Below are positions 1 to 38,254 of a stretch of 38,254 nucleotides of DNA, in pieces (positions within the stretch are counted from its first letter, which is position 1; every line of letters begins with the position of its first letter). The notes beneath the pieces were generated by a model. That model saw nothing but the letters and a program-made list of their open reading frames with translations, searched no databases and had not been told where the DNA came from. The translations under genes were made by a program, and so were the position numbers. The stretch comes from Pseudomonadota bacterium (GTDB lineage Bacteria > Pseudomonadota > Gammaproteobacteria > Competibacterales > Competibacteraceae), in contig JAUPTV010000251.1 in the NCBI GenBank assembly GCA_030917925.1, positions 1 through 38,254 on the forward strand. The letters run 5' to 3'.

Positions 1-672
1 CAGTTCCCGCACTTTGGCGGGTTCAACATCGCCAACGACAACCAACGTCGCGTTGTTCGGCGCATACCACTGTTGGTACCAGTGGCGCAGATCGTCAGGC
101 TTGATCGATTCAATGTCCTGCATCCAGCCGATAATCGGGTTCCGGTAAGGACTGGTGACATAGGCCGCCGCCTGGAAACGTTCGTGCGTCAGCGCTTCCG
201 GCTGGTCTTCCGTCCGCAACCGGCGTTCCTCGGCCACCACTTGAGCCTCTTTGGCCACATCTTCCGGTTTCAGCAGCAGATGGCGCATCCGGTCCGCTTC
301 CAGTCGGAAACTGAGTTCCAGCCGCTCCTTTTCCAGCGTTTGGAAATAGGCAGTGTAGTCGTAGGAAGTAAAGGCGTTCTGATCGCCGCCATTCGCAGCA
401 ATGATCCGGGAGAATTCACCGCCCGGCACGTTGGGCGTGCCTTTGAACATCAGATGTTCAAGCAGGTGAGAAATGCCGGTCAGACCGCTGGGTTCATAGC
501 TGGAGCCGACCTTGTACCAGATCTGCGAGACCACGACTGGAGCGCGATGATCCTGGCGCACCAGGATTTTCAGGCCATTGTCCAGCGTAAATTCATGGAC
601 CGGGGCGGCAGCCAGGACGGTTAGCGGGCAGGCGATCAGCCAGAAAAGGGCGGCAAAGCGGGGTTTGCGCAT
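1..672 (-). CDS. M16 family zinc metalloprotease, N-terminal part (runs off the window)
   Basis: The minus-strand frame opens at the ATG at 672 and stays open to the window edge, giving the first 224 residues. Residues 1-22 form a signal peptide (basic MRKPR, hydrophobic stretch, then AAAP), so the product should be exported to the periplasm. The inverted zinc motif HLLEH lies at residues 69-73, in the context GISHLLEHLMFKGT that is typical of M16 (pitrilysin/insulinase) proteases; a downstream helix carries EEAQVVAEER-like residues where the third zinc ligand is expected. Family members cut peptides inside a two-domain chamber and are often encoded next to a second, catalytically inactive M16 gene, which would lie beyond the left edge. 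The C-terminal half is not visible, so an active protease is likely but unproven. Confidence 0.88.
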   Translation of the reverse strand, partial: MRKPRFAALFWLIACPLTVLAAAPVHEFTLDNGLKILVRQDHRAPVVVSQIWYKVGSSYEPSGLTGISHLLEHLMFKGTPNVPGGEFSRIIAANGGDQNAFTSYDYTAYFQTLEKERLELSFRLEADRMRHLLLKPEDVAKEAQVVAEERRLRTEDQPEALTHERFQAAAYVTSPYRNPIIGWMQDIESIKPDDLRHWYQQWYAPNNATLVVVGDVEPAKVREL

Positions 673-772
673 AGGGTCTCCGTGAGTGGGGCAATTCCGA
701 AAGGGCAGTTCCGGCCTTTTGGCAACCGGGGGGCGCAAGGGTTCAGCGGAATAAGGGGGGCAATGCGCCAGG

Positions 773-907
773 TCATTGGCGCAATAACTGGCAAAGCGCC
801 TCGGTCGGCGCGGGCGGGTGTTCCAGTGCTGCTAAAAAGGCATCGCGGTCATGGGTAGACCGGATCAATAACTGGCGCTCATGGAAGCGCTTCACTGCAG
901 CTTCATC
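773..907 (-). pseudogene. C-terminal remnant of a DUF1778/TacA-type antitoxin
   Basis: The minus-strand frame encodes about 43 residues, beginning near DEAAVKRF and ending in ALCQLLRQ. The pattern of a DRDAFLAAL helix followed by PPAPTEAL matches, from memory, the C-terminal toxin-neutralising tail of DUF1778 (TacA-like) antitoxins, which normally follow an N-terminal ribbon-helix-helix domain of about 50 residues. That DNA-binding half and the partner GNAT toxin are both absent. The open frame continues upstream to 961 only by reading through a palindromic repeat (907-931) into the leuB stop region, so the apparent start is an accident. It is best seen as a scar of a lost toxin-antitoxin module. 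Confidence 0.6.
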
Positions 908-931
908 CCCTCTCCTGGCAAGAGAGAGGGG
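907..931. repeat. Palindromic 3'-end repeat (CTCTCC family), copy 1
   Basis: CCCCTCTC (907-914) pairs perfectly with GAGAGGGG (924-931) across a 7-nt loop. It sits 26 nt beyond the leuB stop codon. Similar hairpins follow the stop codons of rluC (24750-24772) and rne (29138-29157). No T-run follows, so a role as a classic terminator is not supported; mRNA 3'-end protection or a REP-like mobile palindrome are alternatives. Confidence 0.55.
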
Positions 932-957
932 TGAACAAGGGTGTTGAACCAAGTCTC

Positions 958-2016
958 TCACAGTCGTCGAATAATCTCATCCGCCATCTGGGTCGTACTC
1001 AACGTCCCGCCGAGGTCAGCCGTGCGCGCCCCGGCGGTAATCGTTTCATCCACGGCCTTTTCAATCGCGGCAGCTTCCGTCTCCAGACCCAGGGAATGGC
1101 GCAACAGCATAGCCGTGGACAGAATCATGCCAATCGGGTTAGCGATGCCCTTGCCCGCAATATCCGGCGCGGAGCCGTGAATCGGTTCATACAACCCGAC
1201 CCGGCTTTCTCCCAGACTGGCGGACGGCAACATGCCCATCGAACCGGCCAGCACTGACGCTTCGTCGGTGAGAATGTCGCCAAACATGTTCTCGGTGACG
1301 ACAACATCCATGGAAGCCGGGCCGGTGATCAAACGCATGGCGGCGGTATCCACCAGAATATGATCGAGCGCTACCTCCGGATTTTCCGCGCCGACCTGCA
1401 CGGCAATCTGTCGCCATAGCCGCGAAGATTCCAGCACATTAGCCTTGTCTACCGACGTGACTTTGCTCTTGCGGCCCTTGGCCAGATTGAACGCCAAATT
1501 CATTACCCGGCGGATTTCGTAGTCGTAATACTCCAGAGTATCGACGGCGCGTTCGCGGCCATCCTTGACATCACGGCCCTTCGGCCAGCCGAAATACAGA
1601 CCGCCAGTCAATTCCCGGATCACCAGAATGTCCACCCCCGCCAGTTTCTCCGGCTTCAGCGGCGATGAATCGATCAGCGCCGGATGCACCTTGACCGGAC
1701 GCAGATTAGCGAACACGCCCAGCCCCTTGCGCAGCGCCAGCAGTCCGCGTTCCGGGCGATCTTTGGCATTAGGATCATCCCACTTGGGGCCGCCCACTGC
1801 GCCTAACAGCACCGCATCCGCCGCCTGGCAATCCGCCAGCGTTTCATCGGTCAGCGACGAGCCGAACTCATCAATGGAGCAACCCCCCATCAGGCGTTGC
1901 TGATAAGCAAACTGGTGATTGAATCGACGGGCGATGACGTCCAGCACCCGAACCGCTTCGCCGACGACTTCCGGCCCGATGCCATCACCGGGGAGTAACA
2001 CGATATTAGCTTTCAT
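958..2016 (-). CDS. leuB: 3-isopropylmalate dehydrogenase
   Basis: LeuB catalyses the NAD-dependent oxidative decarboxylation of 3-isopropylmalate in cytosolic leucine biosynthesis. The 352-residue product has the usual length. Visible family landmarks are [11 protein letters not shown] at residues 7-17, the substrate-binding arginines R96, R106 and R134 (the last in [10 protein letters not shown]), the catalytic lysine K191 in SVDKANVL, and the metal-binding aspartates D223, D247 and D251 in [12 protein letters not shown]. The ATG at 2016 follows GGAG on the minus strand. leuC and leuD, its usual partners, are not adjacent: the upstream neighbour is a lipid-type MFS/acyltransferase gene, and an antitoxin remnant follows. 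Isocitrate or tartrate dehydrogenase is less likely given the RELTGG signature. Confidence 0.96.
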
Positions 2017-2069
2017 AATTCTCCACTGGGTTTAACCATTAAAAATAAGGTGTTGAGGATGATTTTTGA

Positions 2070-3956
2070 TTATGGCCAATCGCCGCGCAACGCGACAACC
2101 CGTTCGCGCAACCGCGCCGAAGTCGCCTGTTCGGGCGGAACCGGTTCGCCCACCACCAACTCAATCCGCGACCAGAAGCGCCGGGGAAAATGCCGCATCG
2201 CCTTGCCGTAACAGCGACTGAAGAAACTGCCCCACAAGCCGCGCAGCGCCATGGGAATCACCGGGGCCGGGTTACGCCGAATGATGCGGTCAACGCCATT
2301 CTTGAAGGGGCCAATCTCGCCATCCTTGGTGAGTTGCCCTTCCGGGAAAATGCCGACCACTTCGCCCTCCTCCAGATAGGCGGCAACCCGGTCATACGCT
2401 TGTTTCAGAATGTCCGGATTCTCCCGCGCCGGGGCAATAGGAATTGCGCCCGCCGTGCGAAAGACGAAACTGAGCACCGGAATTTTGAAAATCTGATAGT
2501 CCATCACAAAGCGGATCGGTCGCCGACAACAGCCAATCACCACCAGCGCATCCATAAAGCTGACATGATTACACACGACAACGGCGGGTCCGGTATTCGG
2601 GATATGTTCCAGTCCCGTCGTCCGCAACCGATATCCAATATTCACCAGAATCCAGACGATAAAGCGCATCAGGAATTCGGGAACCAGGGTGAAAATGTAG
2701 AGCGCGACAGCCGCATTGAATAGCGCCATCACCAACAGCAGTTGCGGGATGCTCAACCCCTGTTCCAGCAATGCCACGGCGATGAGCGCCGCCGCTACCA
2801 TGAACACCGAGTTGATAATATTGTTGCCCGCGATCACCCGCGACAACTGACGCGGCTCGCTGCGCTGCTGGACCAAGGCGTACAGCGGCACAATGTAAAT
2901 CCCGCCGAAAACGCCGATCAGCACGATGTCCATCACCACCCGCCAACTTCCCGGCTGATCCAGGAACGCCATTACGCCTAACAATGCGCCGCCGGTCGCC
3001 GGTGATGGCGGGGTTGCAAAGAATAGATCCACGCCAAACAGGGTCAGGCCGATGGAGCCGAATGGCACCAGGCCGATTTCCACGATCCGCCCGGACAACC
3101 GTTCGCACAGCAGCGAACCGATGCCGATGCCAATGGCGAACAGGGTCAGTAGCAAGGTCACGACATGCTCGCCGCCGCCCAGGGTTAACTTGGTGAAATT
3201 CGGCAGTTGCGACAGGTAAACGCTGCCCAGGAACCAGAACCACGAAATCCCCAGCACCGATTGAAAGACCGTGAAATTCTGGTAAGTAATTTTAAGAATT
3301 CGCCCGGTTTCCGTGACCGGATTCCAGTTGATTTTCAAATCCGGGGCGGCCGGCGGCGCGGCAGGAATCGCCCGACTGCTGAAGTAACCCAGGATGGCAA
3401 TCGTGATTAACGCCCCGGACACCCACAGATAGCCCTGATGCCCGGCGATCAGGATACCGCCGAACATCGTGCCCAGCAGAATCGCCATGTTGGTGCCCAT
3501 CTCGATCCAGGCATTGCCGCCGACCAGTTCTTCTGGCTGCAAATGCTGCGGCATGATGCTGTATTTCACCGGCCCAAACATCGTTGACTGGCAGCCCATC
3601 AGGAACAGCATAGCGATCAGCAACTCGACGCTGCCGAGAATAAAGCCGACCGTTGCGCCGAGCATAATGACGATTTCCAGCAACTTGACCCAGCGGATAT
3701 AGCGCGACTTTTCATACTTGTCGGACAACTGCCCGGCGGTGGCCGAAAACAGGAAAAACGGCAAAACGAACAGGCCGGCGGCCAAATTGATGAGCCGGTT
3801 GGACTCGGCGGGATCGCTGGCCACAACCTGGAAGGCAATAAGAATAATCAGGGCGTTTTTGAACACATTGTCATTGAATGCGCCCAGAAACTGGGTGATG
3901 AAGAACGGCAGAAACCGCCGCTCCTTCATCAGGGTGAATTCGTTGCCATTGGACAT
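2070..3956 (-). CDS. MFS transporter fused to a 1-acylglycerophosphate acyltransferase (LplT-PlsC type)
   Basis: Residues 1 to about 420 form a multi-pass MFS domain that opens with FLPFFITQFLGAFNDNVFKN, the signature of LplT-like lysophospholipid transporters. From about residue 430 a PlsC acyltransferase domain follows, with the catalytic HX4D box NHVSFMD (H464, D469) and the substrate-binding box FPEGQ (537-541). LplT flips lysophospholipids across the inner membrane, and acyltransferases such as Aas re-acylate them, so the fusion suggests coupled import and repair of phospholipid. Unlike the three-part MFS-PlsC-AMP-ligase proteins, this 628-residue protein ends soon after the PlsC domain, with no acyl-ACP ligase. 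The first ATG at 3956 is taken as the start; the ATG at 3929 (MKERR) is a reasonable alternative. Confidence 0.88.
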   Translation of the reverse strand: MSNGNEFTLMKERRFLPFFITQFLGAFNDNVFKNALIILIAFQVVASDPAESNRLINLAAGLFVLPFFLFSATAGQLSDKYEKSRYIRWVKLLEIVIMLGATVGFILGSVELLIAMLFLMGCQSTMFGPVKYSIMPQHLQPEELVGGNAWIEMGTNMAILLGTMFGGILIAGHQGYLWVSGALITIAILGYFSSRAIPAAPPAAPDLKINWNPVTETGRILKITYQNFTVFQSVLGISWFWFLGSVYLSQLPNFTKLTLGGGEHVVTLLLTLFAIGIGIGSLLCERLSGRIVEIGLVPFGSIGLTLFGVDLFFATPPSPATGGALLGVMAFLDQPGSWRVVMDIVLIGVFGGIYIVPLYALVQQRSEPRQLSRVIAGNNIINSVFMVAAALIAVALLEQGLSIPQLLLVMALFNAAVALYIFTLVPEFLMRFIVWILVNIGYRLRTTGLEHIPNTGPAVVVCNHVSFMDALVVIGCCRRPIRFVMDYQIFKIPVLSFVFRTAGAIPIAPARENPDILKQAYDRVAAYLEEGEVVGIFPEGQLTKDGEIGPFKNGVDRIIRRNPAPVIPMALRGLWGSFFSRCYGKAMRHFPRRFWSRIELVVGEPVPPEQATSARLRERVVALRGDWP

Positions 3957-4005
3957 GTAGCCGGGTTCTCCAGAAGTGGCGGGCCGTTGTGCCTGCGAAG
4001 TGTAG

Positions 4006-4470
4006 TCAATCCGGCGGCGCGGATTCCAAAAATCCTGCCGTGTTGTGTTCCACCCAGCGGGAACCGGTCACCGTCTCCTCCCGTTTCCAAAATGGCGCTG
4101 TCGATTTCAGCGCTTCCATGATGAACCGGCAAGCCGCAAATGCTGCCGCCCGATGCACGGACCACACCGCGACCAGGACGATGGGATCATTAGGATGCAC
4201 AGTCCCGACCCGGTGCATCACCAGCGCATCCAATAACGGCCAATCCCGAAACGCGGTTTCGACCAGTCGCTGGAGCTGGCGCTCGGTCATGCCGGGGTAA
4301 TGCTCCAGCGTCATGCGACGCACGGTATCCCCATCGTTGAAATCGCGCATCGTGCCGATAAAGATCGCGGCAGCACCGTACTGACCGGCCAAGCGCTCGT
4401 CCAGTCCTGCCTGATACATCGCCAATTCCGCCAAAGGCTGGAATGGCTGATCCCGCAGTTCAATGTGCAT
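4006..4470 (-). CDS. moaE: Molybdopterin synthase catalytic subunit
   Basis: MoaE is the large subunit of molybdopterin synthase, which transfers sulfur from the MoaD thiocarboxylate to cyclic pyranopterin monophosphate in the cytosol. The product is 154 residues. It carries FIGTMRD near residue 38, the HR pair at 106-107, and the catalytic lysines K122 and K129 in KSTAPFWKRE. The frame can begin at GTG 4473, but the Shine-Dalgarno GGAGG (4478-4482), embedded in the last codons of moaD, lies 7 nt from the ATG at 4470 and only 4 nt from the GTG, so ATG 4470 is preferred. The start follows the moaD stop closely, suggesting coupled translation of the two subunits. Confidence 0.95.
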   Translation of the reverse strand: MHIELRDQPFQPLAELAMYQAGLDERLAGQYGAAAIFIGTMRDFNDGDTVRRMTLEHYPGMTERQLQRLVETAFRDWPLLDALVMHRVGTVHPNDPIVLVAVWSVHRAAAFAACRFIMEALKSTAPFWKREETVTGSRWVEHNTAGFLESAPPD

Positions 4471-4473
4471 CAC

Positions 4474-4707
4474 CTATCCTCCCGTTACTGGAGGAAAGAA
4501 TGCCACTTCATCGCCATCCCGCACGGATTGCGTGAGTTCGGCATATTCCAGATTTACCGCTACCAGCGTGTTCGGCGGCAGCGGCGTCGCTGAATGCAGC
4601 GCCGCCCAGACGTCCGCAACGGTCAACCCTGCTACGGTTTCGAGTTCATCGCCAGCGCGGCCCAGGCGGTCGCGCAGGCTGGCAAAATATTTGACGTGAA
4701 CCACCAT
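4474..4707 (-). CDS. moaD: Molybdopterin synthase sulfur carrier subunit
   Basis: MoaD is the ubiquitin-fold sulfur carrier whose C-terminal glycine is adenylated and converted to a thiocarboxylate before sulfur donation to MoaE. The product is 77 residues, begins VHVKYFASLRDRLG as is usual for the family, and ends in the required Gly-Gly (residues 76-77, FPPVTGG). It lies directly upstream of moaE. No moaA, moaB or moaC is nearby, so cofactor synthesis genes must be scattered elsewhere. Confidence 0.95.
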   Translation of the reverse strand: MVVHVKYFASLRDRLGRAGDELETVAGLTVADVWAALHSATPLPPNTLVAVNLEYAELTQSVRDGDEVAFFPPVTGG

Positions 4708-4931
4708 GATTTTCCTCTCTGTTGTCTGAGCGTCAGACCGATAGGATAAAGATCAATTACATCAGTTTGCTAAATGAACATCGTCTATTTTTATTGCCTT
4801 TCCGGCTGATCAGCGGACTTCCCGAACCACCCCGGCGCTAACGCGCCACCCCTCCTTTGCCAAGGAGGGGAATCCGGAAATCCGGCTTTCACCGGGAAAA
4901 GCGATATGAATTATCCGGGTTAAAAACGCCC
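4708..4931. other. Intergenic region upstream of moaD with one palindromic repeat
   Basis: The region separates the 3' end of the ABC transporter operon from moaD. The part next to moaD (about 4740-4800) is AT-rich and is the natural place for the moaDE promoter, though no clear -35/-10 pair was assigned. The remainder is the repeat at 4821-4905. No credible gene is seen. Confidence 0.5.
4821..4905 (+). repeat. Dispersed two-hairpin palindromic repeat, copy A
   Basis: The sequence contains two hairpins: GGCGC/GCGCC (4834-4838, 4843-4847) and CCCCTCCTT/AAGGAGGGG (4849-4857, 4862-4870). They are followed by about 35 nt that still align with copy B at 10950-11037, ending in GATATG. Shared flanks (CCCGAACCACCCC at the left) show that the two copies are one repeat family of roughly 85 bp. 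Here it lies just beyond the 3' end of the minus-strand ABC permease gene. Confidence 0.8.
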
Positions 4932-5825
4932 TCAGAACACCGGATGCCAGACCTGACCCAGCGAGGCCGGGGCATTGGCGCGAATCGCGAGGCTGCGCCG
5001 CGACATCACCGCCAGTACGATAATGGTGGCCAAGTACGGCAACATCCCCATGAATTGCGGCGGAATCGCCAGCCCCAGCGCCTGACCGTGAAATTGCAAA
5101 ATAGTGACGCCGCCGAACAGATAGGCTCCCGCCAAGACCCGCCACGGTTTCCAGGTCGCAAACACCACCAGCGCCAGCGCAATCCAGCCGCGCCCGGCGG
5201 TTAGACCTTCCACCCACATCGGCGTGTAATCCACTGCCAAAAAGGCACCAGCCAACCCGGCACCGGCACCGCCAAACAGGATCGCGCCCCAGCGAATCAA
5301 GCGCACCGGATAGCCCAGCGCATGAGCCGTCGTCGGCGATTCGCCCACCGCCCGCAGCACCAACCCGGCGCGGGTATGGTAAAGAAAGCCATGCACCGCG
5401 CCAAACAGCAACAGCGAACCAAGGATAAACAAATCCATCGGCGGCAAACCCGGCAGCAGTTCAACCGGCTTCACGCCCTCCAACACCCGGCTCACATAAT
5501 CACGGCCCACGAACGCCGACAGCCCGACGCCAAACAGCGCCAGCGCCAAACCGGTCGCCATCGGATTGGCCAGACAATGCAGAGTCAGTACGCCAAACAG
5601 CGCGGCGGCCGCGACTCCAGCCAAGGCACCCGCAGCGGTTCCGGCAACCAGACTACCGCTATCGCTGGAAACGGCAAAAGCGGTCACTGCGCCAATCAGC
5701 ATCATGCCCTCAAGGCCAAGATTCAGGACTCCCGCTTTTTCCGCCACCAGTTCGCCCAGTCCCGCGAAAATCAGCGGCGTCGCCGCGCCCATAATCGTGA
5801 CCAGAATCGGTAGCCACTCATTCAT
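4932..5825 (-). CDS. ABC transporter permease, nucleoside/BMP family, second subunit
   Basis: This 297-residue inner-membrane protein begins [35 protein letters not shown]; the [19 protein letters not shown] stretch is typical of YufQ/NupC-like permeases that pair with YufP-like permeases. Several hydrophobic segments follow to the C-terminus. The open frame extends upstream to 6149, but that part is out of character (Arg-rich) and overlaps the preceding permease. The start at 5825 forms an ATGA overlap with the stop codon of that gene, a sign of translational coupling. With the ATPase and first permease it forms an importer of nucleosides or related solutes; the exact substrate cannot be read from sequence. 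Confidence 0.9.
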
Positions 5826-6883
5826 GATTGCCTCCGCCAGCGCAATCGATAATTCACAAAGGTATCGCAAGCCAGCAGCGCGAACAGCAACGCGCCCTGA
5901 AACAGGCCGGTAATCGCCGCGGGCAGATCCAGTTCCATCTGCGCCGCCTCGCCGCCAAGATAGAGCAGCGACATCAGCAGACTGGCCAGCACGACCCCCA
6001 CCGGATGCAATCGGCCAACAAAGGCCACGACAATCGCGGCGAAACCGTAGCCGGGCGAGACGTTGGGCAACAGTTGTCCGAGCGGGCCTGCAACTTCTGC
6101 GAACCCGGCCAACCCGGCGCATCCCCCACCGATGAGTAACGCCATCCATACCGTGCGGTCGGCAGAAAAACCGGCATAGCGGGCGGCGGCGGCGGAATGA
6201 CCGGCGACGTTCATCTGGAAACCGAGATAGCTATGATGCTGGAACAGCCAGGCGGCCAGCGCCAGCCCCAGTGCCAACGGAAAAATAGCCGTCAGGCGGG
6301 TGCCATCGAACAGCGGCGTCAGCAGTGCCGCCTCGCCAAACTGAATCGATTGGGGAAAGTTGAAGCCGTCCGGATCACGCCACGGCCCGTTGACCAGCCA
6401 GGCCAGCAGCAGCGGGGCGACGTAGGCCAGCATCAGACTGGTCAGAATCTCATTGGTCTGGCAGGACGTGCGCAGCAGGGCCGGAATCGCCGCCCAAGCC
6501 ATCCCGCCCAGGATGCCCGCCACCATCATGGCCGGCAGCAACAGCGCCGAATCACTGCCCTCGAAAGCAATGGCCAGTCCCCCCGCCGCCACCGCGCCCA
6601 GAATCAGTTGCCCCTCTGCGCCGATGTTCCAGACATTGGCGCGAAAACCCAGCGCCAGCCCCAGGCCACACAGCATCAACGGCGTGGCCTTCAATAACCA
6701 TTCGCCGACCCCGTAGCCATTTTGCAAAGGCCGCAGGAAGAACACCGCCAGGGCGCGTCCCGGCGGCTGACCCAGCGCTGCGAACAGTAACGCGCCCAGA
6801 ACAATGGTCAGCGCCAATGCCGCCAATGGCGCTAACCAGCGCGCACGTCGGGAGGGCGCTGGACGCGCTTCAAGCCGCCACAT
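5822..6883 (-). CDS. ABC transporter permease, nucleoside/BMP family, first subunit
   Basis: The product is a 353-residue integral membrane protein. A basic cytoplasmic N-terminus (MWRLEARPAPSRRARW) leads into a hydrophobic helix, and the segment FRANVWNIGAEGQLILGA is the conserved loop of YufP-like permeases in the nucleoside/simple-sugar importer branch. The frame is open up to 6991, but the chosen ATG at 6883 gives the usual family N-terminus and a 14-nt overlap with the end of the ATPase gene. Its stop codon overlaps the start of the second permease. The two permeases should form a heterodimeric channel across the inner membrane. Confidence 0.9.
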   Translation of the reverse strand: MWRLEARPAPSRRARWLAPLAALALTIVLGALLFAALGQPPGRALAVFFLRPLQNGYGVGEWLLKATPLMLCGLGLALGFRANVWNIGAEGQLILGAVAAGGLAIAFEGSDSALLLPAMMVAGILGGMAWAAIPALLRTSCQTNEILTSLMLAYVAPLLLAWLVNGPWRDPDGFNFPQSIQFGEAALLTPLFDGTRLTAIFPLALGLALAAWLFQHHSYLGFQMNVAGHSAAAARYAGFSADRTVWMALLIGGGCAGLAGFAEVAGPLGQLLPNVSPGYGFAAIVVAFVGRLHPVGVVLASLLMSLLYLGGEAAQMELDLPAAITGLFQGALLFALLACDTFVNYRLRWRRQS

Positions 6884-8417
6884 AGCCCAATTCGTTGCAG
6901 AAACCGCCACCCATCCAGCGGCCAATTTCAGCCGCATCCGTCGCTGTTGCTGACCGGGCTGGCGAGAGCCGTCCTCCGGCCAGCACCACAATTCGGTCAG
7001 AAATCTCGAACAACTCGTCGAGGTCTTCAGAGATCACCAGCAGCGCCACGCCCCGATTGCGCAACTCCATCAACCGCTCCCGCACCAGCGCTGCCGAACT
7101 GACATCGACGCCCCAGGTTGGTTGCGCAACCACCATCACCTGCGGCTCTTGGGCGATTTCGCGGCCCACAATGAATTTTTGCAGATTGCCTCCGGATAAG
7201 CTGCGGGCCGGAGCCGTTGCGCCATGGCACTTGACCCGGAACCGCTCGATGATGTCGCAGGTATAGCGCAGCACTCGCGAACGCCGCACCAGACCCCGCC
7301 GCACCAGACCCCGCCGGGCGGCGGTTAACAAGGCATTATCGGCCAGCGACAAAGCGGGTACCGCGCCACGTCCCAACCGCTCTTCCGGCACGAACGCCAT
7401 ACCTCGCGCCCGCCGCGCTGCCGGGTCCAGATGACCAATCGGTTCATCCAGTAACCGTACCATCTCCAGGGAGGGTGTGGGCGCTTCCCCACTCAGCGCC
7501 GCCAGCAATTCCCGCTGACCGTTGCCGGATGCGCCAGCGACGCCGACAATTTCCCCGCTGTGGATGGTTAATTGAATATCCTGCAAATCCGTACCGAACG
7601 GGCCATCAGCGGGCTGGTTCAGACCGTCCAGCACCAGGCGCGGCGTTCGCCCGACCGGATGCGGGATCAGGCGGCAGGCCGGCAATTCATCACCGATCAT
7701 CAACCGCGCCAAGCTGTCCGCCGACTCCTCAGAGGGCAAACAATGCCCGGTCACCCGGCCCCCGCGCAGCACCGTAGCGCCATGGCACAGCGTGCGGATT
7801 TCCTCCAGCTTGTGGCTGATATAGAGCAGGCTCACACCCTCGGCCGCCAGTTGGCGCAAAGTGGTAAATAGATGATCCACCGCCTGCGGCGTGAGTACCG
7901 ATGTCGGTTCATCGAGAATCAGCAACCGGGGGGATTGCAGCAGACAACGCACAATTTCGACGCGCTGGCGCTCACCGACCGACAGTTGATAAACCGGCTG
8001 TTCAGGGGTCAGCGGTAAACCGTAGCGTTCCGACAATTCCCGAATACGCGCCGCCAGCAGGGCGGCCGGTGGGGCTTCCGTCAAGGCCAGGGCAATATTT
8101 TCCGCAACGGTCAGCGATTCAAACAGCGCAAAATGCTGAAACACCATACCGATGCCCAGGCGACGGGCGACCGCTGGAGAAGCGATACGGACCGGCTGAC
8201 CATTCCAGCGTATTTCGCCGCGATCCGGATGCACCAGCCCGTAAATGACCTTCATCAGTGTCGATTTACCCGCGCCATTTTCACCGAGCACCGCATGAAT
8301 TTCGCCGGGATAAACGATCAGATCGACATTGTTGTTGGCGATCACGCCGGGATAGTGTTTGGTGACGCCGCGTAATTCAAGGCGCGGCGGCGAGGTCTGA
8401 GGAGCAGGTTCGAGCAT
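6870..8417 (-). CDS. ABC transporter ATP-binding protein with two ABC domains, nucleoside/sugar family
   Basis: This 515-residue protein holds two ATPase domains, as in YufO/RbsA-like importers. The first has Walker A GENGAGKST (45-53), the signature LSVGERQ (145-151) and Walker B LLILDEPT (165-172). The LSVGERQ form rather than LSGGQ is typical of the nucleoside branch. The second domain has a divergent Walker A (GASGNGQRE) and a normal LSGGNLQKF signature, as expected for the family. It is the first gene of a three-gene operon with both permeases overlapping in series. No BMP-type substrate-binding lipoprotein is encoded next to it. A short in-frame duplication (RRGLV twice) is encoded at 7282-7311. 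No strong Shine-Dalgarno precedes the ATG. Confidence 0.92.
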   Translation of the reverse strand: MLEPAPQTSPPRLELRGVTKHYPGVIANNNVDLIVYPGEIHAVLGENGAGKSTLMKVIYGLVHPDRGEIRWNGQPVRIASPAVARRLGIGMVFQHFALFESLTVAENIALALTEAPPAALLAARIRELSERYGLPLTPEQPVYQLSVGERQRVEIVRCLLQSPRLLILDEPTSVLTPQAVDHLFTTLRQLAAEGVSLLYISHKLEEIRTLCHGATVLRGGRVTGHCLPSEESADSLARLMIGDELPACRLIPHPVGRTPRLVLDGLNQPADGPFGTDLQDIQLTIHSGEIVGVAGASGNGQRELLAALSGEAPTPSLEMVRLLDEPIGHLDPAARRARGMAFVPEERLGRGAVPALSLADNALLTAARRGLVRRGLVRRSRVLRYTCDIIERFRVKCHGATAPARSLSGGNLQKFIVGREIAQEPQVMVVAQPTWGVDVSSAALVRERLMELRNRGVALLVISEDLDELFEISDRIVVLAGGRLSPARSATATDAAEIGRWMGGGFCNELGYVAA

Positions 8418-8728
8418 AGGGAGCCATGGACCAGAAAATAAGGATTGGGCAAATCTGAGGTAATGGATGTGATAAAACTAAACTATACCTGCTTTAGCAT
8501 GAAAAGCAGGTTTTCGTTGGGGTAGGCGTGGAAAAACGGGACCTGTGTGGGCGAGGCTAAGGATTACACTGGCAAGAGGCGTTCGAGAGGGGTTCCTGGA
8601 CAGTCTCTTGATGGCATGGAAGTGAATAAAGACAGACTCTGTGCAGGTTTCCAGCAGGCTTGTTCAATCCTGTCGGTTGCCGGACAATGTGTTTACTCAT
8701 TACCACAACCTCCAAAGAGGTAGACACT
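8418..8728. other. Divergent intergenic region between the ABC operon and galU
   Basis: The region holds the promoters of two divergent transcription units. The only clear structure is the 9-bp inverted repeat at 8487-8511. No RNA gene or credible small CDS was recognised. Confidence 0.5.
8487..8511. promoter_or_regulatory. Inverted repeat upstream of the ABC transporter operon
   Basis: ACCTGCTTT (8487-8495) pairs perfectly with AAAGCAGGT (8503-8511) across a 7-nt spacer, followed by TTTT on the plus strand. It lies about 70 nt upstream of the transporter ATPase start and 218 nt upstream of galU. No plus-strand gene ends nearby that would need a terminator, so an operator or a leader hairpin of the minus-strand transcript is more likely. 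A TATAGT box (8481-8486, minus strand) directly adjoins it, without a convincing -35. Confidence 0.4.
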
Positions 8729-9652
8729 GTGAAACGGCAAGTGCGCAAGGCGGTTTTTCCGGTAGCCGGACTGGGAACGCGGTTCCTGCCGGCCACCAAG
8801 GCCAGCCCCAAGGAAATGCTCCCCATCGTCGATAAGCCCTTGATTCAGTATGCAGTTGAGGAAGCCGTGGCGGCGGGCGTGGATACGCTGGTCTTCATCA
8901 TTGGCCGCACCAAGAACGCCATTGCCGATCACTTCGACAAGGCATACGAACTGGAAGTCGAACTGGAAACGCGGGGTAAAACTGACCTGCTCAACATTGT
9001 ACGCAACATCGTGCCAAAAGGCGTCGAGTGCGTCTATGTTCGCCAGGCTGAAGCGCTGGGACTGGGCCATGCAGTGCTGTGCGCCCGGCCAGTCGTCGGC
9101 AATGAACCGTTCATGGTGATCCTGGCCGATGACCTGATCGAGGATGATCCAACCGAAGGCGGGACCATGACCCAAATGGTTCGACATTTTAATAAATACC
9201 AGTGCTCCATCCTGGGCGTCGAGCGGGTGCCCAAGCTGGAAACCAATAAATACGGCATCGTCCATCCCCTGCCTTTCGCCACCCGACTGAGCAATGTCGA
9301 TGGCATCGTGGAAAAACCCAAACCTGAAAATGCCCCCTCTGATCTGGCCGTGGTCGGTCGCTACATCCTGACCGCACGGATTTTCGACTTGCTGGAAAAC
9401 ATCCCGCGTGGGGCGGGTAACGAAATTCAACTGACCGACGGCATCGCTGCTCTGATCAATGAAGAACAGGTGCTGGCCTACGAATTCTCCGGGCGGCGGT
9501 ATGATTGTGGCAGCAAGCTCGGCTATCTGGTCGCCACTGTCGAATACGGTCTGCGCCATCCCGAACTGGGTGAACAGTTCCGCGCCTATCTGCAACAATC
9601 CTGCGGTTGTTCATTTGGCCAGTCTGCCCCGGACACAACCCACCAGGAGTAA
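8729..9652 (+). CDS. galU: UTP-glucose-1-phosphate uridylyltransferase
   Basis: GalU makes UDP-glucose from UTP and glucose-1-phosphate, feeding lipopolysaccharide and exopolysaccharide synthesis. The 307-residue product carries the nucleotide-binding motif [18 protein letters not shown] near its N-terminus, followed by [12 protein letters not shown]; near the C-terminus it has [10 protein letters not shown]. The frame is open from 8660, but the GTG at 8729 is chosen because AGAGG (8716-8720) lies 8 nt before it and the protein then begins [14 protein letters not shown], as the family does. The stop is followed by ackA after 5 nt, so the two are probably cotranscribed. Confidence 0.95.
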
Positions 9653-9657
9653 AGATC

Positions 9658-10938
9658 ATGTCTCAGGGATTACTGGTTTTAAATGCGGGTTCATCCAGCA
9701 TCAAATTTTCGGTATTCGCACTACCCGCTAATGGCGGCGAACTGGAACTGGTTTGTCGCGGCCTGCAGGAAAATATCGGGGAGCATAATCCACATTTCAA
9801 GGCGTTCGATCACGCCGGACAGGTCTTGGCGGATGTGCGTGTCACGCCGCCGGATGGCCAATTTGGCAAACTGGCCCCGGACATGCGCCGCCGTGCCTCC
9901 GATCCTCTGACCATATCGCCGCCGGTCCCGATTTCCACGGCAATCTATGATCATCAGGCGGCGCTGCGCGACCTGCTGACCTGGCTCAAACAGACTCCCG
10001 GCCTGCCCGATGTCATCGCGGTCGGCCATCGCGTCGTGCATGGCGGCGAGGAATACAGCGATCCCCAGTTGTTGACGCCGGAAATCGTGACCCGGCTGGC
10101 GCATTTCATCCCGCTGGCACCGCTGCATCAGCCGCATAATCTGGCCGGCATCCAGGCGCTGACCGCCGTGCGGCCGGATTTACCGCAAGTGGGCTGCTTT
10201 GATACCGCCTTCCACTACGTTCAACCGGAACTGGCCAAGCTGTTCGCCTTGCCGCAGGTCTACCGGAAAGAAGGCGTGCGTCGCTACGGGTTCCATGGGC
10301 TGTCCTATGAGTTCATTGCCGGCTATCTGGCGGACCTCATGGGCACCCCGGCGACCGGTCGCGTGGTCGTCGCGCATCTCGGCAATGGGGCCAGCATGTG
10401 CGCCATGCACGATGGCCAAAGCACCGCCAGCACCATGGGCTTCACCGCCGTGGAAGGGTTGCCGATGGGCACTCGCACCGGTTCCCTCGATCCCGGCGTG
10501 CTGATTTATCTGATTGAACAGCACGGTATGGGTGCCAAGGATCTGACCAACCTGCTGTACAAACAGTCGGGCCTGCTGGGTCTGTCCGGAATCAGCAACG
10601 ATATGCGGGAATTACTGGCCAGTCCCGATCCCAACGCCAAACTGGCGGTTGATTATTTCTGTTACCGCATCGCCCGCGAACTGGGTTCACTGGCGGCATC
10701 GCTGGGCGGGCTGGATGCGCTGGTGTTCACCGGCGGCATCGGCGAACACGCGGCGGCGGTGCGTGAGCAAGTCTGCGCCCGTTCTGTCTGGTTGGGCATC
10801 GAGATGGACCCTGCCGCGAACGCCAGTGATGCGCAACGCATTGATCAGCCCGGCAGTCGCACGGCAGTCTGGGTGTTGCCCACTAATGAAGAACTGGTGA
10901 TTGCCCGGCATACCCGGCGACTGGTGTTAAAAGGCTGA
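9658..10938 (+). CDS. ackA: Acetate kinase
   Basis: AckA interconverts acetyl phosphate plus ADP and acetate plus ATP in the cytosol. The 426-residue product has the family landmarks: [12 protein letters not shown] at the N-terminus (N9 catalytic region), [27 protein letters not shown] for phosphate binding, [10 protein letters not shown], and FTGGIGEH near the C-terminus. The ATG at 9658 follows AGGAG (9644-9648); a longer frame from 9607 overlaps galU and is rejected. The protein is somewhat longer than the usual 400 residues, with extra sequence around residues 40-90. The usual partner pta is not in the window, so acetyl phosphate must come from elsewhere. Confidence 0.95.
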
Positions 10939-10949
10939 AGCGGCAACAT

Positions 10950-11037
10950 CCCGAACCACCCCGGCGCTTCGCGCCACCCCTCCTTGGCCAAGGAGGGAAA
11001 TTCAGAAATCCAGCGATCATTAGGAAAGACAATATGT
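10950..11037 (+). repeat. Dispersed two-hairpin palindromic repeat, copy B, at the glmS ribosome-binding site
   Basis: This is the second copy of the repeat at 4821-4905. It has GGCGC/GCGCC around a TTC loop and an 18-bp perfect palindrome, CCTCCTTGGCCAAGGAGG (10979-10996). The alignment with copy A continues through AGAAATCCAG and AGGAAAG to the ATATG at its end. In this copy the AGGAAAG acts as the Shine-Dalgarno of glmS and the terminal ATG is its start codon. The repeat begins 11 nt after the ackA stop. Confidence 0.8.
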
Positions 11038-12869
11038 GTGGAATCGTCGGCGCGATTGCGGAACGTAATGTCACGCCCATCCTGCTTGAAGGGCTGCGGC
11101 GGCTGGAATACCGGGGCTATGATTCAGCCGGCATCGTCACTCTGGACTCGCGGGACGGTCAGTTGCACCGACTGCGCACCGTGGGCAAGGTGCAAATGCT
11201 GGCGGACCGCCTGCAACAGGAGCCGGTGCGCGGTCCGCTAGGCATCGCGCATACCCGCTGGGCGACCCACGGCGAACCCTGCGAACGCAATGCCCATCCC
11301 CATGTCAGCAATCAGTCGGTCGCGGTGGTGCATAACGGCATCATCGAAAATTACCGGGAGCTGAAGGACGAACTCATCGCCGCCGGCTACCACTTTGAAT
11401 CGGACACCGATACCGAAGTAGTTGCGCATCTAATCGACCAGCGGCGACGGCTGACCGGCGATCTGCTAACCGCCGTCCAGCAGACAGTAACGCGATTGCA
11501 CGGCGCTTACAGTTTGGGCGTGATCTGCCGTGAAGAACCGGAACGCTTGATCGCCGCACGGGCCGGCAGTCCCCTGGTGCTGGGCATTGGCATTGAAGAG
11601 CATTTTATCGCCTCAGACGTCTTCGCCCTGGCCCCGGTCACGCAAACCTTCGTTTTCCTCGAAGAAGGCGATATTGCGGACGTGCGGCGGGAAGCGTTCA
11701 CCCTTTACGACCACCTGGGTGCCGCAGTGGAACGACCGCTGGCCTATGCGGCGCAGCAGGGCGCGGCCATCGGCAAGGGCGGTTATCGCCATTTCATGCT
11801 CAAGGAAATTTTTGAACAACCGGCGGTGGTCGCCGAAACCCTGGCGGGACGTATTCATCAGGGCCGACTGCTGGATGATTGCTTTGGACCGGAAGCCGGG
11901 CCGGTGCTGGATGGAACTGAAGTCGTGCATATCGTTGCCTGCGGTACCAGTTATCACGCCGGAATGGTCGCCCGCTACTGGCTGGAACAATTGGGCGTCC
12001 CTTGCATGGTGGAAGTCGCCAGCGAATACCGCTATCGCCCCGGCGTGACGCTACCGGGAACGCTATTTGTCAGCATTTCCCAGTCCGGCGAAACGGCGGA
12101 TACCCTGGCGGCGCTGCGGGCGGCCAAAGAGCGCGGCTATCTGTCGACGCTGGCCATCTGCAATGTCGCGGAAAGCTCGCTGGTGCGTGAATCCGCCTTG
12201 ACCCTGTTGACCCGCGCCGGGCGGGAAATCGGCGTTGCCTCCACCAAGGCGTTCACCACCCAGCTTGTTGCTTTGCGCTTACTGGCTTTGCGCCTGGGTC
12301 GGCGACAGGGATTGAGCGAAGTCGAAGAAGTGGCAGCGGTGCGGGATCTGGAACGGTTACCGAAGGCGCTGGAAGAAGCACTGATGCTGGATAGCGCTAT
12401 CGAGCGAATGGCCGTGCATTTCGCCGAGAAACATCACGCCCTGTTCCTGGGGCGCGGCCCGCAGTACCCCATCGCCATGGAAGGGGCACTCAAGCTCAAG
12501 GAAATCTCCTACATTCACGCCGAAGCGTATCCCGCCGGCGAACTCAAGCACGGTCCGCTGGCGCTGGTGGACAGTGACATGCCGGTGGTTTGCGTGTTGC
12601 CAAAGGATGGCTTGCTGGAAAAAGTCCTGTCGAATTTGCAGGAAGTACGGGCGCGCGGCGGGGTACTGTTCCTGTTTGCGGACCGGGAAGTGGATACGCA
12701 TCTCAGCGGTGTTGACACGCACGTTCTATCACTCGGCGCGGCACCGGAATCTATTGCGCCCATCGTCTTCACCATCCCGCTGCAACTGCTGGCCTATCAT
12801 GTCGCCATTCTCAAAGGCACCGACGTCGATCAACCCCGCAATCTGGCCAAATCAGTCACGGTGGAATGA
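11034..12869 (+). CDS. glmS: Glutamine-fructose-6-phosphate aminotransferase (isomerizing)
   Basis: GlmS makes glucosamine-6-phosphate from fructose-6-phosphate and glutamine, the first step to UDP-GlcNAc for peptidoglycan and lipopolysaccharide. The 611-residue product has the expected size. The N-terminal glutaminase domain begins MCGIVGA, with catalytic Cys2 exposed after Met removal, and carries [10 protein letters not shown] and HTRWATHG. Two SIS sugar-isomerase domains follow (SQSGETADT; later [18 protein letters not shown] and HGPLAL), ending in LAKSVTVE as in E. coli. The ribosome-binding site lies inside a dispersed repeat. No glmU or glmZ-like leader is seen. Confidence 0.97.
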
Positions 12870-12881
12870 TGGAGGCGGTTT

Positions 12882-12909
12882 TTGCGCCCTTCACAAAAGG
12901 GTTTAAACT
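12882..12909 (+). promoter_or_regulatory. Candidate sigma-70 promoter of sthA
   Basis: TTGCGC (12882-12887) and TAAACT (12904-12909) are separated by 16 nt, placing a start about 30 nt before the sthA ATG. Each box matches the consensus only partly. A small hairpin (CCCTT/AAGGG) lies in the spacer. It is listed as a candidate only. Confidence 0.3.
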
Positions 12910-12942
12910 ATTCGCCAGTACTACCACCACTGAGCGCAATCA

Positions 12943-14343
12943 ATGAACAATCAAAAATACGATGTCATCGTGATTGGCACCGGCCCAGGCGGAGAAGGCG
13001 CGGCCATGAAAGCCGCCAAGGACGGGAAGTCGGTCGGGGTGATCGAAAAACACCATCTGGTCGGCGGCGGCTGCACCCACTGGGGCACCATTCCGTCCAA
13101 GGCGCTGCGCCATTCCATCAACCGGATGCTCGAATTCAACACCAGTCCGGCATTTCGCAGTGCGCTGGGCCACGCCCTCAAACTGTCCTATCCTGATCTG
13201 CTGCGCTCTGCCGAATCGGTGATTGCCCGACAGACCGCCATGCGCCGGGATTTCTACGAGCGTAACCGGGTGCGGCTCTATCACGGTCAAGCCAAGTTTC
13301 TGGACGCTCATACCGTGGAAGTTCGATCCGGCAGTGCCGAACCGACCATCCTGAACGCTGACGCCTTTGTCATCGCCAGCGGTTCACACCCGTTCCGCCC
13401 CCGCGATATCGACTTCAATCATCCACGCATTTTTGACAGCGACACCATCCTCAGCATGTCCACCACGCCGCGCTCCATTCTGATCTATGGCGCGGGGGTC
13501 ATCGGCTGCGAATATGCCAGCATCTTCCGCAACATGGGCTGCAAGGTGGATCTGGTGGACACCCGCGCCCAACTGCTGTCGTTTCTGGACGATGAAATCG
13601 CCCATGCGCTCAGCTATCACCTGCGCGATCAGGGGGTGATGATCCGCCATAACGAGGAGTACGAAGCGGTTGAAGGTCAGCCGGACGGTATGACCATGTC
13701 CTTCAAGTCCGGCAAGCGCATTAAAGCCGACGTGTTGCTGTGGGCGAATGGCCGCACCGGGAACACCGCCAACATGGGATTGGAAGACCTCGGCATCACG
13801 CCGAATAATCGCGGCCAGATCAAGGTCGATGACAACTATCGGACTGCTCTGCCGCACATCTACGCTGTCGGCGACGTGATCGGCTATCCCAGTCTGGCCA
13901 GCGCCGCCTACGATCAGGGCCGTTTCGCCGCTACGCATCTGGTGGAAGGCAGTTGTGACCATCATCTGGTGGATTACATCCCGACCGGTATCTACACGTC
14001 GCCGGAAATCAGTTCGGTAGGCCGTACCGAGCGCGAACTGACCGAAGCGCGGATTCCCTACGAAGTCGGCCACGCCTATTTCAAGAGCCTGGCGCGCGCC
14101 CAGATTACCGGGCGCACGGTGGGCATTCTCAAGCTGCTGTTCCACCGCGACACGCTGGAAATTCTGGGTATCCACTGTTTCGGCGACCAGGCGGCGGAAA
14201 TCGTCCACATTGGCCAGGCGATCATGGCGCAGCCCGGCGAGGCCAATAGCATTCAATATTTTGTCAACACCACGTTCAATTACCCGACCATGGCCGAGGC
14301 GTACCGCGTCGCAGCGCTGAATGGTCTCAATCGACTGGCTTGA
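12943..14343 (+). CDS. sthA: Soluble pyridine nucleotide transhydrogenase
   Basis: SthA passes reducing equivalents between NADPH and NAD+ in the cytosol using bound FAD. The 466-residue product has the FAD-binding [10 protein letters not shown] (residues 12-21) and the site [13 protein letters not shown] (41-53), where the disulfide of related dehydrogenases is replaced by C44 with T49, the hallmark that separates SthA from lipoamide dehydrogenase. A second Rossmann motif ([15 protein letters not shown]) and a C-terminal dimerisation domain follow. It is restricted mainly to gammaproteobacteria, which helps place the organism. The ribosome-binding site is weak. Confidence 0.96.
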
Positions 14344-14356
14344 AGGAGCGTTTTTC

Positions 14357-15514
14357 ATGGATATCACCCCCTATCTCAAACTGATGGTTGATAAAGAAGC
14401 GTCTGACCTGTTCTTTCATGTCGGCGCACCAGTCAATATCAAAATCAGCGGCGTCGTGCGGCCCATCGGTAATAAAGTACTGGGGGCGGGCCAGGTGCGC
14501 GAAATTGCCTACTCGGTGATGAAGGACGATCAAATCAAGGAGTTTGAACACGAATGGGAGCTGAATTTCGCCATTCCGCTACAGGGGGTCGGCCGGTTCC
14601 GTTCCAATGTGTTCAAGCAGCGCGGCGAAGTGTCGATGGTGATTCGCTACATCAAGGGCGAGATCCCCCAGGTCGAAGCACTGGGTCTGCCGCCGTTGTT
14701 GCGGCAAATCATTATGGAAAAGCGCGGCCTGATTTTGCTGGTCGGCGGGACTGGCTCGGGTAAATCGACGACCCTGGCGGCGATGATCGATCACCGCAAT
14801 TCCAGTTCGCCGGGCCACATCATCACCATCGAAGATCCGATTGAATTCACCCACCAGCACAAGAAATCCGTCATTGCTCAGCGCGAGATCGGCATTGATA
14901 CCCACAGCTATGAATTCGCCCTGCGCAGCGCCATGCGCGAAGCGCCAGATGTCATTCTGGTTGGCGAAATTCGTGAACGTGATGTGATGAAGTTTGTGCT
15001 GACCTTCTCCGAAACGGGCCACCTGGTGCTGTCAACACTGCACGCCAACAACGCCAACGGCGCACTGGAGCGCATCGTCAACTTCTTCCCGGAAGACGCC
15101 CGACCGCAGTTGCTGATGGACCTGGCGCTGAACCTGCGGGCGATTATCTCGCAACGGCTGATCCGCTCGCTGACCGGCGGGGTGGTGCCGGCGGTAGAAG
15201 TGTTGCTGAACACGCCTTATATCGCTGATTTGATTCAAAAAGGAAAAATCGATTACGTCAAGGACGCCATGGAGCAGTCCACCGAATCCGGTACGCAGAC
15301 CTTCGATCAGGCACTGTTCAAGCTGTACAAGGAAGGTAAGATTTCCAAGGACGAGGCCATCAAGAACGCCGATTCCAAGAACAACGTCGCCTTGCAGATC
15401 CGCCTGGCGGAAGGGATGGAATCGGGAGGCAGCAGCAAGAAATCATCGGTGAACCTGGCCGATCTGACTCTGCATGATGAAGATGATGACAAGGGCGGAC
15501 GGTTCGGCATTTGA
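14357..15514 (+). CDS. pilU: Type IV pilus retraction ATPase PilU
   Basis: PilU is a hexameric cytoplasmic ATPase that works with PilT to retract type IV pili. The 385-residue product has Walker A GGTGSGKST (130-138), an Asp box IEDPIEF, the Walker B region APDVILVGEIR, and a His box STLHANNANGAL. The phrasing SSPGHIITIEDPIEFTHQHKKSVI and the acidic C-terminal tail DEDDDKGGRF resemble PilU more than PilT. ATG 14357 is chosen because AAGGAG precedes it; the frame is open from 14321. pilT, normally the upstream neighbour, is missing here: the gene instead follows sthA by 13 nt. The stop overlaps the next gene. Confidence 0.92.
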   Translation: MDITPYLKLMVDKEASDLFFHVGAPVNIKISGVVRPIGNKVLGAGQVREIAYSVMKDDQIKEFEHEWELNFAIPLQGVGRFRSNVFKQRGEVSMVIRYIKGEIPQVEALGLPPLLRQIIMEKRGLILLVGGTGSGKSTTLAAMIDHRNSSSPGHIITIEDPIEFTHQHKKSVIAQREIGIDTHSYEFALRSAMREAPDVILVGEIRERDVMKFVLTFSETGHLVLSTLHANNANGALERIVNFFPEDARPQLLMDLALNLRAIISQRLIRSLTGGVVPAVEVLLNTPYIADLIQKGKIDYVKDAMEQSTESGTQTFDQALFKLYKEGKISKDEAIKNADSKNNVALQIRLAEGMESGGSSKKSSVNLADLTLHDEDDDKGGRFGI

Positions 15515-16674
15515 ATACCCTACTGGCCCGCCGCATGGCGGATATCGCGCCCTTTCACGTCATGGCGCTGCTGGCCCGGGCGCGGGAACTGGAGGCGGCT
15601 GGTCGTTCGATCATCCATCTGGAAATCGGCGAGCCGGATTTTCCCACTGCTGAACCGATTATTGCCGCCGGTTGCCAGGCGCTGACGGCGGGCTGCACCC
15701 GCTATACCGCAGCGGCTGGGTTGCCGGAATTACGTCAGGCAATCAGTAACCATTACCGGCGGCGCTATGGCGTAACGGTTCCCGCTGCGCGCATTCTCGT
15801 GACGCCTGGCGCGTCCGGCGCGTTACAATTGGCGACGGGGGTGCTCATCAACCCCGGCGACCGGGTATTGCTGGCCGATCCAGGCTATCCCTGCAACCGG
15901 CATTTTGTGCGACTGGTGGAAGGCGTGGCGGTGGGCATTCCGGTCGGGCCAGAGACCGGCTATCAACTGACCGCTCAACTGGTGGAACAGTATTGGGATG
16001 CACGAACGGTCGCGGTGTTGCTGGCCTCACCGGCCAATCCCACCGGTACGGTGATTCCGCCAGAGGAGCTATCCGTCATTATCGCTACTGTGGAAGCGCG
16101 TGGCGGGCGGGTCATTATGGATGAGATTTATCATGATCTGGTCTATGGCGCGGCGCTGCAAACAGCGCTGGCCTATTCCGACCAGACCTTTGTGGTCAAC
16201 AGTTTCAGCAAATATTACGGGATGACTGGCTGGCGGCTAGGCTGGCTGGTGGCACCGGAAGACAGCGTCGGTGCCGCAGAGAAGTTGGCGCAAAATCTGT
16301 TTCTGGCCGCCTCGACCCCGGCGCAACATGCCGCGCTGGCCGCGTTCACCCCGGACGCGCTGGCGATTTTTGAAGCGCGGCGGCAGGAGTTTCAGGCGCG
16401 ACGGGATTTCCTGTTACCGGCCCTGCGGGACTTGGGCTTTGCCATTCCCGCGACTCCGGACGGGGCGTTCTATCTCTACGCCGATTGTAGTCGCTTCACC
16501 GACGACAGTTACGGCTTCGCACTGCGCCTGCTGGATGAAACGGGCGTCGCCATGACCCCCGGCATCGACTTCGGTCATCATCGACCGAATCTGCATGTCC
16601 GCTTCGCCTATACCAACGCCATCCCGCAACTGGCGGAGGGTGTGGAACGACTTCGGCAGGCGTTGCGGGGTTAA
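15511..16674 (+). CDS. Class I/II pyridoxal-phosphate-dependent aminotransferase
   Basis: This is a 387-residue fold-type I aminotransferase. The motifs are IHLEIGEPDFPT near residue 35, SPANPTGT in the centre, and the PLP-binding lysine K234 in NSFSKYYGMTGWRLGW. A conserved arginine for substrate carboxylate binding lies in HVRFAYT near the C-terminus. The start is taken as TTG 15511, which overlaps the pilU stop by 4 nt (TTGA) and gives the family-like start LLARRMADIAPFHVM; ATG 15535 is a possible alternative. The substrate is not evident: aspartate, alanine and aromatic aminotransferases all share these motifs. Confidence 0.9.
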   Translation: MNTLLARRMADIAPFHVMALLARARELEAAGRSIIHLEIGEPDFPTAEPIIAAGCQALTAGCTRYTAAAGLPELRQAISNHYRRRYGVTVPAARILVTPGASGALQLATGVLINPGDRVLLADPGYPCNRHFVRLVEGVAVGIPVGPETGYQLTAQLVEQYWDARTVAVLLASPANPTGTVIPPEELSVIIATVEARGGRVIMDEIYHDLVYGAALQTALAYSDQTFVVNSFSKYYGMTGWRLGWLVAPEDSVGAAEKLAQNLFLAASTPAQHAALAAFTPDALAIFEARRQEFQARRDFLLPALRDLGFAIPATPDGAFYLYADCSRFTDDSYGFALRLLDETGVAMTPGIDFGHHRPNLHVRFAYTNAIPQLAEGVERLRQALRG

Positions 16675-16682
16675 GATCCGCG

Positions 16683-17477
16683 CTATTCCCTACCGCCTAA
16701 TACCCGTTCAGCGGCTTCAACATTCGCCCGCAAGTGCGCCCGATTCAACGTCCCTACGATGACGCTGCTCACGCCGGGTTCCGCGAAAATGAACTCCAGC
16801 GAAGCCCGCACCGGGTCAGCTTTCGCCAGCGTATCCAGATGCCCGCTGAGTAAACCCTTCTTGATAAATACGCCCTTACCAGCGACGTGAGCAGCGCGAA
16901 TCACTGGTAATTCCTCCCGTTGGGCAAGATTACAGGTCGCCATCACGACATCGCAGCACTCTGCCGCCCGCAGTCCGCCCGCGACAGTTTTACTGGACAT
17001 CCCCACGGCGCGAATCAGACCTGCTTGTTGGAGATTACGCAGGGTTGGCAACACCTCCGCCTGCTCCAGAATAGCCAGGTCATCGCCGTTGGAATGGATG
17101 AGCACCACATCCAGCGTTTCCACCCCCAGCCGTCGCAGACTACGTTCAACGCTGGCGTGGGTCGCAGCAGCAGTGAAGTCGAATGAAGAGACGCCCTTGT
17201 GGAACGCTTCTCCGATCTTGGTCACGATCACCCAGTCGTGCCGACAGCGCCGCAGCAACCGGCCCAGCCGTTCCTCGCTTTCCCCATAGGCCGGCGCGGT
17301 GTCCAACAGGTTAATACCCAAATCCCAGGCCAGTTCCAGCAGCGCCAGCGCTTCCTGATCGGTGGGCAAATTGAAGGGTTGGGGATATTTCACGCCCTGG
17401 TTGCGACCGAACTTGACCGTCCCCAGCCCCAACGGGCTGACCCACAAACCGGTGGCTCCCAGGGGCTTCAACTCCAT
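16683..17477 (-). CDS. Aldo/keto reductase
   Basis: The product is a 264-residue NAD(P)H-dependent oxidoreductase of the aldo/keto reductase superfamily. The catalytic tetrad is complete: D59 and Y64 (LLDTAPAYGES), K87 (VTKIGE) and H128 (VVLIHSNG). The C-terminal segment FIFAEPGVSSVIVGTLN is the usual cofactor-binding end. It is shorter than the 300-330 residues of many relatives and resembles bacterial putative oxidoreductases of unknown substrate. The start at 17477 has a strong Shine-Dalgarno (GGGAGGA) and overlaps the FAD oxidoreductase gene by 10 nt, so it belongs to the cca-hldE operon-like group. Confidence 0.92.
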   Translation of the reverse strand: MELKPLGATGLWVSPLGLGTVKFGRNQGVKYPQPFNLPTDQEALALLELAWDLGINLLDTAPAYGESEERLGRLLRRCRHDWVIVTKIGEAFHKGVSSFDFTAAATHASVERSLRRLGVETLDVVLIHSNGDDLAILEQAEVLPTLRNLQQAGLIRAVGMSSKTVAGGLRAAECCDVVMATCNLAQREELPVIRAAHVAGKGVFIKKGLLSGHLDTLAKADPVRASLEFIFAEPGVSSVIVGTLNRAHLRANVEAAERVLGGRE

Positions 17478-18661
17478 GCGAGATCCTCCCGATTCCAGGG
17501 ATAAACGCCCACAGTTGGGCGCGGCCAGTCGGCCAGTGGACTGAAATCGATGGGCCGGGGTTGAACATTCAATGTGTGCAATACCGTTTCAATCTGTTCC
17601 GCCAACAACGGTGCCAGCGCTAATTTAGTCGGCCAAGCGGCAATGACCTGGCCTTCACGGAACACACTGAAACCGGCCGGCCGCCCGCCGCCAGGTTGAT
17701 GCGCCTCAGCCCGTTGAATGGTGAATGTAGCAAATTCGACCGGATGCCAGTCCACCCACGGCAACAGCGCCTGTAACTCCTCACGGGCGACCCGGATTTG
17801 CGCATCGCAGTCACGGTGAACGCCCGCTTCCGCTAACCCGCCGCCGAGATACCAGACCAGTCGGCCCTGCGCGTCATAATGGCTGGTCACAGTCAGGCGC
17901 GGGACTTCGCTGGCCCCAATACAATGAGCATACAGCGGCCCCGGAAGGTGATCGCCCCGCGCCATCACCATGTGCAGGGGGCGTAATTGCTGCGTTGCCC
18001 AGGGCAATCCGGCATTGCCAGCGCCCGCCGTGAATACCGTCATCGAAGGCTGGATCACTCTTGGCGCACGGTCAGTATGGCGCAGCGTCAGATGGCCATC
18101 AGCGGGTAAAAGGGCGGGTCCATCATGGCGAACGATGGCGTCCCGATAGCGTTCGGCCAGCACCGTCAGCACCGAGGCGACATCAATAATTGGCTCATCC
18201 AGCCGGTACACCGTCCCGTGGAAATGGGGATGACGCAGCACCGGCGGATAGTGATCGACCGCCATGCCTGCCTCCGCCACCTTCTCAACCCGGCCGCGCA
18301 TCAGCTTACTGGCGAAGAAAGCCGCCAATCGCGATGTCGGGGTGCGCGTCGCCCAGAGATATTGATGTTCTGCCAGCAGTGCCGCGCCGCGCAGATCAAT
18401 AGCCGCTTCCCCGCGCAGACAACGCCGCCATAAATCGGGCATTCCGGCGACGGCTTCGGCGGTCTGACCCGCCTGACCGTGCAGGCCATACTTGGCCCCG
18501 CCATGAATGATGCCCTGGGCGCAAAGCGTCTGACCGGCACCCAGTTGCGCATTTTCAATCAGCAACGCCGCGTAACCCTGTTCACGCAAACGCGCCAGCA
18601 GCCACAGCCCGGCAATACCGCCGCCAATAATCGCGACATCCACATTGAAAGCCGCACTCAT
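17468..18661 (-). CDS. FAD-dependent oxidoreductase (DAO family)
   Basis: The 397-residue product opens with an FAD-binding Rossmann motif, VDVAIIGGGIAGLWLLARL (GGGIAG at 13-18), followed by a glutamate at the end of the second strand (LIENAQLGAGQT). The rest resembles D-amino-acid-oxidase-like flavoproteins such as glycine oxidase or glycerol-3-phosphate dehydrogenase relatives, but no substrate-defining motif was recognised. No signal peptide is evident. It starts 4 nt inside the end of hldE (ATGA overlap) and overlaps the aldo/keto reductase gene at its 3' end, so all three are probably cotranslated. A link to heptose metabolism is only suggested by position. Confidence 0.82.
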   Translation of the reverse strand: MSAAFNVDVAIIGGGIAGLWLLARLREQGYAALLIENAQLGAGQTLCAQGIIHGGAKYGLHGQAGQTAEAVAGMPDLWRRCLRGEAAIDLRGAALLAEHQYLWATRTPTSRLAAFFASKLMRGRVEKVAEAGMAVDHYPPVLRHPHFHGTVYRLDEPIIDVASVLTVLAERYRDAIVRHDGPALLPADGHLTLRHTDRAPRVIQPSMTVFTAGAGNAGLPWATQQLRPLHMVMARGDHLPGPLYAHCIGASEVPRLTVTSHYDAQGRLVWYLGGGLAEAGVHRDCDAQIRVAREELQALLPWVDWHPVEFATFTIQRAEAHQPGGGRPAGFSVFREGQVIAAWPTKLALAPLLAEQIETVLHTLNVQPRPIDFSPLADWPRPTVGVYPWNREDLAWS

Positions 18662-20094
18662 GACGCGCCTGGTCGGCTCAGAATGCGGGTAATGGTGCTG
18701 GTGGTCGAACAGCCTTCGATGTAATCCATCACCACCACTTGACCGCCCGCCTCCCAGACGCAGCGATTGCCGGGGATATTCGCCGGATCGTTGTCGCCGC
18801 CCTTGACCAAGTAATCCGGCTTAACCGCGCAAATCAGCCGTTCCGGGGTGTCTTCATCAAACGACACCACCCAGTCCACCGAGGATAGTCCAGCCAACAC
18901 CCGCATCCGCTGCCAGAGCGCGTGAACCGGTCGGTCAGAACCCTTGAGGCGGCGCACGGAATCGTCATTGTTGACCGCGACGATCAACCGGTTGCCCAAT
19001 CGCCGTGCTTGTTCCAGATACGTCACATGACCGGCGTGCAGGATGTCGAAACAGCCATTAGTCAACACGATAGTTTCGCCATGCGCTTTAGCATCAGCCA
19101 CCGCTCGCAGCAATTGCGCTTCGTCCACCACTCCACGCGGCGGCTCTTCATGTTCGTACAGGACTCGGCGCAATTCGGACACGGTAACGCTGGCGGTGCC
19201 CAGTTTGCCGACCACAATACTGGCCGCCAGATTGGCTAATACCGTCGCGGCAGGCCATTCCAGCCCCGCCGCCAGACCGGCTGCGAGAGTGGCAATGACC
19301 GTATCACCCGCCCCGGTCACGTCATAAACTTCACGAGCGCGGGCCGCCAGATGCAGCGGTTCCCCTTCGGCGCGTAATAAAGTGACGCCCAGTTCCCCCC
19401 GCGTAATCAGCAACGCGTCCAGTTCCAGCTTCCGGCGCAGCGCCTGCCCCTTGCCCACCAGTTCTGCCTCATCGCGGCAGGGACCGACTACCGCTTCAAA
19501 CTCGGCCAGATTAGGCGTGAGCAGTGTCGCGCCGTGATAGCGGCGAAAATCCTGGCCCTTGGGATCGATTAGCACCCGCTTACCGGCAGCGCGAGCCAGT
19601 TGAATAAAGGATTCAATGTCGCGCAAGGCGCCCTTCTGGTAATCAGAAAGAATGACGACATCAACCTCCGGCAGATGTGCGGCGAAACGTTCACGCAGTG
19701 TTGCCGGATTGAAGCCGGGAAAGCCGTCTTCAAAATCCAGCCGGAGCAATTGCTGATTGCGGCTCAACACCCGCAGTTTGGTAATGGTCGCCTGGCCGGG
19801 TTGGCGGAGCAGTTCGCACAGCACGCCCAGTCGGTGCAGTTTGGTTTCCAGAACATTCGCCGACTCATCCGCGCCAGCGACGCCCAACACCCGGACGTGA
19901 CCGCCCAGGGCCGCAATGTTGACTGCGACATTAGCCGCGCCGCCGGGTCGCTCTTCAACCTCTTCAACTTTAACAACCGGAACCGGCGCTTCCGGCGACA
20001 CCCGGAACGTCGGGCCGTGCCAGTAGCGATCCAGCATGACGTCGCCGACGATGAGGACGCGGGCCTGTTCAAAACGGGGAATTTCAGGTTTCAT
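18658..20094 (-). CDS. hldE: Bifunctional heptose-7-phosphate kinase / heptose-1-phosphate adenylyltransferase
   Basis: HldE phosphorylates D-glycero-D-manno-heptose-7-phosphate and later adenylylates heptose-1-phosphate, providing ADP-heptose for the lipopolysaccharide inner core. The 478-residue product matches the usual length. The N-terminal ribokinase-like domain has VLIVGDVMLDRYWHG and the catalytic motif DVTGAGDTVIATL. From about residue 345 a nucleotidyltransferase domain follows, with LTNGCFDILHAGHVTYL (HxGH). ATG 20094 gives the family N-terminus; the frame is open from 20157 but there overlaps the end of cca. The cca gene ends 31 nt upstream and the FAD oxidoreductase overlaps the stop. 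Confidence 0.97.
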   Translation of the reverse strand: MKPEIPRFEQARVLIVGDVMLDRYWHGPTFRVSPEAPVPVVKVEEVEERPGGAANVAVNIAALGGHVRVLGVAGADESANVLETKLHRLGVLCELLRQPGQATITKLRVLSRNQQLLRLDFEDGFPGFNPATLRERFAAHLPEVDVVILSDYQKGALRDIESFIQLARAAGKRVLIDPKGQDFRRYHGATLLTPNLAEFEAVVGPCRDEAELVGKGQALRRKLELDALLITRGELGVTLLRAEGEPLHLAARAREVYDVTGAGDTVIATLAAGLAAGLEWPAATVLANLAASIVVGKLGTASVTVSELRRVLYEHEEPPRGVVDEAQLLRAVADAKAHGETIVLTNGCFDILHAGHVTYLEQARRLGNRLIVAVNNDDSVRRLKGSDRPVHALWQRMRVLAGLSSVDWVVSFDEDTPERLICAVKPDYLVKGGDNDPANIPGNRCVWEAGGQVVVMDYIEGCSTTSTITRILSRPGAS

Positions 20095-20125
20095 GGGTGG
20101 CCTGTGAAATCCAGAGTTGGTTTTT

Positions 20126-21397
20126 TTAGGGATCAACGACGGTCGGTGCCATCTCACGGTTGAAGTTCCGCCGCGCCTCGGTGATCGCCGCTAACCGGTT
20201 TCGTCGTAAGACGTCAGCCAGCGCCAGTCCGGTCAACCCCTGCTCCACCAGTGGTCGCGCCTGAACATTCGCGGCAGCGGTATAAACCTGGCGCATCAGC
20301 GTTGCCTGCGGATAATCCCGGTCGTCCATCCCCAAGCGGCCCCGCGCATCCGCCTCGCACGCCAGCAAAAACTGCTCAAAGCGGTCTGGCTTGCGCAGCG
20401 CATCCAGCCCTTGCAGCGTATTGAGCAGCGTTCCGGGACGCAACTCCAGCGCCCGGTGACCGTGCGTATGGTAACGGGCGGTTAATACACCCAGATCCCG
20501 GTACGGATTGGGCACCCGCAAGCGTTGGCTGAAGGTGCGAACCAGCGCCGTGCCGCGTTCCTCATGGCCGAGATGGCGCGGCCATTCCTCTGGCGGCGTA
20601 GTGCCTTTGCCAAAATCGTGAACCAGGATGGCAAAGCGGGTGACCACATCGGCCTTCAGACGCACGGCCTGATCCAGCGCCAGCAGAGTATGGCGGCCGG
20701 TGTCGATTTCCGGATGATGGGCGGCGGGTTGCGGGATGCCAAAGAGTCGGTCCAGTTCCGGAAAAATGCGCGCCAGCGCCCCGCATTCGCGCAGGGTTTC
20801 AATAAATTGTCCCGGCTGTGGTTCTCCCAGGGCGCGGACGGTCTCCGCCCAAACCCGTTCCGCCACCAGATGATCGACCTCCCCACTGGCGACCATGTTC
20901 CGCATCAATTCCAGCGTCTCCGGAGCCACGCGGAAGCCCAGTGGCGCATAGCGGGCGCTGAAGCGGGCCACCCGCAGAATGCGCACCGGGTCTTCGGCAA
21001 AGGCCGGGGAGACATGGCGCAGCCAGCGCTGTTCCAGATCGCGGGTGCCCTGATACGGGTCAATCAGCCGCCCCGCGCTATCCTGGGCTATAGCGTTAAT
21101 GGTCAGATCGCGGCGTAACAGGTCATTTTCCAGAGTCACGTCCGGCGCAGCGCAGACCTTGAAGCCGTGATAACCCGGCGCGGTTTTGCGCTCGGTGCGA
21201 GCAAGGGCGTATTCCTCATGGGTGTCCGGGTGCAGAAAGACCGGAAAATCCTTGCCCACGGGCCGGAAGCCCTGCGCCAGCAACTGGTCCGGGGTTGCGC
21301 CCACGACCACCCAGTCGCGTTCTGTCACTGGACGGCCCAGCAAGGCATCGCGCACCGCGCCGCCAACCAGATAAATATCCATGGGATCTGCGCTCAT
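20126..21397 (-). CDS. cca: CCA tRNA nucleotidyltransferase with HD phosphohydrolase domain
   Basis: Cca adds or repairs the 3' CCA end of tRNAs without a template. The 423-residue product has the class II nucleotidyltransferase motif [14 protein letters not shown] (10-22), the DWVVVG strand (from D28), and [10 protein letters not shown] for primer handling. A C-terminal HD domain with HDFGKG (H260, D261) matches the gammaproteobacterial multifunctional form with phosphatase and phosphodiesterase activity. ATG 21397 has GAGG about 10 nt before it; ATG 21382 would also preserve the fold. It is the first gene of the leftward cca-hldE-flavoprotein-reductase group. Confidence 0.96.
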
Positions 21398-21495
21398 CGG
21401 TCAGGTTCCTCTATCAAACACTATCGCACGGGGTCGCCCGTGTACAATCTCCACTGGTCAATCAACAGTCAATCCCTTGCCAGCGAAACGCCCGC

Positions 21496-22542
21496 ATGTT
21501 TTGGAAACTTTTCATCTTCACCGGTCTTGGACTTCTGCTGGCTGGCTGCGCCGATCTGGCCTATTACCGACAGGCGGCAGCGGGACAATGGGCGTTATGG
21601 CAGGCCAGCCAGCCCGTGCCTGATATCCTGCAAAATCCAGCGACTCCAACCGCCTTGCGGCAGCGCCTGGAAACGGCTCAGGCGATCCGCGCCTTCGCCA
21701 GCGCCGAACTCGCTTTGCCCGACCATGGCAGTTATCAGCATTATGCCGATCTTCAGCGGCCCTGGGTGGTGAAAAATGTCTTCGCCGCGCCGGAACTGAG
21801 CCTGGAGCCGCGCCAGTGGTGTTTCCTGATTGTCGGTTGTTTGAGCTATCGCGGTTATTTTGACCCGGCAGCGGCGCAGGAACTGGCCGAAGCGCTACGG
21901 GCGGACGGCGATGATGTGTATGTCGCCGATATTTCGGCCTATTCCACGCTGGGCTGGTTTGATGACCCACTGCTCAATACCTTCATTCACTGGCCGGAGG
22001 GCCGACTGGCGGAACTGCTGTTTCACGAACTGGCCCATCAGCGGCTCTATGTCGCCCATGACACTGCGTTCAACGAAGCGTATGCGACGGCGGTGGGCCG
22101 GTTGGGTGCGGAACGCTGGCTGGAGCGGCAGGGCACTGTGGCTGGACGTGCGGAGTACGCTGCTGATGTGCAACGGCGCGAGCAGTTTTTGCAGTTGACG
22201 ACCGAAACCCGTGAGCAATTGGCGGCGCTCTATGCCGATTCTCGGAGCGCGGCGGAGAAGCGGGCCGGTAAGCAGCGCATTCTGGCAGAACTACAGGAAC
22301 GCTATCAGGCGCTCAAGCAAAACTGGGGCGGCTATGCCGGTTATGACCGCTGGTTCGCCCAGGATTTGAATAATGCCAAACTGGCCGGCGTCAGTACCTA
22401 TCACCGGCAGGTTCCTGCCTTTCTGGCGCTGTTTGAACAGGAAGGGCGGGATTTTGCCGCGTTCCACCGAGCTGCAGAAGCGATTGGTCAATTGCCGCCG
22501 GTGGAACGGGAAGCGCGATTACAAAGAGGGACTTCCCGCTGA
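21496..22542 (+). CDS. Putative zinc aminopeptidase lipoprotein (DUF2265/PF10023-like)
   Basis: The 348-residue product begins MFWKLFIFTGLGLLLAGC, a lipoprotein signal peptide with a lipobox cysteine at residue 18, so it should be lipid-anchored in the cell envelope. The zinc-protease motif HELAHQ occurs at residues 177-182 (H177, E178, H181), followed by FNEAYATAVG, which supplies a further glutamate. This arrangement is that of the family annotated as predicted aminopeptidase; substrates are unknown. The frame is open from 21295, but everything before 21496 overlaps cca and lacks a signal peptide. It diverges from cca with 98 nt between the starts. Confidence 0.85.
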   Translation: MFWKLFIFTGLGLLLAGCADLAYYRQAAAGQWALWQASQPVPDILQNPATPTALRQRLETAQAIRAFASAELALPDHGSYQHYADLQRPWVVKNVFAAPELSLEPRQWCFLIVGCLSYRGYFDPAAAQELAEALRADGDDVYVADISAYSTLGWFDDPLLNTFIHWPEGRLAELLFHELAHQRLYVAHDTAFNEAYATAVGRLGAERWLERQGTVAGRAEYAADVQRREQFLQLTTETREQLAALYADSRSAAEKRAGKQRILAELQERYQALKQNWGGYAGYDRWFAQDLNNAKLAGVSTYHRQVPAFLALFEQEGRDFAAFHRAAEAIGQLPPVEREARLQRGTSR

Positions 22543-22598
22543 TTCGGTCAGTTCTTTGCCGGACATCACCTGAAAGCCTAAAGCCTGACGCGGGGAAT

Positions 22599-23615
22599 TC
22601 AGTTGGCCAAACGGGCCAACATGGCCAACCATGCCTCTCCATCGGCGCAATCCAGCACGCCCTCCCCCAGTTCTTCCAGCACCGCCGATTCTTCAATGTT
22701 ATCCAGCAACCCCCGGCTTTGCTCCGTCACCGCTGCGCCAAACCGTTTCTGCACCAACCGCAGCAGCAACTGCCGTTCCGAACATAACCCTTCTTGACGG
22801 CCTTCCTGACGGCCTTCCTGACGGCCCTTTTGCCGACCTTCCTGCACCCATTGTTCAGCAATGGTCATCATCAGTTCATCTCCTCCGCTTAAGGCCTGCG
22901 TGACAGCTTCACGCAGAGTGGTTTCATCTAACCGATCGGTCCCAGCGGTCTGCGCCAGATACCGCAACAGCGACCGGATAAAATCCAGTCCGCTCGATCC
23001 CGCTTCCAGTTCCCGCAGCAGTCGTAGAATCCCCGGCAACCGCTCACTCAACTCCGCCCGGAAAATGTACTTCAGCGTCAACAGCGTGACCTGCAAGATG
23101 ACCGCCCCACACAACTCCGCATCCGGGTACGCCCGCAAATCGACTAAATGATATTCACACGTCGGCACATACCGCTGCAATTCCGGCACGGCCGCCACCG
23201 TCTCGGCAAACTGTCGTTTCACACCCCATGCGGCCTCACCATGGTAGAACACCACCGGGATGATCACCGGCAACAACCCTTTGTTCTTATCCTTCAGCCA
23301 CGTCTCCCAGATCCGCACCCGGTAACGCAGCAAATCCAGGTTGATGCGCGATTCGACATAGCTCTTGTGTTCAAACAGCAGATGGACATAGCCTTTTTTG
23401 CCCCCATGCAGATTCACTGCATACAGTAAATCGGCGGGATGATAGGTGAGTTGCGGGTCCAGAAACGCATCCTTCTCGGCGCGGAGCGTCGTCCAGTCCA
23501 GCACGGCAGCGACTGCTGGAGGCAAATAACGTTGCAAAAACTCGGTGGCCACCTCGGTCCGCCCAAAGGTCGCCTTGAAAAATCGATCATGCGGGCTGTT
23601 CAAATCCGTGGCCAT
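22599..23615 (-). CDS. Rpn family recombination-promoting nuclease / putative transposase
   Basis: This 338-residue protein belongs to the PD-(D/E)XK family formerly called YhgA-like transposases. The opening HDRFFKATFGRTEVATEFLQRYLP is typical, and the nuclease site can be read as D62 (HPADLLY), E82 and K84 (FEHKSY). Rpn proteins are DNA endonucleases that stimulate recombination and have been linked to phage defence in E. coli. Near residues 256-273 the protein carries four to five EGRQ-type repeats encoded by 12-bp tandem units (22789-22848). No companion gene or terminal inverted repeats are seen, so it appears to be a solitary gene. The gene is convergent with the aminopeptidase. Confidence 0.88.
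   Translation of the reverse strand: MATDLNSPHDRFFKATFGRTEVATEFLQRYLPPAVAAVLDWTTLRAEKDAFLDPQLTYHPADLLYAVNLHGGKKGYVHLLFEHKSYVESRINLDLLRYRVRIWETWLKDKNKGLLPVIIPVVFYHGEAAWGVKRQFAETVAAVPELQRYVPTCEYHLVDLRAYPDAELCGAVILQVTLLTLKYIFRAELSERLPGILRLLRELEAGSSGLDFIRSLLRYLAQTAGTDRLDETTLREAVTQALSGGDELMMTIAEQWVQEGRQKGRQEGRQEGRQEGLCSERQLLLRLVQKRFGAAVTEQSRGLLDNIEESAVLEELGEGVLDCADGEAWLAMLARLAN
22789..22848 (-). repeat. 12-bp in-frame tandem repeats inside the Rpn gene
   Basis: Five consecutive 12-bp units start at 22789, 22801, 22813, 22825 and 22837. The second and third are identical (CCTTCCTGACGG), the first differs by one base and the last two are diverged. They encode repeats of the form EGRQ on the minus strand. 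The unit is a multiple of three, so gain or loss would change protein length without shifting the frame. Confidence 0.85.
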
Positions 23616-23745
23616 GGATGTCTCTTTTCAAGTGCTGGGCAAAGGTTCAGGGGTAGGTCACGATCCAGGAGGACCAGGGGAGTCATGGAGTGAGCGATTT
23701 GAGCGAGTATATGCAATATCGCCTAAGCCCAAGCTTGCTCGCTCA

Positions 23746-24714
23746 TCATCGCCATTGCACAGTTTGGTCCGACCCCAACCCCTTCATCAGCGCCGCGCCC
23801 AGACTCATTTCCGTTCCATCCAACACCCGGTCGATCCAGTTAGTGTGTTTGGTGTAATCAAACAAGGTTTTTTCACCGATCACCTCCTCGGCGACATAGC
23901 GCGTACTGCCCAGCGCATCCACCAGTCCCAGCCCGACGCTCTGCTCACCGGTCCACATCAGGCCGCTGAACACGTCGGGATTGTCCTTCAATCGCTCCCC
24001 CCGACCCTGTTTGACCGCGGCCATAAACTGCTGATGAATCGCGTCCAGCATCCCCTGGAGATGCTGCACTTCCGCCGGATTCACCGGTTTGAACGGGTCG
24101 AGGAAATCCTTGTTGCTGCCCGCGGTATACGCCCGCCGCTCCACGCCCAGTTTCGCAATGGCCTCGGTAAAGCCGAAACTGTCCATCCGCACACCGATAG
24201 AACCGACGATGCTGGCCTTGTTGGCGTAGATATTCTGCGCCGCCGCCGCAATGTAGTAACCACCCGACGCACAAACATCACTGGTCACCGCGTGAATCGG
24301 GATTTTGGGATATTGCTGGCGCAACTTCTGAATCTCATCGTAAATCTCGCCAGCCTGCACCGGACTGCCGCCGGGACTGTTGATTTGCAGCACCACACCA
24401 ACGGTATTCTCGTCCTTGAACGCTTTGCGCAACGCTTCAATCACATTCTTCGCACTGGCCTCGGTATTGCTGGAAATCAGCCCCTCCACCCGCACCAGCG
24501 CGGTGTGCCGTTTGGCGGACGCCGTACTTAAACTGTCTGGCCAAGCCAGCGCCAGTAATACAACCAGATAAATCAGGAACAGGAATTTAAAGAAAATTCC
24601 CCAGCGGCGCGTCCGCCGTTGTTCGGTCACGGCGGCGAGCGCCAGTTGGGTCAGAATATCTCGCGCCCAGCGATCATCACTGGACGGATAGGTATTGGCA
24701 TTCGGTTCATTCAC
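23746..24714 (-). CDS. sppA: Signal peptide peptidase SppA, 36-kDa type
   Basis: SppA is a membrane-anchored serine protease that degrades signal peptides left in the membrane. The 322-residue product has one N-terminal transmembrane helix (FLFLIYLVVLLALAW, about residues 45-60) and a periplasmic protease domain. The nucleophile is S150 in DVCASGGYY and the general base is K202 in GSNKDFLDP, the same spacing as the Ser-Lys dyad known for the short Bacillus form; the long E. coli form is a tandem duplication and is not what is seen here. GGAGAG lies about 10 nt before the ATG. The start lies 75 nt downstream of the rluC stop. Confidence 0.95.
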   Translation of the reverse strand: MNEPNANTYPSSDDRWARDILTQLALAAVTEQRRTRRWGIFFKFLFLIYLVVLLALAWPDSLSTASAKRHTALVRVEGLISSNTEASAKNVIEALRKAFKDENTVGVVLQINSPGGSPVQAGEIYDEIQKLRQQYPKIPIHAVTSDVCASGGYYIAAAAQNIYANKASIVGSIGVRMDSFGFTEAIAKLGVERRAYTAGSNKDFLDPFKPVNPAEVQHLQGMLDAIHQQFMAAVKQGRGERLKDNPDVFSGLMWTGEQSVGLGLVDALGSTRYVAEEVIGEKTLFDYTKHTNWIDRVLDGTEMSLGAALMKGLGSDQTVQWR

Positions 24715-24749
24715 AGTAAACTCTCCATGGTTTCAGGGGCCATAAAACT

Positions 24750-24772
24750 CCCCTCGCCCACCGGGAGAGGGG
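24750..24772. repeat. Palindromic 3'-end repeat (CTCTCC family), copy 2
   Basis: CCCCTC (24750-24755) pairs with GAGGGG (24767-24772), followed by TTGGGGGTGAGAGGGG, which is common in this repeat type. It lies 18 nt beyond the rluC stop codon and just upstream of sppA. Confidence 0.5.
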
Positions 24773-24789
24773 TTGGGGGTGAGAGGGGT

Positions 24790-25761
24790 TCAAGGGCGAC
24801 GGCGGACGGAACTCAACCCATCCAGCACCGCCTTCAGTTCGACATCCAGAGGCGCACTCACCGCAATTTCTCGCCCGCCGAGCGGTAAATTCAAACTGTG
24901 TGCGTGCAGGAACAGCCGGCGCAATCCGTACTGTTCGGCCATCAACCGGTTAAACGCCGCATCGCCGTATTTATCATCGCCCGCCAGCGGATGACCGACG
25001 TGGGCCGCGTGAACACGAATTTGATGAGTGCGTCCGGTAGCAATATTCGCCTCCAGCAACGAAGCCGGTTTGTGCAGGCTCACCGGCTGGAACCGGGTTA
25101 ACGCTGGTTTACCATCCTCCAGCACTTCCACCATCCGCTCGCCGCCGCGCAACACATTCCGGCGCAACGGCTGATTCACTTCACGCGGACCGTGGTTCCA
25201 GTAACCGCGCACCAGCGCCAGATAGCGTTTATCGACCTGCCCGGCCTTGAACGCCGCCTGAATCTGCCGCAATGCGACCGGCGTCCGCGCCAGCGCCAGA
25301 CAGCCGCTGGTCTCCCGATCCAGCCGGTGCGCCAGTTCCAGAAAGGACTCGGCCGGACGCAACGCCCGCAGCGCCTCAATCACGCCATAGTCCAGCCCGC
25401 TGCCCTTATGCACCGCCAGCCCGGACGGCTTGTTCAATACCAGCACATCCCGATCCTCGTACAGCACCGCCTCGCGCAACAAATCCGCCAGTCCCAACGA
25501 CGGTTGAAACGGTCGCTCCTCCCGCTCGCCCAGTCGCACCGGGGGAATGCGCACCCGGTCGCCGGTGTGCAAGCGCTGATCGGGCTGAACCCGCCCGCCA
25601 TTCACGCGTACTTGGCCGGTACGCACAATTCGATAAATCAAGCTCTTGGGCGCGCCTTTCAGCTCACGCAGCAGAAAATTATCAAGACGCTGATCTACAT
25701 ATTCTGGAGTGACTTCCAAATAGCGCACTCCAATAGAAGCTACAGGCATTGTTTGAAGCAT
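24790..25761 (-). CDS. rluC: 23S rRNA pseudouridine synthase, RluC type
   Basis: RluC converts U955, U2504 and U2580 of 23S rRNA (E. coli numbering) to pseudouridine. The 323-residue product has an N-terminal S4 RNA-binding domain (QRLDNFLLRELKGAPKSLIYRIVRTGQVRVN) and the catalytic motif HRLDRETSG with the nucleophile D148, followed by GRTHQIRVH and LAGDDKYGD. The identity as RluC rather than RluD rests on the S4 sequence and on its position divergent from rne, which is the classical gammaproteobacterial arrangement. ATG 25761 is the working start; ATG 25749 is also possible, and longer frames up to 25863 run through the rne promoter. Confidence 0.9.
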   Translation of the reverse strand: MLQTMPVASIGVRYLEVTPEYVDQRLDNFLLRELKGAPKSLIYRIVRTGQVRVNGGRVQPDQRLHTGDRVRIPPVRLGEREERPFQPSLGLADLLREAVLYEDRDVLVLNKPSGLAVHKGSGLDYGVIEALRALRPAESFLELAHRLDRETSGCLALARTPVALRQIQAAFKAGQVDKRYLALVRGYWNHGPREVNQPLRRNVLRGGERMVEVLEDGKPALTRFQPVSLHKPASLLEANIATGRTHQIRVHAAHVGHPLAGDDKYGDAAFNRLMAEQYGLRRLFLHAHSLNLPLGGREIAVSAPLDVELKAVLDGLSSVRRRP

Positions 25762-25781
25762 ATTCCTGGTACTGCTATAGT
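25753..25781 (+). promoter_or_regulatory. Extended -10 sigma-70 promoter of rne
   Basis: TTGAAG (25753-25758) and TATAGT (25776-25781) are separated by exactly 17 nt, and the -10 box is preceded by TGC, an extended -10 element. Transcription would start near 25788, leaving a leader of about 300 nt before rne. The promoter overlaps the start of rluC on the other strand, so the two genes probably interfere with or are coordinated by one another. Confidence 0.6.
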
Positions 25782-25787
25782 GATTAA

Positions 25788-26088
25788 CGTTGTCGTCGAT
25801 AGGCCCCAGGGGCCGGCGAAACTGGAACAATACACGATATCGGTTTTCAGACCTGCGCGCCATTTTGCCCGGCGAGCAGGTATTTTCAAAGGGTTTTCCC
25901 GCTGCTCAACCCCTTTCCACCAGAGCGGCGCTTGACCGCGCTCCCAGCCGACGGACAACGAACCTTTGGCGTATTGGGGACGGCCTGACCTTGCGGATTT
26001 CTATCCCCAGGCGGCGTCCAGTCCCGGCCACGTCTCGGCGACAACCGCGTTGTCCCCGGTGATGGTTGAGCGCAAGGACCACAAATTC
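25788..26088 (+). promoter_or_regulatory. Long 5' leader of rne with hairpins
   Basis: About 300 nt without a credible gene separate the promoter from the rne start. Two hairpins are visible: GGCCC/GGGCC (25802-25806, 25810-25814), and a longer one in which ACCTGC (25851-25856) pairs with GCAGGT (25876-25881) around an inner CGCC/GGCG stem. In E. coli the rne leader is of similar length, and RNase E binds hairpins in it to cut its own mRNA. By analogy this leader may serve autoregulation, which is inference. Confidence 0.45.
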
Positions 26089-29000
26089 ATGAAACGTATG
26101 CTGATTAACGCCACGCAGCAGGAAGAGTTGCGCGTGGCGCTGGTCGATGGTCAGAAATTATTCGACCTCGACATCGAAACTCCCTCGCGGGAACAGAAGA
26201 AATCCAACATTTACAAGGGCCGCATCACCCGCATCGAACCGGGACTGGAAGCGGCCTTCGTCGAGTACGGCGCAGAACGGCACGGTTTCCTGCCGTTCAA
26301 GGAAATCAACCGCAGCAACTTCGATCCCCATGCTACCGAAGGTGGGCGTCCAAGTATTCGCGAAGCCATGCGCGAAGGCCAGGACATCGTGATTCAGGTG
26401 GAGAAGGAGGAACGCGGCAACAAGGGCGCGGCGCTGACTACCTTCATCAGCCTGGCCGGCCGTTACCTGGTGCTGATGCCCAATAATCCCCGCGCTGGCG
26501 GCGTATCCCGGCGCATCGAAGGGGAAGACCGCCAGGAAATCCGCGAGATCATGAGCAGCCTCAACATTCCCGACGGGATGGGGCTGATCGTGCGCACCGC
26601 TGGCGTGGGCCGCTCGCAGGAAGAGTTGCAGTGGGATCTGGACTATCTGCTGAACCTGTGGCGGGCGATTGAGACTGCCTCCTCGCAAAAGCGAGCACCA
26701 TTCCTGATCTACCAGGAAAGCAACATCATCATCCGCGCCCTGCGCGACTACCTGCGCGCCGATGTCGGGGAAATCGTCATCGACAGCCCGGCGGTCTACC
26801 GGCAAGCGCAGGAATTTGTGCAGCAGGTGATGCCGCATAACCTGGGCAAGCTCAAGCTCTACCAAGACAACATCCCCCTCTTCACCCGCTTTCAGATCGA
26901 ATCGCAGATTGAAACTGCCTACCTGCGCGAGGTTAGTCTGCCCTCCGGCGGCGGGATCGTCATCGACTACACCGAGGCGATGGTGTCGGTCGATATCAAC
27001 TCGGCACGCGCCACCAAGGGCAGCGACATTGAAGAAACCGCGCTGACCACCAATCTGGAGGCGGCGGATGAAATCGCCCGGCAGATGCGCCTGCGCGATT
27101 TGGGTGGGCTAATCGTCATTGATTTCATCGATATGGGCATCGCCCGCAACCAGCGCGAGGTCGAAAACCGGCTCCGCGATGCATTGAAAGTGGACCGCGC
27201 CCGGGTGCAGGTCGGGCGCATCTCCCGCTTCGGCCTGCTGGAAATGTCTCGCCAGCGGTTGCGCCCGTCGCTGGATGAAGCCAGCCATGTCATTTGCCCG
27301 CGTTGCAACGGTCAGGGCACGATTCGTAATGTGGAATCACTGGCTCTAAGCGTCCTGCGTCTGATCCAGGAAGAGGCGATGAAGGACAAGACTGGTCGGG
27401 TCGTCGTGCAATTGCCGGTCAAGGTCGCCACTTTCCTGCTTAACGAGAAGCGCGAAGCCATTCGCGTCATTGAACAGCGCCTGAAGGTCGGCGTCCTGCT
27501 GATTCCCAATGAATCACTGGACACGCCGCACTACAAGCTCAGTCGGTTGCGGGTTGAAGATCTGTCGGAAGCCCAACGGCTGTCCTATACCCTGGCCGAG
27601 GATTACGAGGAACAGTACGAGTCGCCGGTCAGCGCCGTGATCCGCGATCTGGGCGAGGAACCGGCCGTCAAGGGCGTCGCGCCCACCACCCCGGTCCCTC
27701 TGCCACCGCCAGCGCCCGCCGTCAAGCCCGAGGCGGATCACAGTTTCTTCCGCTGGCTCTGGGGCAACCTGTTCGGACAGCCACCGCAAGAACCGCAATC
27801 TCCCAAAGAAGAACGTCCAGCGCGGCCCGGCAACCGCCCCCCCAAACCTGAACGGCAACGCCGTGAGCGACCGGGGCGGCGACCTGAGGTAGAACCAGCG
27901 GTGGCAACGCCCACCGCCAAACCCACAGTGGCTCCAGTCGCTGCTGAAGCGGTTCCTGCCCTCCCGCCGACGCCAGTAGAAGCCGGGTTACCGGAATTGC
28001 CAACAGATATTGAACCAGTCGTAGCTCGTGCTGATGAGGCTCTGGAGGAAACTGCTGCTGCCGCTGAAACCGATGAGGACGGCAACAATCGTAACCGGCG
28101 TGGGCGGCGTGGGGGACGGCGGCGGCGGCGTGGCGATGCGGCCAATCAGCCTGAAACCACTGCGACAGATGCGGTTGCATCGATAGCATCCGAGGCTGAA
28201 ACTGTTCGCAGTGAAGTACCTATTGAAGTACCTGGTGAAGTGCCCGCTGAAGTTGCCACGCCCACGCCTCCAACTCCTGCGACAGCGCCCGGTGCCGCAG
28301 TGCCACAGCGCCGGATTCGTAGTGGCCGCCCACGCCTGCCGCGTGAGATTCTAGCCGCTGCTGCTGCCGCTGAAGCCGCTGCTAAAGCATCAGCAACTGC
28401 GCCAGATGTTATCCAGGAAGTTGCGCCAGCGGTTGCGATGGAGTCGGCTGACGAATTACCCGTACCGCCGCCGCCCCGGCTGGAATACCCGGTCGTCGAG
28501 GACGAACGGGAGGTTGCGCCACTGCCAGTGGTGGCAACGCCCATTCCACCCATCGCTGAAACTGAAGGAGCCGCTGAAGCATGGACCGAGATTCCGGCTC
28601 CACCGACTGAAACGCTTGAATGGGTCGAACCGGCGCTTCATGAAGTGGAAATCTCTGCGCCCGGCGTCAGTGAATCCGAAGCTGTTGCTGTAGAACCCGT
28701 GGTCAGCGAGATACTCGTTGCGCCAGAAACGAAGATTGCTGAGCCAATGGTTCCAGAAGTCCCGGTTGAGGAGACGCCCGCTGTGCTGGAAGCGCCGGTT
28801 GTGGCACCAGATGTTGCGGAAGTCCCGGTTGAGGAAACGTCGGCTGTGCTGGAAGCGCCGGTTGTGGCACCAGATGTTGCGGAAGTCCCGGTTGTGGCAC
28901 CAGATGTTGCGGAAGTCCCGGTTGAGGAAACGTCGGCTGAGTCAGAAGCAGCAGTCGTGGAACCGGCTGTTGGGGAAGTCCCCGCTGAAGCGATCGAGGT

Positions 29001-29124
29001 TGCCAAGGGGCACGTTCCCACTGACGAGTCGCCGGCTGCCGAAGAACCGCTGGCGGCACCACTGGAACCTACTTCTACAGCGCCGGATGCAGACGCTGAA
29101 CAGCCACACTACCCGCCGCAATAA
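26089..29124 (+). CDS. rne: Ribonuclease E
   Basis: RNase E is the main endoribonuclease for mRNA decay and for 9S rRNA and tRNA processing, and the scaffold of the degradosome. The 1011-residue product begins [18 protein letters not shown], nearly as in E. coli, followed by an S1 domain. The magnesium-binding aspartates are D302 (VDINSA) and D345 (IDFIDM), and the Zn-link CPRC lies at 403-406, each one position from E. coli numbering. The C-terminal half is low complexity: Arg-rich patches ([12 protein letters not shown]) likely to bind RNA, then Pro/Glu/Val-rich sequence with a 21-residue tandem repeat. ATG 26089 is chosen by homology; the frame is open from 25966. Degradosome partner motifs were not recognised. 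Confidence 0.97.
28756..28940 (+). repeat. 63-bp tandem repeat inside the rne C-terminal region
   Basis: Two full 63-bp units (28756-28818 and 28819-28881) are followed by a 30-bp unit (28882-28911) and the start of another. The short unit equals the long one with 33 bp removed between two CCGGTTG direct repeats, a slipped-strand deletion. The units encode [21 protein letters not shown]-like sequence in the disordered tail. Confidence 0.9.
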
Positions 29125-29137
29125 CCACCCTCACCCC

Positions 29138-29157
29138 CTCTCCCGCCTGCGGGAGAG
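29138..29157. repeat. Palindromic 3'-end repeat (CTCTCC family), copy 3
   Basis: CTCTCCCGC (29138-29146) pairs perfectly with GCGGGAGAG (29149-29157). It lies 14 nt after the rne stop and just before the stop of the convergent phosphatase gene, so it could act on both transcripts. No T-run follows. Confidence 0.6.
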
Positions 29158-29169
29158 AGGCGTTGAACG

Positions 29170-29712
29170 TTACCACCGATGCTGCTGGCGAAGATGCGCT
29201 AACAAGCCCTGGGCCGCTTCTTCAACCAGATCCATGACTCGATCAAAGCCATCGGCTCCGCCGTAATAGGGATCGGGCACCTCCCGCTCCGGCAAATGCG
29301 GCGCAAAATCCAGAAAGAGCTGAACGCGGTTCGACAACGCGCTGTCCTCACACAGTTCCAGCAAATCCCTGAGATTGTCCCGATCCATCGCCAGCAAATA
29401 ATCAAATTCGGCAAAATCCGCCACCGTCACCCGTCGGGCGCGCAGACCGCTTAAATCCAGACCCCGGCGCAGGGCCGTCGCCTGACTGCGCGTATCCGGC
29501 GGTGCGCCGATGTGGTAGGAATGCGTGCCGGCGGAATCGACGTGGACCTTTTCAGACAGCCCGGCCCCTTCCAGTACGCGCCGGAAGACTCCCTCCGCTA
29601 CTGGCGACCGGCAGATGTTGCCCATACAGATAAACAGCACGCGAACTTCAGCCTCGGCGGCAGGCGCAACCTGGGTCTTTTTCAGGTCTTTTTTCAGAAA
29701 TCTGGAGAACAC
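29170..29712 (-). CDS. Low-molecular-weight protein-tyrosine phosphatase
   Basis: The 180-residue product has the phosphate-binding loop CMGNICRS (C29, R35) and the general acid D147 in DPYYGG, so it should be catalytically competent. Bacterial members dephosphorylate tyrosine kinases that control polysaccharide export, or other proteins; no kinase is nearby. Start choice: the frame is open from 29796, but GGAGG lies 7 nt before a GTG at 29712, giving VFSRFLKKDLKK. This leaves a basic 22-residue extension before the usual family start (VRVLFICMGN). A promoter-like pair lies just upstream. It is convergent with rne. Confidence 0.92.
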   Translation of the reverse strand: MFSRFLKKDLKKTQVAPAAEAEVRVLFICMGNICRSPVAEGVFRRVLEGAGLSEKVHVDSAGTHSYHIGAPPDTRSQATALRRGLDLSGLRARRVTVADFAEFDYLLAMDRDNLRDLLELCEDSALSNRVQLFLDFAPHLPEREVPDPYYGGADGFDRVMDLVEEAAQGLLAHLRQQHRW

Positions 29713-29731
29713 CGATGGCCTCCGGTCAGGG

Positions 29732-29760
29732 ATTGAAAGGATGGTAGAATAGCGCGTCAA
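29732..29760 (-). promoter_or_regulatory. Candidate promoter of the tyrosine phosphatase gene
   Basis: On the minus strand TTGACG (29760-29755) and TTCAAT (29737-29732) are 17 nt apart. The -35 is a 5/6 match and the -10 a 4/6 match. A start near 29725 would leave a leader of about 13 nt that just includes the GGAGG of the GTG 29712 start, supporting that start. Confidence 0.4.
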
Positions 29761-29849
29761 TCCGGTTATCGAAACCCATCGAACCCCATGCATCAACGAC
29801 CCTGAACGCTGAAACCCCTCCTTTTCTGGCTGAACCTGGCTATCAGCGG

Positions 29850-30059
29850 TTGCTGGATATTTTACGCCGCATGGACTCCATCGCGGTCGCCTGTTCCGGG
29901 GGACTCGACAGCAGCCTGCTCCTGGTCGTCGCGCATCACATTAGGCAAACGGGTGCTGGCGGCGGCGGCGGCGTCAACATCGACAACGGTTACGGCGGCG
30001 TCAACATCGACAACGGTTACGGCGCCGCCTGCCTGGCCAGCATGATCAATCAGTTGTAG
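29850..30059 (+). pseudogene. Truncated PP-loop ATP pyrophosphatase gene with tandem-repeat scar
   Basis: The frame encodes RMDSIAVACSGGLDSSLLLVVAHHI, with the PP-loop SGGLDSS of ATP pyrophosphatases (LarE/ExsB-like superfamily). Such proteins are about 250 residues or more. Here, some 30 residues in, the sequence changes to a Gly-rich stretch and two perfect 27-bp repeats (29967-29993 and 29994-30020, encoding GGVNIDNGY), and the frame ends after 70 codons. No credible ATG start with a Shine-Dalgarno was found: the frame reads openly upstream and could begin at TTG 29850 or ATG 29871. It is most likely a deletion remnant rather than a functional small protein. Confidence 0.6.
29967..30020 (+). 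repeat. Two perfect 27-bp tandem repeats
   Basis: Units 29967-29993 and 29994-30020 are identical and directly adjacent, beginning GGCGGCGTCAAC and ending GACAACGGTTAC. A GGC-triplet run precedes them. They lie in the broken PP-loop gene. Confidence 0.9.
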
Positions 30060-30061
30060 CG

Positions 30062-30979
30062 TTAATCAAACAATCCCGGAACCGACAGATAACGCTCGCC
30101 GGTATCGTAGCAGAACGTCAGAATCCGGCTGCCATCGGGGATTTCCGGCAATTTCTGCGCCACTGCCGCCAGCGATGCGCCGGAAGAAATGCCGATAAAA
30201 ATGCCCTCCTCCTTGACGCAGCGCACTGCATATTTAAAAGCGTTCTCCTGGCTGACCGTGATAACCCCGTCCAGCAGATCGGTATTCAGCACGGCCGGCA
30301 CAAAACCCGCGCCGATGCCCTGAATGGGATGCGGGCCGCGCTGACCCCCGCTCAATACCGGAGAAGCGGCCGGTTCCACCGCCAGCGCTTTCAGATGCGG
30401 GAATTTCTCCTTCAGCGCGATGGCGCAACCGGTAATATGGCCGCCGGTGCCGACGCCAGTGATCAGGTAATCCAATCCATCGGGGAAATCCGCCAGAATT
30501 TCCTGGGCAGTGGTACGGCGATGGATTTCGGGATTGGCCGCGTTCTCAAACTGCTGCGGCATCCAAGCATTAGGCGTGCTATCCAATAATTCCTGTGCCT
30601 TCTCAATCGCACCTGGCATCCCCTTTTCCTTCGGCGTCAGCACCAGTTCCGCTCCGAGCACCGCCAGATAGCGCCGCCGCTCCAGCGACATGGATTCGGG
30701 CATGGTCAGGATCAGTTTATAACCCTTGGCAGCGGCCACCATCGCCAGACCAATGCCGGTATTGCCCGAGGTGGGTTCGATAATAGTGACGCCCGGCTTG
30801 AGCACACCGCGCTGCTCGGCGTCCTCGATCATCGACAGCCCGATGCGGTCCTTGATGCTGCCGCCGGGATTCGCCCGTTCCAGCTTCATCCAGACCTCGA
30901 CATTGCGCTCGGCAAACAGCCGATTGATGCGGACATGCGGGGTGTTGCCAATCGTTTCCAGAATCGTGTTTGCTCTCAT
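30062..30979 (-). CDS. cysK: Cysteine synthase A (O-acetylserine sulfhydrylase)
   Basis: CysK makes L-cysteine from O-acetylserine and sulfide using pyridoxal phosphate. The 305-residue product has the PLP lysine K43 in NPGGSIKDR, the substrate loop [12 protein letters not shown], the phosphate-binding [10 protein letters not shown], and GISSGAS near the C-terminus. CysM-type enzymes differ at several of these positions, so CysK is preferred, although the two are hard to separate by eye. ATG 30979 is chosen because GGAGAAG lies about 7 nt upstream; the frame is open from 31039. The gene diverges from moxR, and an inverted repeat flanks its probable promoter. Confidence 0.94.
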
Positions 30980-31020
30980 CAGATTCTTCTCCATGCAGGG
31001 GTGAATGCGGCAGTCGCGCC

Positions 31021-31074
31021 GGTCTGCTAAACTGAACAAATAGCCAACCGATTATTGAATAACAATAGCAGACC
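31021..31074 (-). promoter_or_regulatory. Candidate cysK promoter bracketed by a 9-bp inverted repeat
   Basis: GGTCTGCTA (31021-31029) and TAGCAGACC (31066-31074) are perfect inverted repeats with 36 nt between them. Inside, on the minus strand, TTGTTA (31065-31060) and TATTTG (31042-31037) are 17 nt apart and could form the cysK promoter. Arms on either side of a promoter suggest a bound regulator, for example a LysR-type protein such as CysB, but the regulator is not identified. Confidence 0.4.
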
Positions 31075-31110
31075 CGACAGCCAATCATAAAGAATAATAA
31101 ATACTTTTTT

Positions 31111-31116
31111 TATAAT
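31111..31116 (+). promoter_or_regulatory. Candidate -10 box upstream of moxR-like gene
   Basis: A perfect TATAAT occurs in a strongly AT-rich stretch (31080-31135), 49 nt before the AAA ATPase start. No good -35 was found at the right distance, so this is a weak candidate. Confidence 0.3.
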
Positions 31117-31165
31117 CTACAGCTATATAGACTCTGATCACTGCTTGTCTTGAAGGAAATCGCGA

Positions 31166-32023
31166 ATGTCCGAATCCCGTTTTCGTGGTACTGAACGCTA
31201 TGTGGCCACTGACGATCTGATGGTGGCGGTGAACGCCGCTGTCACCCTGGGTCGCCCCTTGCTGGTCAAGGGCGAGCCGGGCACCGGTAAAACCCAGTTA
31301 GCCGAAGAGGTCGCCAACGCCCTGCATCGGCCGTTCATTCAGTGGCATATCAAATCCACCATCAAAGCCCAGCAAGGCTTGTACGAGTATGACGCGGTAT
31401 CCCGGCTGCGCGATTCCCAGCTCGGTGAAGCGCGGGTGCATGACATCAGCAATTACATCGTCAAGGGCAAACTGTGGGAAGCCTTTACCGCTGACGTCCA
31501 GCCCGTGCTGCTCATCGATGAGATCGATAAAGCCGATATCGAGTTTCCCAATGACCTGTTGCTGGAACTCGACCGCATGGAATTCTATGTCTACGAGACC
31601 CGGGAAACCATCAAGGCCCGCCAGCGCCCGATCATTATTATCACCAGTAATAATGAGAAAGAACTGCCCGATGCGTTCCTGCGCCGCTGTTTTTTCCACT
31701 ACATCCGCTTTCCGGACAAGGAAACCATGGAGCGGATCGTGCACGTGCATTACCCGGATTTGAAGAAACGGCTACTGAGTGAAGCGCTGGAATCATTTTT
31801 TGAAATCCGCGAAGTGCCGGGGCTGAAGAAGCGGCCGTCGACGTCGGAATTGCTGGACTGGATCAAGCTGCTGGTGGCCGAGGATATCCCGCCCGAGGCG
31901 TTACGCGGCGACTCACGCAAAGCCATTCCACCCATGTATGGGGCCTTGCTGAAAAACGAGCAGGATGTGCATCTGTTCGAGCGCCTGTTGTTTATGAGCC
32001 GGCGTCAGGCAAAAAAAGAATAA
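31166..32023 (+). CDS. MoxR family AAA+ ATPase
   Basis: This 285-residue AAA+ protein has Walker A GEPGTGKT (36-43), Walker B VLLIDEIDKAD, a sensor-1 segment ITSNNEKELPDAFLRR with arginine fingers, and a C-terminal lid. MoxR ATPases act as chaperones that help mature enzyme complexes, usually together with a von Willebrand A domain protein encoded directly downstream (CoxE/YehP-like). Here that partner is absent: the next gene is the oppositely oriented pilR. A Shine-Dalgarno-like AAGGAA precedes the ATG. The client is unknown. Confidence 0.9.
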   Translation: MSESRFRGTERYVATDDLMVAVNAAVTLGRPLLVKGEPGTGKTQLAEEVANALHRPFIQWHIKSTIKAQQGLYEYDAVSRLRDSQLGEARVHDISNYIVKGKLWEAFTADVQPVLLIDEIDKADIEFPNDLLLELDRMEFYVYETRETIKARQRPIIIITSNNEKELPDAFLRRCFFHYIRFPDKETMERIVHVHYPDLKKRLLSEALESFFEIREVPGLKKRPSTSELLDWIKLLVAEDIPPEALRGDSRKAIPPMYGALLKNEQDVHLFERLLFMSRRQAKKE

Positions 32024-32146
32024 TTATATTCAACCTTACTTTTTTTTAAGAAAAATAAAATTCGGGCCTGCGCGAAGCCCTGGCTTGCGCTAGGGTTGCG
32101 AGGCAGCTTGGTATGAGCAATGCGGGTTGGCGTCAGCTTTCAGCCT

Positions 32147-33571
32147 TCAATCCAGTCCCAGCTTCTTTAACCGATAGCGCAGCGCCCGAAAGCTGATCCC
32201 CAGTTTTTCGGCAGCGGCAGTCTTGTTATAGCGGCTTGCTTCCAGCGCCCGCATGATCGCTGCTTTCTCCAGGCTCTCCAGATAGCCTTCCAGATCATTG
32301 ACGACCGGCGCTGACGGATAGGGAACAGTCTTGGGTTCGCTATCCGTTGGCGAGATCAATGGTTCCATTGCCGGTTCACCGCCCGAAGTTTCGGGAACCG
32401 GAATCGACGACCGTAGACGGTTTTCAACAACCGGCAGCAACAAATCCTCAGCCTGGATAACCTGTCCTTCACAGAGGGTAAAAGCCCGCTCCAGGATATT
32501 TTCCAATTCCCGGATGTTCCCCGGAAACGGATAAGTCCGTAATACCGCCAACGCCGTCGGTGCCAGCCTGGGATGCGCCCCGCCCGACTCCTGGCTCAGC
32601 CGGTCGAGAATCGCCTCGGCCAGATCGGGAATATCCTCCGGGTGTTCGCACAGGCTCGGCAACCGCATCTGAATCACATTCAACCGGTAAAACAGATCCT
32701 GGCGGAACATCCCTTCCTGGACCAGGGCTGCCAGGTTTTTGTGGGTCGCGCTGAGAAGGCGCACATCCGTCGCCACCTCGACCTGAGCGCCCACCGGACG
32801 CACCGCCCGCTCCTGAATCGCCCGCAGCAATTTTACTTGCATCTGAACGGGGAGTTCCGCGACTTCATCCAGAAACAGCGTACCGCCTTGCGCGGCCTGA
32901 AACAGCCCACCCTTGTCCTGCGCCGCGCCAGTGAAACTGCCTTTTTTGTAGCCGAAGAATTCACTTTCCATCAAATGCTCGGGAATCGCCCCGCAGTTGA
33001 CCGGAACAAACGGCTTATCGGCGCGGGGTCCGGACAGATGAATCAGTCGAGCTGCCAGTTCCTTGCCAGTCCCGGACTCGCCATGAATCAAAATGGGTGC
33101 CTGACTGCGCGCCAGTTTAGCAATCAACGCCCGGACCTCCGCCATAATCCCCGATTTGCCCAGCAACACCGGGCGATTGTCGCCGGGTCGGCCCTCGCTG
33201 CCCCGGTTCAGCCGCAACGCCGTCGCCACCATGTTCCGCAGCACCGCTAACTCAAACGGTTTGGGCACAAAATCAAAAGCGCCCAGCTTGAGCGCCTCCA
33301 CCGCGCTCTCCACATTGCCATGCGCCGTAATCACCGCCACCGGCAAACTGGGATGGTGCTTTTGAATATGTGCAACCAGTTCCAGCCCACTGCCGTCCGG
33401 CAGTCGCAGATCGGTAATGCAGAAGCTAAACGGCTGGCGTTTGAGCAACAGGCGCGCCTCGCCCAGGTTCTCCACCGACAGGCAGGACACGCCCAGCGGC
33501 AACAGGGTCATTTCGATCAATTCACGGATGTCGGCCTCATCATCCACGATCAAAGCGTTGCAAGCGTCCAT
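32147..33571 (-). CDS. pilR: Sigma-54-dependent response regulator PilR
   Basis: PilR activates sigma-54 transcription of pilin genes on phosphorylation by PilS. The 474-residue product has a receiver domain with phospho-acceptor D54 (CITDLRLPDG), an AAA+ domain with Walker A GESGTGKE and a sigma-54 contact loop GSFTGA (the usual form is GAFTGA), and a Fis-type helix-turn-helix at the C-terminus (KTAAAEKLGISFRALRYRLKKL). ATG 33571 shares a base with the pilS stop (TGATG), so the pair is translationally coupled; the frame is open from 33622. No pilA or other pilin gene is in the window. Confidence 0.93.
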   Translation of the reverse strand: MDACNALIVDDEADIRELIEMTLLPLGVSCLSVENLGEARLLLKRQPFSFCITDLRLPDGSGLELVAHIQKHHPSLPVAVITAHGNVESAVEALKLGAFDFVPKPFELAVLRNMVATALRLNRGSEGRPGDNRPVLLGKSGIMAEVRALIAKLARSQAPILIHGESGTGKELAARLIHLSGPRADKPFVPVNCGAIPEHLMESEFFGYKKGSFTGAAQDKGGLFQAAQGGTLFLDEVAELPVQMQVKLLRAIQERAVRPVGAQVEVATDVRLLSATHKNLAALVQEGMFRQDLFYRLNVIQMRLPSLCEHPEDIPDLAEAILDRLSQESGGAHPRLAPTALAVLRTYPFPGNIRELENILERAFTLCEGQVIQAEDLLLPVVENRLRSSIPVPETSGGEPAMEPLISPTDSEPKTVPYPSAPVVNDLEGYLESLEKAAIMRALEASRYNKTAAAEKLGISFRALRYRLKKLGLD

Positions 33572-35289
33572 CAATCCATCTCCGATACAGGACTCGGGTG
33601 AACAAAGGTAATGCGAAAACAACTACCACTCTTGGCAACCGGCACATATTGCAACTGGGCCCGGTTGGCTTCACACAGTTCACGGGCCAGGTATAACCCC
33701 AGGCCCGTCCCCCTGGCGCGGGTCGTGAAAAAAGGCTCAAACAGGTGGGAAACATTCTCCGGCGGGATTCCGGGACCGGCATCGCGTACTTCCAGGAACG
33801 GTCGCTCATAACTGCTTTCCCGTCCAGCGTGGAGTTCAAGATACGCGGTTGCGCCAGACTGGACGCCATGCTGGCAGGCGTTAGCGCACAAATTCCAGAG
33901 TACCTGGCGCAGTTGATGAGGGTCGAAGAGGATCGCCAGATCAGCCGATTCCACCGACTGACGCCATTCGGGCGCTGGATGATCCAGACCACGCAGAAAT
34001 TCCTCACGGAAAAGCTCCAGCCAGGGTGCCAATTCGAGCCGCTCCGGCTTCACCCGCTCGCGCCGCGCCAGATCAAGGACGTCGCTGATAATCCGGTTGG
34101 CGCGTTTGACGTTATCGTGAACAATCTGCGCCAACCGCTGATCGCTGGTGCTGGCGCTGGCGCTGGCCGATTCTTCGAGTAACTGGGCCGCATGGCTGAT
34201 CGCGGTCAGCGGATTGCGGATTTCATGGGCAATACCCGCCGTCAGTCGCCCCAGAGCCGCCAGTTTGATTTGCTGTAGCTGCATCGCGGTCTGGTCAGAA
34301 TCTTCAAGCAGGATCAGCACGTTGGCCGCCTGGCGACCGCTCAGCCGGGTGAACCTCGGGATCAATTCCGGACGGTGCTCGGCGGGTCGGAAGGGAAAAA
34401 CTTCAACGCTTCCCTCACACAGCCAGCGTTTCAGACCATAGGCCAGCGGCGGCGAAACCTGTTCCAGGCCGCTTCCCGGAACCGCATCCAACGCCCCCAG
34501 CCATTCACGGGCGGTATCATTTATCAATTGAATTTGATGCATGGCGTCCACGACCACCACCCCGTTTTGCAGGTGGCGGATGATTCCCTGGTTCAACTCG
34601 GCTATTTCCAGCAACTCCCAGGTGCGCTGCCGGGCCAGCGCTTCACCGCGCCGGGCGCGCTCCGCCAAGGCATGGGTCAGGCCGGCGGCGGCGAACAGTA
34701 CCGCACCCAGCACCCCCAGCCGCACCCAGTCATCGGTCGTATTATTCAGTTGCGTCCAGAAGCCTTCCCATCCTCCCGGACCGCGCTCCTGGCGAGCCAG
34801 CAGCTCGGCGTAATGCCAGCGATCGACCAGCCAGGAGCTGATCAACAGGAAAAATCCCATCGCGGCGGCCAATAATGCAGAAATCATCGGCAACAGAATG
34901 CCGTTGGCGGCAACCGCCGCGATCAGCAAACTGTTCAGACTACTGGATAGTCCCCCCGAAGCGTTGATAATAACGGTCAGTACGATCAGATCGACCAGCA
35001 TCTGCCCATGGGCCTGAATGAAGAGTCGTGGCCATCGCCAGTAACTGCCGGCAATCGCGATGATCGCCAATATCAGATAGGCCAGCGCTGCGCCCAGAAA
35101 CAGTCGCGGATCCTGCTTGCCGAACAACCGACTCTGTTCATCCAGCGCGAAGGCTGCCAGTAACAGCGAGGCCAGTACTAGGCGGTAGATATTGGTGGCC
35201 CGGAACACCAGCCACAGATGACGGCGGTCAGTGAACCGATCGATATAGAGGCCCGCCAGCGGATCGGACAAATTGATAAAGGTCGGCAT
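33571..35289 (-). CDS. pilS: Sensor histidine kinase PilS
   Basis: PilS is an inner-membrane histidine kinase that senses pilin and phosphorylates PilR. The 572-residue product has about six N-terminal transmembrane helices (residues about 25-220), a PAS-like segment (HLQNGVVVVDAMHQIQLIND), the dimerisation/phospho-acceptor motif GIAHEIRNPL with H355, and an ATPase domain with NLCANACQHG, DAGPGIP and TGLGLYLAREL. ATG 35289 (MPTFINLSDP) is the preferred start; the frame is open to 35439 but the extra residues are uncharacteristic. A short Ser-Ala repeat (SASASAST) follows the phospho-acceptor helix. It is the first gene of the pilS-pilR operon. Confidence 0.92.
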   Translation of the reverse strand: MPTFINLSDPLAGLYIDRFTDRRHLWLVFRATNIYRLVLASLLLAAFALDEQSRLFGKQDPRLFLGAALAYLILAIIAIAGSYWRWPRLFIQAHGQMLVDLIVLTVIINASGGLSSSLNSLLIAAVAANGILLPMISALLAAAMGFFLLISSWLVDRWHYAELLARQERGPGGWEGFWTQLNNTTDDWVRLGVLGAVLFAAAGLTHALAERARRGEALARQRTWELLEIAELNQGIIRHLQNGVVVVDAMHQIQLINDTAREWLGALDAVPGSGLEQVSPPLAYGLKRWLCEGSVEVFPFRPAEHRPELIPRFTRLSGRQAANVLILLEDSDQTAMQLQQIKLAALGRLTAGIAHEIRNPLTAISHAAQLLEESASASASTSDQRLAQIVHDNVKRANRIISDVLDLARRERVKPERLELAPWLELFREEFLRGLDHPAPEWRQSVESADLAILFDPHQLRQVLWNLCANACQHGVQSGATAYLELHAGRESSYERPFLEVRDAGPGIPPENVSHLFEPFFTTRARGTGLGLYLARELCEANRAQLQYVPVAKSGSCFRITFVHPSPVSEMD

Positions 35290-35511
35290 ATATGGCGTGA
35301 ATTTCCCTGTGAGGTAACAATATATCTCATTTTTTCGATATATAATCGAAAACACCCGGCTTCTAACGTTCACTGGGTCATCTAATGGCCATTTTAAATC
35401 ACTCCTGAACCTGGAGGGGCAATTTTTCCAGTCAGCCAATCATCGATAATCTTGCAATAGGGGTGTGAAGATTAGGGGATTTCGGAATACAATAATCGCT
35501 TCAACACAAGA
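35290..35511. other. Upstream region of pilS and of the HEARO-like element
   Basis: No credible gene is seen. It contains the inverted repeat at 35332-35352 near pilS and, on the plus strand, a TACAAT box at 35488-35493 with a poor -35 (GTGAAG, 35465-35470, 17-nt spacing). This could be the original sucC promoter, now upstream of the inserted element. Confidence 0.4.
35332..35352. promoter_or_regulatory. 8-bp inverted repeat upstream of pilS
   Basis: TTTTCGAT (35332-35339) and ATCGAAAA (35345-35352) are perfect inverted repeats around ATATA. It lies 43-63 nt before the pilS start, where a repressor or activator of the pilSR promoter would bind. The regulator is unknown. Confidence 0.45.
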
Positions 35512-35831
35512 GGGGGATGTACTCCACGTCAATCACCCCGCCCCAAAAGGCGAGGCTTGTGGTGGATAAAACCGCAAGCCTGGGTTGACCAGCCCAAGCC
35601 GTAACCAGTCGGCTACGTTGTGTATAGGTTAAAGACTCACCTTGGGACGCTTCCTCAACGCCAAGCTCTGAAAGTCCCGGTTGCAGACACGCTCAGGGTC
35701 AGCACGAAACGGATCGGGACGCGATGCCGGTACACAACAGGGGCGATGGGAGCGAGCCGCAAGGCTCCGTAACCAGGCTCTTACGAGCGGACAGTCGGGA
35801 AAGACCGGCATCTAACAACGGCTGACCGTTG
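35512..35831 (+). ncRNA. HEARO-like structured RNA (IscB omega-RNA type), copy 1
   Basis: The conserved core contains GGTTGACCAGCC, GGCTACGTTGT, GACTCACCTTGGG, AAGCTCTGAAAG and CAGGGTC, which I recall as features of HEARO RNA, the guide RNA of IscB nucleases. Visible stems are a terminal hairpin (35536-35542/35549-35555), P2 (35556-35563/35571-35578), P3 (35597-35601/35610-35614), a GNRA-capped hairpin GAGCC-GCAA-GGCTC (35754-35767) and CAACGG/CCGTTG (35816-35831). In IscB systems the guide is the roughly 16 nt just 5' of the element, here 35512-35527. No IscB ORF follows. The family name rests on recall and needs a covariance search; the structured, repeated nature is directly visible. Confidence 0.68.
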
Positions 35832-35891
35832 CGTTGCACGGTTCGCTATCCCTCCCCGGCGTGAACGCCGGGGTCTCTCGCGGAGAATCTG
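35528..35891 (+). mobile_element. ORF-less HEARO/ISC-like insertion element upstream of sucC
   Basis: The left boundary is inferred from where similarity to the second copy begins (GTCAA, then the CCCCGCC hairpin). The right end carries a perfect 8-bp hairpin, CCCCGGCG-TGAA-CGCCGGGG (35854-35873), like IS200/IS605-type transposon ends. The element stops directly before ATGA, which is also the sucC start, and HEARO elements are reported to sit just 5' of ATGA or GTGA. At about 364 nt it encodes neither IscB nor a TnpA transposase, so it would depend on proteins supplied elsewhere. Its last bases provide GGAG (35882-35885), the present sucC ribosome-binding site. Confidence 0.6.
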
Positions 35892-37058
35892 ATGAATCTG
35901 CACGAATACCAAGCAAAAGAACTGCTCCAGCAATTTGGTGTGGCGATTCCCAAGGGCATCAAGGTCACTTCCCAGCAGGAAGCAATTGAAGCCGCCAAGG
36001 AAATCAGCCCCAGTGGACCGTGGGTGGTCAAAGCCCAGGTCCATGCCGGCGGTCGCGGCAAGGCCGGCGGCGTCAAGTTCGTTCGCACCATTCAGGATGT
36101 TGAAGCGCAGGCCGGTCGGCTGCTCGGCTCGACCCTGCACACCCACCAAACCGGACCCGAGGGCGTCAAGGTTCACCAACTGCTGATCCAGGATGGCGTG
36201 GACATCGCCAAAGAATACTATCTGAGTTGCCTGGTGGATCGCAGCAAAAAGCGCGTCATTATCATCGGTTCTTCCGAAGGCGGTATGGATATTGAGGAAG
36301 TTGCCGCCAAGACCCCGGAAAAGATTCTGACCCTGGCCATTGATCCCATCGCCGGCTTCCAGGCTTATCAGGCCCGCGACCTGGGTTTCCGGATGGGCAT
36401 GGGCAAGAAAGAAATCGATCAACTGGTCAAAGTAGTGGGCGGCGTTTATAACCTGTTCGTCCAGAAAGATTGCAGCATGGTCGAAATCAACCCGTTGATC
36501 GTGACCGCAGACGGCCAGGTGATGGCGCTGGACGCCAAGGTCAGTGTGGACGACAACGCGACCTATCGGCACAAGGACACCGCCGAAATGCGCGATCCCA
36601 CCCAGGAAGACGAGCGTGAGCATATCGCCCACGAAATCGGCCTGAACTATGTGGCGCTGGATGGCAATATCGGCTGCATGGTCAACGGCGCTGGTTTGGC
36701 GATGGCGACCATGGATGTCTGCCAGTTGCATGGCGGCGAACCGGCCAACTTCCTCGATGTCGGCGGCGGCGCAACGGCCGAACGTGTGGCCCGCGCCTTC
36801 AAGCTGATTCTGTCCTCTTCCAAGGTCAAAGCGATTCTGGTCAATATCTTCGGCGGCATCGTTCGTTGCGACACTATCGCTGAAGGCATCATTGCGGCGG
36901 TCAAGGAAGTCGGTCTGACGTTACCGGTCGTCGTGCGCCTGCAGGGCACCAATGTGGAAGCCGGCCGCGAGATGCTGGCCCAGTCCGGCATGAACATTAT
37001 GGCCGCTGACGATCTCACCGACGCCGCCAAGATGGCAGTGGCCGCCGCTGCGAAGTAA
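35892..37058 (+). CDS. sucC: Succinate-CoA ligase (ADP-forming) subunit beta
   Basis: SucC is the nucleotide- and succinate-binding subunit of succinyl-CoA synthetase in the citric acid cycle. The 388-residue product has the expected length: an ATP-grasp domain ([13 protein letters not shown] from residue 51, EINPLIV) and a C-terminal CoA-ligase domain ([21 protein letters not shown]). The ATG at 35892 has GGAG 6 nt upstream, but that sequence appears to belong to the inserted HEARO-like element. The usual upstream genes sucA, sucB or mdh are not adjacent; pilS is the neighbour instead. sucD follows after 45 nt. Confidence 0.97.
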
Positions 37059-37103
37059 TCGGGCGCGCCTTCGGTTTCCACGATTAGAGAGAATAAGACG
37101 ACT

Positions 37104-37979
37104 ATGAGCATTCTGATTAACAAAGACACCAAGGTGATCTGCCAGGGCTTTACCGGCTCGCAGGGCACGTTCCACGCCGAACAGGCGATTGCTTACGGCA
37201 CCAACCTGGTTGGCGGCATCAGCCCCGGCAAGGGTGGCACGACCCATCTGGGCAAGCCGGTGTTCAACACGGTTTATGAAGCCGTCGCCGCCACCGGTGC
37301 CGACGCGACCATGATCTACGTTCCGGCTCCGTTCGCCGGCGATGCGATTTTGGAAGCGGCGGATGCCGGTATCAAGGTTATCGCCTGCATTACTGAAGGC
37401 ATTCCAGTCATGGATATGCTGAAGGTCAAAGCGGTGCTGATGAGCAATTACCCGGACGTCTACCTGATCGGCCCGAACTGCCCCGGCGTGATCACCCCCG
37501 GCGCTTGCAAGATGGGCATCATGCCCGGCCATATTCACCTGCCCGGCAAGATCGGCATCGTCTCCCGCTCCGGCACCCTGACGTATGAAGCGGTCTATCA
37601 GACCACGCAAGCCGGTCTGGGTCAAAGCACCTGCGTCGGCATTGGCGGCGACCCGATTCATGGCATGAGCTTTGTTGATGTACTCAAGCTGTTCAAGGAT
37701 GATCCGCAGACCGAAGGGATCGTGATGGTCGGCGAAATCGGCGGCTCTGCCGAAGAAGAAGGCGCTGAATTCATCAAGGCTTACATCACGAAGCCGGTGG
37801 TGGCTTACATCGCTGGCGTGACCGCGCCTCCTGGCAAGCGCATGGGCCATGCCGGTGCCATCATTATGGGCGGCAAAGGCACGGCGGCGGACAAGTTCGC
37901 GGCGCTGGAAGCGGCAGGCGCGACGATTGTGCGTTCTCCGGCGGACATCGGCGAAGCGATGAAGGGTTTCTTTAAATAA
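37104..37979 (+). CDS. sucD: Succinate-CoA ligase subunit alpha
   Basis: SucD carries the active-site histidine that is phosphorylated in the succinyl-CoA synthetase reaction. The 291-residue product has [10 protein letters not shown] at the N-terminal CoA-binding Rossmann fold, GPNCPG, and the phospho-histidine H249 in [10 protein letters not shown] (H246 in E. coli). [10 protein letters not shown] provides the glutamate that contacts it. It forms an operon with sucC, and a strong terminator follows the stop. Confidence 0.97.
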
Positions 37980-38001
37980 TCACGGTTGTTGATTGATTCA
38001 G

Positions 38002-38045
38002 CGCGGGATGCAATAGCGATAAGGTATTGTGTCCCGCGTTTTTTT
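38002..38045 (+). terminator. Rho-independent terminator of sucCD
   Basis: CGCGGGA (38002-38008) pairs with TCCCGCG (38032-38038), continued inside by two G-T pairs and CAATA/TATTG, for a stem of about 14 bp. Seven T residues follow (38039-38045). It starts 23 nt after the sucD stop. Confidence 0.92.
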
Positions 38046-38118
38046 ATGTGGCGGGTTTTAGCAGGGAGTCAGGGATCAACATGGTATCCTCGGTGATATT
38101 TCCCTGTTCGAGCCTATC

Positions 38119-38254
38119 GTTCCGGTAGAACCGAGTCAACTACCCCCGCCTGAAGGCGGGAGCTTGGAGACAAGCTCGGTTGACCAGCCTAAGCCCGCCT
38201 GACCGGGATGTCGAAAGGGGCTACGTTGTACGGAGGTTCAAGACTCACCTTGGG
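38119..38254 (+). ncRNA. HEARO-like structured RNA/element, copy 2, cut by the window end
   Basis: The sequence from GTCAA (38135) aligns with copy 1 through GGTTGACCAGCC (38178-38189), GGCTACGTTGT (38219-38229) and GACTCACCTTGGG (38242-38254), where the window ends. The same three stems form: CCCGCC-TGAA-GGCGGG (38145-38160), AGCTT/AAGCT (38161-38165, 38172-38176) and AGCCC/GGGCT (38192-38196, 38218-38222). The presumptive guide is 38119-38134. It has the same orientation as copy 1 and lies downstream of the sucCD terminator. Whether an IscB gene follows cannot be seen. Confidence 0.65.

Follow-up and report, generated by a model that had tools for sequence, protein, structure and literature searches.

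The window, the whole 38,254-nt stretch of DNA analysed here, carries a 364-nt mobile element that is inserted exactly between the Shine-Dalgarno leader and the start codon of sucC. We consider it probable that this is a non-autonomous element of the IS200/IS605 type, which carries only the guide RNA of IscB (HEARO RNA, or omega-RNA), and which would be mobilised in trans and held in place by its guide.

Borders and parts of the element

Both ends of the element follow from comparison with G005, a relative in the same genus with an empty sucC site, whose allele reads gagggggatgtactccac followed by ATGAATCTG, uninterrupted across the junction. Over a longer stretch G005 reads tacaataatcacttcaacacaagagggggatgtactccac and then ATGAATCTG; the leader in the window agrees with this but for 1 mismatch, and is followed by 364 nt and then ATGAATCTG. 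Since leader and ATGAATCTG are contiguous in G005, the borders fall at 35528 and 35891, exactly between leader and start codon. Compared with this empty site, the insertion duplicated no target and lost no base. In three of five same-genus relatives sucC was found (G001, G004 and G005); in all three the leader reaches the start codon directly, and covariance-model searches of their genomes gave no HEARO match. The features of the locus are:

35488-35493, + strand: putative -10 box TACAAT of the native sucC promoter, at the same place in the empty alleles of G001, G004 and G005
35510-35516, + strand: native Shine-Dalgarno-like GAGGGGG of sucC, now parted from the start codon by the element
35512-35527, + strand: presumptive 16-nt guide, the 3' part of the sucC leader and host DNA, identical in the G005 empty allele
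35528-35891, + strand: the 364-nt mobile element
35528-35758, + strand: HEARO/omega-RNA core (cmscan RF02033, full model 1-211, 102.5 bits, gathering score 83, E 3.5e-20)
35759-35853, + strand: 3' module of one stand-alone subfamily, with hairpins GCTC-TTAC-GAGC, GTCGGGAAAGACCGGC and ACCGTTGCGTTGCACGGT
35854-35873, + strand: right terminal hairpin, an exact inverted repeat CCCCGGCGTGAACGCCGGGG and the likely recognition hairpin of a Y1 transposase
35882-35885, + strand: GGAG near the right end, 6 nt before the sucC ATG; on direct reading a possible replacement Shine-Dalgarno
35892-35895, + strand: ATGA junction tetranucleotide with the sucC start codon; likely TAM of IscB and target of TnpA
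35892-37058, + strand: sucC, ADP-forming succinate--CoA ligase subunit beta (NCBIfam NF001913, residue 1 at profile position 1, 574.6 bits)

An earlier note on this DNA had described a highly structured element of roughly 364 nt at 35512-35891, with HEARO core motifs, a presumptive guide at the 5' border, a perfect right terminal hairpin and no nuclease or transposase ORF. Most of this description holds. The G005 empty site makes the length exactly 364 nt and retains the end at 35891; the start moves from 35512 to 35528, because 35512-35527 is host DNA, the presumptive guide. Folding of 35500-35960 (leader, element and the first 69 nt of sucC) was better than in 100 of 100 shuffles (z -3.59). 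The ORF list has no nuclease or transposase frame and no sense protein gene inside 35528-35891, and the ORFs of at least 60 aa that overlap the element are all antisense: one is 60 aa long, and two more, of 81 and 316 aa, run opposite to sucC and reach the element with their ends. The element thus lacks the IscB gene of an autonomous ISC/IscB transposon. The proposed guide, GGGGGATGTACTCCAC, is unbroken in the G005 empty sucC allele, where it is directly followed by ATGAATC, and G001 and G004 differ from it by a base or two near the junction. A guide at the 5' border therefore matches an empty target beside a candidate TAM, which was derived from the insertion sites. The hairpin at 35854-35873 is a perfect repeat, as described, and the core motifs proved to be those of RF02033.

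GAGGGGG is found in the empty alleles of G001 and G005 (GAGGGAG in G004), 11-12 nt before the ATG. The promoter of sucC was placed by conservation, since no sigma-70 -35/-10 pair passed the consensus scan.

The guide RNA core, the 3' module and the right end

The covariance-model search that the earlier note had suggested gave a significant, full-length match, well above the gathering score (102.5 against 83 bits), and RF02033 was the sole Rfam family to reach gathering level within the window; a different RNA family for the core was therefore rejected. Another family for the 3' module was likewise rejected, as a search of 35700-35950 at E up to 5 gave weak matches far below the gathering scores. 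Among 11 stand-alone HEARO cores, two-sided compensatory changes were found at 15 of 64 consensus pairs. Compared with IscB-linked cores of G032 and G009, the window core shows 93.5% and 90.5% identity, respectively; for the two IscB-linked cores of its own genome the values are 87.9% and 84.5%. In the tree the window core groups with IscB-linked cores of its family, and other stand-alone copies fall elsewhere. A single clade of stand-alone copies was rejected, because the tree needs several changes of this label, which suggests that IscB was lost (or regained) more than once.

The 3' module at 35759-35853 is common to 10 aligned stand-alone copies from three genomes, and it also follows a HEARO core of divergent sequence. 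Two such modules define two stand-alone subfamilies, and one of them is also found behind a very different HEARO core (L010, L011 and L013), that of L010 being 53% identical to the window core.

The right end consists of a hairpin CCCCGGCCTGAAGGCCGGGG followed by TCTCTCGCGnAnAATCTG or a close variant. This type of end is found in stand-alone HEAROs, in IscB elements and in the TnpA/TnpB elements on contigs C69 and C180 of the same genome, and a more diverged form is found at the Y1 locus on C38, so that the subterminal hairpin is shared with autonomous Y1 elements of the window genome. Read on the opposite strand, it is the end nearer to TnpA and has TCAT (HEARO/IscB) or TTAT (C69 and C180) before it, as the anatomy of IS605 elements would lead one to expect of a left end. 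The simplest reading is that a TnpA acts in trans on all three kinds of element, for which it would have to accept TCAT as well as TTAT. The right hairpin was also considered as an intrinsic terminator, and rejected because the terminator scan did not call it. GGAG or GGAA near the right end occurs in the subfamily of the window element; the G010 subfamily and, in the window genome, L001 and L003 have no GGAG, and a replacement Shine-Dalgarno as a general rule was therefore rejected.

Candidate helper genes and further copies

The window genome (G000; 4.2 Mb in 299 contigs) contains 15 HEARO matches, 13 of them above the cut-off, and three RRXRR/IscB genes with guided_IscB scores of 447.8, 449.6 and 330.5 bits (NCBIfam cut-off 175). 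The gene scoring 330.5 bits is cut by a contig edge and the other two, on contigs C157 and C207, are full-length. Two IscB genes stand directly after a HEARO, and one HEARO-linked IscB, compared with the PDB, matches solved IscB chains. HEARO and IscB are therefore associated at the level of the genome, the window copy itself not being adjacent to such a gene. Three Y1 transposases are also present, two in the TnpA/TnpB elements on C69 and C180 and the third on C38. The searches for IscB genes and for further copies that had been proposed in the earlier note were thus both productive, and its view of the element as a non-autonomous relative of IscB transposons gains from the right ends that IscB and TnpA/TnpB elements have in common. 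The presence of HEAROs, IscB genes, Y1 transposases and matching right ends in one genome points to a non-autonomous IS605-type copy, on which the helpers could act in trans.

HEARO matches were found in 13 of the 59 genomes searched, and above the cut-off in 7 of the 59. Two of the genomes, those of Candidatus Competibacteraceae CPB_C95 (G010) and Candidatus Contendobacter odensis (G013), are of one family with the window genome. Stand-alone copies occur together with an IscB-coding element in each of the five classified genomes (G000, G010, G013, G032 and G009; L036 of G032 was classified by reading), and several stand-alone HEAROs score above the IscB-linked HEAROs of the window genome.

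Docking at start codons

A scan for right ends that did not require ATGA gave 50, comprising 24 of HEARO/IscB elements, 7 of TnpB elements and 19 others, whose contents are unassigned or cut by contig edges and one of which is a chance match. Two of the 50 rows belong to one palindrome in Vreelandella nanhaiensis (L108, 2690-2770), in which a single terminal hairpin is flanked to the left and to the right by a right-end tail with ATGA behind it. The tetranucleotide after the right end is ATGA in 44 cases, ATAA in three, and ATGC, AGGA and AAGA in one each, AAGA being the chance match L081. ATGA follows all 24 HEARO/IscB right ends, against three of the 7 TnpB rows. Together with five clean empty sites, this describes insertion without duplication, with a fixed short target at one end; a target-site duplication was rejected, as none was seen at the empty sites of the five loci. 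The TnpA/TnpB elements on C69 and C180 (L020 and L021) are followed by ATAA and not by ATGA, and in Halomonadaceae and Microbulbifer three of five TnpB elements that close in this way have ATGA behind them.

At 25 of 31 HEARO/IscB right ends the junction ATG opens a frame of at least 100 aa, several of these frames running off the locus end, so that their lengths are lower bounds. The background was 272 of 1565 ATGA sites in the DNA analysed (17.4%; binomial 2.5e-14 for 25 of 31), counted over sites with closed frames only, some of which lie in overlapping loci and were counted more than once. The set of 31 consists of the 24 HEARO/IscB rows, in which the IscB pieces of L115 and L127 are counted, and of L003, L013, L027, L035, L043, L036 (as L137) and L133. 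The pattern by which L003, L013, L027, L035, L036 and L043 entered required ATGA and not a long frame, and L133 entered through a separate search; L134, cut by the locus end, was excluded, and two plasmid records are outside the 31. HEAROs at contig edges were left uncounted (L004, L006, L008, L014, L022, L028, L030, L041, L046, L052-L054 and the HEARO at the edge of L034), as were those with no recognised right end (L015, L026, L029, L031-L033, L037, L038, L040, L057-L062, L064 and L065).

Of the 7 TnpB elements that close with this type of right end, 2 have a frame of at least 100 aa starting at the junction (Fisher 0.014 against 25 of 31, on a small number). The same is true of 10 of the 19 other right ends, and docking may therefore not be specific to guide-RNA elements. 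In the window genome alone, 10 of 11 right ends are docked at a long frame; set against 278 ATGA sites, the chance of this is 5e-9, even if all of an estimated 33 or so genes of the window began with ATGA. Six of the 31 junctions lack a long frame (L013, L025, L043, L056, L115 and L133). In L013 (also L019 1-1040), a HEARO element lies beside a Y1 gene; on its right it borders on codons from the interior of a tnpB-like frame, the first codons of which were not seen on the other side of the element.

The frames opened at the junction are often known genes that natively begin there. Among 24 docked proteins scanned against profiles, the best or a listed match starts within the first 20 residues in 16: mdh, bioD, a RimA-like EAL protein, a corC-like protein, sucC, an MlaC-family protein, sixA, leuB, an AEC-type transporter, recD, a glutamine amidotransferase, cobI, lptA (its match being below the cut-off), ydiJ, a DUF2505 protein and a response regulator. 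The match starts later in six (mdoG, at residue 40, and PAS/GGDEF, DUF1269, HicB, HTH_3 and EAL/HDOD proteins), and the docked proteins of L042 and L027 gave no profile match. L027 and L130, from two bacterial families, are docked at the starts of similar-looking small genes (MTMDIRPIRTEADYEAALEE and MNIKPIRSDDDLRAAFQRLE), of which that of L130 alone matches HTH_3.

Empty sites were sought with one query joined from eight further flanks of the window genome. G005 has contiguous empty alleles of the corC-like gene, bioD, mdh and the AEC-type transporter gene, and the corC-like empty allele is also present in G001, G003 and G004. These alleles align at the ATG across the junction, with some indels in the leaders. 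The flanks of L003, L010, L011 and L007 gave partial matches only, and the left flank of L007 lies elsewhere in G005, not before leuB, which speaks against the main reading at that locus.

Six plasmid records had a match, of which five were examined. In Cupriavidus basilensis plasmid pRK1-2, the ATG at the junction of an annotated IscB element is the annotated start of a CDS, and the upstream CDS ends 35 nt inside the HEARO. An annotated CDS starts at the same junction in a Thiomicrorhabdus plasmid, and in three other Cupriavidus plasmid records no right end was recognisable. In L012 an upstream frame, argE-like by reading, has its stop within the HEARO as well (...PAS-SITPP*), and the stop codon of IscB shares bases with the ATG that follows. 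At about 673 in L016, the TGA stop of IscB and the ATG of the transporter gene docked there overlap (TGATG), so that translation of the two may be coupled.

Proposed mechanism and alternative explanations

We propose a series of linked steps by which such an element could live. A Y1 TnpA supplied by a TnpA/TnpB element would excise and insert it in trans beside T(C/T)AT (ATGA on the top strand), and with each insertion the new left flank would become the guide. The TnpA/TnpB elements of the window genome are themselves followed by ATAA and not ATGA, so that the use of ATGA by their TnpA is a supposition. As the element is docked between leader and ATG, the guide would be the host mRNA leader and is probably transcribed from the host promoter; the sucC promoter would give one RNA consisting of about 25-28 nt of native leader with the guide, the omega-RNA and sucC. 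An IscB made at another locus could then load the omega-RNA and cut unbroken leader+ATGA DNA, that is, sister chromosomes after excision and incoming empty alleles, and repair of the cut DNA would copy the element back, restoring it after excision. Docking at the start codon would spare the coding sequence and gain a promoter for free, and in the subfamily of the window element its own GGAG (35882-35885) could replace the displaced Shine-Dalgarno.

Whether this amounts to a transposon lineage specialised for start codons seems to us an evenly balanced question. In such a lineage the host promoter would make the guide RNA, the leader would be the guide, the ATG would be both TAM and transposase target, and the ends of the element would keep the operon working, with no need for a promoter, nuclease or transposase of its own; stop codons at the 5' end would serve overlapping upstream genes, and the 3' end would provide a Shine-Dalgarno in some subfamilies. 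The strongest competitor, to which we give somewhat less than an even chance, is that purifying selection alone produced the pattern, TnpA inserting at any ATGA and insertions inside genes being lost. L013, which abuts codons of a tnpB-like frame and hence a dispensable place, fits this explanation, as do ATGA junctions without a long frame among the other right ends. However, survivors of such selection should often sit at intergenic ATGA sites and in either orientation, whereas 25 of 31 lie in sense at the head of a long frame, and TnpB elements that share this right end do so in 2 of 7, a small number; the background count covers ATGA sites with closed frames in general.

It is unlikely that the element is a dead remnant of an IscB element, with its gene deleted and now neutral, immobile and unused. 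That it has no gene inside, and that the tree requires repeated loss (or regain) of IscB, are what a remnant would show; but stand-alone copies are numerous in the window genome, share exact ends and 3' modules across genomes, show compensatory changes in their cores and in several cases outscore the IscB-linked HEAROs of the window genome, and the sucC insertion is missing in all three same-genus relatives in which sucC was found. Slightly less likely still is a domesticated regulator, in which the HEARO leader, with or without bound IscB, tunes the translation or transcription of sucC: the element does occupy the 5'UTR itself, it ends with a GGAG that resembles a Shine-Dalgarno sequence, and its position is the same at many genes, but the docked genes have no evident theme (mdh, bioD, mdoG, recD, cobI), and those identified are not the same from one genome to the next, which is what a mobile element should give, with no site seen in two species.

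The reading of a trans-mobilised, guide-retained element offers a testable answer to how a guide-only OMEGA element could live: its promoter would come from the docked gene, its tolerance by the host from the start-codon site and built-in translation signals, and its retention would be accounted for by a guide that equals the empty site. It would also mean that, in these bacteria, the 5'UTR beside some start codons consists of a mobile guide RNA, and the docked copies would supply the small IscBs of Competibacteraceae and Halomonadaceae with a natural series of differing guides, for which ATGA is the predicted TAM.

Relation to known systems

With HEARO RNA (RF02033), the omega-RNA of IscB, the window element shares a full-length model match, a guide at the 5' border and the presence of IscB in the genome; it differs in having no IscB gene, in its stand-alone 3' module and in its position, directly before the start codon of a host gene to which it is unrelated. 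Like other stand-alone omega-RNAs, it is a guide RNA without an adjacent nuclease gene. Here, in addition, the mobile unit, its empty site, transposase-type ends and start-codon docking are defined, with overlap with a 2021 study possible. That study, by Altae-Tran et al., is presumably reference 4 of the IsrB paper. Short, gene-less derivatives of IS605 elements that are mobilised in trans, MITEs or palindrome-associated, are a further likeness, trans mobilisation being what is proposed here; unlike them, the window element has a complete structured guide RNA, with a guide that changes at each insertion. It shares with IS200/IS605 TnpA/TnpB elements the right end of its genome's own copies, the lack of a target duplication, a flank-derived guide and the logic of retention, and differs in carrying neither gene, in its IscB-type guide and in its junction (ATGA, against ATAA in the TnpA/TnpB elements of the genome). 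HEARO elements at ATGA or GTGA may reportedly be found already in Weinberg et al. 2009, and Kapitonov et al. 2016 are said to describe ISC transposons.

Several components of the proposal are thus known, namely stand-alone omega-RNAs, ATGA-type TAMs and guide-driven retention. Passages of the IsrB paper state that stand-alone omega-RNAs work with IscB in trans (PMC9581776, attributed to its reference 4), and that IsrB, a related nickase, cut targets with TTGA and ATGA TAMs, NTGA being known (PMC9581776). Guide-driven retention and gene drive are described for IS200/IS605 TnpA (Y1)/TnpB elements (PMC11870625). Few HEARO nucleases stand beside TnpA, according to PMC9755519, as would be expected if mobilisation occurs in trans. 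In the literature covered, which included passages of PMC13180657 and PMC12286853 and had the founding papers outside its scope, no account of docking at start codons was seen.

Related repeats elsewhere

The phage collection gave no match. Two viral contigs of IMG/VR (L133 and L134) carry HEARO elements that close with the type of right end described above, and an IscB-like ORF was read in L133. At the edge of contig C18 in the window genome, the left flank of L011 is a 110-nt repeat that recurs, 99-100% identical, at four more sites of G000 (C19, C30, C34 and C138). G010 has a second set of HEARO-like repeats with other ends and no IscB in sight (L057-L062, on contigs C51, C110, C72, C32, C17 and C35), some of which, judged by eye, seem to lie tens of bases upstream of likely gene starts without abutting them.
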